Origin: a virus
Length of the DNA: 40,082 nt
Virus record (IMG/VR): IMGVR_UViG_3300009008_000092
Location: 1 to 40,082 of that record
Direction: 5' to 3' (one strand)
The notes beneath the pieces were generated by a model. That model did not search any database. It was given only the letters and a program-made list of their open reading frames with translations, and was not told where the DNA came from. The translations under genes were made by a program, and so were the position numbers. Positions 1 to 40,082 of the stretch are shown here, piece by piece; the stretch's first letter is position 1; each line of letters begins with the position of its first letter.

Positions 1-1
1 C

Positions 2-1579
2 CCACTTGTTTCAATTGGAGGCCAACCCCCCACAACAGCATATATTAGCAGTTCCTACATAGAACAGTGCATATATGATGGCAGAAATGTTAATGCGCAA
101 GCCATGCAAGTAACCGCCAGCATAAACATACTCGGTATCGAAAGAGAAAAATTCTTACAAACTGATCAGTTTGGAAATCCAACCGCAGAACGTAACCAAT
201 CTACTGCAGCTAGGTGGGTTATTAAGCCAAAATTTGAAACCCCAATGCTCAACTTCAATTCCAAATACAGAAGAGTAAATCCGAACGACGGCACTCTTAC
301 ACTGCCCCTTTTCGGGAGCGCTTCGGTACCGATGGGCATGTGGCATCAATTTGGAGTAATTGAGCCAGATCGCAAAACTGGTATTTTTATGGAAATTGAC
401 GACATTCCCAAACCTTGGCTGAAGTATCACTATAGTGTATTACATACTGCCTCTGTGTACAACGGCTATACCGCATCGGGCAACGAAAGCGTCTGGCAGG
501 ATATGAAATCCTTATCCGATGTATTTAAATTTCAAAAAACCCCCGAACGCCTAGGCGAACTTGCCAACAAGAAAACAATTAGAGAGGCTGTAGTTGCAAT
601 ACCATATAGAAATGTCCGAGCGGGACAGGCCACGCCAAACTCCAGTTTACAGCATAGAACCAGAAAAGAATTTTTCGGAATAGAGCCGTTTAGGGTCGCC
701 GCAGCACTAGCGGCAAATGCAAAAACAAAGGCCGGCACGTCTTTAGATGTGGCCGGGGAGTCGATAAGAAAACTAATTAGAAAGATGAAGAAATACATAC
801 TGCCTCCACAATTTGATTTCTTGAGGAACCCAGATGTACCTCCGGTCGCAATGTATATACTTGAATTTTCACACACATTTGATAAAGATGATTTATCTTA
901 CATGTGGCAGAATTTGGCACCGCGAGATTACAAAAAATTAGATTTTGAGGAATCCTCGATAGCTCACGAACTAAACCGAACAGAATTGCTATCCGCTGAA
1001 GATCTCATGCAAGACGATGTGCAATGGATGATTTTTAAAGTTAAGCAAAAAGCAACCGGAGATTATTTCACCCACGTTGCATCTCAAATTGGCGAAGCCT
1101 CAATTACAAAACTTAATGCCTTGGAAGATATTGCCAATCGAAGCATACAGTATAACCTAGACTTTGTTCAAAATAGGGCGAATGCAGACGAAGGTAATGG
1201 AGTTACGGTTAAAAATACTTATGATTTGCAATACAATTGGCCTTATGACTATCTCTCTATTGTCGAGGGCATCAAGATTGATGTTGAGATTATGTATGAC
1301 GATAAGATCGTCCGAACCGGGAACTTAATTGCTGAAGAAATTGACCGGACAAACAAAGCTGCGACAGAAACAACGAACAAAGAAGTTCCAGACGTCTCTG
1401 CCATCGCCGCGGCAGTTGCGCCTGCATTTACCCAGAATGCTTCCTTGGAGATCGCCTTGGGGCAATTCGGCATTGGCGACGATGAAGAAGACTGCACCGG
1501 CCTACCCAACCCGCCAGCACCCGGTACCGGTAACAACGGCGGCGGCGGTGATGGTGGTCAAGGCGGCGGCGGAAATTAA
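2..1579 (+). CDS. Virion structural protein, 5' end cut by window edge
   Basis: I do not recognise a named family. The first in-frame ATG is at 104, but the frame is open all the way to base 2 with plausible protein sequence, so the gene almost certainly starts upstream of the window and this is a C-terminal part. The body is mixed alpha/beta with no signal peptide or membrane segment. The last 50 residues turn into an acidic stretch (D-D-E-E-D-C) followed by Pro- and Gly-rich low complexity ending in GGGGDGGQGGGGN. Similar Gly-rich tails occur in the genes at 6900-8684. It heads a run of ten structural genes and lies 21 bp before the next one. A tail, baseplate or neck role is inferred from context only. 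Confidence 0.7.
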   Translation, partial: PLVSIGGQPPTTAYISSSYIEQCIYDGRNVNAQAMQVTASINILGIEREKFLQTDQFGNPTAERNQSTAARWVIKPKFETPMLNFNSKYRRVNPNDGTLTLPLFGSASVPMGMWHQFGVIEPDRKTGIFMEIDDIPKPWLKYHYSVLHTASVYNGYTASGNESVWQDMKSLSDVFKFQKTPERLGELANKKTIREAVVAIPYRNVRAGQATPNSSLQHRTRKEFFGIEPFRVAAALAANAKTKAGTSLDVAGESIRKLIRKMKKYILPPQFDFLRNPDVPPVAMYILEFSHTFDKDDLSYMWQNLAPRDYKKLDFEESSIAHELNRTELLSAEDLMQDDVQWMIFKVKQKATGDYFTHVASQIGEASITKLNALEDIANRSIQYNLDFVQNRANADEGNGVTVKNTYDLQYNWPYDYLSIVEGIKIDVEIMYDDKIVRTGNLIAEEIDRTNKAATETTNKEVPDVSAIAAAVAPAFTQNASLEIALGQFGIGDDEEDCTGLPNPPAPGTGNNGGGGDGGQGGGGN

Positions 1580-1600
1580 GGAAAGAGCTAATTAATACAG

Positions 1601-2665
1601 ATGTCTAGATTTTTAAACAAAAAAGAAGAAGTTATTGAATTGAAGTTAACCTCCCACGGGAAGTTTCTTCTTGGCAACGGCACGTTTAAGCCCGTATACT
1701 ATGCTTTTTTAGATGATAACGTAATATATGATGCATCGTACGCCGGGATTGATGAAACCCAAAGTGCCGCCAAAAAGAGAATAAAAGAGGACACACAATA
1801 TCTCGAAAGCTTGGTGCTATTTCAAGATTTGGAAGACTATGATTTAGATGATGAAATTTCTGAGATGGAATTCCGCCCGGGCGACGTTGCCCCTAGAAAC
1901 GAGATTCAAGCTTCTGAATTTTACCGTTTTGACCAAATTATCGGTGATGCATACTTGCTGGGTGATACACGCGTGGCGCCTTCATGGAAGGTCCTTGCCT
2001 TCCAAAGCGCTATATCATCGTCGCACTTTATGGATACTGAAAATAATACAAGAATTCCGCAGATCAATATTAGCGCGAGCTATATTCTTAAGTCAATTGA
2101 GGCCGAATATTATCAAGAAAATATTTTCAATTCTGAAGATCCAATAGATTTTGCGTTAGCAACACCGCGACTTGCGGATGATAAAATTGTCTATTTAGAG
2201 AGAAACACACCAGTCTTATACGTTGAAGAAGCGAATACCCAAATATTAAATGAAAATTTTGATATTGAAGTTTTTGAATTTGTTGAGTCAGAGTCAAGTC
2301 AAAATAAAAATATAACTTTTAAATATTTAAAAAGGAAATATTTCACTAAAAAAGAGCCACAAATTGTTGATGGTATTATGTTATCAGCAAAAAAACCAGA
2401 CACTACAATTGCCGTCAGTGAATTATCTTCTCAAACAGTAGAACATTATTTTAATATCTTGAGAGACAAGGAGATCAATAGAGATATCGCTTGTAAGGCC
2501 GCGGCCTCTTTCGATAAAGATTCGTACTACATAGATCTTGATTTTGATTGCGGAGATGTTGAGAATAATGATATAAATGTTGATATATATGGTCAATCCG
2601 GCGCGTCAGCAGCGGGTGACATATACGGTGATAATGCGGAGGTGCCCGAAATATGTCAAAATTAA
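1601..2665 (+). CDS. Virion structural protein with 'LTxxGK..L..GxF' N-terminal domain
   Basis: 354 residues. The N-terminus (KLTSHGKFLLGNGTFKPVYY, then AFLDDNVIYD) lines up by eye with the N-terminus of the gene at 11465 (VLTDVGRKRMSEGTFRITQF, then ALGDDEIDY), so both carry the same small domain. From memory, proteins starting this way are common beside structural genes in uncultivated marine phages; their role has not been settled as far as I know. The rest is acidic and mostly beta in character, with no membrane segment. The gene overlaps the next by 13 bp, and the downstream GGAGGTG ribosome site lies inside its end. Likely a tail or baseplate component that docks through the shared domain; the docking role is inference. 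Confidence 0.75.
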   Translation: MSRFLNKKEEVIELKLTSHGKFLLGNGTFKPVYYAFLDDNVIYDASYAGIDETQSAAKKRIKEDTQYLESLVLFQDLEDYDLDDEISEMEFRPGDVAPRNEIQASEFYRFDQIIGDAYLLGDTRVAPSWKVLAFQSAISSSHFMDTENNTRIPQINISASYILKSIEAEYYQENIFNSEDPIDFALATPRLADDKIVYLERNTPVLYVEEANTQILNENFDIEVFEFVESESSQNKNITFKYLKRKYFTKKEPQIVDGIMLSAKKPDTTIAVSELSSQTVEHYFNILRDKEINRDIACKAAASFDKDSYYIDLDFDCGDVENNDINVDIYGQSGASAAGDIYGDNAEVPEICQN

Positions 2666-5600
2666 TCTTGCAAGGCAATATAACACAAAATTTTGGAGAA
2701 TTGTTCCCGGTTCCATATATTGACAGGATATATGTTGATTCACCGACTACTGATAAGATGGAACTTACAATTGAATATTCATTCTTGTTCCTGGTACCGC
2801 GGAGTTCCGAAGAAGATTTCGAAAAAGACGTACGGGTGCTCACAGAAACACTTGATAGAATGAATTTTTACATGCTAATTGGACGCGCCCCAACGCTCAA
2901 GGGCGCCCAGGCAGATATGATTATGAGAAAAAAAGCAGTAGCAAAGAGATTGGGAGAGGGTATTACAGACGCCCCCTTTGGAAAGGCCGCAGCTTCACTT
3001 CGTGATTTGAGAAACCCGTATAGCGCCCTTGACCTCTTAACTTACGACAGCTCTTATCTTTTTGATATTATTAAGAATATCGAGCCCGGTAGTTCCGACA
3101 AACTCATTGATATTGACGAAAGGATACTGGCGAAGAAGGTGAGGGAAGGAGAATTTGAGAATTTTACAACAGATGGAGAAAACCGGATTATCAAGATCCA
3201 ATCTTCGGTTAAACAAGTTATATCCACCGCACGAAAGCCCATCGCGTCCGGTGGCCTAGGCGCCGCAGCCGATCTCTGTTTATTTGCTTTCGCCTCGTTG
3301 CTTGATGTGGAGGGGCTAAAATCGAAAGAATTCAGTAGAGCTATTCCAACCAACCGCGCCGCGGCCCTTTATTTTGGCGATGTCGCATATGAAAAAATAT
3401 TAATTTCCGATGGGAACCCAGTGAGTCCAACTTTTAAGATGCCAGATCAGACTCAGATGCTATATTTCGATCTTAATAACGAATTATATACAGATACACC
3501 GATACAAACGCTAGACAGCCTATACCACAAAGTGCCCTCACAAACAAGACAAGAGGTATACCAAAAATTTAGCGCGCTTGTCGACTCTTATCTTCCGTTA
3601 GTCGAAGATGAAAAGTCGCAGAAAAAAAGCCGTCAGACAAGATATCTATCTTCAGCAGTTGATTCAATACAATATGTGTTAAGCACAGCCTCTAACTCGA
3701 TTGAGTTTTTACTGCATCTCAATAAGGCTAGACGAACAATCCCCGAAAGAAGTACAGGCACTGCCGCCGGACAATTTTACGAAGATATAGGTACTATGCT
3801 TCAACGCGCCAACGCCGTCGTCGGACGAGAACCACAGGTTGTAAAAAGATTAGTCTCAAATTCAAAAATAATAGATCGTAGACACCGACTCGGGCAGTCG
3901 GTGCTGCCTGATCCGATTTTTGTAGCGAAAAATATCGTCTCAGAAGATGTATTGCTTCAAAACTTTTTGCTTGATCGTTCGGTGGTAACAGTCAAGCAGT
4001 TCTCTAAGAGGATATCATTCGCCGCTTATGATGTGGCCGCAGAAACGCGATTTGAGGGGTACTTAGATGGCTTCGGCGCCGATGAGTTTGAATCATATGA
4101 TGATGATGACTATTTGATAATGCAGCTTCAGGATGGCACAACCTATGAACATGTGGACGACGAATATAAAGGATTATTAAACGACAACTATTTTGCACTG
4201 GAAGAATATAATGTAAGTTTCGGATATTTCTTTTTTGACTATGACTTAGCAATAAGAAAAAATTCCTATATTGCTAACGTGTTTAATGTACAAAAGGTGA
4301 TAGATTATTTTGGAATGCCATTTTTACAAGCATACTTTCAACCAATGCGTGTTAAGTTATGGAAATATGCCCCCACTACATCAGCAGTCTCTCCTATTGG
4401 CTCTCCTATCATGACCTTTGATTTTCCTTTAAGCAGTGAGGACGCCCCGGAATTCGGAGGATTGCTCTCGGAAGAATATCTTCCCGGCGGCTCATACGCA
4501 TCAGCACACGGTTCAATCGAGAGAACTGACCGCGCCCCCCACCCGGCATATCCTGAGAAAATAGACATCATCTCGTCCACCACAGGAGCCGACACCACAA
4601 CTATAAACTCTTATGTCGCACAGAGGGCCCTTAATATGTTAAACACTGATATGTTTGTCCCGCCGGCGGTTTCTTGCGAAGTCATATATGGCCCAGTCGT
4701 CCAGCCCGCATTCGTAAACAACACATATAGATTAATGGCATTTGAGTTTCAAAACATTGATCAGGCTGCAACTTTAGACAAATACATGGACAAGGTTACT
4801 GACAGATATGATTACGGAATCACCCTGATGGATGGCACGAAACAAGCCATTTTACGAATAATCGACAATTTTAGGATGAACATGGAAGCCTACGAAGAGA
4901 ATTATGTTAAATTGGCGAGACAATTTTGTAGCTACAATAATTTAGAAGGCACTTTTAATGATTTTTTCATAACTGCCATGAACGACCGATATGCTAGCGA
5001 CCCCACCTCAGCCCCATGGACATATGCAATATCAATGTATATCAAGCATCTAGAATTTTTGACCAATAGGCACGACGGCTCAACCGCGAATCAGTTAATT
5101 GAAGCCAAAGAAATATTGCAAAGAATCGCGCCTGAAACGGGCACTCTTGAGCAAGTAGAATCTTTCCTAGAAAGGTTGAAGAACACCTTCGAAGATTTTT
5201 ATGGACATTCCTCCCCAATTGGGAAATATTTATCGACCGACGACGGCACCGGCGGCACCGGCCGTGAGGGAATGTGGGAACCAGAGACATTTCGTTTGGA
5301 GTATAAGTCCACGTGGGAGGGCACACAAAGAAGCTCCTTTATCCCAGAAGATAGAAATAATTATTTATCTCTAATAAATACCGAAAGAGATCGATATCTT
5401 GATGCAGAAGCGGCCTATGACGCCGCAATCCGCCGCGCCGAGATACCTCCTATGGATGTCGAGGTAGCCGTCGTCGATTGCAAACCCACCGATCCGGAAT
5501 GTGATGCCTGCACTGGAAAAATATGGAGCGCTGATTGGCTTGCATGCGTTTGCCCACCAGGACAGGTCGAATCCGCCGAAACCGGAAAATGTGGGATGCC

Positions 5601-6090
5601 TTCGCTCTTCGCCGACGACGACGAAGGCAGTCGAGGCGCCGAAGAAGTCGCAGAAGTCGACGAAGAGAAGGTTACCTATGAAGCTAACAAGATTAAGAAA
5701 CGGTCCCCTAAAAAAGCAGGAGAATGTAGCGCCTCCACAGGAAGAGACGCAAATGATTGCCAATATGTGAAACAGAAGAAATGCGCGCCCGGCGATGCCC
5801 CGCCGGCCCCGGCCGGCGAGTCCGATCCAAAATGTTGGTATTGGTACAAGCCCAAGGGCGTCGATGACAGAGGCGAAGTCTACAACGTCAACAAGTACGG
5901 CGAGCCATCGTACTGGGCCACGAGGATTCGCGATGTTCATTGTTGGAACAAGACGTGGAGGCCCAAAAAGAAGAAATACTGCAAATGCCGATCAAAGCAT
6001 GGCCATGGAAGCTGGGAATCGGAGAACTGGGATCTTTCCGCAGTGAAGGCTAAAATTCGGCACTGGTTGACACCTGGGGCGTCCCACTAG
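2653..6090 (+). CDS. Very large virion structural protein with Cys-rich C-terminus
   Basis: 1145 residues, the longest gene in the window. The first 930 or so residues are ordinary soluble mixed sequence; I see no enzyme motif. From about residue 940 the character changes. A Cys cluster (DCKPTDPECDACTGKIW, then ACVCPPGQ and GKCG) is followed by an acidic, Lys-rich linker, then a second Cys-, Trp- and Lys-rich segment (KCWYWYKPKG, CWNKTWRPKKKKYCKC). The pattern CxCPxG...GxC recurs in the protein at 7683. Base composition also becomes GC-rich in this part. The position suggests a tail or baseplate protein whose C-terminus is an exposed, disulfide or metal-stabilised module. The start ATG at 2653 has a GGAGGTG site upstream. 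Confidence 0.75.
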   Translation: MSKLILQGNITQNFGELFPVPYIDRIYVDSPTTDKMELTIEYSFLFLVPRSSEEDFEKDVRVLTETLDRMNFYMLIGRAPTLKGAQADMIMRKKAVAKRLGEGITDAPFGKAAASLRDLRNPYSALDLLTYDSSYLFDIIKNIEPGSSDKLIDIDERILAKKVREGEFENFTTDGENRIIKIQSSVKQVISTARKPIASGGLGAAADLCLFAFASLLDVEGLKSKEFSRAIPTNRAAALYFGDVAYEKILISDGNPVSPTFKMPDQTQMLYFDLNNELYTDTPIQTLDSLYHKVPSQTRQEVYQKFSALVDSYLPLVEDEKSQKKSRQTRYLSSAVDSIQYVLSTASNSIEFLLHLNKARRTIPERSTGTAAGQFYEDIGTMLQRANAVVGREPQVVKRLVSNSKIIDRRHRLGQSVLPDPIFVAKNIVSEDVLLQNFLLDRSVVTVKQFSKRISFAAYDVAAETRFEGYLDGFGADEFESYDDDDYLIMQLQDGTTYEHVDDEYKGLLNDNYFALEEYNVSFGYFFFDYDLAIRKNSYIANVFNVQKVIDYFGMPFLQAYFQPMRVKLWKYAPTTSAVSPIGSPIMTFDFPLSSEDAPEFGGLLSEEYLPGGSYASAHGSIERTDRAPHPAYPEKIDIISSTTGADTTTINSYVAQRALNMLNTDMFVPPAVSCEVIYGPVVQPAFVNNTYRLMAFEFQNIDQAATLDKYMDKVTDRYDYGITLMDGTKQAILRIIDNFRMNMEAYEENYVKLARQFCSYNNLEGTFNDFFITAMNDRYASDPTSAPWTYAISMYIKHLEFLTNRHDGSTANQLIEAKEILQRIAPETGTLEQVESFLERLKNTFEDFYGHSSPIGKYLSTDDGTGGTGREGMWEPETFRLEYKSTWEGTQRSSFIPEDRNNYLSLINTERDRYLDAEAAYDAAIRRAEIPPMDVEVAVVDCKPTDPECDACTGKIWSADWLACVCPPGQVESAETGKCGMPSLFADDDEGSRGAEEVAEVDEEKVTYEANKIKKRSPKKAGECSASTGRDANDCQYVKQKKCAPGDAPPAPAGESDPKCWYWYKPKGVDDRGEVYNVNKYGEPSYWATRIRDVHCWNKTWRPKKKKYCKCRSKHGHGSWESENWDLSAVKAKIRHWLTPGASH

Positions 6091-6149
6091 AGCCCCGGCC
6101 GACTGACGAAAATAAAATATTATATTTATACTAAAGGAAAACAAACAAG

Positions 6150-6878
6150 ATGCCTAGACAAAAAACAATAAAACAAGTAGCGCGAGATCTCATCGGCCAC
6201 AAAGGCCGCTCACCAGTGCCGACTGATTTTCGCCGCGCGCGCGTCGGCGCTTCGCCCGTTGCAAGACCCGAGGCCGGTGTTGTAGACGACATTGGCAAGA
6301 TGGTGGTTACCCTAACCGACGCATCCGTGATAGCAATGCCCGATAAAAATACAGACCTAAAAGGACTCGCTCATTCAATATTGTTCTCTATTGGCGCCGG
6401 AGTAATCAACGAGATCGAACCAGATACAGTTACAAGAAGCCCGACTAAAAAGCGTGTGCCGGTGAAGACAGATTTTTCTCTTTTAAAAACTGAAACCGAT
6501 CGAACTATCATCCCTAATCCTGATATCCTTGACATCAAGAGTATAGATAAACAACTCACCCAGACACCCATGGTTCCGGCAACGACAATGTTCCCAACCC
6601 TGGCGGCCGATACGTTTTTCGAACCTGAACCACAACCAGAGTTCACCGAGATTTTTAAACACCAGCAAGAACTTAAAAGGGCTCAGATATCCAATACGAT
6701 CGATTTGGCATTCTCGCTCGTGAGGTTTCAAGCTGATTTGCCATCCGATAGAAAATTAAAAGCCTTTAAGTTTAGCAAGGATAAAGGCGCCAATCCAAAA
6801 GATAATCAAAATTCTGAATTTGAAGAATACGATAACCCAGATATAATTTTTGATGATTTAAAGTTGGGTAATATTTAA
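6150..6878 (+). CDS. Conserved-looking structural-cluster protein, function unknown
   Basis: 242 residues. It starts after a 59-bp gap, with AAAGGA just upstream of ATG 6150. The N-terminus is basic (MPRQKTIKQVARDLIGHKGR), the middle is Thr/Val-rich and the C-terminus is acidic (EFEEYDNPDIIFDDLKLGN). No membrane segment, Cys pair or enzyme motif is visible. Residues 90-160 look extended and Pro-rich, which suits a linker or connector protein. The context inside a uniform run of structural genes suggests a virion part. I cannot assign a family. Confidence 0.65.
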   Translation: MPRQKTIKQVARDLIGHKGRSPVPTDFRRARVGASPVARPEAGVVDDIGKMVVTLTDASVIAMPDKNTDLKGLAHSILFSIGAGVINEIEPDTVTRSPTKKRVPVKTDFSLLKTETDRTIIPNPDILDIKSIDKQLTQTPMVPATTMFPTLAADTFFEPEPQPEFTEIFKHQQELKRAQISNTIDLAFSLVRFQADLPSDRKLKAFKFSKDKGANPKDNQNSEFEEYDNPDIIFDDLKLGNI

Positions 6879-6899
6879 TAATGAAAAGGAGTTTATAAA

Positions 6900-7682
6900 A
6901 TGGCCAAAACAGGTACTGGCGAAGAACATGGTGACGGCCTCGACGGCTGGACCTCACTTGCAGTCGCGACTGAAAGTCCTCCTCACGACCGGGAGCCTCT
7001 GGTCGAGCTTGTCGGTCAAACCCGCGCCGACTACCTACAAATCTTCACAAATTTCAATTTTCAATATGTGAAGGGTTATTCTCCGACCACTGCCAAAATA
7101 GCGCTCCAGCCTGGAGCGGCGCAGTACTGGAGTTTCATGACACAGTGCCACACGATGTACAATTGCAAAGTCCGTGCCCGTTCCGGCATTACAGTTATAG
7201 TTCAACAAGAGGACGATTTGCTATCGTCTAGTGGCGATGACATAATTGAAAATATATATCCCCTGGGAGATGCCGCGATAAGCGTCAGTAACTCAACAGA
7301 TTATGACAGCACTGCCGCGGGCTATGAATGTCCTCTGGACACCCACGTCTTAATAACAACGTCTGATGGTGTCGAATATTGTATGCCCATCGCCGTCGCA
7401 TGTGAGCCTCCAACCGGCGGCCCGGGCGTGGCACTATTAACAATCGAGCAGCGAGAGATGGCCGGCTATTCGCCAACAACAACCGACTCCGCAACCACCG
7501 GCGAAGGAACCGGCGGTGGAGGATCCACCGAATCTGCTGACGGCGGTGGCGGCATGGGCGCCAGCGGCAAAGTTAGCGACGATCCGCCCACAGGCGGCGC
7601 CGGCACAGGCGGCGGCATAGTAAAGTCAGATGCACCGTTCGAAACCGGCGGTGGCCTCCCGAAAGGCGGAGGGTATATTTAG
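6900..7682 (+). CDS. Structural-cluster protein with Gly-rich tail
   Basis: 260 residues, start ATG 6900 with AAAAGGAG just upstream. The first 180 residues look like a folded beta-rich domain with several Cys (CHTMYNCK, YECPL, EYCMPIAVACEPP). The last 75 residues are Gly-, Thr- and Ser-rich low complexity (for example GEGTGGGGSTESADGGGG). Its stop is immediately followed by the ATG of the next gene (7682/7683), so the two are probably translated together. The DNA here is visibly GC-rich compared with its flanks. A virion surface or adhesin-linked role is possible, but only context supports it. Confidence 0.65.
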   Translation: MAKTGTGEEHGDGLDGWTSLAVATESPPHDREPLVELVGQTRADYLQIFTNFNFQYVKGYSPTTAKIALQPGAAQYWSFMTQCHTMYNCKVRARSGITVIVQQEDDLLSSSGDDIIENIYPLGDAAISVSNSTDYDSTAAGYECPLDTHVLITTSDGVEYCMPIAVACEPPTGGPGVALLTIEQREMAGYSPTTTDSATTGEGTGGGGSTESADGGGGMGASGKVSDDPPTGGAGTGGGIVKSDAPFETGGGLPKGGGYI

Positions 7683-8684
7683 ATGGGATGGACAGCAGTA
7701 GGAGGAACCACCATACCAGGCCCATGCGCGGACGAGGCCCCGAGAACTGAAGAGAAGTGCGTCACCGGCGTGGGGTGTTGGTGCGAGTGCCCCGAGGGGT
7801 CGACCTGGCGCTCCGCGGTCGGCATATGCCAAGAAGATGATCCTCCCGCATGGACTTCGGGCGAACTCGCCCCATTGGAGGATCCTGTCGCCGGTGAAGA
7901 GGACATCCCGGAGGGATCCTCTTATGGCGATACTCGCGAAAGTCCGTCCGTTGGTGGTCTGTCAGCGGCCGAAAAATCAGATGATACGCCCGAAATCGAT
8001 TCCGGCCCGCGTGCAGATATCGTGGGCGACCCCGGCGCCGCCGAGTATGCAGTCGAAGACATCACTGGTCCCCCGGAGGGTACCGTACGGAAGTTCACTA
8101 TACGCAGAACCTCCGTGTTTCTGGATCGACTTGCCTTAGGCGATCATTACGCCCAATATCGTGTTGACAGATTGGCCCTAGGCGGCATCCCCATTGACGA
8201 TGATACCTTTGAGGTTATTTATGGGCGCCCAGAGCGCCGGCGATTACGGTCGGAATATGGCTGTATAATCAATCCACAACGACACAATAAAGTTTTAAAC
8301 AGTGTTTTCCTATCTTTTGCCAACGAGATGTTGAGGACACAAGTACAGAGTGTTCAGTCTTTTAATCATATCAAGCAGCATCAGCTATCCAATGAACAAA
8401 TAACACCCAATAGCATCGCCACAACGCCCGCAAGCGTTGAGAGTGTATCGCAAGAACAGGCTGCAAAACGAGAACGCATGCGCCGGATATCGCATGGCAG
8501 GGGCGGTGGCGGCCCTCTAGGCCCCGAACCGTATAGACCCCTCGGCCTAGGCTCCGGAGCCCCCACAGGCCCACGGAAGCCTGGCAAAGCCGATCCGTTC
8601 GGCTCACGCGGATCCCGCCCGGGTATACTTGGCGGCGGAGGTGGTGCTAAGAAGGGCGGCGGCGGCGGTTTGGGGGGCATGTGA
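7683..8684 (+). CDS. Structural-cluster protein: Cys-rich N-terminus, Gly/Pro-rich tail
   Basis: 333 residues. The N-terminal 50 residues hold six or more Cys in a compact pattern (CVTGVGCWCECPEGSTW, then GICQ) that resembles the CxCPxG...GxC module near the C-terminus of the 1145-residue protein at 2653. A spacer of Gly, Asp and Pro follows. A more ordinary domain lies around residues 130-245 (FTIRRTSVFLDRLALGDHYA onward), and the last 60 residues are Gly/Pro-rich, ending in GGGGGLGGM. No signal peptide is visible. I do not recognise the family. The shared Cys module suggests that this protein and the 2653 product interact or act at the same place in the virion. Confidence 0.65.
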   Translation: MGWTAVGGTTIPGPCADEAPRTEEKCVTGVGCWCECPEGSTWRSAVGICQEDDPPAWTSGELAPLEDPVAGEEDIPEGSSYGDTRESPSVGGLSAAEKSDDTPEIDSGPRADIVGDPGAAEYAVEDITGPPEGTVRKFTIRRTSVFLDRLALGDHYAQYRVDRLALGGIPIDDDTFEVIYGRPERRRLRSEYGCIINPQRHNKVLNSVFLSFANEMLRTQVQSVQSFNHIKQHQLSNEQITPNSIATTPASVESVSQEQAAKRERMRRISHGRGGGGPLGPEPYRPLGLGSGAPTGPRKPGKADPFGSRGSRPGILGGGGGAKKGGGGGLGGM

Positions 8685-8688
8685 GCAT

Positions 8689-11427
8689 ATGAGTTTTAGA
8701 AAAAAAACAGCATTTATTTTTAACCCCGCACTCATGTCCGGATCCGACGACATTTTCCGGACACAAGTGGGTGGTGGCCTTCTTAGGCGCCAAGATCCGA
8801 CCGGCAAATTTGGAACCTACATAACCCCAGAGTCGAGGTTCCCTGCGAAGACGCCACCACCGAGGAAGGGCCGCTTCGGCCCCAAGCCAAGCGAGGTGCC
8901 AGGTATTTTATTGGATCCTAAAATATTAACATTATCGACTTTGACGCAAAAAAGTGTCGGTGAATTACACGACATGATACGCACGTCCCAGTTAGCTGTA
9001 CCGATTATTAGATATGCTAGTAGAATTATGGGCGATTCGACTATGATCGAAAACGACATGCATTGGTCCGCATTTGTTTACGGAGGCCCTTATAGGGATA
9101 CCGAATATAAAGGCTTATTTTCGGAAAGTGAATATTATGATCACTGGTTTCAGTATCACATTCCATACACCACCTTAGAGATCAAGAGGCTCCAAGAGAA
9201 TAGACCCCAACTCCCGGCGCTCGATGAAATAAATGTTTCATACGAATATAACCGCTATATGAGAAAATATGAGAAGCACGTGTCCACTTTAGAAAATGAG
9301 CGGCTGATCCCCAGTTTATATCTCTTACAATCTTTAAGCGAAGCCGATGTCGTTCTAAAAGATACGAAACTATTATACGAAGCGTATAATCGAAACGATA
9401 TTAATTTTGTTTCTATGGAAGATACGGTACGTACCGGAATATGGTCTGATTTGCTAAAAGATCAAAAAGATATCGATGATGATGAAAACATAAGTATTAA
9501 GGAGCTTCGCCGCGGCAACAAAAACAAGCGCGCTAACATGAGGCGCTATTTGGATGTTGTCGTACCGAGAGGAGAATTGTCCGACGAGACCAAGACAGCA
9601 ATTTCTACCAAATATAATAATGTAATGTTCGACGCTGACGCCATGGCAAACGTTCTCCACCCAGCCGAAGCAAACAAAAATTTATTTCCATATTATGCAA
9701 AGATTAGTTTCGAAGCCAGAGAAGCCAAGAAATTTTCAGATGCATTTAATAGAGTTGACTTTACCTCTAAATTTTTGGTAGCCCTAAAAGAAGTATTTGG
9801 TACAGCGCCGACATATTCTACTCCAGATCAAGCGGAATTTATTGTGCAAACAACAGCGAACATCAAAAAAAAGCAGAAAAGCACGGTGGGCACATTGCCC
9901 GTGCGACTGACTGATTTTGGAATTTTACTTAATCAAGCTAGGGCTTCCTACATAAACCCAATGGACGATTATTGTTTCGTAGGACGCCAAGATTCGGATG
10001 CTCGCCGAAGTGCAACTGATAAAACCGGAATATTCCGGTTTTATAATACCGATGCCTCATCCCGAGCTTTGCTTGAATATTTAGATTTTGCGGATGAGGC
10101 ACGATACCTTAATCACATTAAGGCACCATTTGAGTATCCTAAGTTTGAAGGCAAGTACAACGAAACAGTAGCCTATAGAATTGAAAAAGTTGGGGGCCCC
10201 CCAACCGGCGATGCAAATACACAAAATACTATACAAAATTTTTGGTTTATAAATTCAAGAGAATTATATGATCGAACCCCCGATGCGAAAAAAGAAAAAG
10301 ATTTTAATTTTTTTGATACCCAAGTTAAGTATGGCTCCGAGTACACTTACAACGTATACGCCTATGTCGTCGTCGCTGGTTCTAGATATAAGACATCCGA
10401 CCAAAGAGTCACCAGGGTAATAGCAACATTAGATGAAAGCGTCGATGGTAGTAAGGCAGCACTGTATTGTCTCGAATTCTATGATCCAGCCACCGGTGAG
10501 GCAAAAAATAAATTATACTATGGTCCCGGAAGTGGTGATACTGACCCGGAAAGCGAACTTATAACGAATGCTCAAATTAATAGTGAGAACAAGTACATAG
10601 CTGATTTTAATATAACAGTGCAACCTTCGATTAAACTCCTTGAGATACCATTAACGTCTAAAAAAATTAAAGTTTTAGACTCTCCGCCAAACCAAGCCCA
10701 AGCGCTTCCGTTCCAAATTGAAGATGATTCTAACAGGATTGGTTTTGATATCGAATATACTCCGTCTATTTTTGAAAGATTCCCGCTGATGGTCTCGGAG
10801 GCTGATTTTAATTATAAAGACCAATATATGCGCTCTAATGATTTGCTGCCAGGTACAAAAATTAAACAAGAATCGATATCTTACCCAAGATATCTAGAAA
10901 TCTTCAGAACAGACGTTGAGCCGACCAAATATGCTGATTTTGATGGAAAATTGCATAAAACAATAGATTTAAAGTTAAAAAATAGCCAACACACCTTAAA
11001 AGAATATGTTTTTTATGATAAAGTAGAAACTAATGTAAATTATTATTACATGTTTAGGTTTGTAAATGAACATCTTTCACCCGGCCGGCCATCAGCAGTA
11101 CACATTGCAAGTTTGCAAGATGATGGTGGTTTCAAGTATCCATTATTTGAGATTCTTGATTTCGCGAAACAGGCGGCTAAGAAAAAGTCTGAGCAAACCA
11201 TGCAATCATTTAAGAAAATTATCAGCATCGAACCGAGTTTACACCACATGGTTTTCAACGAAGACACTTTTGCCAGCAATCAGAACAGTAAGGACGTTTT
11301 AGAAAACATTAAACTTGGAATTACAAGAAGTCGCGTGTGGGATAGAAAGTTTAAATTCAGGCTAACGTCAAAGAAAACTGGTAAAAAAATTGATTTCAAC
11401 ATTACTTATGATTGGAAGAGTGAATAA
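8689..11427 (+). CDS. Large virion structural protein with fibronectin-like region
   Basis: 912 residues from ATG 8689 (MSFRKKTAFIFNP). An in-frame upstream ATG at 8629 would add 20 Ala/Arg-rich residues overlapping the previous gene's Gly codons, and looks spurious. Residues roughly 500-590 contain YGSEYTYNVYAYVVVAGSRY, typical of the F and G strands of a fibronectin type III-like beta sandwich; this suggests an Ig/FN3-like domain in the middle. No enzyme motif or membrane helix is visible. It is followed by a 37-bp gap containing a strong GGAGAGAGG site for the next gene. Probably a tail or baseplate component, by context. Confidence 0.75.
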   Translation: MSFRKKTAFIFNPALMSGSDDIFRTQVGGGLLRRQDPTGKFGTYITPESRFPAKTPPPRKGRFGPKPSEVPGILLDPKILTLSTLTQKSVGELHDMIRTSQLAVPIIRYASRIMGDSTMIENDMHWSAFVYGGPYRDTEYKGLFSESEYYDHWFQYHIPYTTLEIKRLQENRPQLPALDEINVSYEYNRYMRKYEKHVSTLENERLIPSLYLLQSLSEADVVLKDTKLLYEAYNRNDINFVSMEDTVRTGIWSDLLKDQKDIDDDENISIKELRRGNKNKRANMRRYLDVVVPRGELSDETKTAISTKYNNVMFDADAMANVLHPAEANKNLFPYYAKISFEAREAKKFSDAFNRVDFTSKFLVALKEVFGTAPTYSTPDQAEFIVQTTANIKKKQKSTVGTLPVRLTDFGILLNQARASYINPMDDYCFVGRQDSDARRSATDKTGIFRFYNTDASSRALLEYLDFADEARYLNHIKAPFEYPKFEGKYNETVAYRIEKVGGPPTGDANTQNTIQNFWFINSRELYDRTPDAKKEKDFNFFDTQVKYGSEYTYNVYAYVVVAGSRYKTSDQRVTRVIATLDESVDGSKAALYCLEFYDPATGEAKNKLYYGPGSGDTDPESELITNAQINSENKYIADFNITVQPSIKLLEIPLTSKKIKVLDSPPNQAQALPFQIEDDSNRIGFDIEYTPSIFERFPLMVSEADFNYKDQYMRSNDLLPGTKIKQESISYPRYLEIFRTDVEPTKYADFDGKLHKTIDLKLKNSQHTLKEYVFYDKVETNVNYYYMFRFVNEHLSPGRPSAVHIASLQDDGGFKYPLFEILDFAKQAAKKKSEQTMQSFKKIISIEPSLHHMVFNEDTFASNQNSKDVLENIKLGITRSRVWDRKFKFRLTSKKTGKKIDFNITYDWKSE

Positions 11428-11464
11428 ACATTTTTAAACTATTTATGAAGGAGAGAGGAAATAA

Positions 11465-12493
11465 ATGGCTTTTTTAGATAATAGCGGAGACATCATTCTT
11501 GATGCGGTTTTGACGGATGTAGGCCGAAAGAGAATGTCCGAAGGAACATTTAGAATTACACAATTCGCGCTCGGAGACGACGAAATAGACTATGGGTTAT
11601 ACAACAAAGATCACCCCTCCGGCTCGGCATACTATGACTTAGAGATTTTACAGACCCCAATTCTGGAAGCGTTTGCTACGTCTAATGCCAACATCAACTA
11701 TGGGCTTGCAAGCTTTAACGGTAATTTGAACTTACTTTATATGCCTACTGCAAAAGTCTTAGACAAATCAATAGCAACTGCCGGTATCGGCGTACTTCGC
11801 TCGACTGGCTCAATTTTTTATGTATCAGTTAACCCGGCGACAGCGACGGCATTAAAAGCCGCTTTTGCCTTAAACGGAGAAGGCGGCGGCGACTTCTTCC
11901 AGCGCGATGCCTCAAACGAAATGGCCATTCATTTTGAAACAGGAATCACGTCCGTCGACGGTAACCCGCCCCGCACTATTGACTTGTCCAACCAGGCTAA
12001 CTTTCTTGAAGCTAATAGCTTAATCGATAGCAATTTTGATGTACATATAGATAGTCGGTTCTGCACGAGCGTTAGAACGCTTGCCCCGGGCCACAGCGCA
12101 TGGAGCTTGAAGAATGGTACCGCGGAGCTTAAACTTGCCACTGCGGCCAGCCCGGTAGTTGCCTCTGGAAACGGAATGGGATTAAATAAATACAAGACAG
12201 CCATTATACCGGCCAAGATTTCTCGAATCGCCGCTGACGAGAACAATACAGCTAATTTCTTGGACTATTCTACAATTAACGGTCCGCCTGGAGTCGTAAG
12301 CATGGTGATGTTCAATCCCATTTCTGACATCAAGGCTGCATCTGCAAAATATTCGTTATATGGCAAGACTGGGCAAAATCTGTTCGGTGATGGCAACACA
12401 TATGACCACATCGATACAACAGCGTATGTAGTTGGTAAAACTACCGGAGTACAGATGCAGATTCCGATACGTTTCATTAGGAAAGTAGTGTAA
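11465..12493 (+). CDS. Virion structural protein, paralogous N-terminal domain to the 1601 gene
   Basis: 342 residues. It begins MAFLDNSGDIILDAVLTDVG and continues with GRKRMSEGTFRITQFALGDD. That segment matches the N-terminal domain of the protein at 1601 in the pattern LT..G+..L..G.F......AF.DD.I.Y. From memory, proteins with this start are common in marine myoviruses next to tail genes. The remainder is Ala/Gly/Ser-rich and beta-like. Its ribosome site (AAGGAGAGAGG) is among the strongest in the window, suggesting high expression. The gene sits directly before two paralogous beta-rich structural genes. Role in the virion inferred from context. Confidence 0.75.
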   Translation: MAFLDNSGDIILDAVLTDVGRKRMSEGTFRITQFALGDDEIDYGLYNKDHPSGSAYYDLEILQTPILEAFATSNANINYGLASFNGNLNLLYMPTAKVLDKSIATAGIGVLRSTGSIFYVSVNPATATALKAAFALNGEGGGDFFQRDASNEMAIHFETGITSVDGNPPRTIDLSNQANFLEANSLIDSNFDVHIDSRFCTSVRTLAPGHSAWSLKNGTAELKLATAASPVVASGNGMGLNKYKTAIIPAKISRIAADENNTANFLDYSTINGPPGVVSMVMFNPISDIKAASAKYSLYGKTGQNLFGDGNTYDHIDTTAYVVGKTTGVQMQIPIRFIRKVV

Positions 12494-12507
12494 AATGGAG
12501 AACTTAA

Positions 12508-13629
12508 ATGCCTAATCAATTTCAACCTTTTAACTTAAATAGGGATGTCGTGACAACGAAAACGTTGTTACATGAAGCAATCCCCCTGACCGGCACAATT
12601 TATAAATTTGGAACCGGCTCGTACATAGAAGAGAATATTAAAAACTTTAGTCATGGACAGTTTCAATCTGTTTATGATTATCCGTATTTAAGTTCATCCG
12701 CGAATCACGTCTTTGACGTCACAATGGGGTATGACGAAGCGTCCGCACACTCATCGTCTACGTCTGTACAAAATTCAAAGAAAATCAACATGTATAACAA
12801 CATGGCTCAAATTTTATTGGGATATACAGCGTCACAAGCTGACGGTATTCATAAGTTTGAGCCAGATCTTACTTTAGATACGAATAGTTCAACTCCCATG
12901 AAAGAGGTATTTTTTATCAACCTGTCTAGACTTCTCACTAAAGATCAGATCAAAAAAGGTACTTTTAGCCTTACCCTTGCAACTGGCTCGTGGACCGATG
13001 CAACCGTCGCAGGACAGGTTGCAACAATTACTGATGCTAGCGCCTCTGATAATGGCGGCACAATGTCGGTTCTAGGCGGTGATATGGCACTTTTGTACGC
13101 CGGTAACGGCGCACTTTCCACACACATTGCAACTAGCGACGGCGGAAACGTGTCTGCCGGCTGTGTGGGTAACATCTTTTATCAAGCCGGCATAGTAGTC
13201 CTTACCGCTTCTGTGTTTAGTAAGGAAGGCGGCGCAGTCAACGAAAGATTTTCAGTGCAATTCGGCGATTTAAGTCAAAACGAAAAAACAATCGAGAATG
13301 TGCTGACATCTTCTACTATATCGGCATCTTGCAACGCCTTGAGACACAGAATTTGCAATATTGCGTTCAATAACACAACAGAAATTAATTCCAACATTTA
13401 TTTCTGTCGCGTTCCATGGAACCGCTATAATTATAGCACGAACCCAACATACCTAAGCGGAGCGCAGATCCGCGTCAAGAACATCGCAAGTGACTCTCCG
13501 ATATCATATATTACAACAATTGGCATGTATAATACCGCCGGCGAACTTTTAGCTACAGCTAAACTATCAGAGCCATTGCGGAAAGATCCCACAAACGAGT
13601 TGACTTTGCGTGTGAGACTGGACTATTAA
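12508..13629 (+). CDS. Beta-rich virion structural protein, paralogue of next gene
   Basis: 373 residues, rich in Ser, Thr, Gly and Ala, with no membrane segment. The C-terminal 70 residues (NPTYLSGAQIRVKN, then SYITTIGMYNTAGELLATAK and a terminal RVRLDY) align by eye with the end of the next gene (NPTYLKHGQVKLL, YISRIAIYDQNKKLVGLATL, KIKLDI). The two genes therefore share a C-terminal domain and probably arose by duplication. The middle contains an 'AGIVVLTASVF' strand that matches 'GEGFVMLTGSW' in the paralogue. Likely a tail, baseplate or fibre-network subunit. Confidence 0.75.
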   Translation: MPNQFQPFNLNRDVVTTKTLLHEAIPLTGTIYKFGTGSYIEENIKNFSHGQFQSVYDYPYLSSSANHVFDVTMGYDEASAHSSSTSVQNSKKINMYNNMAQILLGYTASQADGIHKFEPDLTLDTNSSTPMKEVFFINLSRLLTKDQIKKGTFSLTLATGSWTDATVAGQVATITDASASDNGGTMSVLGGDMALLYAGNGALSTHIATSDGGNVSAGCVGNIFYQAGIVVLTASVFSKEGGAVNERFSVQFGDLSQNEKTIENVLTSSTISASCNALRHRICNIAFNNTTEINSNIYFCRVPWNRYNYSTNPTYLSGAQIRVKNIASDSPISYITTIGMYNTAGELLATAKLSEPLRKDPTNELTLRVRLDY

Positions 13630-13641
13630 GGGGGGGTCAAG

Positions 13642-14940
13642 ATGTCCCTCAAGAAATTTCAGGACAACGATATAATACAAAACACCATGAGGGCCTATCC
13701 TCGTGTGAAGTTTTTCATGTTCGACAGCGTTGTGTATTACAACGAGGAGCCAGCACTTTCCGGAGCTACAGCGTATTATGCCAGAAATGTTCCACCGGGA
13801 CATATCAGCCTTTATGAATACAATATTGATAGAATTTTAGACAACGGCACCGCCGCTGAGCCTGCAACTGCAAAATGTATCTATCCTTTTATTACAAAGC
13901 AATCTCAAGGTGCTGCCTTCGCCACTGTTGGCGCCCAGTCTTATACAAGCGATTTCGTTTATGGCGATGTAATGACAAGCAGTTACCCTCTGTCGGCATC
14001 CATCTCGCGGGATTATTATGCATTAGCAGGGCAGCGAGACACTATAATCAATGATGAGACTGGCGAAGTTACACAAGGCGGGCCAATATACCCAAAATAT
14101 CATGCGTTACGGAATCGCTTAAATTTTTATAGCACACTTAGCGAGCATTATGCGGTTAGTTCAAGTCTCCGAAACGATAATGAATCATATGCCATACTTG
14201 GAGATCCATGGAACAAAGATGATCAAACCATAGGGCTTATTTCGATCCCCTCTATTTTCTACGGCACACAAATTGAACCCGGTAGTGTTTCGTTAAAGTG
14301 GTATTTTACCGGATCCCTGGTTGGAGAACTGCAAGATGTTAAGCAGAATGGGGAGCTAATACAGATTGGCCCATACGGAAGCGTCGGTTCTGGTTCTGTG
14401 GCCGGCGTCGTTCTATATGGCGAGGGGTTCGTGATGTTGACAGGTTCTTGGAATCTCGGCGATGGACCACCGGCCATCGGCCTAAAGGCAGATGGGTCAA
14501 CAGACAGGCCAAAGTGGATTTATTTTGGCGCCGGGGCCTTGGACGGAGTTTCAGTTTCATCCGCCGGCACGTCATTCCTGTCAGCTTCTTTTGACATGTC
14601 CTTCCGCGGCCGCACAGATACACAAGTGATTACGATGTTCGCTCATGCGCCGAAAGGAAAAGTTAACATTTCTAACAATCCAACTTATTTGAAACACGGC
14701 CAAGTTAAACTTTTGACCACTAGCTCACAAGCCTACGAGGAAAATCCAGACCGATTGATAGCAAATGTCGTAAGTTCCAGCTATCATGCCCACGATGCTG
14801 ATTTTAAAAGACAAGTATATATTTCAAGAATTGCTATTTATGATCAAAACAAAAAACTTGTTGGACTGGCTACTTTAGCCAACCCTCTATTAAAAAACGA
14901 AGAAGATGATTATTCGTTTAAGATAAAGCTGGACATATAG
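13642..14940 (+). CDS. Beta-rich virion structural protein, paralogue of previous gene
   Basis: 432 residues. The start ATG 13642 follows AAGGGGGGG. Residues about 200-270 (IGLISIPSIFYGTQIEPGSV, SLKWYFTGSLVGELQD, GVVLYGEGFVMLTGSWN) have the alternating hydrophobic pattern of a beta domain. The last 90 residues share the NPTYL...IYD.......ATL..P...K.....K.DI pattern of the previous gene. The two differ in length mainly in the N-terminal half, so they are diverged duplicates. This is the last gene of the first structural block. The promoter of the following resolvase gene begins inside its last codons. Confidence 0.75.
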   Translation: MSLKKFQDNDIIQNTMRAYPRVKFFMFDSVVYYNEEPALSGATAYYARNVPPGHISLYEYNIDRILDNGTAAEPATAKCIYPFITKQSQGAAFATVGAQSYTSDFVYGDVMTSSYPLSASISRDYYALAGQRDTIINDETGEVTQGGPIYPKYHALRNRLNFYSTLSEHYAVSSSLRNDNESYAILGDPWNKDDQTIGLISIPSIFYGTQIEPGSVSLKWYFTGSLVGELQDVKQNGELIQIGPYGSVGSGSVAGVVLYGEGFVMLTGSWNLGDGPPAIGLKADGSTDRPKWIYFGAGALDGVSVSSAGTSFLSASFDMSFRGRTDTQVITMFAHAPKGKVNISNNPTYLKHGQVKLLTTSSQAYEENPDRLIANVVSSSYHAHDADFKRQVYISRIAIYDQNKKLVGLATLANPLLKNEEDDYSFKIKLDI

Positions 14941-14946
14941 TATAAT
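14918..14946 (+). promoter_or_regulatory. Sigma70-like promoter giving a leaderless ruvC transcript
   Basis: TTAAGA (14918-14923), a 17-bp spacer, then a perfect TATAAT (14941-14946). Only six bases (AGTAGA) separate the -10 box from the ATG at 14953, so transcription would start at or within a base or two of the start codon. The -35 half is inside the end of the preceding gene. The -35 match is 4 of 6, so the call rests mainly on the -10 box and the spacing. Confidence 0.55.
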
Positions 14947-14952
14947 AGTAGA

Positions 14953-15513
14953 ATGATTTTGGGTATTGATATATCAACCAGCATCACTGGTTTTGCAATT
15001 ATTGCCGAAGGCCAAATTGTTTATTATGATTCCATTGACTTAAGGAAACATAAAAACGTCTTCGACAAAACTATAGCAATTAAGGAAAAATTATTAGATT
15101 TGTTCGAAATGTACCAATGTCAGAATGATGATAGTTATCGCTTGGGAGAATCTGATTTTCCAATTGAGCACATCTACATCGAACAGTCTCTTCATATGTT
15201 TATGGGCGGAAAATCATCCGCTAAAACCTTATCCACATTGACGAGATTTAATGGAATTGTTTCGTGGCTTGTCTATGAGTTATTTGAAATAAGGCCAGAA
15301 TTTATTGGAGCGAGTTCGGCAAGAAAACTCGCCGGCATAAAAGTCCCAAGAGGACAAAAAGCCAAACAGGTTGTCTTACAACATTTGCTGGATACCGAGC
15401 CAGCATTTAAAATAGAATATACAAGAAATGGCAACCCAAAACCTGAATCTTATGATCGCGCAGACGCAATTATTGTTGCTTTAGCGGGATATAATTTAAA
15501 AAAAACTAATTAA
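14953..15513 (+). CDS. ruvC: RuvC-like Holliday junction resolvase
   Basis: 186 residues, close to the usual RuvC length of about 170. The RNase H-like fold signature is clear: MILGIDIST with D6, YIEQS with E77, and YDRADAIIVAL with D168 and D171, which supply the four acidic metal ligands expected of RuvC. The enzyme cuts four-way junctions; in phages this resolves recombination or branched DNA before packaging. RuvC-type resolvases occur in several phage lineages, whereas T4 itself uses the unrelated endonuclease VII (gp49). It is the first of the DNA-metabolism genes and has its own promoter-like sequence immediately upstream. The alternative is a structure-specific nuclease of the same fold with a different preference. 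Confidence 0.85.
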   Translation: MILGIDISTSITGFAIIAEGQIVYYDSIDLRKHKNVFDKTIAIKEKLLDLFEMYQCQNDDSYRLGESDFPIEHIYIEQSLHMFMGGKSSAKTLSTLTRFNGIVSWLVYELFEIRPEFIGASSARKLAGIKVPRGQKAKQVVLQHLLDTEPAFKIEYTRNGNPKPESYDRADAIIVALAGYNLKKTN

Positions 15514-15518
15514 ATGTC

Positions 15519-15546
15519 TTGACGTATTGAAAAAATGCGTTATAAT
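15519..15546 (+). promoter_or_regulatory. Sigma70-like promoter for the FKBP gene
   Basis: TTGACG (15519-15524), a 16-bp spacer, then a perfect TATAAT (15541-15546), lying in the 68-bp gap between ruvC and the FKBP gene. The expected start is near 15553. The leader would be about 30 bases and contains AGGAG at 15572-15576, five bases before ATG 15582. This is the best-placed complete host-type promoter with a normal leader in the window. Confidence 0.8.
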
Positions 15547-15581
15547 TAACTTGATAACTTTTCATCTATCTAGGAGTAAAA

Positions 15582-16157
15582 ATGAAAATAGAAGCGGGGC
15601 ACACTGTGAGTGTCCATTATACCGGTACTTTGCGAGATGGTACAGAATTTGATAATTCGAGATTGCGCAATATTCCGCTTACATTCGAAGTTGGAGTCAC
15701 TGACATGATTCCTGGCTTTGTTAATGCAATTTTAGGAATGTCTGAAGGAGAAACAAAATCGTTTACCCTTCAGCCTTCCGACGCGTACGGACACAGAGAT
15801 CCGACCGCGCAACAGGCAATCCCACGTGCTGCCTTCGGTCCAGATTTTGAGTTCGAAATCGGGGGCGCTGTACAAGGCAGCGGTCCACAAGGGCGATTCT
15901 TGGCCACGATTGAGGCCTTCGACGATCAAGAGGTCACTTTAGATCTTAATCATCCTTTGTCAGGTGAACACTTGACTTTTAATGTTGAAGTCATTTCAGT
16001 TCAGGCCGCCGAGGAAGAAGAAGACGAGATCGTTATGTCTAACTGGAACAAGTCTATGAGAAAGGCTGAGCTTTTAGAGGTTGCAAAATCTCGCGGCTTG
16101 CCTGTCAACACTCGCTCTACTAAGGCACAAATCATCGAAGCGCTATCGGCTCAGTAA
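15582..16157 (+). CDS. SlyD-type FKBP prolyl isomerase with C-terminal SAP-like domain
   Basis: 191 residues. Residues 1-65 are an FKBP core (VSVHYTGTLRDGTEFD, PLTFEVGV, MIPGFVNAILGMSEGE). Residues about 66-115 form the inserted flap domain typical of SlyD-like FKBPs, starting with AYGHRDP. The core closes with VTLDLNHPLSGEHLTFNVEV at 118-137. After a Glu-rich linker (143-149), residues 158-190 (MRKAELLEVAKSRGLPVNTR, then STKAQIIEAL) look like a SAP/HeH helix-extension-helix module, often nucleic-acid binding. SlyD-type proteins are isomerases and holdase chaperones. Here it may help fold virion or replication proteins and be anchored to DNA or RNA by the C-terminus. It sits alone between its own promoter and a terminator. 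An in-frame ATG at 16035 could start the C-terminal module separately. Confidence 0.88.
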   Translation: MKIEAGHTVSVHYTGTLRDGTEFDNSRLRNIPLTFEVGVTDMIPGFVNAILGMSEGETKSFTLQPSDAYGHRDPTAQQAIPRAAFGPDFEFEIGGAVQGSGPQGRFLATIEAFDDQEVTLDLNHPLSGEHLTFNVEVISVQAAEEEEDEIVMSNWNKSMRKAELLEVAKSRGLPVNTRSTKAQIIEALSAQ

Positions 16158-16160
16158 ATT

Positions 16161-16185
16161 ATGCTCTCTTCGGAGAGCATTTTTT
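16161..16185 (+). terminator. Rho-independent terminator after the FKBP gene
   Basis: A perfect 8-bp stem, ATGCTCTC (16161-16168) with GAGAGCAT (16173-16180), is closed by a stable TTCG tetraloop and followed by a run of T to 16185. It begins three bases after the FKBP stop codon and directly abuts the next promoter. Confidence 0.92.
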
Positions 16186-16186
16186 C

Positions 16187-16215
16187 TTGACACGCTTTGC
16201 TTTTTGTGTTATTCT
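16187..16215 (+). promoter_or_regulatory. Sigma70-like promoter for the primase operon
   Basis: A perfect TTGACA (16187-16192), an ideal 17-bp spacer, then TATTCT (16210-16215; 5 of 6). It begins one base after the T-run of the preceding terminator. The start codon at 16229 is only 13 bases after the -10 box, so the leader would be about 7 bases, largely the purine string GAGAGAG. Confidence 0.85.
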
Positions 16216-16228
16216 TATTTGAGAGAGT

Positions 16229-17167
16229 ATGAACAAGAAAGAAGCAAAGAAGGTATTGTATGAAACGTTTGGGAACTACGCAGACAAAGGCGGCGAACTA
16301 CTTTTCGCGTGCCCGGCATGTGATCACCACAAACGTAAATTCTCTATTAATTTGGCCAAAAACGCTTTTAAGTGTTGGGTTTGTGATTATCGCGGGCGCA
16401 ACATTCGTCGTGCTGTTAGACGTTATGGTTCGTATATCCAATTACAGAAATGGGACCAAATTACAGACCGGACCGATATTGAAAGATTCGCTGACTTATT
16501 TATGGAACGAGAGCTTGAGCCTTGCGAAGAAAAAGTACAACTCCCGGATGAATTTGTAAGTTTATGTATGGCTGATATGCCAGCCACAAGCACATATGCA
16601 ATAAAATATTTACAGAAGCGCGGGATTACCGAAGAAGACATCATAAGATGGAAGATTGGTTTTTGTTTTAGCGGAGAGTATCGCAATAGAATTATTATAC
16701 CGTCATTCAATCATAATGGCGATTGTAGCTACTTTATTGCGAGGTCTTACTCAGGTGACTCATATAAATATAAAAACCCGAGAGTGTCCAAGGACATCGT
16801 GTTTAATGAGCTGTTTGTTGACTGGAACTCAGACTTAACTATTGTAGAGGGGGTTTTTGATGCGATGGTCGCAGGGAACGCTGTTCCTATCTTGGGTTCA
16901 ACCTTGCGTGGAGGATCCAAATTATTGCGAGAAATTGTACGAAACGACACCCCCATCTACGTTGCCCTCGACGCCGACGCTGCTGACAAAGAGCGTAGGA
17001 TTATTGAAATGTTGTTGCGTTACGATGTGGAAGTTTACAAAATCGATGTTTCAGACTTTGAAGATGTAGGGACAATGCCGAAGGACGTGTTTGAAGAAAG
17101 AAAGAGAAATGCATCTTTTATCGATAGAGATAACTATTTATTGCTAGATTTATTGTCGGCGGTATGA
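16229..17167 (+). CDS. DNA primase with zinc-binding and TOPRIM domains
   Basis: 312 residues. The N-terminus has a zinc ribbon (CPAC at 28-31, CWVC at 49-52). The middle has the RNA-polymerase-like block around YRNRIIIPSF (151-160) and YFIARSYSG. The TOPRIM domain follows, with E207 in IVEGVFDAM and D248/D250 in ALDADA, the metal-binding acids. This is the layout of the T7 gp4 primase half and of DnaG-type primases, without a helicase domain, so it makes RNA primers and must work with a helicase encoded elsewhere. It is read from a strong promoter with a very short leader and overlaps the next gene by four bases (ATGA). Confidence 0.9.
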   Translation: MNKKEAKKVLYETFGNYADKGGELLFACPACDHHKRKFSINLAKNAFKCWVCDYRGRNIRRAVRRYGSYIQLQKWDQITDRTDIERFADLFMERELEPCEEKVQLPDEFVSLCMADMPATSTYAIKYLQKRGITEEDIIRWKIGFCFSGEYRNRIIIPSFNHNGDCSYFIARSYSGDSYKYKNPRVSKDIVFNELFVDWNSDLTIVEGVFDAMVAGNAVPILGSTLRGGSKLLREIVRNDTPIYVALDADAADKERRIIEMLLRYDVEVYKIDVSDFEDVGTMPKDVFEERKRNASFIDRDNYLLLDLLSAV

Positions 17168-18144
17168 GTATGATTATAGCAGAATCAAAATTAAAGCAGC
17201 TTGTTTATGAAGAAGTAATGCTTCGCGTTATTGATGACTTGGTTGATGAAGAGTTGTTTAAGTTTTGTCTCGAAAACAAACTTCTCAAAGAAGATTTAAA
17301 TGATGATGTTTCAGACGAAGAATATCTGACCCAGTGGAAAAAAGATGACAGTTTTCGCCAAAAAGTAAAAAACGCTTTGGCAGGCTTCTCCCTGATGCCA
17401 ACAAGACAAAGAATAGCCGCAATTGTGGCAATGGGTGTCCTCGGCGCCGCCGGAGTACAGTTCGCGGGCGACTGGGCCGAACGCTCACAGGCAAGCGCTA
17501 TCGCCAAAGAATTTCGATTGAAAGCGAAAGAAGCAAAGGCAGAGTACACTGTTGATTGGAAAGAGCTGTCAAATTTTAGAGATGCCGCAATCGCCAGTGC
17601 CGAGGCTTCTCCTATTAAAATAACTGATGCTGCTGGGATCGATGCAGCTAAAGAGAAGTTCACAAAGCAGATGGGAGTAGAAGAGGCTCCAATTATTGCA
17701 GACGGCGCCGTAGGAATCCAGACCGGCACGCAAACGTTTCTCTATACACCGGCTGATCAAATTCCTGATAATGAAGTTTTACCCTTTGTAGCGATGTCAA
17801 AAGCTGATTGGGAAAAGGTTGTGCGCACATGGCTGCAAGATGAAGGCGGACAGGACAGACTAAAAGCTTGGACTGGGGCCGGTGACGCCAAGGCTACGTC
17901 TGCATTTTGGGAGTATTCTGAAGCCGGCGGATACGCGCTCGATATCGACCCCGAGACGGGAGAACGAGGCATGTGGCTCCCCCCAGAGTGGTCCGTTGCG
18001 TATGACGTCTTGCAGAAGAATGTCTCAAGGGCCGGCTTGAAGAAGGCACCGGCGAATCCTCTTACTATACCAATGGACCAGGGCGATCAATGGTTAGAAG
18101 AAATAATGAAAAAAAGCTTGCATGAAATTTTAAATGTGTTATAA
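17164..18144 (+). CDS. Leader-tagged protein with one membrane segment, function unknown
   Basis: 326 residues, translationally coupled to primase through ATGA. A second ATG at 17170 is also possible. The N-terminus (ESKLKQLVYEEVMLRVIDDL) resembles the class A leader found on many small proteins here, with V-Y-E as a possible cleavage site. A hydrophobic stretch, IAAIVAMGVLGAAGVQFAGD (near residues 80-99), is a probable membrane helix or hydrophobic core segment. The rest is Ala-, Glu- and Trp-containing soluble sequence, and the end (EEIMKKSLHEILNVL) is another amphipathic helix. I do not recognise a family. The leader suggests a virion-packaged protein, perhaps one that enters the host membrane on injection; that is inference. 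Confidence 0.65.
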   Translation: MSMIIAESKLKQLVYEEVMLRVIDDLVDEELFKFCLENKLLKEDLNDDVSDEEYLTQWKKDDSFRQKVKNALAGFSLMPTRQRIAAIVAMGVLGAAGVQFAGDWAERSQASAIAKEFRLKAKEAKAEYTVDWKELSNFRDAAIASAEASPIKITDAAGIDAAKEKFTKQMGVEEAPIIADGAVGIQTGTQTFLYTPADQIPDNEVLPFVAMSKADWEKVVRTWLQDEGGQDRLKAWTGAGDAKATSAFWEYSEAGGYALDIDPETGERGMWLPPEWSVAYDVLQKNVSRAGLKKAPANPLTIPMDQGDQWLEEIMKKSLHEILNVL

Positions 18145-18145
18145 T
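18118..18145 (+). promoter_or_regulatory. Possible sigma70-like promoter before the small membrane peptide
   Basis: A perfect TATAAT (18140-18145) lies at the very end of the preceding gene. A poor -35 (TTGCAT, 18118-18123) lies 16 bp upstream. It would serve the peptide at 18172 and the recombination gene at 18286. Only the -10 box is convincing. Confidence 0.35.
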
Positions 18146-18171
18146 GTGTTATAGCTTGGGAGGGCTTTGTT

Positions 18172-18270
18172 ATGATTAGTATTATCAACTTTGTTTGTAA
18201 GACAGCAATCGAGGCAACAATTTTGTTTGTTTCTTTTTATGGAGCACTTTTCTTGCTTGAAGCAATTTAA
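18172..18270 (+). CDS. 32-residue single-pass membrane peptide
   Basis: A short frame from ATG 18172 to TAA 18268-18270 encodes a peptide beginning MISIINFVCKTAIEATILFV and ending GALFLLEAI. Most of it is hydrophobic and would span the membrane once. GGGAGGG lies nine bases upstream of the ATG, a good ribosome site. The frame fills the 141-bp gap between two larger genes, which otherwise would be unusual in this compact region. The next gene starts 15 bp later. Function unknown: small phage membrane peptides can be lysis, superinfection-exclusion or host-inhibitor proteins. Confidence 0.6.
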   Translation: MISIINFVCKTAIEATILFVSFYGALFLLEAI

Positions 18271-18285
18271 ACAAACGGAGGATGT

Positions 18286-21200
18286 GTGAAATTTGCACAT
18301 ATAAGTGATACTCATATTAAGAATCTAAAGTATCACTATGAATACCGGATTGTTTTCGACCAATTATATGATGAGTTACGAAAACAAGAGGTAGACTATA
18401 TTATTCATTGCGGAGATATCGCACACACAAAGACTCAGATTTCCCCTGAGTTTGTTGAGATGTGTTCTGATTTCTTTCGTAATCTGGCGGCCATTGCGCC
18501 GACATATATTATTCTAGGTAACCATGATGGCAACCTTAAGAACAGCAGTCGACAGGATGCGCTTACGCCTATTGTAGAAGCGCTCGATCTGCAAGATCTA
18601 CATTTACTGAAAGATTCCGGTGAAACTCATATTGATGATAAGTTTTGCCTTAATGTGCTTTCAGTTTTTGATAGAGCCAATTGGATTAAACCAACGGACG
18701 ACAGCAAAATTAACATTGCGTTGTACCACGGCTCTATCTCCAACTGTAAGACTGACACCAACTGGACAATGGCCCACGGGGAAGACAACATTGACATCTT
18801 TGGTGATTTTGATTTCTCTATGCTTGGTGATATTCACAGGCGCCAATTCTTAGATGAAACCGGCCGCGTTTGGTATGCTGGCTCTACGATTCAGCAAAAT
18901 CATGGCGAAACAAACGACAAGGGTATATTAATATGGGAGATCGAGGATAAAGATAATTGGGATATTGAACCAATCGTTTTTAAGAATCCTCGACCATTTA
19001 TAACCATAGTCTTGACACGAAAAGGCAGGATGCCCAAGGGCACGAAGGTACCTGAATCTGCCCGGCTTCGGTTAGTAAGCAACAACAATTTGCCTCTAAA
19101 CGTAATGAAGCGCGCAGTTGACATTGCAAAACACAGGTTTAAACCTGAGAGTATTTCGTTCTTAAATCGCGCATCAGGCGAACGCGGAAATGTAGAAGAA
19201 CTTACTAATTCCATTGAAGACGAAAATCTCCGCGACATTAATGTTCAAGAGCAGTTAATTAAGAAATATTTGACTGATTATGAAACCAGCGACGATATGC
19301 TGGAAAGAGTCTATGAACTAAACAGAAAATATAATAAGATTATTGAAGAGACTGAAGAGATATCAAGAAATATCAATTGGAAGTTGTCGAATTTTGAGTT
19401 TGATAACCTATTCAATTATGATGAAGGAAACAGTGTCAATTTTGAGCAACTAGGCGGAATTGTTGGGATTTTTGGTAAAAACTTCACCGGCAAGAGTAGC
19501 ATTGTTGATGCTGTGCTTTGGACTCTTTTCAATACAACTTCGAAAAATGAACGCAAAAATCTTAATGTTATCAATCAAAACAAAGATTCTTGTCGCGGCA
19601 AGCTGACAATTGCCGTGGGCAGCAAAACATATACCATTGAAAGAACTGCACAGAAGTATGTCAAGAGACTCAAGGGCGAAGAAACGCTGGAAGCCAAGAC
19701 TGATCTAAATTTTGAAGTTTATGACATATCCACGGATATAATCACGTCCCTTAATGGTTTAACGAGAAACCATACTGATGCGAACATCAGGAAACACTTT
19801 GGTACACTTGAAGACTTTTCGGTGTCATCCCTGGCCTCGCAGCACGGCGCCTTATCCTTCATCGATGAAGGCTCAACAAGACGTAAAGAGATCATCGCTA
19901 AGTTTTTAGATCTAGAAGTTTTTGATAAAAAGTTTAAGTTATCGAAAGAAGATTCTGTTGAAACAAAGGTTATTCTTAAAAAGCTTGAAGGACGCCCTTA
20001 CGACGAAGAGATTGTAGACATAATAAAGAAATTACAGGATTCAAGAAGCGCCGTTGATAACGCCGAAACACTGCACGTTTCTCTTAATAAATTACTCGAA
20101 AAATCAGAAGAATCTATGTCCGACATAATTAAATCAATTTCTGAAATTCCCACTGAGGCAATTGACATTTTTGATGTTAGGCGCGAGTTACAACAAAGCC
20201 AAAAACAGATCAATGTTTTATCTAATAAGGTTATAGAAGAGGCCAATTTATTAAAAAACGAGAAAGACAGACTAATAAAGATTAACAAGCTTCTAGGGCA
20301 GTTAGACTATGATTCACTTCTTACTCAGCAGAAAGAAATCCGCGAAGCCGAGGCTGAATTAGCTAGCCTAACTGTGGTTTTTGATAATGCCATGGCAAAG
20401 GAAAAGTTATTAGACGACATTCCTTGCGGCACACAATTTCAAACATGTAAATTTATTAAAGATGCACATGTCGCAGTCTCAACGTTGCCAGAAATAAAGA
20501 CTCAAATTCATGAATTTAAAGGCAAGCTATCCCACCTTTCTCCCGCTATTGTCAGAGACCATATTGAAAAGTATACAAAATTAAATGACAAGAAACAGGG
20601 AACAGAGGTATATATTAGAGATCTCAAGCTTTCTATTGAAAGAAACAATGGTGCCTTGGATAGACTTAACAATTCTGTATTTGAATTAAGAAATAAAGAA
20701 TTAATTTACGAAGGCAACAAAGAAACAATCGAGAATCTTGAGAAGTTATTAAAGGAAAAAACTGAATATGAAAATGGCATTGCCAAGTATAAAAGACAAA
20801 TTGAAGATAATAGAGAACAAACGCTTGATCTTTATAAACATGTTGGATCTTACGAACAACAACTTAAAGACATCAAAGAACAGCAAGCAGAATACATTGA
20901 ATTAAGAAAAGAATTCGCAGCCTACGACTTGTTTACGCGCTGCATGCACTCAAATGGTATTGCTTACGATATTATTAAGAAGAAGATTCCAGTCATTAAT
21001 GGCGAGATCGCAAAAGTTCTGGCCAATATTGTTGATTTTGAAGTTTTCTTTGAAACATCTGGTAATAAGTTTGATATTTTTATTAAACACCCACAGTACG
21101 ACGAGCGCCCAATTGAGATGGCTTCCGGAGCAGAAAAAACAATGAGCGCCATGGCAATTCGCTTGGCACTTTTGAGTGTTTCATCGCTACCTAAGTCTGA

Positions 21201-21393
21201 CTTATTTATCCTTGACGAGCCCGGTACCGCATTAGACGAAGAAAATATGGAGGGTTTTATTAGGATCTTGGAACTAATTAAAGTGTATTTTAAGAACGTT
21301 TTGCTGATCTCGCACCTTGATTCACTCAAAGACTGTGTTGACATGCAAATTGTAATTGAGAAAAAAGCAGGATACGCGAGAGTAAATCAATAG
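18286..21393 (+). CDS. Single-chain SbcD+SbcC-like (gp47+gp46-like) recombination nuclease/ATPase
   Basis: 1035 residues from GTG 18286, preceded by GGAGG. Residues 1-230 are an Mre11/SbcD-type metallophosphoesterase: D8 and H10 in ISDTH, D44 in CGDIAH, GNHD at 78-81, H147 in YHG and GDIHRRQ at 180-186. From about 365 the chain continues as a Rad50/SbcC-type ATPase: Walker A GKNFTGKS at 396-403, coiled coils at about 550-910, the signature ASGAEKTMS at 946, and Walker B ILDEPG with D977/E978. In E. coli (SbcC/SbcD) and T4 (gp46/gp47) these are two proteins. The hook position has C714 and C721 (C-x6-C) instead of the usual CxxC. The coiled coil is short for the family. Expected role: end resection for recombination-dependent replication. 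Confidence 0.9.
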   Translation: MKFAHISDTHIKNLKYHYEYRIVFDQLYDELRKQEVDYIIHCGDIAHTKTQISPEFVEMCSDFFRNLAAIAPTYIILGNHDGNLKNSSRQDALTPIVEALDLQDLHLLKDSGETHIDDKFCLNVLSVFDRANWIKPTDDSKINIALYHGSISNCKTDTNWTMAHGEDNIDIFGDFDFSMLGDIHRRQFLDETGRVWYAGSTIQQNHGETNDKGILIWEIEDKDNWDIEPIVFKNPRPFITIVLTRKGRMPKGTKVPESARLRLVSNNNLPLNVMKRAVDIAKHRFKPESISFLNRASGERGNVEELTNSIEDENLRDINVQEQLIKKYLTDYETSDDMLERVYELNRKYNKIIEETEEISRNINWKLSNFEFDNLFNYDEGNSVNFEQLGGIVGIFGKNFTGKSSIVDAVLWTLFNTTSKNERKNLNVINQNKDSCRGKLTIAVGSKTYTIERTAQKYVKRLKGEETLEAKTDLNFEVYDISTDIITSLNGLTRNHTDANIRKHFGTLEDFSVSSLASQHGALSFIDEGSTRRKEIIAKFLDLEVFDKKFKLSKEDSVETKVILKKLEGRPYDEEIVDIIKKLQDSRSAVDNAETLHVSLNKLLEKSEESMSDIIKSISEIPTEAIDIFDVRRELQQSQKQINVLSNKVIEEANLLKNEKDRLIKINKLLGQLDYDSLLTQQKEIREAEAELASLTVVFDNAMAKEKLLDDIPCGTQFQTCKFIKDAHVAVSTLPEIKTQIHEFKGKLSHLSPAIVRDHIEKYTKLNDKKQGTEVYIRDLKLSIERNNGALDRLNNSVFELRNKELIYEGNKETIENLEKLLKEKTEYENGIAKYKRQIEDNREQTLDLYKHVGSYEQQLKDIKEQQAEYIELRKEFAAYDLFTRCMHSNGIAYDIIKKKIPVINGEIAKVLANIVDFEVFFETSGNKFDIFIKHPQYDERPIEMASGAEKTMSAMAIRLALLSVSSLPKSDLFILDEPGTALDEENMEGFIRILELIKVYFKNVLLISHLDSLKDCVDMQIVIEKKAGYARVNQ

Positions 21394-21404
21394 GAGATTA
21401 CAAA

Positions 21405-21809
21405 GTGAAAGTAACCAAGAGGCAGCTTAAGCAGATCATCAAAGAAGAGGCTGAAGAGGTTTTAAGCGAAGCCTATAGCGAGGAAAGATATGATCGTGGT
21501 AATTTAAGTAACCCCCTCGAAAACCCCGGGGTGTATTATTCACAATTGAAGGCAGACAGTGAAGATCCTAGCTCATATTATGGTGGTGAAGACAACCGAC
21601 CAGAAGGCGCCAAAGCTGTAAATCAGATTGCTCAGCTTATGCACAAGCTTAGCTGGGAGACCGGTCAAGCTAAGAAATTACCCCAATTAATAGATGATAC
21701 TAATAATCTAATACAGCAGGCAAAATCCATGGAAGGGCGCCCAAGGGAAGAAGCCGACGTCGCAGAACAGGTACTGGCCCAGTTTTTAAAAGATATGCCC
21801 CAATTTTAA
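21405..21809 (+). CDS. Small leader-tagged (class A) protein, function unknown
   Basis: 134 residues from GTG 21405, with TAGGAG upstream. It begins MKVTKRQLKQIIKEEAEEVL, the class A leader, with I-K-E at 12-14 and L-S-E at 20-22 as possible prohead-protease sites. The body is acidic; the second half (residues 65-130) is predicted helical. No enzyme motif is visible. It is the first full class A gene upstream of the tubulin-like gene and is 13 bp from it. If the leader is a capsid-targeting sequence, the mature product would be about 112-120 residues. Confidence 0.7.
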   Translation: MKVTKRQLKQIIKEEAEEVLSEAYSEERYDRGNLSNPLENPGVYYSQLKADSEDPSSYYGGEDNRPEGAKAVNQIAQLMHKLSWETGQAKKLPQLIDDTNNLIQQAKSMEGRPREEADVAEQVLAQFLKDMPQF

Positions 21810-21822
21810 CAAGGAATAAACA

Positions 21823-22965
21823 ATGTCAGACGAAAAAGAAGATAAAAACGAATTTGATTTTCTGCCTCCCGCAGAACCACCTCCCGCGTTCGCGCAGGAA
21901 AAAGACAGCTACCACGAATCAGTAGACGCTGAAGACTTCGGCATGGTAGAGGATTTCGGATTACAGATGGAATACTCTGATGAAGACTTACTCCCAGAAA
22001 ACACTGCGCCTTCTTCGATCAACGTGGGGTTTGTTGGTGTTGGGGGCGGAGGTAATAAAATGGCCAACGCTTTTATTGAGCTTGGTTTCAATAAAACACT
22101 GCTTGTTAACTCAACAGGCAAAGACATTCCAAAGAATGTAGAAGAGGATCACGTTGTCCTCATTCCCGATTCAGACGGGATTGGAAAAAACGTAGACTAC
22201 GGAAAAGAGGTTTTAAGTCAAAATGGTGCGATTGTTGAAGATGCCCTGCGTATCAAACTCGGTAAAGTTGATTGGCTATTCGTCCTTGCTGGCGGTGGTG
22301 GCGGTACCGGTAGTAGTGTTACCGCTCTGCACCCTGTCTTTGAGCGTTACATGCGCTCTGTGCAGTCGAGTGGCAAGGTCGTTTACATAGTCTCATGGCC
22401 GACAGCACAAGAAAACCTTAACCCCACAATCGCTCGTAATGCGTTGACGCTGGCAAATGATGTCACTCCGCATCCACATATCATTCTTGATAACGAGCGC
22501 TCTACACGCTTACTTCGAGGCAGAATCGGCATGCTTGGCATGTACCCTGTCGCCAACACACAATTTGCTAAGTCATTAGCTCAAGTTTTAAAACTCTCCA
22601 CTGAGGATTCACCGATCCAATCTTTCGATAGCAAGGATTTGGAAACATGCTTGGGCAATGACGGTCGTGCCTTCATGGGCTCAACCATGATAAAAGATCC
22701 AAATACTGGAAAGCTTGGATCGGTGATCCTTCACAACTGCATGAATCGTTCTGCATGTCCTCCACCCAAGGGTAAGGCCGCTGCAGGTTCGTTAGTGTTG
22801 GTTGTGTCAGAAGAGATGGTGGCTGATCCAAAGGTCAGTAAAAACATTGAGTCGGCAATCGCTTATGTCGGCGGTCGATGCGAGACACTGTTCTCTGGCG
22901 TTTACGTCAGAAAGAATGTGCCCGGTCTGATTGCGATACTAAGTATGAATGGATTAGCAACATGA
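21823..22965 (+). CDS. FtsZ/tubulin-like GTPase
   Basis: 380 residues. Residues 1-64 are an acidic, Pro-containing extension absent from FtsZ. The GTPase domain then begins INVGFVGVGGGGNKMANAF (67-84). The tubulin signature G-box is GGGGGTGSS at 157-165. The segment SFDSKDLETCLGNDGRAFMG (267-286) matches the FtsZ T7-loop region (N-x-D-F-x-D...MG) with both catalytic acids, D269 and D272, so it should polymerise and hydrolyse GTP. Known phage tubulins (PhuZ, c-st TubZ) position DNA or capsids; this one looks nearer FtsZ in the T7 loop. It might build a cytoskeletal track or interfere with host division. The last 24 bases encode SMNGLAT and are the apparent source of the intergenic repeats downstream. 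Confidence 0.85.
   Translation: MSDEKEDKNEFDFLPPAEPPPAFAQEKDSYHESVDAEDFGMVEDFGLQMEYSDEDLLPENTAPSSINVGFVGVGGGGNKMANAFIELGFNKTLLVNSTGKDIPKNVEEDHVVLIPDSDGIGKNVDYGKEVLSQNGAIVEDALRIKLGKVDWLFVLAGGGGGTGSSVTALHPVFERYMRSVQSSGKVVYIVSWPTAQENLNPTIARNALTLANDVTPHPHIILDNERSTRLLRGRIGMLGMYPVANTQFAKSLAQVLKLSTEDSPIQSFDSKDLETCLGNDGRAFMGSTMIKDPNTGKLGSVILHNCMNRSACPPPKGKAAAGSLVLVVSEEMVADPKVSKNIESAIAYVGGRCETLFSGVYVRKNVPGLIAILSMNGLAT
22936..22963 (+). repeat. 28-bp repeat, copy 1 (inside the tubulin-like gene's 3' end)
   Basis: Consensus: ATACTAAGYATGAATGG followed by ATTAGCAACAT. Here it is coding sequence (I-L-S-M-N-G-L-A-T then TGA) and overlaps the next start codon. Copies 2-6 lie between genes at 23193, 23621, 23943, 24289 and 24804. 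Confidence 0.85.
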
Positions 22966-23195
22966 AGATTACAAAACAACAACTTAAACAGATTATCAAA
23001 GAAGAATTAACCGAGGTAGGTCAATATGGATTAGGTGTGCCGGGAGGTTCCACAAGATCCGTAGCAGATCCACACACCGCCGCAATAGAAGCTCTTGCAG
23101 ATTATATACGCAACAGATACGGAGAAGATCAAAAGCTTTTAGAACTTTTACAAACTGCTGAAGAAGCGGTTATTGACTTTGAGAACGAACTATAA
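22962..23195 (+). CDS. Small leader-tagged (class A) protein, function unknown
   Basis: 77 residues from ATG 22962, overlapping the tubulin-like stop (ATGA). A longer in-frame frame opens at 22878 inside the tubulin-like gene, but the leader MKITKQQLKQIIKEELTEVG fixes this start. I-K-E at 12-14 is a possible cleavage site. The mature part has a short Gly-rich segment (YGLGVPGGSTRS) and an acidic helix (LLELLQTAEEAVIDFENEL). The first 45 bases differ by a single base from those of the gene at 23661, so the leader is conserved at DNA level. Function unknown. Confidence 0.72.
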   Translation: MKITKQQLKQIIKEELTEVGQYGLGVPGGSTRSVADPHTAAIEALADYIRNRYGEDQKLLELLQTAEEAVIDFENEL

Positions 23196-23216
23196 GCATG
23201 AATGGATTAGCAACAT
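23193..23216 (+). repeat. 28-bp repeat, copy 2 (intergenic, partial 5' end)
   Basis: TAAGCATGAATGG followed by ATTAGCAACAT. The first bases of the repeat have diverged, but it supplies the TAA stop of the preceding gene. It contains the mini-frame ATG...TAA (23198-23218) for MNGLAT. Confidence 0.85.
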
Positions 23217-23231
23217 AAAAGGAATAATATA

Positions 23232-23627
23232 ATGGCTATAAGAAAAAACAAGAAGTTCATCGATCCTCGCTACTTTATGGACGAGAAGACAGAGATTGTC
23301 AAGGAAGAGCTTAGAGACTATTACGATGGAGAATCGCACTCTCAATCAGAGCGTGATGCTACGCAGCCTCGCCGTCCCGAAGAGCTTGACTCTATTAAGA
23401 GCCCAGAGCGCGCTGACGATCAACAATCATATGAAATGGCCATGGGTGCTTCCCGCGACACAATTATGAGTGTATTTGGAGAAGAGGGCGAACTGGTCTG
23501 GAACCTTATCGAGACCGCACTTCATGCGCAGCCCGGTAGTTTTGAAACTGTGATGCCACTACACCAAGAGATTGAAGATTTGGCACGGATCGATAGCGAA
23601 GTCAGAAGTGATATGAAAGAATACTAA
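23232..23627 (+). CDS. Small leader-tagged (class B) protein, function unknown
   Basis: 131 residues, with AAAAGGAATAATATA upstream of ATG 23232. It begins MAIRKNKKFIDPRYFMDEKT, the class B leader also seen at 24332 (RKNKKRIDPRYFLHETT), followed by V-K-E at 23-25. The middle is charged and probably disordered (SQSERDATQPRRPEE). The C-terminal half is helical (GASRDTIMSVFGEEGELVWN). The leader and the upstream bases are shared with 24332 almost base for base. Its stop codon is inside the next copy of the 28-bp repeat. No known domain. Confidence 0.7.
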   Translation: MAIRKNKKFIDPRYFMDEKTEIVKEELRDYYDGESHSQSERDATQPRRPEELDSIKSPERADDQQSYEMAMGASRDTIMSVFGEEGELVWNLIETALHAQPGSFETVMPLHQEIEDLARIDSEVRSDMKEY

Positions 23628-23648
23628 GCATGAATGGATTAGCAACAT
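23621..23648 (+). repeat. 28-bp repeat, copy 3 (intergenic)
   Basis: A full copy: ATACTAAGCATGAATGG then ATTAGCAACAT. It supplies the stop codon of the upstream gene and encodes MNGLAT from 23630, ending in TAG at 23648-23650. It is followed by AGGAG for the gene at 23661. Confidence 0.9.
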
Positions 23649-23660
23649 AGGAGTTCCAAA

Positions 23661-23936
23661 ATGAAAATTACAAAACAACAACTTAAACAGATTATCAAAG
23701 AAGAAATCGAAAAAGTTATAGAAAACGTGCCCAACCCAGAGCTTCGCGACCGTGCTCAAACTGGACATTCAGATTCTCATGCATCAGATTCGGAAAAGTG
23801 TCGCAGAATTCAAGCGGAATATAACAAACACAAAGAAGAAAATCCTACGAGCTATGGCTATGAAGGCGATATGTTTGAAAATTGGGTCGAAAGAATGAAG
23901 AGAGAACATCCCGGCTGCTTGCCAGAGGATGCATAA
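23661..23936 (+). CDS. Small leader-tagged (class A) protein, function unknown
   Basis: 91 residues, AGGAG nine bases upstream. It begins MKITKQQLKQIIKEEIEKVI, identical in the first 15 residues to the gene at 22962. I-K-E at 12-14 is a possible cleavage site. The body is hydrophilic and His/Glu-rich (DRAQTGHSDSHASDSEKCRR), with a C-terminal part (YGYEGDMFENWVERMKREHP) that looks like a small folded helical unit. No family recognised. It is followed by a full 28-bp repeat and the class C gene at 23969. Confidence 0.7.
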   Translation: MKITKQQLKQIIKEEIEKVIENVPNPELRDRAQTGHSDSHASDSEKCRRIQAEYNKHKEENPTSYGYEGDMFENWVERMKREHPGCLPEDA

Positions 23937-23942
23937 GAAAGT

Positions 23943-23970
23943 ATACTAAGCATGAATGGATTAGCAACAT
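23943..23970 (+). repeat. 28-bp repeat, copy 4 (intergenic)
   Basis: A full copy, starting six bases after the upstream stop codon. It encodes MNGLAT from 23952, and its TGA overlaps the ATG of the next gene (ATGA at 23969-23972), exactly as at the end of the tubulin-like gene. Confidence 0.9.
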
Positions 23971-24295
23971 GAAACAACTATTTGAAAATTGGCGAAAGCA
24001 TATAAACGAATACGAAGATGAATTCCGAGAGCATGAATATATTCACGGCGATCTCGCGAAATTAGTGGGAGGTTTCGGAATACAAGAATTTGAAAAGGTA
24101 TTTCTGGGTCACGATGACGACAAAAAAAGAGCCAATATACAATTAACTGGGGATGTACTTTCTTACAACAGTCCAGATGGCAAATATATTGAATTGCCAG
24201 CAGGCAATGACGATGATGCATTTCTTGCTGCAATTAATCGGTGGGATGATTACCTCCGCGCCAAAGTAGACAAAACAATTAGAGACAAATACTAA
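23969..24295 (+). CDS. Small leader-tagged (class C) protein, function unknown
   Basis: 108 residues from ATG 23969. A longer frame from 23882 overlaps the preceding gene and reads through the repeat, so it is rejected. It begins MKQLFENWRKHINEYEDEF. The W-R-x-H-I-x-E pattern is like MESWRGFLSEE at 35383 and recalls the N-terminus of T4 internal proteins (M-K-T-Y-Q-E-F-I-x-E). I-N-E at 12-14 is a good gp21-type site. The body has a beta-like stretch (ANIQLTGDVLSYNSPDGKYI) and an acidic C-terminal helix. Function unknown. Confidence 0.7.
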   Translation: MKQLFENWRKHINEYEDEFREHEYIHGDLAKLVGGFGIQEFEKVFLGHDDDKKRANIQLTGDVLSYNSPDGKYIELPAGNDDDAFLAAINRWDDYLRAKVDKTIRDKY

Positions 24296-24316
24296 GAGTG
24301 AATGGATTAGCAACTT
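24289..24316 (+). repeat. 28-bp repeat, copy 5 (intergenic)
   Basis: ATACTAAGAGTGAATGG then ATTAGCAACTT, with three differences from the consensus. The mini-frame starts with GTG (24298) instead of ATG and still reads V/M-N-G-L-A-T-stop. It supplies the TAA of the upstream gene. Confidence 0.85.
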
Positions 24317-24331
24317 AAAAGGAATAATATA

Positions 24332-24793
24332 ATGGCTAGACGTAAAAACAAGAAAAGAATCGACCCTCGGTATTTTTTACACGAGACGACATATAGAGAC
24401 GAGATTGAAGAAACTCAGCAATCTGTTTTAAACGAAGGTGTGAGCCTTCATGACGCTTTAGTCCAATCGGCCAACACGGCACAGGGCAGCGACGGATTCA
24501 CCAAATACCCGGTGATAAAAATTTCAAATAATCAATATATCCAACTGAGCCAATTTATTCAATACGCCGGTAAGCGGCCGGTAATCAAGGGTTATCATGT
24601 AGACTTTAGCACTGGGGCCCCCTCGGACGGATGGCTGCGACAAACTGGACGAATAGGTGAGGGCAAAGATATTAAAACTGCCCTAACATCGGCTCTTGAG
24701 TATATTCAGAAAGCTGCACAGCAAGGAAAGGGCCCATACGGAACAGACCCCATTGATGTGGATAGCACTGAACCTGGCGCCACATCAGCGTGA
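24332..24793 (+). CDS. Small leader-tagged (class B) protein, function unknown
   Basis: 153 residues, with the same AAAAGGAATAATATA leader as 23232. It begins MARRKNKKRIDPRYFLHETT. L-N-E|G at 33-36 is an excellent match to the T4 gp21 cleavage consensus. After it comes a compact domain (residues 36-140) with alternating beta and alpha character, including NQYIQLSQFIQYAGKRPVI and KGYHVDFSTGAPSDGWLRQT. I do not recognise it. The predicted mature protein would be about 118 residues. Confidence 0.7.
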   Translation: MARRKNKKRIDPRYFLHETTYRDEIEETQQSVLNEGVSLHDALVQSANTAQGSDGFTKYPVIKISNNQYIQLSQFIQYAGKRPVIKGYHVDFSTGAPSDGWLRQTGRIGEGKDIKTALTSALEYIQKAAQQGKGPYGTDPIDVDSTEPGATSA

Positions 24794-24803
24794 AAGTTAT
24801 CGA

Positions 24804-24822
24804 CTGAAGGGATTAACAACAT
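24804..24822 (+). repeat. 28-bp repeat, copy 6 (degenerate)
   Basis: CTGAAGGGATTAACAACAT matches the last 19 bases of the repeat at 16 positions. The mini-frame has lost its ATG. It overlaps the start of the gene at 24821 as copies 1 and 4 do. Confidence 0.65.
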
Positions 24823-24961
24823 GAAGATTACAAAACAACAACTTAAACAGATCGTCAAAGAAGAGCTTAGTGACTATTTATCAAATATATACAAGTGGTG
24901 CCCAGCAGGAACCAAATGTGAGCCAGAGAAGAAAAAGACAAAATGGTGGAAAGGAAAATGA
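24821..24961 (+). CDS. 46-residue leader-tagged (class A) Cys/Trp/Lys peptide
   Basis: A short frame from ATG 24821 to TGA 24959-24961. It begins MKITKQQLKQIVKEELSDYL and ends in a compact basic tail with W26, C27, C33, W42, W43 and many Lys (WCPAGTKCEPEKKK, KWWKGK). Cleavage after V-K-E (12-14) would leave about 32 residues with one possible disulfide, like a small toxin or antimicrobial-type peptide; this is only a resemblance in composition. The leader DNA matches its neighbours, and the frame overlaps the next gene by ATGA, so it is very likely a real gene. Confidence 0.7.
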   Translation: MKITKQQLKQIVKEELSDYLSNIYKWCPAGTKCEPEKKKTKWWKGK

Positions 24962-25242
24962 AAATCACAAAAGATCAACTTAAGCAGATCATCGAGCAAG
25001 AAATCGACGCTGAGATCGGCGAAGGTCTTGTCGATAAAGTGAAGAGCACTTTCGGCCTCTCTAAACCTGCAACCATAGATTATAAAGAAATAAGCGATGC
25101 TTTTGACGAAATCCCCCGACTTCCGATGTATGCCAAAGCCCTTCTTGACCAGAGTTTGCCGGAGCCCCAGCGTAAAGAACTGGCGTTCGACGCAATAAAA
25201 AAAATTGATTATATTAAAACTGCATTGGAGCAATTAAAATGA
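24958..25242 (+). CDS. Small leader-tagged (class A) protein, function unknown
   Basis: 94 residues from ATG 24958, overlapping the previous stop (ATGA). An upstream in-frame start at 24943 would only add MVERK. It begins MKITKDQLKQIIEQEIDAEI; I-I-E at 11-13 is a possible cleavage site. The remainder is helical and acidic (GLVDKVKSTFGLSKPATIDY onward). Its own stop overlaps the next ATG in the same way, so three class A genes in a row are translationally coupled. Confidence 0.72.
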   Translation: MKITKDQLKQIIEQEIDAEIGEGLVDKVKSTFGLSKPATIDYKEISDAFDEIPRLPMYAKALLDQSLPEPQRKELAFDAIKKIDYIKTALEQLK

Positions 25243-25832
25243 AAATTACAAAATCACAACTTAAACAAATTATTAAAGAAGAAGTAGAATCAGATGAGGC
25301 GCTTCTTGATGCGTTGCACAAGCTGACAGCAAAAATCGACGATTTAGATGTTAGTGTCGATTATTTGGCCTCTGCTGTGACCGGCGAAGACGCTCACTCA
25401 ATCGGTTCCGCACAACGTGGCCTAGGCCGCTTCTCCAAGCCGATGATGAAAGTGCAGCAGAAAGGCTCCGACTTAGAAGAAGCTGAAGAACCAGCCGCCG
25501 AACATGCTGGGAGAGCCCTCGATACCGCCTTAACTAAATATGCCCTCAAAGCGAAGAAGATGATCAAAGACGACGAAGCTGGACGAAATCAGATAGTGGA
25601 TAGCCTTTGGAACACGATGATGGCTTCGCTAAGCAAGGCAATGCCCGGGTCGTGGAACCACGCAAATCAAAGAACCGCGATTAAAAACTTGCTCAAGACG
25701 CTTACTCCTGCCGATGATGCTCCCGAAGATGAGTATCAAGGGTTCCAAACAAGCTCCGGTCCGGATGACGATCCCACTGAAGAACCCACCCGCGATTATT
25801 TTGGAGACGAACACGCAGCCCGCGGGTTTTAA
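25239..25832 (+). CDS. Leader-tagged (class A) helical protein, function unknown
   Basis: 197 residues from ATG 25239 (ATGA overlap with the previous gene). It begins MKITKSQLKQIIKEEVESDE, with I-K-E at 12-14. Residues 20-60 form an amphipathic helix, residues 85-160 are Ala- and Lys-rich helical sequence, and the C-terminus is acidic and disordered, with Asp and Pro (SSGPDDDPTEEPTRDYFGDE). It is the longest of the class A array. No catalytic motif is visible. Confidence 0.72.
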   Translation: MKITKSQLKQIIKEEVESDEALLDALHKLTAKIDDLDVSVDYLASAVTGEDAHSIGSAQRGLGRFSKPMMKVQQKGSDLEEAEEPAAEHAGRALDTALTKYALKAKKMIKDDEAGRNQIVDSLWNTMMASLSKAMPGSWNHANQRTAIKNLLKTLTPADDAPEDEYQGFQTSSGPDDDPTEEPTRDYFGDEHAARGF

Positions 25833-25834
25833 AA

Positions 25835-26029
25835 ATGCCCTACAAGAGAGTCGGTAAATGCGTATATAAGAAAAATCCCGACGGCTCTAAAGGCAAAAAA
25901 AAGGGGTGCTCGGGCAGCGTCTCAAAAGCTAAAAAGTATTTAAAAAAACTTTATTCTGTAGAAGAAATTGTAAAAGACGAATTAATGAAAGTATTAGGAG
26001 AAATAAATGAGCCTGCCACTGATATATGA
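25835..26029 (+). CDS. Small basic protein with C-terminal leader-like helix
   Basis: 64 residues. It starts MPYKRVGKCVYKKNPDGSKG and is very rich in Lys, with two Cys (C9 and C25). Its second half is SVSKAKKYLKKLYSVEEIVK followed by DELMKVLGE. From memory, short basic proteins with this start are frequent in marine phages; their role is unknown to me. The segment EEIVKDELMKVLGE resembles the class A leader in composition and contains L-G-E, but at the C-terminal end. A role in binding DNA or capsid interior is a guess. Confidence 0.65.
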   Translation: MPYKRVGKCVYKKNPDGSKGKKKGCSGSVSKAKKYLKKLYSVEEIVKDELMKVLGEINEPATDI

Positions 26030-26363
26030 AAATAGCAAATTACCTGCATGGCTATCAAAAATTGTGCCAATAGAGGTGGCCGCGTTTAGTTTCTTCATTT
26101 TTGTCTTTTGTCGCGGCGAAGCAAGTACCCGACTCAAGACACACGAAACGATTCATTATAAACAACAGGTAGAGTTGCTATTTGTTTTCCAGTGGGTTTT
26201 GTATGCACTTTTTCATATTATTGGCTTGCTGAGAGGACGCGATGGAGGCAGTGCATATCGTTATAATCCTTTTGAATTGGAAGCTTACGATAACGATGAC
26301 AACGAGAATTATTTAACTGAACGCAAGCCCTACGCCTGGGTTCAATATTTAAGGAGTAAATAA
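26007..26363 (+). CDS. Membrane protein with HExxH motif (possible metallopeptidase)
   Basis: 118 residues, with AGGAG six bases before ATG 26007, overlapping the previous gene by 23 bp. A first membrane segment lies at about 22-35 (IEVAAFSFFIFVFC) and a second at about 56-75 (ELLFVFQWVLYALFHIIGLL). Between them is TRLKTHETIHYKQQVELL, with HETIH at 46-50, a zincin-type HExxH. A downstream acid (E92 in NPFELEAYDND) could be the third zinc ligand, as in gluzincins. From memory, similar small bacterial membrane proteins with H-E-x-I-H-x-x-Q and F-E-x-E-A-Y exist with no known role. It sits at the head of the probable lysis genes. Activity is unproven. Confidence 0.65.
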   Translation: MSLPLIYENSKLPAWLSKIVPIEVAAFSFFIFVFCRGEASTRLKTHETIHYKQQVELLFVFQWVLYALFHIIGLLRGRDGGSAYRYNPFELEAYDNDDNENYLTERKPYAWVQYLRSK

Positions 26364-26563
26364 TGATGGCAAAAGCACAAGCATTTATGGACACATGGTT
26401 AGCTAAACTAACATCACGCAAATTGATGGTATGGCTAACAGCTACGGCATTAACCTTGACGGATCATGTGACCAGCGAAGATTGGGTAATTATTTCCGCT
26501 ATTTATATTGGTGGACAAACAGTTATCGATGGTATCGCCAGACTAAGAGGCTACAATGATTAA
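26363..26563 (+). CDS. Holin-like small membrane protein
   Basis: 66 residues starting MMAKAQ, with AAGGAG upstream. Two hydrophobic stretches, KLMVWLTATALTLT (about 19-32) and WVIISAIYIGGQTVIDGIA (about 42-60), are joined by a short polar turn (DHVTSED). The C-terminus is charged (RLRGYND). The pattern S-R-K-x-x-V-W-L ... Y-I-G-G-Q-x-x-x-D is what I would expect of small phage holins. The neighbours (a spanin-like protein directly downstream with an 8-bp overlap) support a lysis cassette. No endolysin is recognisable in the window. Confidence 0.6.
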   Translation: MMAKAQAFMDTWLAKLTSRKLMVWLTATALTLTDHVTSEDWVIISAIYIGGQTVIDGIARLRGYND

Positions 26564-26939
26564 AGCAAAAATTCTTGATTTTGCTCTTAAAAACTGGAAA
26601 GCAATACTGATAGTGTTGCTTTCTGTCGTTGTGGTTCTTAAGAGTAAATACGATTATCACCTTATGCAGAAGGCATACGAAACGCAGTCTCAATCAGCAC
26701 AAGCGCAGATTGAGGGTTTAAAAGAAATTCACAAACAAGAGTTGCGTGAAAAGCAAAAGCTTATGGAAAGCCACTTAGAGTCGATCGCCGCAATCGAAGA
26801 GGACTATGAAACCGCGCTTGGGATGATCGACGAGCTAAGGGAAGACAAGAAAGGCAAATATAGAAACAAGTTCAATCATGATCGCGAACAACTAATTAAT
26901 GATATAGAAACTAAATTTGGTATACAGTATGTTCCTTAA
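26556..26939 (+). CDS. Rz-like inner-membrane spanin candidate
   Basis: 127 residues. An N-terminal membrane segment (WKAILIVLLSVVVVLKSKY, about 14-32) is followed by about 80 residues of strongly charged coiled coil (SQAQAQIEGLKEIHKQELRE-type heptads) and a short C-terminus. A signal-anchor plus periplasmic coiled coil is the layout of Rz-type i-spanins, which join inner and outer membranes at lysis. It overlaps the holin-like gene, and the next gene is embedded partly in its end, as is typical for spanin pairs. It would imply a Gram-negative host. Confidence 0.6.
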   Translation: MIKAKILDFALKNWKAILIVLLSVVVVLKSKYDYHLMQKAYETQSQSAQAQIEGLKEIHKQELREKQKLMESHLESIAAIEEDYETALGMIDELREDKKGKYRNKFNHDREQLINDIETKFGIQYVP

Positions 26940-27348
26940 ACTTCTTTTGATGCTCACGATGTCTGCGCACGCAACAGAGCCAGCAAAATTTACAATTTTA
27001 GAATATAAAGCCCCCGCCCCATTCGCGGGAGTTTTATTTGATGAAACTGCCATGGCCCAAGTTTTGTCAAGTTATGATATTGCAATGTATGCATGCGAAA
27101 TTCAGACAGACTATCAGTTAAAGATTATAAGAGAAGAATACGAATATAAATTAGAAAATTTAAAAATCGAGCATAAAGCCTTAACAGATGAGTACGATTT
27201 GTTTATAATACAAAAAGATAAAGAAATTCACGCTCTGGCGAATTCGCTCAAAAAAACATCACCAAGATATAAATGGATGTGGTTCGCCGGCGGAGTTGTA
27301 GCAGGAACAGCGCTGTCCTACGGCGCATACAAGACTTTTAATGAGTAA
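26929..27348 (+). CDS. Secreted protein with C-terminal membrane anchor, spanin partner candidate
   Basis: 139 residues from ATG 26929. A TTG at 26917 is less likely because the signal peptide starts at MFLKLLLM. The signal peptide is MFLKLLLMLTMSAHA with a clean A-x-A site before TEPAKF. There is no lipobox Cys. The centre (residues 60-105) is a charged coiled coil, and the C-terminus has one membrane helix (MWFAGGVVAGTALSYGAY). The protein would sit in the periplasm anchored at its C-terminus. It starts inside the end of the i-spanin-like gene in another frame, the usual position of an o-spanin, but its topology is not that of a lipoprotein. Confidence 0.6.
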   Translation: MFLKLLLMLTMSAHATEPAKFTILEYKAPAPFAGVLFDETAMAQVLSSYDIAMYACEIQTDYQLKIIREEYEYKLENLKIEHKALTDEYDLFIIQKDKEIHALANSLKKTSPRYKWMWFAGGVVAGTALSYGAYKTFNE

Positions 27349-27730
27349 AAATTACGATCAAATCGCTGCAATAGAAAAAGCAATCTCTGAAAAGTATGGG
27401 GAAGAAGCCGTTGTCAACCCAAAAGCAAATTGGGACGAGAACAAAGAAAAAGAATATCTCCAACAAATGAAAGAACTGTATGAAAAAACAAGGACATCAG
27501 AAGAATCACAAGAGAAAATAGATGTAAATGGCATTAAAGTATCAAAAAAACTACTTAATAGAGAACCAATGCAATCTTGCTCAGTTTGCGGGATTTTTCC
27601 CAAAAAATCTATGGACAATGTTTGCATGGTAAAATTTGAATGTTGCGAGAAATGTTACTTCAAACACGTACAGCAGCGGGAAGACAGATGGCTAAAAGGA
27701 TGGCGCCCAAATGAAAATAACAAAAAATGA
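27341..27730 (+). CDS. Small zinc-finger protein, function unknown
   Basis: 129 residues, overlapping the previous gene by 8 bp. The first 70 residues are charged and helical. The C-terminal third contains CSVCGIFP and FECCEKCYFKH, giving a CxxC...CCxxC arrangement that should bind one zinc. It ends in a basic, Trp-rich tail (REDRWLKGWRPNENNKK). This could bind nucleic acid or be a structural zinc ribbon. Its last 20 bases overlap the start of the next, leader-tagged gene. Confidence 0.65.
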   Translation: MSKNYDQIAAIEKAISEKYGEEAVVNPKANWDENKEKEYLQQMKELYEKTRTSEESQEKIDVNGIKVSKKLLNREPMQSCSVCGIFPKKSMDNVCMVKFECCEKCYFKHVQQREDRWLKGWRPNENNKK

Positions 27731-28349
27731 TATAAGAGAGGCAATTTTGGAGGCTCTGACTGAGGATCCGAATGCCCCGGCCGGGGCGGATCCCGAAACC
27801 GGGCCCGAAGATGGCGACATAAATTCGGCCGAACGCAGTCTTGCCGTACAGATATATAAGTGGTTCTTGGGTCTTGCCGCCGAGCCGAATATTGATTTAA
27901 ATACGTTGCGCAATCCGGTTCAAATAAAATTGAATCAGTTGGCAAAACAAATAAAATCCGCTCAAGCCGGCCAAGTCGATCTCAAAAAAGATAGAAGTCG
28001 GTTCTCCACCGGAATGGCGACGACGGCCGTTAGAGATATCACAAAAAACCCCGGCAAGAACCCCCAGGCCGACAGACAAGCCGAAAGCTGCGGCGATCAC
28101 ATGGTAGCACAAGAGCCTGAGATAGACCAAGATACGCATATGCACCACGACCAGGGAGATCCGGGAGAATCGGAGTTGGCCAAGTCACAATTGTATCGCG
28201 CTTCGCAATATGCCGGAGAGCTAGAACAAATGATTCATGATGGTGAAGAACTTGATGCATGGGTACAGGCAAAAATTACGAAAGCCTCCGATTACCTTTC
28301 CTCGGTCAAACACTATTTACAGTACAAGAAGACGAAAGGAGATCACTAA
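27711..28349 (+). CDS. Leader-tagged (divergent class A) protein, function unknown
   Basis: 212 residues. It begins MKITKNDIREAILEALTEDP, a class A leader in which the second half has diverged. I-L-E (12-14) and L-T-E (16-18) are possible cleavage sites. An acidic, Pro-rich stretch (PNAPAGADPETGPEDGD) follows. A helical domain with a predicted structural core (AVQIYKWFLGLAAEPNIDLN) spans about 40-80. The C-terminal half is His/Glu/Asp-rich (DQDTHMHHDQGDPGESE) and ends in a long helix. No known family. It is between the zinc-finger gene and a conserved packaging-region gene. Confidence 0.68.
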   Translation: MKITKNDIREAILEALTEDPNAPAGADPETGPEDGDINSAERSLAVQIYKWFLGLAAEPNIDLNTLRNPVQIKLNQLAKQIKSAQAGQVDLKKDRSRFSTGMATTAVRDITKNPGKNPQADRQAESCGDHMVAQEPEIDQDTHMHHDQGDPGESELAKSQLYRASQYAGELEQMIHDGEELDAWVQAKITKASDYLSSVKHYLQYKKTKGDH

Positions 28350-28903
28350 TGGCAACTGTTTACGAAATTATACAAGGCTTATCACAGGCCGCAGCTAACG
28401 CATACGATGGGGCCCTGAACGAAGATGGTGACCCGATTGAGGCAGGACTTAAAAGAGAAGAAGGTCGCCCCCTTATTGATAAAAGAGTGATGGACGGCTT
28501 TAATGTTAGTTTTTATGGAAACATGCTGTGCCTCGGATATCACTCCGAACTCCAACTCAAAGAAGTGTATGCAAACGGCTTTGAATCTGAAATAGAACAG
28601 CAAATCGCTGAGATTGCGTCATTCTTGAAAAAAGAATATAAGAAGATCACCGGAAAGTCAGTTACGCTTACCCCCAACGGCGAAGCTGATATTTTTGTAG
28701 AAAATTCCTCTAGAATTCGCACATGGGTTACTGCTAAAATGCATTACAAGATTGGCGGAATGGACGAATCGATGTCTTATAACGAGCCATCTGCCGATCG
28801 CTTAGAAGATAATTTCAAAAAGTTCCTTGATCAAGGTGGCTGGAACGGCAAAGGTGGCTCACGTCCCGATAATGATACTCGTCCGAAAAATTCGGGAGAG
28901 TAA
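28349..28903 (+). CDS. Conserved-looking head/packaging-region protein, function unknown
   Basis: 184 residues from ATG 28349 (TAATG overlap with the previous stop). An in-frame start at 28259 would run through the previous gene. It begins MATVYEIIQGLSQAAANAYD. Residues 45-100 hold a beta-rich part (GFNVSFYGNMLCLGYHSELQ) and an amphipathic helix (EQQIAEIASFLKKEYKKITG). The C-terminus is Gly/Asp-rich and disordered. I recall similar proteins beside the terminase in other marine myoviruses, but no established function. A virion or packaging accessory role is inferred. Confidence 0.7.
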   Translation: MATVYEIIQGLSQAAANAYDGALNEDGDPIEAGLKREEGRPLIDKRVMDGFNVSFYGNMLCLGYHSELQLKEVYANGFESEIEQQIAEIASFLKKEYKKITGKSVTLTPNGEADIFVENSSRIRTWVTAKMHYKIGGMDESMSYNEPSADRLEDNFKKFLDQGGWNGKGGSRPDNDTRPKNSGE

Positions 28904-28905
28904 AA

Positions 28906-29385
28906 ATGGAGCTTTCTCGCAATGATATCTATAGAATTATTATAGAAGAGTACATTAAAGAAGAAGGTCTCTTAGAAACCCAAGCCGCCGAAGATCTCTT
29001 AAGGCGGATCATGGGCGATAAAAAATACTGCGAACAGTATCCCGAAAGGTGCAAACCCCCCGAATCCGGCCGTGGTGGCGATACAAAGTCAATGCCAATT
29101 TCCAGGAGAAAGCCTCCTCCTTTATCGAGCCTAGAAACCATGCCCATCCCAGTGGCAGGCGCCATCGAGTCGCAAATTGTAAATCTTTTGAGCGATATTT
29201 CACCAGAGGAAGCCATGGAGATTATTAACAATATCGTTGTGCAAAACTACCCTCAATATATGCAAGCAGACCCAGACGAAGAAGGTCCCGACCCCGATCG
29301 CCCAGTTATACTCTCCCCCGGAGATCCCCGCAGGAAGGCGATTAAAGAAATGATTCTTAAGATTCTGAGTGAGTATGGCGTTTAA
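28906..29385 (+). CDS. Leader-tagged (divergent class A) protein before terminase
   Basis: 159 residues. It begins MELSRNDIYRIIIEEYIKEE, which keeps the pattern of the class A leader (N-D-I-x-R-x-I-I-x-E-E) with I-I-E (12-14) and L-L-E as possible cleavage sites. A short Cys pair (YCEQYPERC) and a disordered Pro-rich linker follow, then an acidic helical part (SDISPEEAMEIINNIVVQNY). It ends in a basic helix (RRKAIKEMILKILSEYGV) and overlaps the terminase start. In many phages the small terminase precedes the large one; this protein shows no obvious DNA-binding motif, so I do not call it that. Confidence 0.65.
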   Translation: MELSRNDIYRIIIEEYIKEEGLLETQAAEDLLRRIMGDKKYCEQYPERCKPPESGRGGDTKSMPISRRKPPPLSSLETMPIPVAGAIESQIVNLLSDISPEEAMEIINNIVVQNYPQYMQADPDEEGPDPDRPVILSPGDPRRKAIKEMILKILSEYGV

Positions 29386-30958
29386 ACTTTCCAAGAAACA
29401 AATATTAAAAGAAGTAGTTAAGTGCGGAAAAGATCCATCGTACTTTCTTAAAACGTATGCCCGTATATCTCACCCGATGCACGGGCTAATCCTTTTTAAT
29501 ACATTTGATTACCAAGATCAGTTGCTAGAAGATTTTAATGACTATCGGTTCAATGTCATAAACAAAGGACGCCAGCTTGGCATCTCTACATTGACCGCTG
29601 GCTATATTGTGTGGATGATGTTGTTTCACCGTGACAAGTCGATTCTTGTTATGGCTACAAAGTTTGAAACTGCCGGAAACCTTGTCAGAAAGGTCAAAAG
29701 CATCATGAAGAACCTACCAGATTGGATCCGTATTGCCTCCATCACCACTGACAATAGAACGTCTTTTGAATTATCCAACGGTTCTACAATTAAGGCAGCG
29801 TCCACATCTGGCGATGCGGGTCGCTCAGAAGCGCTGTCACTATTGGTTCTTGATGAGGCAGCACATATCGACGGACTCGAAGATTTGTGGACGGGTTTGT
29901 ATCCAACTCTGTCAACTGGTGGTCGATGCATCGCTATTTCTACTCCTAATGGCGTCGGAAACTGGTTTCATAAAACTTGCATCGGCGCCGAGACCAAAGA
30001 AAATAATTTTAAATTAACAACATTAATGTGGGACGTGCATCCCGAACGCGACGAAGAGTGGTTTAAAAAAGAAACTAGAAACATGTCTCGACGCCAAATA
30101 GCCCAAGAGCTACAGTGTAATTTCAACACTTCCGGCGAAACAGTCATTGATCCTGATGCACTCGAATGGATAGATTCAAATACTACAGAGCCAAAATATA
30201 GGACAGCTTTTGATAGAAATTTTTGGATTTGGGAAGAGTTTGATCCATCGTGTAATTATCTCTTAACAGCAGACGTTGCAAGAGGCGACGGCGCAGATTA
30301 TTCTACATTTCACATTATTAAATTAGAAACACTGCAAGTTGTGGGGGAGTATCAAGGAAAGCCCGCTCCTGACTTATACGCAAACATGCTAAATCAAATC
30401 GGCCGAGAGTTCGGCGATGCCATGGTTGTCATCGAGAATAACAGCATTGGTTATACAGTTTTAGACAAACTAGTTGACTATGGTTATCCAAATATTTATT
30501 ATTCTGTTAAGTCAACGCACGAATATATAGAACAACATATGGCAGAACATCGAACATCAGCAGTTGCAGGATTTACAACATCTTCTAAGACTCGACCTTT
30601 GGTCGTGGCTAAATTAGAAGAGTTTATAAGAAACAAACTAATTACTACATATTCATCCCGTTTAGCCAATGAATTGAGAACATTTATTTGGACAAACGGA
30701 AAACCACAAGCTCTAAAAGGATACAACGATGATTTAGTTATGGCACTCGCGATTGCTTGCTGGGTTAGAGATACCGCTTTGCAAACAAATCAAAGAGATT
30801 TAAACTACAAGAAAGCTTTTGTTGATGCTATAATAACATCTCGTACTACATTTGATACAACAGTTCAAGGACAGACCGGATACAAACGTGACAGCGCTTT
30901 AGACAAGATGTCGGACGCAGAAAGCTTGTACGATCAATATAAGTGGATTATAAAGTGA
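29375..30958 (+). CDS. terL: Terminase large subunit (gp17-like)
   Basis: 527 residues from ATG 29375; a GTG at 29369 would add two residues. N-terminal ATPase: an adapted Walker A, NKGRQLGIST (63-72), Walker B LLVLDEAAH with D160/E161, and the coupling motif STPNGVGNWF (189-198). C-terminal RNase H-like nuclease: TADVARGDGADYS with D300, VVIENNSIG with E354, and YNDDLVMALA with D452/D453. The R-Q-L-G-x-S/T form and length match T4 gp17-type terminases, which drive headful DNA packaging through the portal. The portal gene follows directly, as expected. No separate small terminase is evident. Confidence 0.96.
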   Translation: MAFKLSKKQILKEVVKCGKDPSYFLKTYARISHPMHGLILFNTFDYQDQLLEDFNDYRFNVINKGRQLGISTLTAGYIVWMMLFHRDKSILVMATKFETAGNLVRKVKSIMKNLPDWIRIASITTDNRTSFELSNGSTIKAASTSGDAGRSEALSLLVLDEAAHIDGLEDLWTGLYPTLSTGGRCIAISTPNGVGNWFHKTCIGAETKENNFKLTTLMWDVHPERDEEWFKKETRNMSRRQIAQELQCNFNTSGETVIDPDALEWIDSNTTEPKYRTAFDRNFWIWEEFDPSCNYLLTADVARGDGADYSTFHIIKLETLQVVGEYQGKPAPDLYANMLNQIGREFGDAMVVIENNSIGYTVLDKLVDYGYPNIYYSVKSTHEYIEQHMAEHRTSAVAGFTTSSKTRPLVVAKLEEFIRNKLITTYSSRLANELRTFIWTNGKPQALKGYNDDLVMALAIACWVRDTALQTNQRDLNYKKAFVDAIITSRTTFDTTVQGQTGYKRDSALDKMSDAESLYDQYKWIIK

Positions 30959-30966
30959 GAAAATAA

Positions 30967-32967
30967 ATGGCACCCAAAAACCCGAAACAAGGAAATAACC
31001 CAGCTAACAAACAATCATCATTGTTTAAGTCTTTGACTAGACTTTTTTCTGGTCCGATTGTAAATTACCGTTCTCAATCCGGACGTAGGATTCGACGACA
31101 ACATCTAGATAAGTTTTCCTCCAGATTTAAATCAGCCTCGGGTCAGCAATTCAAAAAGCAAACCTATAACCCCTTAGATACTATTGCTGCAAATGCTATC
31201 GGCAACCAGCAAAGAAGCGAGCGGTATATTGACTTTGATCAGATGGAATATATGCCTGAGATTGCATCGTCGTTGGATATTTACGCTGACGAAATGACAA
31301 CTTTCTCAGCCCTCCGCCCCATGCTTAACATTAAGTGCTCTAATGAGGAGATAAAAGCAGTACTTGAAACACTATACCATAATGTGTTGAATCTTGAATA
31401 TAACTTATTTGGCTGGTGTCGCACTTTATGCAAGTACGGCGATTTTATGCTCTATCTTGACATTGACGAGAAGCTGGGTATTCAGTCAACAATAGCGATC
31501 CCGCTACAAGAGATCGAACGCCTCGAAGGCTTGGACGCGACAAATCCAAACTATGTCCAATATCAATGGAACTCGGCGGGAATGACATTTGAAAATTGGC
31601 AGGTTGCCCATTTTCGAATTCTTGGGAATGATAAGTATTCCCCCTATGGAACTTCCGTTCTGGAACCAGCACGCAGAATTTGGAGACAACTGACACTTGC
31701 CGAAGACGCGATGATGGCATATAGAGTTGTGCGCTCTTCTGAACGCCGCGTGTTTAAGATCGATGTCGGCGCCATTCCTCCACAAGATGTTGAGCAATAT
31801 ATGCAAAAAATCGTAACTCAACTTAAACGACACTCAATTGTCAACAAAGATACAGGCCGCGTTGATTTAAGATATAACCCTTTGTCTATCGAAGAGGACT
31901 ACTACATTCCCGTTCGCGCTGGCTCGGCAACCGACATCGTTAACTTAGCCGGCGGCACGAACACCACAGAAATTGATGATATTAAGTATTTGCGCGACAA
32001 GCTCTTTTCCGCGTTAAAAATTCCTCAGTCTTACTTATCAATGGGCGAAGGCGCGCAGGAAGACAAGACAACCTTGGCACAGAAAGATATTCGTTTTGCG
32101 CGCACTGTCCAAAGACTACAGAGAACAGTAATCCACGAACTTGAAAAGGTTGGCATTATCCACCTTTATACTCTTGGCTTCCGTGGCGATGACTTGATTA
32201 ACTTCAAGCTTGCCCTTAATAATCCTTCAAAGATTGCCGAGCTTCAAGAGCTTGAACACTGGAAGAACAAGTTCGATATTGCCGGCTCAGCAACAGAAGG
32301 CTACTTCTCTCGTCGCTGGGTTTCGGAACACATATTCAATCTTTCTCACGAAGACTTTGCCAGATGCCAGCGCGAGATGTATTATGATCGTAAGCAGGAT
32401 GCTGCTCTACAAGCTGTGGCAGAAGCACAAGCCGCAGCCGGCGGTGGCTTAGGCGGCGGTTTGGGCGGTGACTTAGGCGGTGATCTAGGAGGCGATTTGG
32501 GCGGCGACATGGCCGGAGGCGAAGGCGGCCTTGATCTAGGTCCCGAGGGAGCAGGTGGGGATCCCGGCGCGCCCGGCGGCGAAGAGCCTGCTGGCGAAGA
32601 ATCATCATTATTGACCGCACCCCCTGGCACCAGAAACGCCCCGAGACTCACTCCGGGCTCCAGAGGAAAAGTTTATTATCCACAGCGCACTGATTCAAGA
32701 CCAGCCGGCGCCAGATCACGGCACTTTTCTCACATCGGAACACCAGAAATGAATACGATGAGAACCAATAATTTGGGATATCCCGAATTAAGATCTCTTG
32801 GGCGCGGCATTACTGAAGGTGTTTATGGAGATGATGACCCTATTTACTCATTGAGAGAACAGAAAGAAGAAATTAAAATGTTGGAGATCAACAAATCGAT
32901 AACAAATCTCTTAGAGGTTCTGGAACAGAAAAAAGAGGAGCCAACAGAGCAAAAAGATGAAAGCTAA
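30967..32967 (+). CDS. Portal protein (gp20-like)
   Basis: 666 residues, longer than T4 gp20 (about 524). The core is typical of T4-type portals: DFDQMEYMPEIASSLDIYAD near 90, EPARRIWRQLTLAEDAMMAY near 237, RRVFKIDVGAIPP, and LRDKLFSALKIPQSYLSMGE near 340-360. A ring of twelve forms the DNA channel and docks the terminase. The extra length is at the C-terminus: a Gly-rich run with L-G-G-D units (about 490-525), a Pro/Gly stretch, and a charged helix to the end. The gene overlaps the following one by 11 bp. Confidence 0.93.
   Translation: MAPKNPKQGNNPANKQSSLFKSLTRLFSGPIVNYRSQSGRRIRRQHLDKFSSRFKSASGQQFKKQTYNPLDTIAANAIGNQQRSERYIDFDQMEYMPEIASSLDIYADEMTTFSALRPMLNIKCSNEEIKAVLETLYHNVLNLEYNLFGWCRTLCKYGDFMLYLDIDEKLGIQSTIAIPLQEIERLEGLDATNPNYVQYQWNSAGMTFENWQVAHFRILGNDKYSPYGTSVLEPARRIWRQLTLAEDAMMAYRVVRSSERRVFKIDVGAIPPQDVEQYMQKIVTQLKRHSIVNKDTGRVDLRYNPLSIEEDYYIPVRAGSATDIVNLAGGTNTTEIDDIKYLRDKLFSALKIPQSYLSMGEGAQEDKTTLAQKDIRFARTVQRLQRTVIHELEKVGIIHLYTLGFRGDDLINFKLALNNPSKIAELQELEHWKNKFDIAGSATEGYFSRRWVSEHIFNLSHEDFARCQREMYYDRKQDAALQAVAEAQAAAGGGLGGGLGGDLGGDLGGDLGGDMAGGEGGLDLGPEGAGGDPGAPGGEEPAGEESSLLTAPPGTRNAPRLTPGSRGKVYYPQRTDSRPAGARSRHFSHIGTPEMNTMRTNNLGYPELRSLGRGITEGVYGDDDPIYSLREQKEEIKMLEINKSITNLLEVLEQKKEEPTEQKDES
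32446..32530 (+). repeat. Short tandem repeat coding L-G-G-D units in the portal gene
   Basis: Imperfect 12-base units (GGCGGTGACTTA and variants) encode GGGLGGGLGGDLGGDLGGD and on to MAGGEGG. Such runs change length easily by slippage. Confidence 0.75.
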
Positions 32968-33784
32968 ACACAACAAAAAACGTAACACTGCATTTGTTTA
33001 TGAGGCTTTAATTAGAGAAGCAACATACGCCATATTAAAAAACGATCCCGCGAGGGGACAAAAGGTTGCTAATGTTATTAAAAAGCATTTTATTGCCGAT
33101 TCGTTACTTAAAAAAGATTTAGAGTGTTATCGCTCTCTTTATGAAAATCAAGGTATTGATAAGAAAGTAGGAGAAAAGATTTTAAAAGAATCAAGGATCG
33201 CCAAGCAAATGCTCGATCCCCAAGCGCTTTTTGGCGCTCAGACAGATATGATCAATGACGTAAATAAAACAATCTCTCCCTCTGTATTTAATAATTTTGT
33301 CCCAAATTATAAAACGTTGGCCACAATCAGCAAAATGTTTAATACTAATTCCCCAAAAGAAAAAGTTATTTTAGAAAACAGAATTATCGATAATATGAGC
33401 AACCTTATTGAAGAGTCGGACGACAATGTTGAAATTGACAATGTTGTTTATTCCACTTTCGTACAAAAATTTAATGATAAATATAGCGATGTCTTGTTGA
33501 GCGAACAGAAAGAATTGCTAACAAGATATATTTCATCGTTTACTGACAACTCTTTGGAACTAAAATTATTTTTGAATGACGAGATCGGCCGGCTGAAGCA
33601 TAAATTAAAAGAATCAGAGAACAGTGAAGTACAATTCGACGACACAATCGCCGACAAGACTAAGCAAGTAATAAGCTTGCTGGAAGGCTATTCAACTGAA
33701 ACAGATTCACAAAAAGTAATCATGACTGTCCTCAAGACACAACAACTTGTAAAGGAAATATACGAAAATGGCAGTGAAAGTTAA
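32957..33784 (+). CDS. Head-cluster protein between portal and protease, function unknown
   Basis: 275 residues. It begins MKAKHNKKRNTAFVYEALIR and is strongly helical throughout (for example KKHFIADSLLKKDLECYRSL and ELLTRYISSFTDNSLELKLF). No membrane segment or Cys cluster. From memory, proteins starting K-K-R-N-T-A-F-x-Y-E-x-L-I-R-E lie next to the portal in many marine myoviruses. A neck, core or packaging accessory role is likely from position but not demonstrated. It overlaps both neighbours (11 and 17 bp), which suggests fixed stoichiometry with them. Confidence 0.72.
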   Translation: MKAKHNKKRNTAFVYEALIREATYAILKNDPARGQKVANVIKKHFIADSLLKKDLECYRSLYENQGIDKKVGEKILKESRIAKQMLDPQALFGAQTDMINDVNKTISPSVFNNFVPNYKTLATISKMFNTNSPKEKVILENRIIDNMSNLIEESDDNVEIDNVVYSTFVQKFNDKYSDVLLSEQKELLTRYISSFTDNSLELKLFLNDEIGRLKHKLKESENSEVQFDDTIADKTKQVISLLEGYSTETDSQKVIMTVLKTQQLVKEIYENGSES

Positions 33785-34346
33785 TCTCATATCGCCCGAC
33801 GAACCCATCAAGATCAAAGTTGGAGACGCCGCTGTTAAGCCGATCCCCTCTGTTACTTTGGAGCTTAATGTGCGTAAAAGTCTCAGCGGTGACTTGATGA
33901 TCTTCGATCATGCCGATATTGATATTGTGCTGTCTTCGAAAAATAACAAGGTTACAGCATTTCCAAAAGAAACCATGAACGATATGGTTTATGGCGCCCA
34001 AAACCGCCTGTTTTCATATTTGCGCAAAAAAGGAATTATAGTCTCAGAGACAATCCAAGCTGCCTCATTTTACGGTGCCATCGAGGGGCTGATGGAAAGC
34101 CCCTATAGTGATAAAATAAACGCTGCTAAGTTTGCGTTATTGAATATTAGCAAGTTTATTGAAGAAGAAAGGCCATACTTCGAAAATATCGAAGCGATTG
34201 TGGCCGGTGTGGAAGACGAATATGCCGATCCTGACAAGGCAGATTCCACCGAACTTGGCGAAGTGCCGCAAAAAGCACAACAGGGAACCATGCGCCCCGG
34301 CTTCATTAGAGATCCCTACTCATTTTCGTATATGTATACGATCTAA
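33768..34346 (+). CDS. Head-cluster protein, function unknown
   Basis: 192 residues. The N-terminal 55 residues are beta-rich (VKVNLISPDEPIKIKVGD, PSVTLELNVRKSLSGDLMIF). The rest is helical (LFSYLRKKGIIVSETIQAAS onward), with an acidic segment near 150-165. The C-terminus (RPGFIRDPYSFSYMYTI) is aromatic-rich. No known enzyme motif. It lies in the portal-protease interval, where T4 carries small core proteins (gp67, gp68); whether it is equivalent cannot be judged from sequence alone. Confidence 0.7.
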   Translation: MAVKVNLISPDEPIKIKVGDAAVKPIPSVTLELNVRKSLSGDLMIFDHADIDIVLSSKNNKVTAFPKETMNDMVYGAQNRLFSYLRKKGIIVSETIQAASFYGAIEGLMESPYSDKINAAKFALLNISKFIEEERPYFENIEAIVAGVEDEYADPDKADSTELGEVPQKAQQGTMRPGFIRDPYSFSYMYTI

Positions 34347-34355
34347 AGAGATTAA

Positions 34356-34733
34356 ATGGAACTTTTATTTTTTGTACTCTGCGCGTCCGGTTTGACGCAA
34401 ATTATAGTGTACAGTGACATGCCGCTATTAAAAAAACTACGCCCGTCTAAGCAATCCGGTGGTGGATATGGGAAGCTCTTTCATTGCCCGATGTGTATGG
34501 GTTTTCATGTTGGCTGGTTTTTAATGCTGCTTTCTCCGTTTACGGAACTATTTAATTTTGACGTTTCTGTAGTTAATTTCTTTTTATTGGGTTGGCTATC
34601 ATCAGGAACATCATACATCATGAACATGATTTTCGGAGATAATGGAGTTAGACATGAACATAAATACGCAGACAAACACACGTGCCACTTGGACAAACAA
34701 GTGGATGCTTCAGCCAGTCAGACACTGTTGTAA
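34356..34733 (+). CDS. DUF1360-like membrane protein with CPMCxGFHVG motif
   Basis: 125 residues. Membrane segments lie at about 3-19 (LLFFVLCASGLTQIIVY), 51-66 (HVGWFLMLLSPFTELF) and 70-92 (VSVVNFFLLGWLSSGTSYIM). Between the first two is FHCPMCMGFHVG (42-53), the Cys motif of the DUF1360 family, which is found in bacteria and several phages and has no known function. The C-terminus is His/Asp-rich (RHEHKYADKHTCHLDKQ) and may bind metal. A membrane protein inside a head-assembly operon is unusual and may mark membrane-associated prohead assembly or host membrane modification. Confidence 0.75.
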   Translation: MELLFFVLCASGLTQIIVYSDMPLLKKLRPSKQSGGGYGKLFHCPMCMGFHVGWFLMLLSPFTELFNFDVSVVNFFLLGWLSSGTSYIMNMIFGDNGVRHEHKYADKHTCHLDKQVDASASQTLL

Positions 34734-34745
34734 AGGGTCTTAGCT

Positions 34746-35366
34746 GTGGGCAAGAAGCTACTCAGAGAATATTACGAACTTTGCGAAGGCGGTATTTGCC
34801 AGGATCTGTTAACAGAAGCAGAAAAGAAGTTTGTTTCTGAAGGAGGCATGATCTTGTCTGGTCTTATGCAAATGTGTGAAGTAGAGAACGGCAACAAACG
34901 TGTTTATACCGAAAGTGTTTTAAAGCGAGAAGTCCAAAAGTATAAGACCCTAGTTGAACAGGGCCGCGCCCTCGGAGAACTTGACCACCCAGAGAAAGTA
35001 GAGGTTTCGCTACAAGCCGTAGCACATAAGGTTACTGCTATTTGGATGGAAGGCAAAAAGGTCATGGGCAAAATCCAAGTGCTCGAAACGCCCGCTGGCA
35101 AGACCCTCCGCGCCTTAGTTGAAGGCGGGTGTGCTATTGGCATTTCATCCCGCGGCACAGGCTCGGTTCAAGAACAAAATGGAAGATCGATTGTTCAGGA
35201 AGATTTTGAATTAGTATGCTTTGATATTGTTTCAGAGCCATCAACCCCCGGGGCATTTATGGTACGCGAAGCCAAGGATTTGGGTGATGTTAGTTATAAT
35301 AAAAAAGAGCGTATTCAAGAATTATTAAACGAGGTATTGAAAGATGAGCAATTGGTCAAGCTATAA
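34746..35366 (+). CDS. Prohead maturation protease (gp21-like)
   Basis: 206 residues from GTG 34746, close to T4 gp21 (212). Catalytic motifs: ELDHP with H81, GISSRG with S134/S135, and CFDIVSEPSTPGA with D160, the His-Ser-Asp set of herpesvirus-fold phage proteases. The segment DLLTEAEKK near the N-terminus has L-T-E|A at 22-25, a plausible self-cleavage site. In T4, gp21 sits in the core, digests the scaffold and removes N-terminal targeting peptides after (L/I)-x-E. This is the enzyme that could process the leader-tagged proteins of this window. It overlaps the next gene by 23 bp. Confidence 0.93.
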   Translation: MGKKLLREYYELCEGGICQDLLTEAEKKFVSEGGMILSGLMQMCEVENGNKRVYTESVLKREVQKYKTLVEQGRALGELDHPEKVEVSLQAVAHKVTAIWMEGKKVMGKIQVLETPAGKTLRALVEGGCAIGISSRGTGSVQEQNGRSIVQEDFELVCFDIVSEPSTPGAFMVREAKDLGDVSYNKKERIQELLNEVLKDEQLVKL

Positions 35367-36153
35367 AAATGACAAAATAATCATGGAATCTTGGAGAGGC
35401 TTCTTAAGTGAAGAAGTTGAGTCCAATGAAAAATTAACTGAACAAGAGTTGGAAGAACTTTTTGGAAAAGCGAATTGGGAAAAACTAGTCGATGTCTGGG
35501 CTCAAACCGACGCAGAGAACACAGAAGCCGCCACTAAGGCCGGCCTCCAGGCCATGACTACAGATGATAAAGGAAACCCCGTCTCACCCCAACAAATTGT
35601 CCGCAATGCTCAAGCAATCATTGCGGCCGCGGCAGAAACGAAGGATCCTGAAGCCGTTCAAATCGCCACCAATGTTATCAAGACTGCTGATGAGAAGGCG
35701 CCTGAGTTAAATCTTGATCAAGCCGTAACTTCGGTTGATGTTGAAGAAGTGCCAGACGAAGAAACCACCGCACCAACGGCCGGCCTGGAAATCGATCGAT
35801 CTATGTTAATGAAAATTGTTAAAAATCCTGAAGCTAGGGTTGGGCCCACGATGGTCTTTAGAACAAGATTGACTAAGTATCTCCAATCAGTTGGCCTACC
35901 ACGCTCTATCAATAGGATGTCGCCGGTGGTACAGGGTATTGTTGACGTCATTCGTCAGGCCGCCATGGCTGCCAATTCTTCGCTCGGCTCAACCAATTTG
36001 CCGGCAATGGGCGGCGATGCCGGCTCATCATCACTATCTGCAAACTTGGAAGAGAAGATTGAGAAGATCTTTGTACCGATCATCCTTGAGGAAGTGAAGC
36101 GCGAAAAGGTACGCAGAATTTTAGTCGAGATCGGAAAAGCGGTGATCAAGTGA
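35344..36153 (+). CDS. Probable prohead scaffold/core protein with class C leader
   Basis: 269 residues from ATG 35344, which has GAGG nine bases upstream. A second in-frame ATG at 35383 would give MESWRGFLSEEVESNEKLTE, the class C leader, directly at the N-terminus, but has no good ribosome site. L-S-E is a gp21-type site. The body is Ala-, Glu- and Asp-rich, acidic and helical, with a middle disordered part (EEVPDEETTAPTAG) and a C-terminal helix that is strongly charged (KIFVPIILEEVKREKVRRIL). The position directly after the protease is that of scaffold gp22 in T4. I infer scaffold or core function; sequence identity to gp22 is not visible. Confidence 0.65.
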   Translation: MSNWSSYKNDKIIMESWRGFLSEEVESNEKLTEQELEELFGKANWEKLVDVWAQTDAENTEAATKAGLQAMTTDDKGNPVSPQQIVRNAQAIIAAAAETKDPEAVQIATNVIKTADEKAPELNLDQAVTSVDVEEVPDEETTAPTAGLEIDRSMLMKIVKNPEARVGPTMVFRTRLTKYLQSVGLPRSINRMSPVVQGIVDVIRQAAMAANSSLGSTNLPAMGGDAGSSSLSANLEEKIEKIFVPIILEEVKREKVRRILVEIGKAVIK

Positions 36154-36584
36154 AGAAATCGGATCTAAAGCGAGCTATAAAGCCTTTAGTAAAAGAGTGC
36201 ATTCATGAAGTATTAATAGAAGAAGGCTTGCTATCGAGTGTTGTCGCAGAGGTTGCAAAAGGCCTCAGTGCGTCCCCAATAGTCGAAAAACGCACGCAGA
36301 CAAAGCCGAAACCGCCCCCCCAAGATGACCGCGAAATGCAACGAAGAAACGAAGACATTAAAAGAAAAATGCAAGATCATCGCAAGAAACTTTTAGAAGC
36401 TGTCAGTCAAGATGCCTATAATGGCGTAGATTTGTTTGAGGGAACATCCCCAATGTCCAGCTATGAGTCCTCTACACCGAGCCAAGGGGCCCCCGATCTT
36501 GGTGACCCGAAGAACGCCGGCGTTGATATCAGTTCTCTGACAAGCAATGCCTCACAGATTTGGAAGGAAATGAGCAGGAAATAA
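36150..36584 (+). CDS. Leader-tagged (divergent class A) core/internal protein candidate
   Basis: 144 residues from GTG 36150, overlapping the previous stop (GTGA). It begins MKKSDLKRAIKPLVKECIHE and continues VLIEEGLLSS, a class A-like amphipathic leader with I-H-E and L-I-E sites. The centre is Pro/Lys- then Arg/Glu-rich (RTQTKPKPPPQDDREMQRRN), probably disordered and helical. The C-terminus is Ser-rich. A leader of this class in the core-protein position supports the idea that the leaders direct proteins into the prohead. No family recognised. Confidence 0.68.
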   Translation: MKKSDLKRAIKPLVKECIHEVLIEEGLLSSVVAEVAKGLSASPIVEKRTQTKPKPPPQDDREMQRRNEDIKRKMQDHRKKLLEAVSQDAYNGVDLFEGTSPMSSYESSTPSQGAPDLGDPKNAGVDISSLTSNASQIWKEMSRK

Positions 36585-36585
36585 T

Positions 36586-36825
36586 ATGGCTTCTAATGTA
36601 GTTGTTAAGTCTAGAGAATGCCGCGGCAATCATGAGCGAATGATCAGAAGATTTATTAAGAAATGTAAAAAAGAAAGAATTGTTGAAGAGTATAGAGACA
36701 AGCAACGGCATAAAAAACCTTCTGAAGCGAAGCGCGAAAAACGCGCAAGATCTGCGAGAGAGAGAAAAAGACAGGAACTTAAGAAAAAAAGACTGTTAGA
36801 AAAACGTAGTAGAAGAAAAAATTAG
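36586..36825 (+). CDS. rpsU: Phage-encoded ribosomal protein bS21
   Basis: 79 residues, very basic. The pattern fits bS21: VVVKSRECRGNHERMIRRF, then KKCKKERIVEEYRDKQRHKK, PSEAKREKRARSARERKR, close in layout to the bacterial protein (V-K-x-x-E-x...A-L-R-R-F-K-R-x-C-E-K...E-x-R-x-R...Y-E-K-P-S...R-K-R). bS21 sits near the anti-Shine-Dalgarno end of 16S rRNA and aids initiation. Phage bS21 genes are known from marine viruses and are thought to bias host ribosomes to viral mRNA. Here it lies in the head gene cluster, one base after the previous gene, so it is probably made late. A generic basic coiled protein is the alternative. Confidence 0.82.
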   Translation: MASNVVVKSRECRGNHERMIRRFIKKCKKERIVEEYRDKQRHKKPSEAKREKRARSARERKRQELKKKRLLEKRSRRKN

Positions 36826-36866
36826 ATACTATTTACTACGAATGATACAAATTTAGGAGATTTAAT

Positions 36867-37334
36867 ATGTCAAGCAACCACAAAGACTCATCGTGGAACA
36901 TGCGAGTTGGGATTAATCATGCGCCCGCGTATCAAGTTAGTGGCCGGCCCTTTGCGTCGGGAGGAATTGACGCCAGAGCCACACAGCAAGTTGTTAACTT
37001 TCCCTACGTTACGAGGTGGATCGAAGTCATCAATGATGGCTCGGGCTCAGTCAAGGTTGGTTTTGGTCCGAATGCGTTTATTCCCGATAATAAAAGCTAT
37101 TTTATTGTGCCCTCTGGTTCATCGTCCGGACGTATGGAAGTAAAAGTAAGCCGCCTCTATGTTCAAGATGGGGACGACGCTGGAGTAGTACCAAGTGGCT
37201 CTCCGATTTCAGTTGTTGCTGGTTTAACTAGTATTGATCCACATCGAGTAAACTTCCCGACTGGCTCTAGAGACCAGTGGCATTTGGATACAAACGCTAT
37301 TAGCTGGTCAGGTTCTTACACCGGGATAGGCTAA
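36867..37334 (+). CDS. Small beta-rich virion protein (decoration or fibre-base candidate)
   Basis: 155 residues, with TAGGAG nine bases upstream. It begins MSSNHKDSSWNMRVGINHAP and is rich in Ser, Gly and Val. Alternating patterns such as TRWIEVINDGSGSVKVGFGP and GRMEVKVSRLYVQDGD suggest a compact beta sandwich. It ends with HLDTNAISWSGSYTGIG. The gene opens a set of four beta-rich surface-protein genes that run to the end of the window. It is a candidate decoration or head-fibre protein; I do not recognise a family and do not call it major capsid protein because it is far too small. Confidence 0.7.
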   Translation: MSSNHKDSSWNMRVGINHAPAYQVSGRPFASGGIDARATQQVVNFPYVTRWIEVINDGSGSVKVGFGPNAFIPDNKSYFIVPSGSSSGRMEVKVSRLYVQDGDDAGVVPSGSPISVVAGLTSIDPHRVNFPTGSRDQWHLDTNAISWSGSYTGIG

Positions 37335-37337
37335 AAT

Positions 37338-38135
37338 ATGTCAAGATTTGGATGGGCATATATAAACTGCGAAGAGTCAGGCAGTCACACGTTCGCCGAA
37401 GGCGTGTCTGGCTCCCTTATGTTTATGACCGATCCGCCGGAAACACGTATTTCCGGTTCGAATTACCTCATGTATAAGTACACTAGTGCTGTTCCGGGTA
37501 CAGGAGACGCGCCGGTCAGCAGCCTTATCTTGACTGGAACACTGTATGTATCGGGCGCTATATCGGCGAGCCACTTCCATTACGAAGACATCACGAGGAT
37601 TGATGCCAGTGGTTCAACGAGGTTTGGTAACACTAGCGATGATCAACACATTAGAACCGGAAGTCTGCATGTTGGCCAACGTGGTGGCGTCACCGCATTC
37701 AATGTTAATCTTCAAGCCAGCCAGTCAATAAACGTTGGCGGCTTTAGAATGAACTACAGGTCGCTTCGACCGCAAGCTGTGGACGCGATTGCTTATTATT
37801 CAGCTTCAATGGCTGATCACATACTGGGCGTAAAAGGCAACTCCCAAGAAGGCTGGCCAGCTGTTATTTATCTGCCTTCGGCCACATCATCATCGCCCCC
37901 CATCGGATCCGGCGCCGGCTCTGGCGGTGGTACATATTCCCCAATGACTGGCGCGGTGTTGACTATCAAAGATGAATTTACTGGATCACGCTCTGCGAAA
38001 AATGATTGCCCAGGCGCCATTTTAGTGTCTGCTTCAGCGGGCGAGTTCATTGACGGATTGCCATTCTACGAAATGACAGGCACAATGACTGCTATTAATC
38101 TCTATTCCAATGGCTCTAACTGGTTTGTCTTCTAA
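37338..38135 (+). CDS. Fibre-like virion protein
   Basis: 265 residues, Ser/Gly/Thr-rich with repeated beta-strand plus turn patterns (SLILTGTLYVSGAISASHFH). The C-terminal 100 residues (AYYSASMADHILGVKG, GAVLTIKDE, GAILVSASAG, INLYSNGSNWFVF) match in layout the C-terminus of the next gene (DYYIGMDSSG, HTYIVKDEGG, TITILASGSQ, LSLYCNGVSKYYAY). This type of end domain is common in phage fibres, where it trimerises or caps the shaft. Likely a head or tail fibre component. Confidence 0.75.
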   Translation: MSRFGWAYINCEESGSHTFAEGVSGSLMFMTDPPETRISGSNYLMYKYTSAVPGTGDAPVSSLILTGTLYVSGAISASHFHYEDITRIDASGSTRFGNTSDDQHIRTGSLHVGQRGGVTAFNVNLQASQSINVGGFRMNYRSLRPQAVDAIAYYSASMADHILGVKGNSQEGWPAVIYLPSATSSSPPIGSGAGSGGGTYSPMTGAVLTIKDEFTGSRSAKNDCPGAILVSASAGEFIDGLPFYEMTGTMTAINLYSNGSNWFVF

Positions 38136-38171
38136 TTATAATTGTATAGTTATATTAGAGGGCTGATATAG

Positions 38172-38960
38172 ATGGGATACAATGTCTTATCGGGAAACGT
38201 ATTGCTTCCCGGTCAACTGCTAGCAGATGGTCAAGTTTCGTCTAGTGCATTTGTGGGCGACGGCAAAGATCTACAACACGTTTTAAAGATCACGTCTAAC
38301 CCAGATCGTTATAATTTAACAACAATCGGTACAGACGCCTATAAATTTACAGGCGAGCCAAACCTGACATTTAATGGCTCTACATTAGCCGTCACGGGTG
38401 ATGTCAGCGCCAGTATCAATATTTCTGCATCTGCTTTTTATGGCGATGGTTCAAAGCTCACAGGTATTAGTGCCGGCGGTGGATCGGCCGGCGGTATATT
38501 CACGCAGCTTAGTAATATAAATGCCTATACCACAAGCAGTCTAACAGTTGGCGCCAACACAGCCCCGGATCACAAAGTTGCAGTTAGCGGTGCCATATCG
38601 GCCAGCCTGAATGTGTCAGCATCTGGCTTCATCGGAACATTTCTCAATATATCTGGCGGCGTTGTACATCGCCACAGATCATCGACCGCTATTATAACTG
38701 CCTCAGTGCATGATTATTATATCGGAATGGACTCCTCCGGAGGCGCCGTTGAGCTTCGTTTACCGGATGCATCAACACTCACAGATGGACACACGTACAT
38801 CGTTAAAGATGAGGGCGGAGCGGCCTCTGCAAGCAACACAATCACTATTTTAGCGTCAGGTTCTCAAACAATCGACGGCGAAAATTCATTAGTATTGGAA
38901 TCCCCTTACGCATCTTTGTCGCTTTATTGCAACGGCGTCAGCAAGTACTACGCCTATTAA
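38172..38960 (+). CDS. Fibre-like virion protein, paralogue of previous
   Basis: 262 residues, with GAGGG twelve bases upstream. The N-terminal half contains repeating strand-turn units (TLAVTGDVSASINISASAFY, GDGSKLTGI, HKVAVSGAISASLNVSASGF) typical of triple-stranded beta shafts, including two copies of V-S-G-x-I/V-S-A-S. The C-terminal domain is shared with the previous gene. Both probably form surface fibres. Another fibre-like gene follows after a 126-bp gap. Confidence 0.75.
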   Translation: MGYNVLSGNVLLPGQLLADGQVSSSAFVGDGKDLQHVLKITSNPDRYNLTTIGTDAYKFTGEPNLTFNGSTLAVTGDVSASINISASAFYGDGSKLTGISAGGGSAGGIFTQLSNINAYTTSSLTVGANTAPDHKVAVSGAISASLNVSASGFIGTFLNISGGVVHRHRSSTAIITASVHDYYIGMDSSGGAVELRLPDASTLTDGHTYIVKDEGGAASASNTITILASGSQTIDGENSLVLESPYASLSLYCNGVSKYYAY

Positions 38961-39086
38961 TCATTCATGCCCCTATTTACGTGCGATAGGCGACATGTGT
39001 TCTTGTTTTAAACAAATGTTTTAGACAAAAGCCTTGTCGCTTATTGTTTAACATTTAAAAACTAAATTATATGGAGGGTTTTATAA
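38961..39086. other. 126-bp non-coding gap with nested inverted repeats
   Basis: One of the longer gaps without a gene. It holds TTGTTT-T-AAACAA (39003-39015), GACAA-AAGCC-TTGTC (39024-39038), and an outer GCGACA (38988-38993) with TGTCGC (39035-39040). There is no T-run after the hairpins, so a terminator is not clear. GGAGGG at 39073-39078 is the ribosome site of the next gene. A promoter for the repetitive gene is possible, but no convincing -35/-10 pair is present. Confidence 0.4.
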
Positions 39087-40082
39087 ATGGCTTATAAATT
39101 TCAATTCGGAACTACCAAACTCAGCGGTTCAACAACTTTTGAAGAAGCGTTAGTTGGCAGTTCTACAATTTCAGGCTCAGGCCTTGTTTCTGGTAAGGGA
39201 CTCGTCTTGGATTCTGTGTCAACGATCGGTACCAGTGATGATTCTGATCTTTTGACTCTTAGTGCTAATACACTCGCTGTTGCTGGTGCTCTTTCGGCCT
39301 CTGGTCAGGTCGATCTTCCGGGCGCTGTGCGCTTCGGTACTGAAAACCAGTTAACTGTTACCGCTGTTGGTCTTCTTTCCGGTTCGGCTACTGCTACTTT
39401 AGCTAATGCTACTCTTGATCGCATTACCGCTGGTACTGCCGACATTAACGGTGGTACTCTTGACGACACTATTATTGGTGGCGCTACGGCTGCTGCTGGT
39501 ACATTTAGTGTCTTGACAGCTACTAGTATTGGTGGTGCTCTTGACTGTGATAATCAGAATTTCACCAACGTTGACATTGACTCCGGTGCTATTGATGGTA
39601 CCACAGTCGGTGCGTCTTCTCAGTCTTCTGTTAAGGCAACCACGTTGTCAGCTTCGAGTACTTTACACGTCGCTGGCGCTTCTAACCTTGGTGTTGAGGC
39701 CCAAACAACTGTTTCTGCTGTTGGTGTTCTTTCATCTTCTGCTACTGCTACGTTAGCAAATGCTACGTTAGATCAAATTACTGTTGGCTCTGCTGACATT
39801 AATGGGGGCGCCGTCGACGGCGCTATAATCGGTGCCAACTCGGCTGTTGCTGGTACATTCAGTGTCTTGACGGCTACTAGTCTTGGCGGTGCGCTTGATT
39901 GCGACAACCAGAACTTAACCAATGTTGATATCGACTCCGGTGCTATTGACGGTACCACAGTCGGCGCGTCTTCTCAGTCTTCTGTTAAGGCAACCACCTT
40001 GTCAGCTTCTAGTACATTACAAGTAGCTGGCGCTTCTAACCTTGGAGTTGAAGCCCAAACAACTGTTTCTGCTGTAGGTCTT
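39087..40082 (+). CDS. Long repetitive fibre or surface protein, 3' end cut by window edge
   Basis: 332 codons are open from ATG 39087 to the last base, with no stop. It begins MAYKFQFGTTKLSGSTTFEE. After about 90 residues comes a 118-residue unit that repeats in tandem (V-x-A-V-G-x-L-S-x-S-A-T-A-T-L-A-N-A-T-L-D-x-I-T-x-G then D-I-N-G-G). A third copy starts at the very end of the window. The composition (Ala, Thr, Ser, Gly, Val) and the regular strand-turn pattern indicate a beta-solenoid or fibre shaft. Codon use is strikingly biased to GCT, ACT, GGT and TCT compared with the upstream genes, as in a highly expressed or recently acquired gene. Full length cannot be known. Confidence 0.8.
   Translation, partial: MAYKFQFGTTKLSGSTTFEEALVGSSTISGSGLVSGKGLVLDSVSTIGTSDDSDLLTLSANTLAVAGALSASGQVDLPGAVRFGTENQLTVTAVGLLSGSATATLANATLDRITAGTADINGGTLDDTIIGGATAAAGTFSVLTATSIGGALDCDNQNFTNVDIDSGAIDGTTVGASSQSSVKATTLSASSTLHVAGASNLGVEAQTTVSAVGVLSSSATATLANATLDQITVGSADINGGAVDGAIIGANSAVAGTFSVLTATSLGGALDCDNQNLTNVDIDSGAIDGTTVGASSQSSVKATTLSASSTLQVAGASNLGVEAQTTVSAVGL
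39357..40082 (+). repeat. Tandem repeat, period 354 bp (118 codons)
   Basis: Equivalent positions 39357, 39711 and 40065 all begin GTT-(ACC/TCT)-GCT-GT(T/A)-GGT. Points at 39510 and 39864 (GTCTTGAC) are also 354 apart. The second half of each unit is nearly identical at DNA level (for example GGTACCACAGTCGG in both). Two full units and the start of a third are seen. Confidence 0.9.

Follow-up and report, generated by a model that had tools for sequence, protein, structure and literature searches.

Probable cleavable capsid-targeting leaders on a hypervariable gene array of T4-like phages

Introduction

A small protein encoded in a T4-like phage record of IMG/VR starts with a 14-residue leader, MKQLFENWRKHINE, which a first-pass annotation had likened to the capsid-targeting signal (CTS) of the T4 internal proteins. 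Is this leader an address for the phage head, and would it be removed there? In T4, the prohead protease gp21 cuts after L/I-X-E, and in the CTS of the internal protein IPIII the aromatic residues 4 and 7 serve targeting while I8 and E10 serve processing (PMC9026906). The T4 CTS (Mullaney and Black 1996, as reviewed in PMC9026906) has already been proposed as a possible means for T4-like phages to load diverse proteins (PMC9026906), and other proteins with CTS-like starts are found in T2 and T6 (ref. 69 of PMC9026906). Here we analyze the 40-kb record (the window, that is, the whole stretch of 40,082 nucleotides) together with its relatives. From sequence comparison we propose, with a probability of roughly 0.78, that the leaders of this kind, termed class C, are cleavable capsid-targeting propeptides on a hypervariable arsenal of internal proteins and work like the T4 CTS.

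Results

Head module and gene array

The window contains a T4-type head module (Table 1). Its portal protein is 38% identical to that of Flavobacterium phage vB_FspM_immuto, the best cultured match, and its protease is 45% identical to that of immuto, which is the closest cultured relative by these two proteins. Two MAG contigs with this protease, one of them (L149) with the same gene order in detail, are found in Flavobacteriaceae bins. The host is probably a member of the Flavobacteriaceae, and only probably because MAG binning can be wrong. The protease is present in 18 of 21 related records searched and gp23 in 12 of 20; many of these records, including several of those without a match, are fragments, and the window itself ends short of the expected gp23 position. 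The gp23 of the clade has a conserved LxE site, ELLRE followed by S, Q, A or T (LLRE), near residue 60, and the propeptide removed from T4 gp23 is 65 residues long (PMC5694885). The protease of the clade has a conserved LxE site, LLTE, near its N-terminus. This S77 protease is the enzyme predicted to cut the leaders. A phage-encoded ribosomal protein S21 (window 36586-36825, PF01165 above cut-off) adjoins the head module and stands in the same place in Microcystis phage Mel-JY01. The conserved protein at 36150 has no relative in Mel-JY01 and only a weak match in immuto.

Table 1. Features of the window that bear on the leaders (a slash marks the end of a leader).
Feature	Position	Strand	Remarks
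Class A leader protein	21405..21809	+	MKVTKRQLKQIIKEEAEEVLSE/A; upstream of array
Tubulin/FtsZ-like protein	21823..22965	+	PF00091 E=2.8e-7, just below cut-off
Class A leader protein	22962..23195	+	MKITKQQLKQIIKE/E
Class B leader protein	23232..23627	+	MAIRKNKKFIDPRYFMDEKTEIVKE/E
Class A leader protein	23661..23936	+	
ATGGATTAGCAAC copy	23956..23968	+	directly 5' of class C ATG
Class C leader, 14 codons	23969..24010	+	MKQLFENWRKHINE; leader shared by 31 distinct bodies of related phages
Body of class C array protein (predicted mature part)	24011..24295	+	acidic, pI 4.7; no fold assigned; full-length relative in L012
Class B leader protein	24332..24793	+	MARRKNKKRIDPRYFLHE...DEIEE/
Class A leader protein, 46 aa	24821..24961	+	
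Class A leader protein	24958..25242	+	
Class A leader protein	25239..25832	+	
Class A-type leader protein	27711..28349	+	
Class A-type leader protein	28906..29385	+	adjoining terminase gene
Terminase large subunit, T4-type	29375..30958	+	PF03237
Portal protein, T4-type gp20	30967..32967	+	PF07230 252 bits
Prohead protease, gp21/S77 family	34746..35366	+	PF03420 102.7 bits (cut-off 27); phrog_207 head maturation protease E=2.5e-55
Leader of second class C-type protein, corrected start	35344..35412	+	MSNWSSYKNDKIIMESWRGFLSE/; core KIIMESWRGFLSE at 35374-35412
Body of second class C-type protein	35413..36153	+	
Conserved protein	36150..36584	+	MKKSDLKRAIKPLVKECIHEVLIE/E; comes after protease module in relatives

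The products of the small-gene array (22962-25832) start with three kinds of leader, A (for example MKITKQQLKQIIKE/E), B (for example MARRKNKKRIDPRYFLHE...) and C. The class C copy lies within this array, as the first-pass annotation had it, and its leader corresponds exactly to codons 1-14, the last residue being the E of I-N-E. The open reading frame of 108 aa starts with MKQLFENWRKHINEYEDEF and ends at 24295, and the body behind the leader opens with YEDEF. A cut by the prohead protease is predicted after E14 (codon 24008-24010). The relative in L012 (at 1305) is 68% identical in the best segment. In relatives, the tubulin/FtsZ-like gene forms the upstream border of the hypervariable array; its product has at least 172 relatives in IMG/VR, and the only match in cultured phages is a weak one, to Bacillus phage G. 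Five copies of the 13-mer ATGGATTAGCAAC are found in the window (22949, 23202, 23634, 23956 and 24302). The tubulin-like gene ends with the copy at 22949, which encodes MNGLAT and the stop, and the other four precede array genes. Relatives have up to five copies per locus, ahead of many A, B and C genes. A recurrent family of small proteins inside the arrays (L035, L037, L045, L059, L081 and others) has MNW[IL]K[ST]LW..LV.KTS and, behind it, an acidic stretch.

Conservation of the leader ends at [LI]xE

An IMG/VR search with the 23969 protein gave 15 loci, all but one of which match only residues 1-18 or fewer on otherwise unrelated proteins. Since this query was partly seeded with MKQLFENW, a second, leader-independent set of 80 loci was gathered via the neighbouring tubulin-like gene. 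In the 65 arrays bounded on both sides there are 195 distinct genes, among them 66 of class A, 27 of class C and 24 of class B; over all loci, the distinct proteins number 287 A, 57 C and 40 B. The 57 class C proteins form 31 clusters of unrelated bodies, cluster counts being approximate because single-linkage clustering fuses one very large group.

Conservation was measured with one representative per body cluster. The class C consensus in related marine contigs is M[KN][KQ]LFENW[RN]K[HYF][LI]xE, 14 residues long, and conservation is kept through L/I12 and E14, with 3.07 bits at E14, 0.83 at residue 15 and then 0.46. The alignment script fixed columns 1-3, and the pattern used to select the proteins included the LFENW core, so that the argument for a break rests on columns 9-14 versus 15 onward. 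The [LI]xE motif is found at 12-14 in 26 of 31 representatives, and E14 is absent in four. Class A is conserved through E14-E15, with a weaker [LIM]xE at 20-22, the place where this motif is most frequent, and fading thereafter, and class B fades past E26. The 5' half of class C is also conserved at the nucleotide level (CTA TTT GAA AAT TGG, with TTT GAA in 57/57), and recent recombination therefore explains part of its conservation. In class A, synonymous codon changes are seen at each position, and it is thus the peptide that is kept. In relatives of about 190 kb, class C genes form one more cluster, in which as many as four with MKLLLENWRKYLNE/ or a close variant of it follow each other, all on one strand. 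The class C-type leaders of this cluster are written in partly different codons; a reversed-pattern control in these relatives gave no match. Searches of cultured phages with 20-aa leaders, which are insensitive at such length, gave nothing useful.

The motif WRx[FH][IL]xE, which had been noticed in the leaders at 23969 and 35383, is indeed encoded at both places. Of 1,383 non-redundant related-phage proteins, 22 have it among their first 26 residues, and it is found only once elsewhere in these proteins (about 318,000 residues; internal 24-mer rate about 1e-4). It is therefore a real N-terminal feature, beyond chance. In a helical-moment check the class C leader is amphipathic, at the 99th percentile of shuffles. 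The same check gave no support for the immuto leader, and amphipathicity is thus no common rule. Found on unrelated bodies, with conservation that ends at [LI]xE and in phages with a gp21-type protease, the leader is supported as a module by these comparisons.

Leaders are swapped between homologous bodies

Fourteen strict body clusters have more than one leader class, that is, homologous bodies with different leaders in different phages. The class A protein MRITRTELKKLIVEEIQAALNE/EANPSALDPEVFPQKL (L035:1020) corresponds to the class C protein MKKLFENWNKFVNE/EANPAAVDPEVFPQKL (L051:1236), with ALNE/EANP... in the former and FVNE/EANP... in the latter and 81% identity over 273 aa. Another A-to-C pair is ...ATLDE/RAVPHSAQ (L059:10437) and ...KHLKE/EAVPHSAH (L090:2647), and an A-to-B pair is ...LDE/VFGLFGDS (L028:7719) and ...LDE/VLGLFGDS (L083:8516). 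The window takes part as well: the body stretch EELRDYY..ESHSQS of its 23232 protein (class B) is found behind a class A leader in L034, L028 and L078. An aligned [LIVM]xE lies within -3 to +5 of the start of body homology in 13 of 18 non-redundant swap pairs versus 5.6% of control windows, where some of the 18 pairs depend on one another and alignments tend to begin at places where leader ends look alike.

A second class C-type protein in the head module

The sequence MESWRGFLSEE (leader MESWRGFLSE) is encoded at 35383, which had been taken as the start of a scaffold-position protein. Both parts of that assignment had to be revised. The protein most likely starts at 35344, because the N-terminus from there (MSNWSSYKNDKIIMESWRGFLSE/E) is conserved in three relatives, L009 (MSNWSSYKKDKLIMESWRGFVNEE), L010 (MSDWSSYKNDKIIMESWRGFLNEE) and L011 (MSKKWSSYEKDGKIMESWRNYVEG), and a Shine-Dalgarno-like GAGG lies 9 nt upstream of the 35344 ATG, with none near 35383. 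The exact 10-residue length match to MKTYQEFIAE thus falls with the wrong start. As to the scaffold, a gp22-like coiled-coil ORF is found in relatives directly upstream of gp23, about 10 kb away. The slot between the protease and the 36150 protein is variable in body and length in the relatives examined (L115-L132), or empty (L117, L121, L122 and L130). We therefore rejected a gp22 scaffold identity, and the 35344 protein is better read as cargo. Several slot genes have class C-like leaders (MSNDFSSFKAEQKTMDAWRKFLTE/, MKNEEFKIINERWDRYLKE/ and MKYENYALIQENWNKFAVE/).

Comparison with the T4 internal proteins

The T4 internal proteins had been said to start with M-K-T-Y-Q-E-F-[IL]-x-E. This is true of IPII and IPIII (MKTYQEFIAE) but not of IPI (MKTFKEFTSTTTPVSTITE). 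Residues 4, 7, 8 and 10 of the IPIII CTS map onto W8, H/Y/F11, L/I12 and E14 of class C, a fit seen in 24 of 31 class C representatives. Near the N-terminus, the corresponding pattern [FWY]xx[FWYH][LI]xE is found in only three of 264 T4 proteins, namely IPII, IPIII and 61.1, where about one is expected by chance; IPII and IPIII have one common leader, and IPI and Alt do not fit. The [LI]xE motif alone is common, being present in 16% of internal T4 20-mers. A class C profile ranked IPII and IPIII 20-21, Alt 202 and IPI 240 in the T4 proteome (264 proteins), and blind profiles of class C and class A did not place the T4 internal proteins at the top. After this failed test, direct homology with the T4 leaders is unproven and is not claimed. 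The bodies also differ in net charge: 94% of class C bodies are acidic, with a median of -6.5 per 100 aa, versus +2.6 to +5.6 per 100 aa for T4 IPI-III. In view of the profile result, the roughly one pattern match expected by chance and the acidic versus basic bodies, our claim is that the leader works like a CTS, not that the protein is a T4 internal protein. What is supported is the module with its [LI]xE stop in phages that have a gp21-type protease, together with the match at the four T4 positions. Class C had also been regarded as the most direct link to capsid targeting; it is not the sole one, as the cut motif is also found at the end of class A and class B leaders.

T4 gene 61.1 (L134, T4 18966-19130) starts with MKTFKEFIKE/D, a good capsid-targeting leader, and its product is possibly an unrecognised T4 internal protein.

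Bodies behind the leaders

Nearly all bodies are without a functional match in Pfam and PHROGs annotation. A resemblance to takeover enzymes is seen in some class C bodies. Among the bodies of the class C cluster in relatives of about 190 kb, there is a protein-kinase match (PF00069 E=9e-7, just below cut-off; PF07714 above cut-off) and a match to the polynucleotide-kinase family (HAD-type) with FDFDDT. The product of L166:1589-2602 (minus strand, 338 aa) combines a class C leader with a protein-kinase domain match. L026 encodes a protein of 786 aa that starts with a class C leader; it has no domain or solved-structure match, and its homologues in long relatives have N-termini without the leader. 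Another class C protein (L040:7349) has the body repeats QHFDTASGAPLTDKGREMCAKNPECKAKHM. A RiPP-type leader peptide was considered and rejected: body length varies between about 30 and several hundred residues, and the last residues of the leaders are xxE, not double glycine.

Discussion

Modular leaders, a sharp [LIVM]xE break and leader swaps are observed in phages that also encode the protease and a gp23-type capsid protein. From these we infer targeting, cleavage, packaging and injection as follows. During head assembly, the amphipathic leader would bind the prohead core and bring the body into the prohead. The S77 (gp21-type) protease would cut after [LI]-x-E, as the motif and its co-occurrence with the enzyme suggest, and the freed body would, by analogy with T4, stay with the packaged DNA and be injected at the next infection. 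Class C would be one of at least three leader families with a common cut motif, exchanged from body to body within a hypervariable cargo array, which may be kept changing by selection for new bodies and by recombination at the leaders and ATGGATTAGCAAC. It is a tentative extension, with the odds somewhat against it, that this amounts to modular delivery, in which interchangeable capsid-address leaders, possibly for different addresses or timings, recombine with fast-changing injected effector bodies in cassette arrays.

The leaders could target the prohead and be cut there on proteins that are no cargo but factors of the head core or of assembly, which are cut into pieces and expelled as T4 gp22 and gp67 are. 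Many bodies are acidic, some have further [LI]xE sites and some leader genes lie within the head module, as such factors might; however, the bodies are hypervariable and dispensable between relatives, unlike core proteins, and some resemble enzymes, which makes this quite unlikely. It appears quite improbable that the leader is mainly a recombination handle, with cassettes that duplicate and swap via the 5' sequence (ATGGATTAGCAAC plus leader codons) and a leader conserved by gene conversion with no targeting role. The shuffled bodies, the same 13-mer ahead of genes of all three classes and the nucleotide-level conservation of class C would agree with a handle. But a handle does not need to stop at a glutamate, and three unrelated leader families have the same terminal [LIVM]xE; moreover, the synonymous variation at all class A positions and the partly different codons of the second-cluster leaders argue against it.

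Uncleaved docking to another structure, such as a membrane or the filament of the tubulin-like protein encoded next to the array, is very improbable. An amphipathic class C leader and an array directly behind the tubulin-like gene would suit a docking tag, yet class C leaders are also found far from this gene, in the head module and the second cluster, and the conserved terminal [LIVM]xE fits a protease and is a motif for which a docking tag has no need. We thus favor cleavable capsid-targeting propeptides.

This reading has known parallels. The T4 CTS of IPI, IPII, IPIII and Alt is likewise a short N-terminal leader with hydrophobic or aromatic residues at -6 and -3 and a terminal [LI]xE, in a phage with a gp21-family protease and with divergent bodies behind similar leaders. 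Class C differs in its 14 residues, its almost invariant LFENW core and the lack of homology detectable by profile, and the clade differs in its several leader classes, tens of bodies, leader swaps and acidic bodies. The T-even phages also have variable internal proteins behind a common CTS, whereas the clade shows this at a larger scale, with three leader families that exchange bodies and two or more cassette clusters in each genome. The ejected head proteins of phiKZ and SPN3US also start with propeptides, which a gp21 relative cuts after x-x-E, and they include paralogues with an identical N-terminus, but several of these propeptides exceed 100 residues, the phiKZ sites are S/A-x-E and the phages are distant (PMC5694885, PMC9026906). 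Immuto, with its T4-like head module, has the leader M(E)NF[DN]L[KR][KS]FL[VT]EN[KR]LT.N..L on four proteins with different bodies, ending in or near [LI]xE, although the LFENW-type leader was not found in it. MKKSQLR[QE]II is common to two of its proteins, and several leader families of its own (L140-L148) have ends in or near [LI]xE.

No MKITK leaders and no earlier description of leader families with body exchange were found in the literature searched, which mostly left subscription journals outside its coverage, and no virion proteomics was found for this clade. While CTS-style loading by T-even phages has been described, what is new is that there are several leader families, the scale on which they occur, the way they change from body to body, and the clade itself.

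If our reading is true, CTS-style packaging as studied in T4 has been rebuilt in these phages into a system of cassettes that are shuffled behind several families of leaders. A readable N-terminal tag would then predict virion cargo among many uncharacterised marine phage proteins, and new tags would be available to load proteins into phage heads. With its four-protein leader family, immuto makes the idea testable in culture. Anonymous hypervariable ORFs, including the kinase-like and HAD-like ones, would become a list of candidates for host takeover and anti-defence that can be put to the test.
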